This document shows positions 1 through 9,689 of a stretch of 9,689 nt of DNA, piece by piece. Position 1 is the first letter of the stretch; each line of letters starts with the position of its first letter. The DNA is taken from assembly GCA_020061125.1 (NCBI GenBank), contig JAGUYV010000438.1, positions 1 to 9,689 on the forward strand. Direction: 5' to 3'. The translations under genes were made by a program, and so were the position numbers. This stretch comes from a bacterium. GTDB lineage: Bacteria; UBP15; UBA6099; DSWB01. The notes under the pieces are model-generated. The model saw only the letters and a program-made list of their open reading frames with translations, did not search any database and had not been told where the DNA came from.

Positions 1-599
1 CGGACGACTGGCGCACCATCGGCGCCTGGGCCTGGGGCTTGAGCCGCGCGCTCGATTACTTCGAGTCCGACCCGGACATTGACGCGCGCAGGGTAATCGC
101 CATCGGGCACTCGCGGCGCGGGAAGACCGCGCTCTGGGCCGCGGCACAGGACAAGCGCTTCGCCATGGCCATCTCCAACAACTCGGGCTGCACGGGCGCA
201 GCATTGAGCAGGCGCAATTTCGGCGAAACCGTGCTGTCCATCAACAACCAGTTCCCGCACTGGTTCTGCGAGAATTACCGGAAATACAACGGCAACGAAG
301 CGGCCCTGCCCGTGGATCAGCATATGCTGCTGGCGCTCATGGCCCCGCGGCCGGTGTATGTGGCCAGCGCCGTGGAGGACAACTGGGCGGACCCGCGCGG
401 CGAATTCCTGGCCGCGCAGCACGCCGAACCGGTGTATGCGCTGTTCGGCAAAACCGGGCTGGGCGTGCAGGATATGCCCGCAGTGAACGAGCCGGTGGGC
501 GATTTCATCGGCTACCACATCCGCGCCAAAGGCCACGCGCTCACGGATTACGACTGGATGCGCTATCTGGATTTTGCGGACCGGCATTTCAAGCAATGA
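1..599 (+). CDS. Glucuronoyl esterase-like (CE15-type) alpha/beta hydrolase, 3' fragment
   Basis: The reading frame is open from base 3 to the TGA at 597-599 and gives 198 residues; the 5' part lies outside the window. The fragment carries the nucleophile elbow GHSRRGK (Ser at visible residue 37, codon 111-113), followed by [13 protein letters not shown] and [11 protein letters not shown]. The late segment [11 protein letters not shown] (residues 124-134) holds the likely acidic residues, and HALTDYDW contains the likely catalytic His (residue 178, codon 534-536). Family knowledge: bacterial CE15 enzymes and related acetyl-xylan-esterase-like hydrolases carry this GHSRxGK pattern and cleave glucuronoyl esters linking lignin to xylan. 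They are usually exported, but the signal peptide would be upstream of the window. I infer a plant- or algal-polysaccharide esterase; the exact substrate is uncertain. The gene converges on the cystathionine synthase gene and ends just before a strong terminator. A TTG at 39 is in frame, but the frame continues upstream with matching sequence, so it is not the start. Confidence 0.8.
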
Positions 600-619
600 C
601 GCCCGGCATCCGCAAAATA

Positions 620-666
620 CAGGGACAGGCACGCGGAAAAACGCCGCGTTCCTGTCCCTGTTTTTT
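620..666 (+). terminator. Strong intrinsic terminator after the esterase gene, built from a REP-like palindrome
   Basis: Arm 620-629 (CAGGGACAGG) pairs perfectly with 651-660. An inner 6-bp stem pairs ACGCGG (631-636) with CCGCGT (644-649) around a 7-nt loop. Six T follow at 661-666. The hairpin starts 20 bases after the stop codon. A related palindrome occurs at 9141-9190, so it is also one copy of a dispersed element. The opposite strand has a weaker TATTTT tract, so it may work in both directions between the two convergent genes. Confidence 0.85.
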
Positions 667-761
667 GCCCCGGCCGCGCCTTTCACGCAGCGTCAGGTGT
701 TATTGAAAAGCCCCTGTTCATTTGCGATTCATGGTTGTTATCCCGCCTTTGTCCTTGCCCC

Positions 762-796
762 ATCCTGTTTTTATCCTGTGCATCCTGCCTATCCTG
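762..796. repeat. Four ATCCTG units spaced 9-11 bp
   Basis: The hexamer ATCCTG occurs at 762-767, 773-778, 782-787 and 791-796, giving start-to-start steps of 11, 9 and 9. The pattern (on the other strand, CAGGAT units next to CACAGGAT) resembles a low-complexity intergenic repeat I recall from many environmental genomes. No coding frame runs through it. A role in DNA bending or as a protein-bound array is possible but not shown. Confidence 0.5.
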
Positions 797-860
797 CAAA
801 AACATCTTCACATTCCCATGCAGCGAACAACCCTTTGAGACAGTGCGCCGCGCCCGGATA

Positions 861-1000
861 GCGGCAATGCCGCCGCGCGTTCATTGTGAGCGGCGGGGTG
901 CGGTGACCCCGCCCTGCAAAACCCGTGAAGCGGATCGTAATTTTTGCGAATCAGCATTGCTGTGCGATACAAATTACGGCGCGGTTCGGCGACCGCGCCC
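861..1000. repeat. REP-like hairpin cluster with two copies of a related stem-loop
   Basis: Two stem-loops share one design: an 8-bp GC stem, a 6-nt loop and a trailing CCT(G/A)CA. Copy 1 pairs GGCGGGGT (892-899) with ACCCCGCC (906-913). Copy 2 pairs GGCGCGGT (978-985) with ACCGCGCC (992-999). The stems differ at one position, and the change is compensated in the opposite arm. Between them, CGTAATTT (936-943) pairs with AAATTACG (971-978) around an inner CAGC/GCTG stem at 952-962. A tight GCGGCA/TGCCGC palindrome sits at 861-873. This looks like a remnant of dispersed palindromic repeats. Confidence 0.6.
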
Positions 1001-1039
1001 TACATCACCGGCGGATTCAATTATGTGCTTGCCAATCAG

Positions 1040-1058
1040 CGCTATTTATATAATAGCG
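1040..1058. repeat. AT-rich inverted repeat containing a perfect TATAAT
   Basis: CGCTATT (1040-1046) pairs with AATAGCG (1052-1058) around a 5-nt loop. The hexamer TATAAT lies at 1049-1054. No good -35 element precedes it at 16-18 bp (TGCTTG at 1026 is poor), and no gene follows on that strand. It may be a chance -10 or part of the repeat cluster. Confidence 0.35.
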
Positions 1059-1229
1059 TTGCGGAACGGCGTTCGCTAATAACGATTTGCGGCGTTTTTC
1101 GATCGGTCTATAAGCGGCCTGTTGCGTGGGCCCGCTTCGGGGATGCCGCGATTTGAGCCGGGCGCCATGCGCAGAGAAATGCTCTATTCGTCAAACTTAT
1201 CCCGGTCGAGTTGCACACGGCCAATGCGT

Positions 1230-2498
1230 CTAAATGCTCTTGAGCGCCTGGTCCAGGTCGGCCATGAGATCCTCGGGGTCCTCGACGCCCACGGCCAGGC
1301 GGCAGAGCTGGTCCGTGACATTGAGGGCGTAGCGTTGCGCGCGGGTCATGTCGTAGTAGGTGATGGTGGCCGGGTGGCTGATGAGCGACTCGGTGCCGCC
1401 CAGGCTCGGCCCCATGAGGATGATCTTGAGGCTGCGCAGAAACTTCTGCACCTGCTTGAGGGAGCCGTCCACCTCGAAGGCGAAGCAGCTTCCGATGCCC
1501 CTTGGCATCTGCTTTCTGGCGATTTTGTAAGTGGGGTGGCTGGGCAGGCCGGAGTGCCACACCTGCCGGATTTTCGGGTGCTTTTCGAGCCAGCGCGCGA
1601 TGATGAGCGAGTTGCGGTTCATGTAATCCATGCGCAGGGCGAAGGTCTTGAGGCCGCGGATAACGAGGTAAGCGGCGTGCGGGTCAATGTTGCCGCCGTA
1701 GGTCTTGAGCGTGGCTTTGATCTTGTTCACCAGTTCGCTGCTGCCGCTGACCACGCCGCCCATGACATCGTTGTGGCCGGAGAGGTATTTCGTGAGGCTG
1801 TGAATCACGAGGTCCACGCCGTATTCGAGCGGGCGGCAGTTGTAGGGGGTGGCGAAGGTGTTGTCAATGATGACCGGGATACCGGCCTTTTTCGCGGGCT
1901 TGACGAGTTTTTCGAGATCAATGACATGCACATAAGGGTTTGTGGGCGACTCGGTGAAGATGAGCGCTGTGCTGGGCTGGATGGCGGCGGAGATGGCCTC
2001 GGCCGTGGGCGGGACCATGGTGCTGGCCACCCCGAATTTCCCGAGATCGTTCTGAATGAACTGGAGCGTTTTCTTGTAGATGTCGCTGGTGAAAATCACA
2101 TGGTCGCCGGACTTGAGCATGCTGAACAGCGTGGTGGTGATGGCGGCCATGCCCGATGCGAACATGAGGGATGCGTCGGCGCCTTCGAGAAGCGCGATTT
2201 TGTTCTGGGCCACATCCACGGTGGGGTTGCCGTAGCGCAGATACTCGTAACGGTAGCGCTGGCCGCTGGTGTATTCTCGGATGTCGTTTTCGTCGTGAAA
2301 AACGTAGGTGGAGGTCTGGACGATGGGCGTGGTCACGCTGTCGGCGAATTTTTTGCGCGCTTCGCCGCCGTGCACCACGAGGGTGGAGGCGCCCCAGCCA
2401 TCTTCGCGGCGCGGCGCTTTGCCTGCGGGGGATTTGATGGCGGCCGGCTTGCGCGCGGCCTGTTTTTTTGTTGCGGAGGAAGATTTTTTTGTAGCCAT
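1230..2498 (-). CDS. metB: Cystathionine gamma-synthase-like PLP enzyme (Cys/Met metabolism family), with a basic N-terminal extension
   Basis: 422 aa. It should join cysteine to an activated homoserine to form cystathionine on the way to methionine, in the cytoplasm. Visible family features: RYGNPT (residues 88-93), the PLP-stacking region ASGMAA (114-119), IDNTFATP (211-218), the PLP lysine Lys237 in HSLTKYLSGHND, YLVIRGLKTF, and the late PSLGGTESL segment. The wording around SLTKYLSGHNDVMGG and SGLPSHP is closest, from memory, to plant cystathionine gamma-synthases. Plant enzymes use O-phosphohomoserine, but the substrate here cannot be read from sequence. Residues 2-32 form an extra Lys/Ala/Ser-rich basic tail absent from typical family members. 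The ATG at 2498 has only a weak AAGG site 13 nt upstream; no later in-frame ATG precedes the conserved core. The gene lies 132 bp downstream of threonine synthase on the same strand. Cystathionine gamma-lyase or an O-acylhomoserine sulfhydrylase are alternatives. Confidence 0.82.
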   Translation of the reverse strand: MATKKSSSATKKQAARKPAAIKSPAGKAPRREDGWGASTLVVHGGEARKKFADSVTTPIVQTSTYVFHDENDIREYTSGQRYRYEYLRYGNPTVDVAQNKIALLEGADASLMFASGMAAITTTLFSMLKSGDHVIFTSDIYKKTLQFIQNDLGKFGVASTMVPPTAEAISAAIQPSTALIFTESPTNPYVHVIDLEKLVKPAKKAGIPVIIDNTFATPYNCRPLEYGVDLVIHSLTKYLSGHNDVMGGVVSGSSELVNKIKATLKTYGGNIDPHAAYLVIRGLKTFALRMDYMNRNSLIIARWLEKHPKIRQVWHSGLPSHPTYKIARKQMPRGIGSCFAFEVDGSLKQVQKFLRSLKIILMGPSLGGTESLISHPATITYYDMTRAQRYALNVTDQLCRLAVGVEDPEDLMADLDQALKSI

Positions 2499-2594
2499 AA
2501 TGCTGTGTCTGCCTTTCGCGTGCGGCCGCGATTCGCGTGCGGCCTGGTGGTGTGTGCGTGTCCTTTATGTGCGTTAAGTGCGTCCCATATCAGT

Positions 2595-2623
2595 AAAATG
2601 GTATTTCAATGCAAAAGTGTCAA
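2595..2623 (-). promoter_or_regulatory. Possible sigma-70-type promoter for the cystathionine synthase gene
   Basis: On the minus strand a perfect TTGACA (2623 down to 2618) is followed, after 17 bp, by CATTTT (2600-2595), a weak -10. It lies just after the threonine synthase stop and about 100 bp before the ATG at 2498. The cystathionine synthase could therefore be transcribed separately from threonine synthase. The poor -10 keeps confidence low. Confidence 0.35.
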
Positions 2624-2630
2624 CCCGGCG

Positions 2631-3965
2631 CTAGAAGCGCTTGTCCAGGAACCTGTAGATTTCATCGCGGACCGCGTTGAATTTCGGCGGCAGCGGCTTG
2701 GGCAGGTTGGCGTAACGCGCCTTCACATCCTCGATTTCGCCCTGGTGGTAGCGGATTTTGAAGGAAGTGAATTTCAGGCCGTTGGCGGTGCTGATGACCA
2801 CGACGCGCGCCTTGGGGTCTATGACTTTTTTTGCGTGCAGCTTGAACAGCGCGGCCAGGGCCACGCCCGTGTGCGGGCATGCGAACAGGCCGGTGCGGTC
2901 CGCGCGCGCCGCGGCGTTGGCCAGCTCGCTCTCTGTGACCTGTTCCACGATGCCGTTGAATTTCTTGAGCGTGCGGATGGCTTTGTTGATGCTCACCGGG
3001 TTGCCGATCTGGATGGCGCTGGCCAGAGTCTTCTGCGCGCGCACGGGCTTGTATTCCTTGAAGTTCTTTTTGTATGCGAGGTACAGCGGGTTGGCCTTCT
3101 GGGTCTGCGCGCAGATAATCTGCGGCATCTCGTCTATGATGCCCAGTTCCTTCCATTCCTCGAAGCCCTTGCCGAGCGCGGACACATTGCCCAGGTTGCC
3201 GCCGGGGATGATGACCACATCCGGCGGATGCCAGTCGAACTGCTGCACCATGTCCCAGGCCACGGTCTTCTGGCCCTCGATGCGCAACGAGTTCATGGAA
3301 TTGGCGAGGTAGATGTTCTCGCGGGCCGTAAGCTCCTGCACGATCTCCATGCAGCCGTCGAAATCGGTTTCCAGGGCCAGGGTCAGAGCGCCGTTGGCGA
3401 TGGGCTGGATGAGCTGTGCGTTGCTGACCTTGTCCTTGGGCAGAAGTACGATGGGCAGGATGCCGGCGCAGGCGCAATAAGCGGCCAGGGCCGCGCTGGT
3501 GTCCCCGGTGCTGGCGCACGCCACGGCCGGGATGTGCTGGCCCTCGGCGATCATCTGTTTGACCTGGGACACGAGCACGGTCATGCCCAGATCCTTGAAG
3601 CTGCCGGTGTGGTCGTTGCCGCATTGCTTGACCCAGAGGTCCTTCATTCCCAGCTCGTGGCCGAGGCGGTCCGCCCAGAACAGGTTGCTGCCGCCCTCGA
3701 ACAGGCTGACCACATTTTCGTTGTCCACATGCGGGTTGACCATTTCCTTCTTGCCCCAAACGCCGCTGCCGAAGGGCCACTCGGTGCGGCGGAAGCGCTT
3801 GTCGAACAGGCGCTTCCAGCTCTGGGCGTCGCGCTGCTTGAGGCGCGCCATGTCGTGCCTGACCTCGAGCAGGGCGCCGCATTCCGGGCATTTGTAAATG
3901 ATTTCATTGAGCGGGCGGCGACCCGGGCATCCCGCGATGCATTGGAACCAGGCCTTGTATTTCAT
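2631..3965 (-). CDS. thrC: Threonine synthase, plant-type
   Basis: 444 aa. The enzyme converts O-phosphohomoserine to threonine with PLP (fold type II), in the cytoplasm. A zinc-ribbon-like Cys set opens the protein: C9, C13, C26 and C29 (the latter two in KCPECG). The PLP lysine is Lys124 in [13 protein letters not shown], followed by [15 protein letters not shown], the IANGA and DTDFDGCM segments, EGQKT, the phosphate-binding [17 protein letters not shown] and [14 protein letters not shown]. These blocks run nearly word for word with plant and cyanobacterial threonine synthases as I recall them, rather than with the E. coli ThrC type. The ATG at 3965 has an AAGGTGG site about 10 nt upstream. 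The gene is transcribed away from the SepCysS operon across a 194-bp shared region and precedes the cystathionine synthase gene. In plants these two enzymes compete for O-phosphohomoserine; here the pairing suggests one methionine/threonine branch point. Assignment is secure, but allosteric control by S-adenosylmethionine is unknown. Confidence 0.93.
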
Positions 3966-4025
3966 GGAGAATCAACCACCTTCAAAGAGAAATTGGCGCG
4001 CGCGCGGGACGCTGGACGCCCGCAT

Positions 4026-4035
4026 TTTATATAAT
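4026..4035 (+). promoter_or_regulatory. AT-rich box with TATAAT in the divergent thrC / SepCysS promoter region
   Basis: In an otherwise GC-rich 194-bp spacer, the run TTTTATATAAT ends at 4035. It holds a perfect -10 hexamer (4030-4035) for the + strand and TATAAA for the - strand. No convincing -35 is seen 16-18 bp away on either strand, so an activator or an unusual sigma factor may be needed. Plus-strand transcription from about 4042 would give a leader of about 118 nt. That leader begins with a GCCGGG/CCCGGC hairpin (4050-4065). Confidence 0.45.
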
Positions 4036-4049
4036 GGGTAAGGCTTCGG

Positions 4050-4065
4050 GCCGGGGCGTCCCGGC
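4050..4065 (+). other. GC hairpin in the leader of the SepCysS operon
   Basis: GCCGGG (4050-4055) pairs with CCCGGC (4060-4065) around a GCGT loop. It starts some 14 bases after the -10 hexamer. No T-tract follows, so it is not a simple terminator. The leader is too short for a classical T-box. It might stabilise the 5' end or be an operator; its function is unknown. Confidence 0.4.
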
Positions 4066-4159
4066 GCATTCCAAGTCTAAATCAAGCGCCGGGGAAAGTA
4101 AACACCGCCGCGCGCGCGATTCGCCGGTTGGCATTCCGCAACAAGAGGAGACAGGCCCC

Positions 4160-4357
4160 ATGGACACCGCCACAAAGGAACGCAACACGCGCCGCGTGGA
4201 CTGCACCTTCCGCGTGCTCGACGCCATGGAGGACATTCGCGATGTGTGGCGCGACACCGCGCCTCTCCAGGATCTGGACGAAGCGCAGCGCGACAAAGTC
4301 CTGAAAAAAATCGGCGCGGCCCGCAAGGCGCTCGATCTGTTGGAGGGCCTTCTCTGA
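4160..4357 (+). CDS. Small helical protein coupled to SepCysS; candidate truncated SepCysE-like partner
   Basis: 65 aa, starting at ATG 4160 behind an AGAGGAGA ribosome binding site (about 4144-4151); the TGA ends at 4357. An in-frame ATG at 4034 exists but sits on the -10 box, and its extension is basic and unlike the rest, so I prefer 4160. The protein is charged and almost certainly all-helical, with heptad-like spacing of hydrophobics from FRVLDAMEDI to KALDLLEGLL, a single Cys at residue 15, no signal peptide and no membrane segment. The stop is followed by one base and then the SepCysS ATG, so translation is coupled. Family knowledge: SepCysE is the scaffold that joins SepRS and SepCysS in class I methanogens, and shortened SepCysE-like proteins are reported fused or coupled to SepCysS. 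Position and helical character fit that, but I cannot show homology by eye. It could instead be an unrelated adaptor. Confidence 0.62.
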   Translation: MDTATKERNTRRVDCTFRVLDAMEDIRDVWRDTAPLQDLDEAQRDKVLKKIGAARKALDLLEGLL

Positions 4358-4358
4358 C

Positions 4359-5480
4359 ATGCACTCACGCGAACGAGAGGAACTGTTCATCAACATCAAC
4401 CCGCTGCAGACTGCGGGCCGCACCCGCGCCGCGGTGCGAAAGGCCGTCACCCGCTATGTGGACGGCTACAGCGTGTGCGATGCCTGCACCGGTATCCTGC
4501 ACGACATCGAAAAACCGCCCATCAAGTCCCTCACCCGGGAGCTGGCCGAATTCCTGAATGTGGACGAGGCGCGCACCACGGCCGGTGCGCGCGAGGCCAA
4601 GTTCATGGTCATGCACTCCGAATGCCGCCCCGGAGATATCCTGGTGCTGGACGGCAACGCACATTACAGCACCCATGTGGCCGCGTCTCGCGCGGGCCTC
4701 GAAACAGTCGAGGTCCCGGCCGGCCCGCCCCCGTTCTTCAAAATCACTGCGGACGCATACGCCCAGACGCTGGCGGAGGTGAAGGCGCGAACCGGCAAGC
4801 CCGCGGCCCTGGCCCTGCTCACGCATGTGGATGGCGACTACGGCAATCTCACGAACGCGGCCGCCATCGCCGCGGTTTGCCGCGAGGCCGAAGTGCCCCT
4901 GCTGCTAAACACCGCCTACACCACCGGCCGCATGCCCGTGGATGTGCGCGCCCTGGGCGCGGACTTCGTGGCGTGCAGCGGACACAAGAGCTGGGGCGCG
5001 TGCGGCCCTATTGGCGTTGTGGGGGCCATCGGCGAGCACGCCGCACACCTGTTCCGCCTGGACCAGCGGTTCCCCAAAAAGAATATCGAACTTCTGGGCT
5101 GCACGGCCCGCGGCAGCAACATCATGAGCCTCATGGAAGCCCTGCCCCTGGTCAAACAACGCATCAAGCGCTGGGAAGAGGAACTCGAAAACGCGCGCTG
5201 GTTCGCAGCCCGCATGGAACACATCGGCAAGGGCGGCATCAAGCTGCTCGGAGACAACCCCACCAACCACGACCTCATGCGCTTCGCCACACCCCTGTTC
5301 CATGAAATCGGGCAGCGGCAGCGCAAGAAAGGCTACTTCCTACACAAGGAACTCACGGACCGCGGCATCACCGGACTCAAACCCGGCCAAACCCAGTGGT
5401 TCAAAATGAGCACCTACGGCCTCTCCCGTTCCCAGGTCGAGTACCTGGCCCAGGCCTTCGAGGAAATCGCGGCCCTGTAA
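4359..5480 (+). CDS. pscS: O-phospho-L-seryl-tRNA:Cys-tRNA synthase (SepCysS)
   Basis: 373 aa. This PLP enzyme (fold type I) converts phosphoseryl-tRNA(Cys), made by SepRS, to cysteinyl-tRNA(Cys) using a sulfur donor. Diagnostic segments: FININPLQTAG (residues 10-20), GYSVCDACTG with Cys40 and Cys43, GAREAKFMVMHS, NAHYSTHVAASRAG, HVDGDYGN, the PLP lysine Lys210 in SGHKSWGACGPIGV, LLGCTARGS with Cys248, DNPTNHDLM, and GLKPGQTQWFKMSTYGLS near the end. The CxxC pair, the third Cys and the Lys match the positions of the essential residues of archaeal SepCysS almost exactly, with no large gaps. The length is also typical. The start is fixed by a GGAGG at 4342-4346 and the one-base gap after the small upstream gene. 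The stop codon lies in the loop of the terminator. GC content and codon use look like the neighbours, so no recent transfer is evident. Selenocysteine-type SepSecS or a NifS-like desulfurase fit far less well. Whether a SepRS exists in this genome is unknown. Confidence 0.92.
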   Translation: MHSREREELFININPLQTAGRTRAAVRKAVTRYVDGYSVCDACTGILHDIEKPPIKSLTRELAEFLNVDEARTTAGAREAKFMVMHSECRPGDILVLDGNAHYSTHVAASRAGLETVEVPAGPPPFFKITADAYAQTLAEVKARTGKPAALALLTHVDGDYGNLTNAAAIAAVCREAEVPLLLNTAYTTGRMPVDVRALGADFVACSGHKSWGACGPIGVVGAIGEHAAHLFRLDQRFPKKNIELLGCTARGSNIMSLMEALPLVKQRIKRWEEELENARWFAARMEHIGKGGIKLLGDNPTNHDLMRFATPLFHEIGQRQRKKGYFLHKELTDRGITGLKPGQTQWFKMSTYGLSRSQVEYLAQAFEEIAAL

Positions 5481-5494
5481 GGCTGCTTTTTTTT
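5469..5494 (+). terminator. Intrinsic terminator of the SepCysS operon, overlapping the stop codon
   Basis: GCGGCC (5469-5474) pairs with GGCTGC (5481-5486), with one G-U pair, around a 6-nt loop that contains the TAA stop. Eight T follow at 5487-5494. It separates the SepCysS operon from the rpsB promoter downstream. Confidence 0.7.
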
Positions 5495-5495
5495 C

Positions 5496-5523
5496 TTGAT
5501 TTTCACTAAGTGTTTCCTATCCT
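5496..5523 (+). promoter_or_regulatory. Weak possible upstream promoter for rpsB
   Basis: TTGATT (5496-5501), a 16-bp spacer and TATCCT (5518-5523) lie in the only AT-rich patch of the spacer, directly after the SepCysS terminator. This is weaker than the extended -10 promoter at 5557-5585 and may be a chance match to AT-rich sequence. Confidence 0.25.
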
Positions 5524-5556
5524 TATTAAATGGCCTGTGCGGGCGCGCGGATCGCG

Positions 5557-5585
5557 TTGCAATCCGTGCGGCCCTGTGCTAAACT
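5557..5585 (+). promoter_or_regulatory. Extended -10 promoter for the rpsB operon
   Basis: TTGCAA (5557-5562), 17 bp, then TAAACT (5580-5585) preceded by TGC, an extended -10. The core CTGTGCTAAACT closely resembles CTGTGCTATAAT before the PASTA gene at about 8777-8788, which supports both. Transcription would begin near 5592, giving a leader of about 217 nt before the rpsB ATG. Confidence 0.6.
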
Positions 5586-5593
5586 CCTTGATC

Positions 5594-5657
5594 GGGCCGG
5601 AGGGGACCACACTCCGGCTTTGACCGCGAACGGGCGGCGCCGCAGCCCGGTTTTTTT
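5594..5657 (+). promoter_or_regulatory. Attenuator-like structure in the rpsB leader
   Basis: Directly after the likely start site, GCCGGAG (5596-5602) pairs with CTCCGGC (5612-5618), extended by two G-U pairs. A second hairpin then pairs CGGGC (5631-5635) with GCCCG (5645-5649), with two further inner pairs, and is followed by seven T (5651-5657). This is a terminator inside the leader, after the promoter and about 150 nt before rpsB. It could be a ribosomal-protein-controlled attenuator or the end of a short RNA of about 65 nt. Confidence 0.5.
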
Positions 5658-5729
5658 GCGGGGTGGAACAGGCAGCATTGCGGGGCGGCGCTCCGCGACA
5701 GTGTGTGACAACGCATGCGCCCGGACCGC

Positions 5730-5758
5730 GCCGGGGTGCCGCGTATCGCGGTTCCGGC
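5730..5758 (+). promoter_or_regulatory. Stem-loop just upstream of the rpsB ribosome binding site
   Basis: GCCGG (5730-5734) pairs with CCGGC (5754-5758) around an internal loop, and CCGCG (5739-5743) pairs with CGCGG (5747-5751) around a TAT loop. It lies 34 nt before the GGAGG at 5793-5797. Such a structure could be the S2 binding site for autoregulation; that role is inference. Confidence 0.4.
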
Positions 5759-5808
5759 AAGGGTTGATGGGCGCAGAGGCCAAAAACCGAACGGAGGTAA
5801 ATACCCCA

Positions 5809-6621
5809 ATGGCTATCGTCACCATGAAGCAGCTTCTGGAGGCCGGCGTGCACTTCGGCCACCAGACCCGCCGCTGGAACCCGAAGATGAAACCCTTCAT
5901 CTTCCAGGAACGCAACGGCATCTACATTCTGGACCTGCAGCAGACCCTCAAGCGCCTTCTCGAATCCTATGAAGTGGTCAAAGACTGCGTACGCGGCGGC
6001 GGTAAGGTCATGTTTGTTGGCACCAAGAAACAGGCCAGCACCGCGATCATGGAGGAAGCGCAGCGCTGCGGCATGTACTACATCAACCAGCGTTGGCTCG
6101 GCGGCCTGCTCACCAACTTCGCCACCATCTCCAAGCGCATCCGCCGCCTCTCGGAACTCGAAGCCATGATTGAAAGCGGCGAGACCGAGAAGATGAAGAA
6201 GAAAGAGCTGAAACAGTTCAATACCGAACTGAACAAGCTGCGCAAGTACCTGGGCGGCGTGCGTGGCATGGACGGCGTGCCGGACCTCATGATCATCGTG
6301 GACCTTCGCAAGGAAGAGATCGCGTTCAAGGAAGCCAAGAAAATGGGCATCCCGGTCATCGCCCTGGTGGACACCAACTGCGATCCCACGGATGTGGACT
6401 ATCCGATTCCGGGCAACGACGACGCCATCCGCGCCGTGCGCCTCATCTGCAAAATCCACGCCGACGCCGTGATTGACGGCAATCAGCCCGCCTCGGTCGC
6501 CGAGGAAGATTTCGCCCATGCGGCGCAGGACTCCGCAAAGGCGGCCGGCGACGAGGTGGACCAGGACATCGCCTCCGGCAACGAGCAGGTGTTCGAGAAG
6601 GAAGAGGCCGGGGTCGAATGA
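5809..6621 (+). CDS. rpsB: 30S ribosomal protein S2
   Basis: 270 aa. S2 sits on the small subunit near the mRNA exit side and is needed for initiation. The start [20 protein letters not shown] is the standard S2 opening, and GGAGGT (5793-5798) precedes the ATG by 10 nt. The open frame continues further upstream, but that extension has no S2 similarity. Typical blocks follow: [80 protein letters not shown] and [11 protein letters not shown]. After the S2 core the protein carries an acidic tail of about 48 residues (223-270) rich in Ala, Asp and Glu, and variable in this family. tsf follows after 77 bp, the common bacterial arrangement. The long structured leader suggests translational or attenuation control. 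Confidence 0.98.
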
Positions 6622-6622
6622 A

Positions 6623-6648
6623 CCGGCGCGGGACGGCGTCCGCCCCGG
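6623..6648 (+). other. Intercistronic hairpin between rpsB and tsf
   Basis: An imperfect GC stem of 4+2+4 pairs with one bulge and one mismatch begins two bases after the rpsB stop. No T-tract follows, so it is unlikely to terminate strongly. It may protect the rpsB mRNA or reduce read-through into tsf. Confidence 0.35.
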
Positions 6649-6698
6649 CTCTGCGGCGCTACATCATTATTTCGCTCACTTACGGGAGATCGTGAATT

Positions 6699-7292
6699 AT
6701 GGAAATTACGGCAGCAATGGTGAAACAACTGCGCGAGACCACGGGCCTCGGCATGATGGACTGCAAGAAAGCCCTGCAGGAATGCGACGGCGACATGGAC
6801 AAGGCCGTCGAGTTTCTGCGCAAGAAAGGCATGAAGGTTGCCGAAAAGCGTGCGGGCCGCGCCACCAGCGAAGGCCTCGTCGAGTCCTACATCCACCTGG
6901 GCGGCAAGCTCGGCGTGCTCGTGGAACTCAACTGCGAAACCGACTTCGTGGCGCGCACCGACGCCTTTAAAAATCTGGCCAAGGATCTGTGCATGCAGAT
7001 CGCGGCCGCCGCGCCCCTGTACACCGCGCGCGAAGATGTGCCCCAGGATGTGATTGACCGCGAATCCGAGATCTTCAAGGCGCAGGCTCTTGAAGAGGGC
7101 AAACCCGAAAAAATCCTCCCCAAGATCATCGAGGGCAAGCTCAACCGGTTCTATGAAGACATCTGCCTGCTCGAACAGGCTTTCGTCAAGGACCAGGACA
7201 AGAAAATCCGCGATCTGATCAGCGCGGCCATCGCCGAGACCGGAGAAAACATTCAGGTAGGGCGCTTCGTGCGCATGGTCCTTGGCCAGTGA
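6699..7292 (+). CDS. tsf: Elongation factor Ts, short form
   Basis: 197 aa. EF-Ts is the nucleotide exchange factor that reloads EF-Tu with GTP in the cytoplasm. The N-terminal UBA-like domain carries [19 protein letters not shown] (residues 8-26), and the core has the hallmark NCETDFVAR (78-86). A second conserved stretch, [16 protein letters not shown], is followed by a short C-terminal part ending in [12 protein letters not shown]. coli EF-Ts is about 283 aa with two core subdomains; this is the single-core form seen in Thermus, actinobacteria and some other phyla. A GGGAG (6684-6688) precedes the ATG by 10 nt. The gene lies 77 bp after rpsB and ends before a strong terminator, so rpsB-tsf forms its own transcript. 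Confidence 0.97.
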
Positions 7293-7309
7293 CACAACGG
7301 TCAGCCCAA

Positions 7310-7337
7310 GCCCCGGTCCCAGGACCGGGGCTTTTTT
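7310..7337 (+). terminator. Strong intrinsic terminator between tsf and pyrH
   Basis: GCCCCGGTCC (7310-7319) is the exact reverse complement of GGACCGGGGC (7322-7331), and six T follow (7332-7337). It lies 18 bases after the tsf stop and 32 bases before the pyrH ATG, so it should separate the translation genes from pyrH-frr or reduce read-through. I see no good promoter in the short remaining gap. Confidence 0.9.
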
Positions 7338-7368
7338 GCAAATGCGCAAAAAGGGGGAAGAAATCCAC

Positions 7369-8088
7369 ATGGCGGAACCGGTCTACAAAAGAATTCTGCT
7401 GAAAGTCAGCGGCGAAAGCCTGGGCGGCGAGTCCGGGCAGGGAATCCAACCGGACAGCCTGGCGTATTACGCGCAGGAAATCAAATCCATTAGAGACCTC
7501 GGGGTGGAAATCTCGATTGTGGTGGGAGGCGGCAACATCTTCCGGGGAGTGTCCGTGGCCGCGCGCGGCATGGAACGGGCCAGCGCCGACTACATGGGCA
7601 TGCTCGCCACGGTGATTAACGCTCTGGCCCTGCAGAACGCGCTCGAAGTGGCGGGCGTGTACACCCGCGTGATGAGCGCCATCGAGATGCAGGCCGTGGC
7701 CGAACCCTACATCCGCCGCCGCGCCATCAGGCATGTGGAAAAGGGCCGCGTGGTCATCCTGGCCGCGGGCACGGGCAACCCGTTCTTCACCACGGACACG
7801 GCTGCGGCCCTGCGCGCCGTGGAAATCGGCGCCGGCGCCATTCTCAAGGCAACCCGCGTGGACGGCGTGTACGATTCCGATCCGGAGAAAAACCGTGACG
7901 CCAAAATGTACTCCGAGCTGTGCTTCATGGACTGCATCCGCGACCAGCTCCGCGTCATGGACAGCACCGCCATCACCATGTGCATGGAAAACACCATTCC
8001 GATCATCGTCTTCAACTTCCTCAAGCCGGGCAACCTCAAGAAAGTCGTGCTCGGCGAAAAAGTCGGCACAACCGTGAAAGGGGAATAA
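7369..8088 (+). CDS. pyrH: Uridylate kinase
   Basis: 239 aa. UMP kinase of the amino-acid-kinase fold makes UDP from UMP and ATP for pyrimidine nucleotide synthesis; bacterial enzymes are hexamers regulated by GTP and UTP. Visible blocks: [13 protein letters not shown] (residues 8-20), [10 protein letters not shown] (51-60), the [16 protein letters not shown] helix (74-89), [19 protein letters not shown] (132-150), [12 protein letters not shown] (161-172) and [11 protein letters not shown] (198-208). Length is normal. I choose the ATG at 7369, behind GGGGGA about 10 nt upstream. An in-frame ATG at 7342 would put that site inside the gene and add nine unusual residues. frr follows after six bases, so the pair is co-transcribed. 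Confidence 0.97.
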
Positions 8089-8094
8089 CCCGCA

Positions 8095-8652
8095 ATGCTC
8101 GATGACGTATACGCTGACGTGCGCGCCCGCATGGACAAGACAATCGAGGCCACCAAGAGCGATTTCAGCGCCATCCGCACGGGCCGCGCCACCCCCGCGC
8201 TTCTGGACCGGGTCTCCGCCGAAGCCTACGGGTCGCCCATGCCCATCAACCAGCTCGCAACCATTTCCGTGCCCCAGCCGCGCCTGCTCGTGATCCAGCC
8301 CTTCGACAAGGGCAACATCACGCTCATTGAAAAAGCCATCCAGACCAGCGATCTGGGCATCAACCCCCGCAACGACGGCAAGAGCATTTTCCTCGACATC
8401 CCGCCGCTCACCGAAGAGCGCCGCACCGAACTCGTCAAACAGATGAAAAAAGTGGGCGAGGAGATGAAAGTCGCCATCCGCAGCATCAGGCGCGACGCGC
8501 GCGACGAAGTGGACCTCCTTGAGGAGGAAAAGGAAATCAGCGAGGACGACCAGAAACGCGGCCACGACGAAATCCAGAAGCTCCACGACGAGTACATCAA
8601 AAAAATCGAGGAGCTGATGCGCAAAAAAGAATCGGACATCATGGAATTCTGA
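8095..8652 (+). CDS. frr: Ribosome recycling factor
   Basis: 185 aa, the usual length. With EF-G, RRF splits the post-termination ribosome into subunits. The three-helix bundle with an inserted small domain is recognisable: RTGRATPALLD (residues 28-38), VSAEAYGSPMPINQLATISV (40-59), LLVIQPFD (64-71), then DLGINPRNDGKSIFLDIPPLTEERR, and a long charged helix to the end (KKIEELMRKKESDIMEF). The ATG at 8095 lies six bases after the pyrH stop, with AAAGGGG (8077-8083) in the end of pyrH as its binding site, so the two are probably translated together. No clean terminator follows; a T-run at 8753-8758 lacks a good stem. Confidence 0.98.
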   Translation: MLDDVYADVRARMDKTIEATKSDFSAIRTGRATPALLDRVSAEAYGSPMPINQLATISVPQPRLLVIQPFDKGNITLIEKAIQTSDLGINPRNDGKSIFLDIPPLTEERRTELVKQMKKVGEEMKVAIRSIRRDARDEVDLLEEEKEISEDDQKRGHDEIQKLHDEYIKKIEELMRKKESDIMEF

Positions 8653-8760
8653 CGCGCTCGCAAAAAAACTGTTTGGCTCCGCCCCGCCGCGGGTATATGG
8701 CGGACAGAGGCGCGCCGGATCTCCTGAACGCGACCGCGCGCCCGGCCCGGATTTTTTCTC

Positions 8761-8788
8761 TTGGATCCTTTCCGGGCTGTGCTATAAT
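8761..8788 (+). promoter_or_regulatory. Extended -10 promoter for the PASTA protein gene
   Basis: TTGGAT (8761-8766), 16 bp, then a perfect TATAAT (8783-8788) preceded by TGC. The start site would be near 8795, leaving a leader of about 35 nt before the ATG at 8830. The same CTGTGCT lead-in is seen at the rpsB promoter. Confidence 0.7.
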
Positions 8789-8829
8789 GAAGCTGGACCC
8801 GGAAAAAGCAAGGGAGCCGCCAGGCCCTC

Positions 8830-9063
8830 ATGACTTATTCAATCCCCGATGTTGTTGGAACGCCGCTGGCCCGCGCCAGGGAACTCATGGGCAAAGCCGG
8901 CATTGACATTGTGTCCGTGGATTATCTGGACACGCCCGAGGAATGGAAGCCACGCAGGCAGTCCGCGCCCACGAAGACCGAGCCGTATGTGGTCATCCAG
9001 CGGCCCGAAGACGGCGGCGTGGAACTGACCGTGGTCAACGCCTGGGCGCCCCCGGAAGCCTGA
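8830..9063 (+). CDS. Small stand-alone PASTA-domain protein
   Basis: 77 aa. Almost the whole protein is one PASTA-like unit: IPDVVGTPLARARELMGKAG (residues 5-24) followed by a strand, a basic linker (EEWKPRRQSAPTKTE), then VVIQRPEDGGVELTVVNAW (54-72). Family knowledge: PASTA repeats usually sit in series outside the membrane on Ser/Thr kinases (PknB, Stk1) or penicillin-binding proteins and sense cell-wall fragments or beta-lactams. Here there is one unit, no kinase, no transpeptidase, no signal peptide and no membrane segment, so the protein should be cytoplasmic and its role is unknown. The ATG at 8830 follows AGGGAG (8811-8816) at a longish 13 nt, and the gene has its own promoter. It ends before the second palindrome copy. 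A small non-PASTA beta-protein is possible but less likely. Confidence 0.75.
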   Translation: MTYSIPDVVGTPLARARELMGKAGIDIVSVDYLDTPEEWKPRRQSAPTKTEPYVVIQRPEDGGVELTVVNAWAPPEA

Positions 9064-9140
9064 TATCCTCCTGCTCCATTTGCCTTACATAAACAAGTGA
9101 ACAGTTGCGTGTGGGCCGGGTGAAAGAGCCATGCGGCCGC

Positions 9141-9190
9141 AAAAAGCAGGACAGGCACGCGGAAAACCGCCGCGTTTCCAGTCCCCGTTC
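9141..9190. repeat. Second copy of the 620-660 palindrome; probable bidirectional terminator
   Basis: The inner stem ACGCGG (9157-9162) / CCGCGT (9170-9175) with a 7-nt loop is identical to that at 631-649, and the flank GGACAGGC is shared. The outer right arm has diverged, so the outer stem is imperfect. A T-rich tract flanks it on the minus strand (TGCTTTTT), so it could end the minus-strand gene at 9291. It lies between convergent genes, as does the first copy. Confidence 0.6.
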
Positions 9191-9290
9191 TTTGCTGCGC
9201 TCGCATTATGTGAGAGGGATTAAGGGGATTCACGAGGCAACTGTCCCCAGGATTCTTCGCTCCTGCACGGTCCAACAATCGCCGGAAGGT

Positions 9291-9689
9291 TTATTCGATT
9301 GATATGGGAAGCGCGGCTGTGAGAGGCCGCCAGCGGTCATCCTCGTAAGTGAGAACGGCTGTGAGCGCACCCGCGCCGGGTTTTGTTCCCGCGCCCGCGG
9401 TGAGGGTCACGGTCACGCGAGCCGTGTCTCCGGGCTGCACAATGATGCTGCGGCTCGGGGAATCCGCGGCAACGCCCTTGAGGCTGGATTCGAGCTTCAG
9501 CTTGCACTTGACGATTTCACTGGTTTTGTTGACGATCAGCGCCGTGGCCCGGCCTTTGGCGCCGGGCTTGATTTCCAGAGGCCCGCCGTCGAACCGGAAC
9601 CTGCCGGGAATGGCGAGCGGCGTCGCGGCGTTGAAAGAGAACTCGCGGCGCAGGCCGCCGTGGGTGACGAAGCGCACGCGCACCGTAGC
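9291..9689 (-). CDS. C-terminal part of a beta-sandwich protein, function unknown
   Basis: The frame runs off the right edge of the window; 132 residues are visible, ending at the TAA (minus strand 9293-9291). A GTG at 9683 is in frame, but the reading continues upstream (Ala-Thr-Val), so it is not taken as the start. The segment alternates beta strands with short turns. It includes LEIKPGAKGRATALIVNKT and, later, SIIVQPGDTARVTVTLTAGAG and LTAVLTYEDD. This 'PGD-x-x-x-V-x-V' layout resembles NEW3-like or other Ig-like accessory domains found at the ends of secreted glycoside hydrolases and surface proteins. I cannot name the protein; the catalytic part, if any, is outside the window. An exported carbohydrate-related protein is a guess from the fold and the organism. 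Confidence 0.6.
   Translation of the reverse strand, partial: ATVRVRFVTHGGLRREFSFNAATPLAIPGRFRFDGGPLEIKPGAKGRATALIVNKTSEIVKCKLKLESSLKGVAADSPSRSIIVQPGDTARVTVTLTAGAGTKPGAGALTAVLTYEDDRWRPLTAALPISIE

Follow-up and report, generated by a model that had tools for sequence, protein, structure and literature searches.

The 9,689-nucleotide stretch analysed here (the window) carries a two-gene operon encoding the adapter SepCysSn and Sep-tRNA:Cys-tRNA synthase (SepCysS), which very probably serves indirect Cys-tRNA formation together with a SepRS bearing a fused editing domain, alongside CysRS and cysE/cysK. We consider this the best reading, since SepRS is encoded by relatives from the same phylum. 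The indirect route supplements rather than replaces the direct CysRS route, which is also encoded. The window is an entire contig (G000:C144) of a metagenome-assembled genome (MAG; G000) that is 78.79% complete and comprises 513 contigs. Systems of this kind are rare, and both the kind and one member of the window's phylum are already in the literature. Among the seven genomes sampled from the phylum (G000–G006), SepCysS is present in six, which moves tRNA-dependent cysteine synthesis from one unusual bin (ADurb.Bin236) to nearly all the genomes sampled, alongside CysRS.

The SepCysS gene (4359–5480, forward strand) encodes a protein of 373 aa that scores 493.9 bits against TIGR02539, exceeding the SepCysS equivalog cut-off of 365.25 by about 130 bits, and 484.4 against PRK09331 (cut-off 301). 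The nearest solved structures are the SepCysS of A. fulgidus (2e7i; phmmer E 9.1e-112, with 52% of aligned residues identical) and, second, that of M. jannaschii (3wkr; E 1e-103, 46% identity). Cys40 and Cys43 of the Cys-x-x-Cys motif (codons at 4476–4487, with Cys40 at 4476 and Cys43 at 4485), the PLP lysine Lys210 in SGHKS (4986–4988) and Cys248 in LLGCTARG (5100–5102), all on the forward strand, align with A. fulgidus Cys39/Cys42, Lys209 and Cys247, respectively, and are invariant in the alignment; the three cysteines are the catalytic/Fe-S residues of the family. The window protein shares with the A. fulgidus and M. jannaschii enzymes the clade I trait (Mukai et al. 2017) of lacking the 8-aa insertion that would fall between residues 234 and 235 of the A. 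fulgidus protein. At the level of sequence, these comparisons confirm the initial annotation of the ORF as a full-length, genuine SepCysS in a bacterial chromosome.

Downstream of SepCysS on the forward strand lies rpsB, encoding bacterial ribosomal protein S2 (5809–6621; TIGR01011), which starts 328 bp after the SepCysS gene and is followed by tsf (6699–7292; TIGR00116), pyrH (7369–8088; TIGR02075) and frr (8095–8652; TIGR00496), each over the cut-off of its model. The host is a bacterium because this bacterial rpsB stands beside SepCysS, as had been deduced initially, and it is also correct that the host lies outside the Chloroflexi and Parcubacteria. The GC3 of SepCysS is 0.826, compared with 0.78–0.87 for the genes of the window, and its codon choice falls inside the range of its neighbors; the earlier view that the gene is ameliorated to its host and old in the lineage was right. 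On the reverse strand, threonine synthase (thrC, 2631–3965; TIGR00260, 224.9 bits against a cut-off of 167.1) is the divergent neighbor, in an arrangement repeated in the f3 relatives (L039–L042). Also on the reverse strand is a Cys/Met-metabolism PLP enzyme resembling cystathionine gamma-synthase/lyase (1230–2498; PF01053, 1.6e-131), which falls under every curated NCBIfam equivalog cut-off listed; this gene adjoins the SepCysS region in most relatives (L037, L040–L042). A glucuronyl-esterase-like protein (PF22244) is truncated by the contig end, so that positions 3–599 hold only its C-terminal portion.

The first gene of the operon, overlooked in the initial annotation, encodes a 65-aa protein (4160–4357, forward strand) and is separated from SepCysS by 1 bp. 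Each of the six SepCysS-bearing genomes of the phylum conserves the frame from an internal ATG (4160 in the window), and distinct phylum sequences are 58–65% identical. The gene lies directly upstream of SepCysS at every one of the six phylum loci, and the same holds for most of the bacterial and Altiarchaeales relatives; one bacterial locus, that of UBA9089 (L052), is without it in the profile search. When its profile was searched against 19,383 six-frame segments (87 loci plus the window), matches above the inclusion threshold were found only directly upstream of SepCysS and were confined to the bacterial clade and the Altiarchaeales clade sister to it. The AlphaFold model is a two-helix hairpin (pLDDT 97), for which Foldseek, run against 350,542 chains, placed the N-terminal domain of M. 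jannaschii SepCysE at ranks 1–5 (rmsd 0.9 over 49 columns, probability 0.99–1.00, with an E of only 0.3–0.8). In the VIA alignment SepCysE reaches Z 7.8, level with many unrelated hairpins, and geometry alone is not specific. A 12-sequence profile searched against 177,635 PDB sequences returned SepCysE (MJ1481) second, at a weak E of 0.33, and a narrower profile built from five phylum sequences did not match SepCysE in the PDB. In an archaeal genome (L239), a second SepCysS copy carries a SepCysSn-like motif fused at its N-terminus. Together the conserved position, the predicted hairpin, the Foldseek and profile ranks and the L239 fusion identify the product, as judged from sequence and modeled fold, as the adapter that PMC5424206 calls SepCysSn, homologous to the N-terminal domain through which SepCysE binds SepCysS. 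M. jannaschii SepCysE (MJ1481; 3wkr/5x6b) has an N-terminal domain that resembles SepCysSn in predicted fold and weakly in sequence, and differs in possessing a C-terminal tRNA-binding domain, for which the 65 aa of SepCysSn leave no room. The part of SepCysE homologous to SepCysSn binds the SepCysS dimer (PMC5688128).

In the mechanism described for the family, SepRS places phosphoserine on tRNA(Cys) and SepCysS uses PLP and a cysteine persulfide, within an adapter complex (PMC5424206, PMC5688128); bacterial SepCysS proteins already published convert Sep-tRNA(Cys) in vitro (PMC5424206). The corresponding model for the window's lineage predicts that a SepRS fused to a ThrRS-type editing domain would charge tRNA(Cys) with phosphoserine to give Sep-tRNA(Cys). 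SepCysS, with PLP on Lys210, would then catalyze beta-elimination of the phosphate to form dehydroalanyl-tRNA, and a persulfide carried on Cys40/Cys43/Cys248 is predicted to deliver the sulfur that yields cysteinyl-tRNA(Cys), with the SepCysSn adapter presumably holding SepCysS in the complex. PMC5424206 puts forward the hypothesis that the fused editing domain serves to remove Ser-tRNA(Cys) arising by dephosphorylation.

CysRS is encoded in all seven phylum genomes, and G000 has cysK, over its cut-off, with a cysE-like gene adjoining. Since CysRS and cysE/cysK coexist with it, the indirect route probably supplements the supply of Cys and Cys-tRNA. Most phylum genomes contain two kinds of tRNA-Cys, both of which have a GCA anticodon, A37 and U73; type A adjoins tRNA-Val(GAC), and type B differs in the acceptor and D stem. 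In G000 the tRNA-Cys(GCA) genes are on C212 (L155:1488–1560) and C488 (L176:9223–9295), with type B about 1.6 kb upstream of CysRS. Inspection of the tRNA-Cys identity elements, suggested at the outset, thus finds anticodon GCA and U73 throughout, both of which are listed as elements for SepRS and for CysRS (PMC8762117). No tRNA-Cys gene lies beside SepCysS or SepRS, the arrangement of some archaea, in the phylum loci scanned.

These data bear on a refinement of the indirect-route reading in which the pathway would mainly serve not translation but the supply of free cysteine, which would come off Cys-tRNA and pass to the neighboring thrC and cystathionine-synthase-like genes. The conserved neighborhood of Cys/Met and Thr enzymes, the two tRNA-Cys kinds per genome and the cysteine auxotrophy of methanogens from which transsulfursome components have been deleted (PMC8762117) are all consistent with such a role. 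However, cysE-cysK is encoded, and the divergent orientation of thrC precludes its co-transcription with SepCysS; we regard this refinement as a real possibility that we would not favor.

SepRS was found over the cut-off of its profile (TIGR00470) in four of the seven genomes (G001, G002, G003 and G005), including all three phylum relatives with a completeness of 90% or more; the same profile detected no SepRS in G000, G004 or G006. The full-length phylum proteins combine a SepRS core with a tRNA-Thr_ED (ThrRS editing) domain, as in G001 (L171:6470–8380), where the N-terminal tRNA-Thr_ED (PF08915, 6.4e-37) precedes the core (2du7, 1.4e-109). In a nine-row tree, the SepRS of Yes70-08 and Yes71-08 groups with that of the phylum. 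A protein query that includes the editing domain retrieved nothing from G000 beyond a tRNA-Thr_ED protein that stands alone on C261 (L189:1498–1917) and follows rpoA-like and rplQ-like genes; the next frame on L189, to 2281, encodes a small, apparently DsrE-like protein. G001 has a free-standing tRNA-Thr_ED copy as well, besides the one fused to SepRS.

Against indirect Cys-tRNA formation stand the lack of a SepRS match in G000, the presence of CysRS, cysK and the cysE-like gene, which make the route unneeded for cysteine supply, and the position of SepRS, which is unlinked to SepCysS in the phylum relatives. The first two of these points would also fit a true loss of SepRS from the genus, leaving SepCysS as an orphan kept for another reaction, for example on free phosphoserine or on another mischarged tRNA, or as an Fe-S/persulfide protein. 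The absence from G000 is weak evidence, however, given an incomplete genome in which the CysRS gene is divided between two contigs and other synthetase genes are missing too: a PheS-like gene matched in G001, G003, G005 and G006 by the same search as SepRS was not matched in G000, and the long editing-domain frames of relatives (probable ThrRS) are likewise absent. Moreover, SepCysSn and all catalytic residues are kept, and the closest genome, G001 (73% SepCysS identity), encodes SepRS; complete genomes without SepRS were found to have no SepCysS (PMC5424206). An orphan enzyme is therefore improbable, and the absence of SepRS is best read as an assembly gap, with the gene most likely missing only from the G000 assembly. 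The initial annotation had left open either indirect Cys-tRNA charging or a new use of SepCysS and had proposed a search of the same genome for SepRS and CysRS. Of these, the indirect route stands on the SepRS of relatives, and the need for a new use lacks support, as incompleteness adequately accounts for the gap; the search itself recovered CysRS and not SepRS.

In a 47-row SepCysS tree, built without Chloroflexi and Parcubacteria sequences, the window protein groups with that of G001 (100/99) and is nested within the phylum (99/96), which in turn belongs to a bacterial clade (98/94) with Nitrospirota and unnamed bacteria. This clade is sister to an Altiarchaeales-containing clade (99/98). 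The phylogeny proposed initially as a check therefore places the window protein among SepCysS. Because SepCysSn is found on both sides of the bacterial/Altiarchaeales split, the SepCysSn-SepCysS operon probably moved as a unit, and we infer the direction to have been from Altiarchaeales-like archaea to bacteria. This suggests that SepCysS and SepCysSn have travelled as a pair between such archaea and at least two bacterial groups.

Given a MAG of 513 contigs, the contig or the gene might be a binning or assembly artefact through archaeal contamination, of which Bipolaricaulota MAG-26 is an example; the probability of this is negligible, since rpsB, tsf, pyrH and frr are on the same contig, codon use is like that of the neighbors, and the protein falls inside the bacterial clade. 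The locus is also syntenic in independently assembled relatives, with SepCysS beside the same neighbors, and this rules out the assembly chimera against which the initial annotation had cautioned. The Bipolaricaulota MAG-26 SepCysS (L070) was set aside, having nearly the same sequence as the enzyme of Methanobacteriaceae archaeon 41_258 and so being probably from a mis-binned archaeal contig. Membership in a different fold-type I PLP family (SepSecS, SelA-like or cysteine desulfurase) would agree with the only strong Pfam label, PF05889 SepSecS (91.7 bits), a broad model also matched by SepCysS, and has next to no probability: desulfurase models are far under their cut-offs (best 35.5 bits against 800; SufS 33.9 against 475.1 and IscS 31.1 against 643.2, both under the curated cut-off), and with the SepCysS equivalog score, the best solved structures and the tree, these scores rule out a desulfurase or SepSecS identity.

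The closest described system is that of bacterium ADurb.Bin236, from which Mukai et al. 2017 described a SepCysSn-SepCysS operon together with a SepRS that includes a ThrRS editing domain (PMC5424206). This bacterium, unclassified at NCBI, is G003 of our sample and belongs to the window's phylum, and the novelty of the lineage implied by the initial annotation is reduced by that report. ADurb.Bin236 shares with the window the operon and the divergent thrC/Cgs-like neighbors, and is from a different family of the same order, with a SepCysS 58–59% identical to the window's. It differs in that the SepRS with a fused ThrRS-type editing domain found there was not recovered in G000, and in that a second, divergent SepCysS present in G000 was not detected there. 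Clade I archaeal enzymes (A. fulgidus SepCysS1, 2e7i/2e7j; Altiarchaeales) have the same catalytic Cys and Lys residues, no 8-aa insertion and 47–52% identity, and Altiarchaeales also have SepCysSn upstream of SepCysS; in contrast to these archaea, the window's host is bacterial, also has CysRS, and has tRNA-Cys with A37 instead of m1G37. The Chloroflexi and Parcubacteria systems (PMC5424206) have a similar bacterial clade I-type SepCysS, with in vitro activity demonstrated for those proteins. There, SepRS and SepCysS are in one operon, whereas in the window's phylum SepCysS shares its operon with SepCysSn, and the SepRS genes of relatives are not linked to it. Further bacterial groups with the system are given in PMC8762117.

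The second, divergent SepCysS (SepCysS2) is encoded in G000:C2 (gene at L036:4091–5239, cluster at L036:2270–6851) and in G001:C121 (L038:6146–9678), within a ThiF-DUF169-SepCysS2-TusA-PALP cluster whose PALP enzyme is threonine-synthase-like. SepCysS2 scores of 318.6 and 338.6 bits are under the SepCysS cut-off, and the 8-aa insertion is present, as seen in the L036 copy. The catalytic Cys and Lys residues are kept, and Q17, E79, H86, R191 and R251 (window numbering), which all canonical copies share, are changed. No match above 40% identity was found in the 28 SepCysS-bearing genomes tested, and a literature search for SepCysS together with TusA found no report. One rather doubtful proposal is that the lineage has two SepCysS enzymes of distinct function, in which the window copy would make Cys on tRNA and SepCysS2 may put sulfur from TusA or a ThiF-activated carrier on a different substrate, possibly one not bound to tRNA. 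SepCysS2 and the two tRNA-Cys kinds are the more unusual features of the system, and with CysRS, cysE/cysK and up to two SepCysS copies in one genome, the question of why two routes to one aminoacyl-tRNA are kept becomes testable. Separately, the SepCysS/thrC/Cgs-like genes of G005 adjoin a gene (L041:12175–15999) for a long, repetitive protein in which 159 of 1274 residues (12.5%) are cysteine, possibly a large cysteine sink; such a protein also lies at the end of L040 (ADurb.Bin236).
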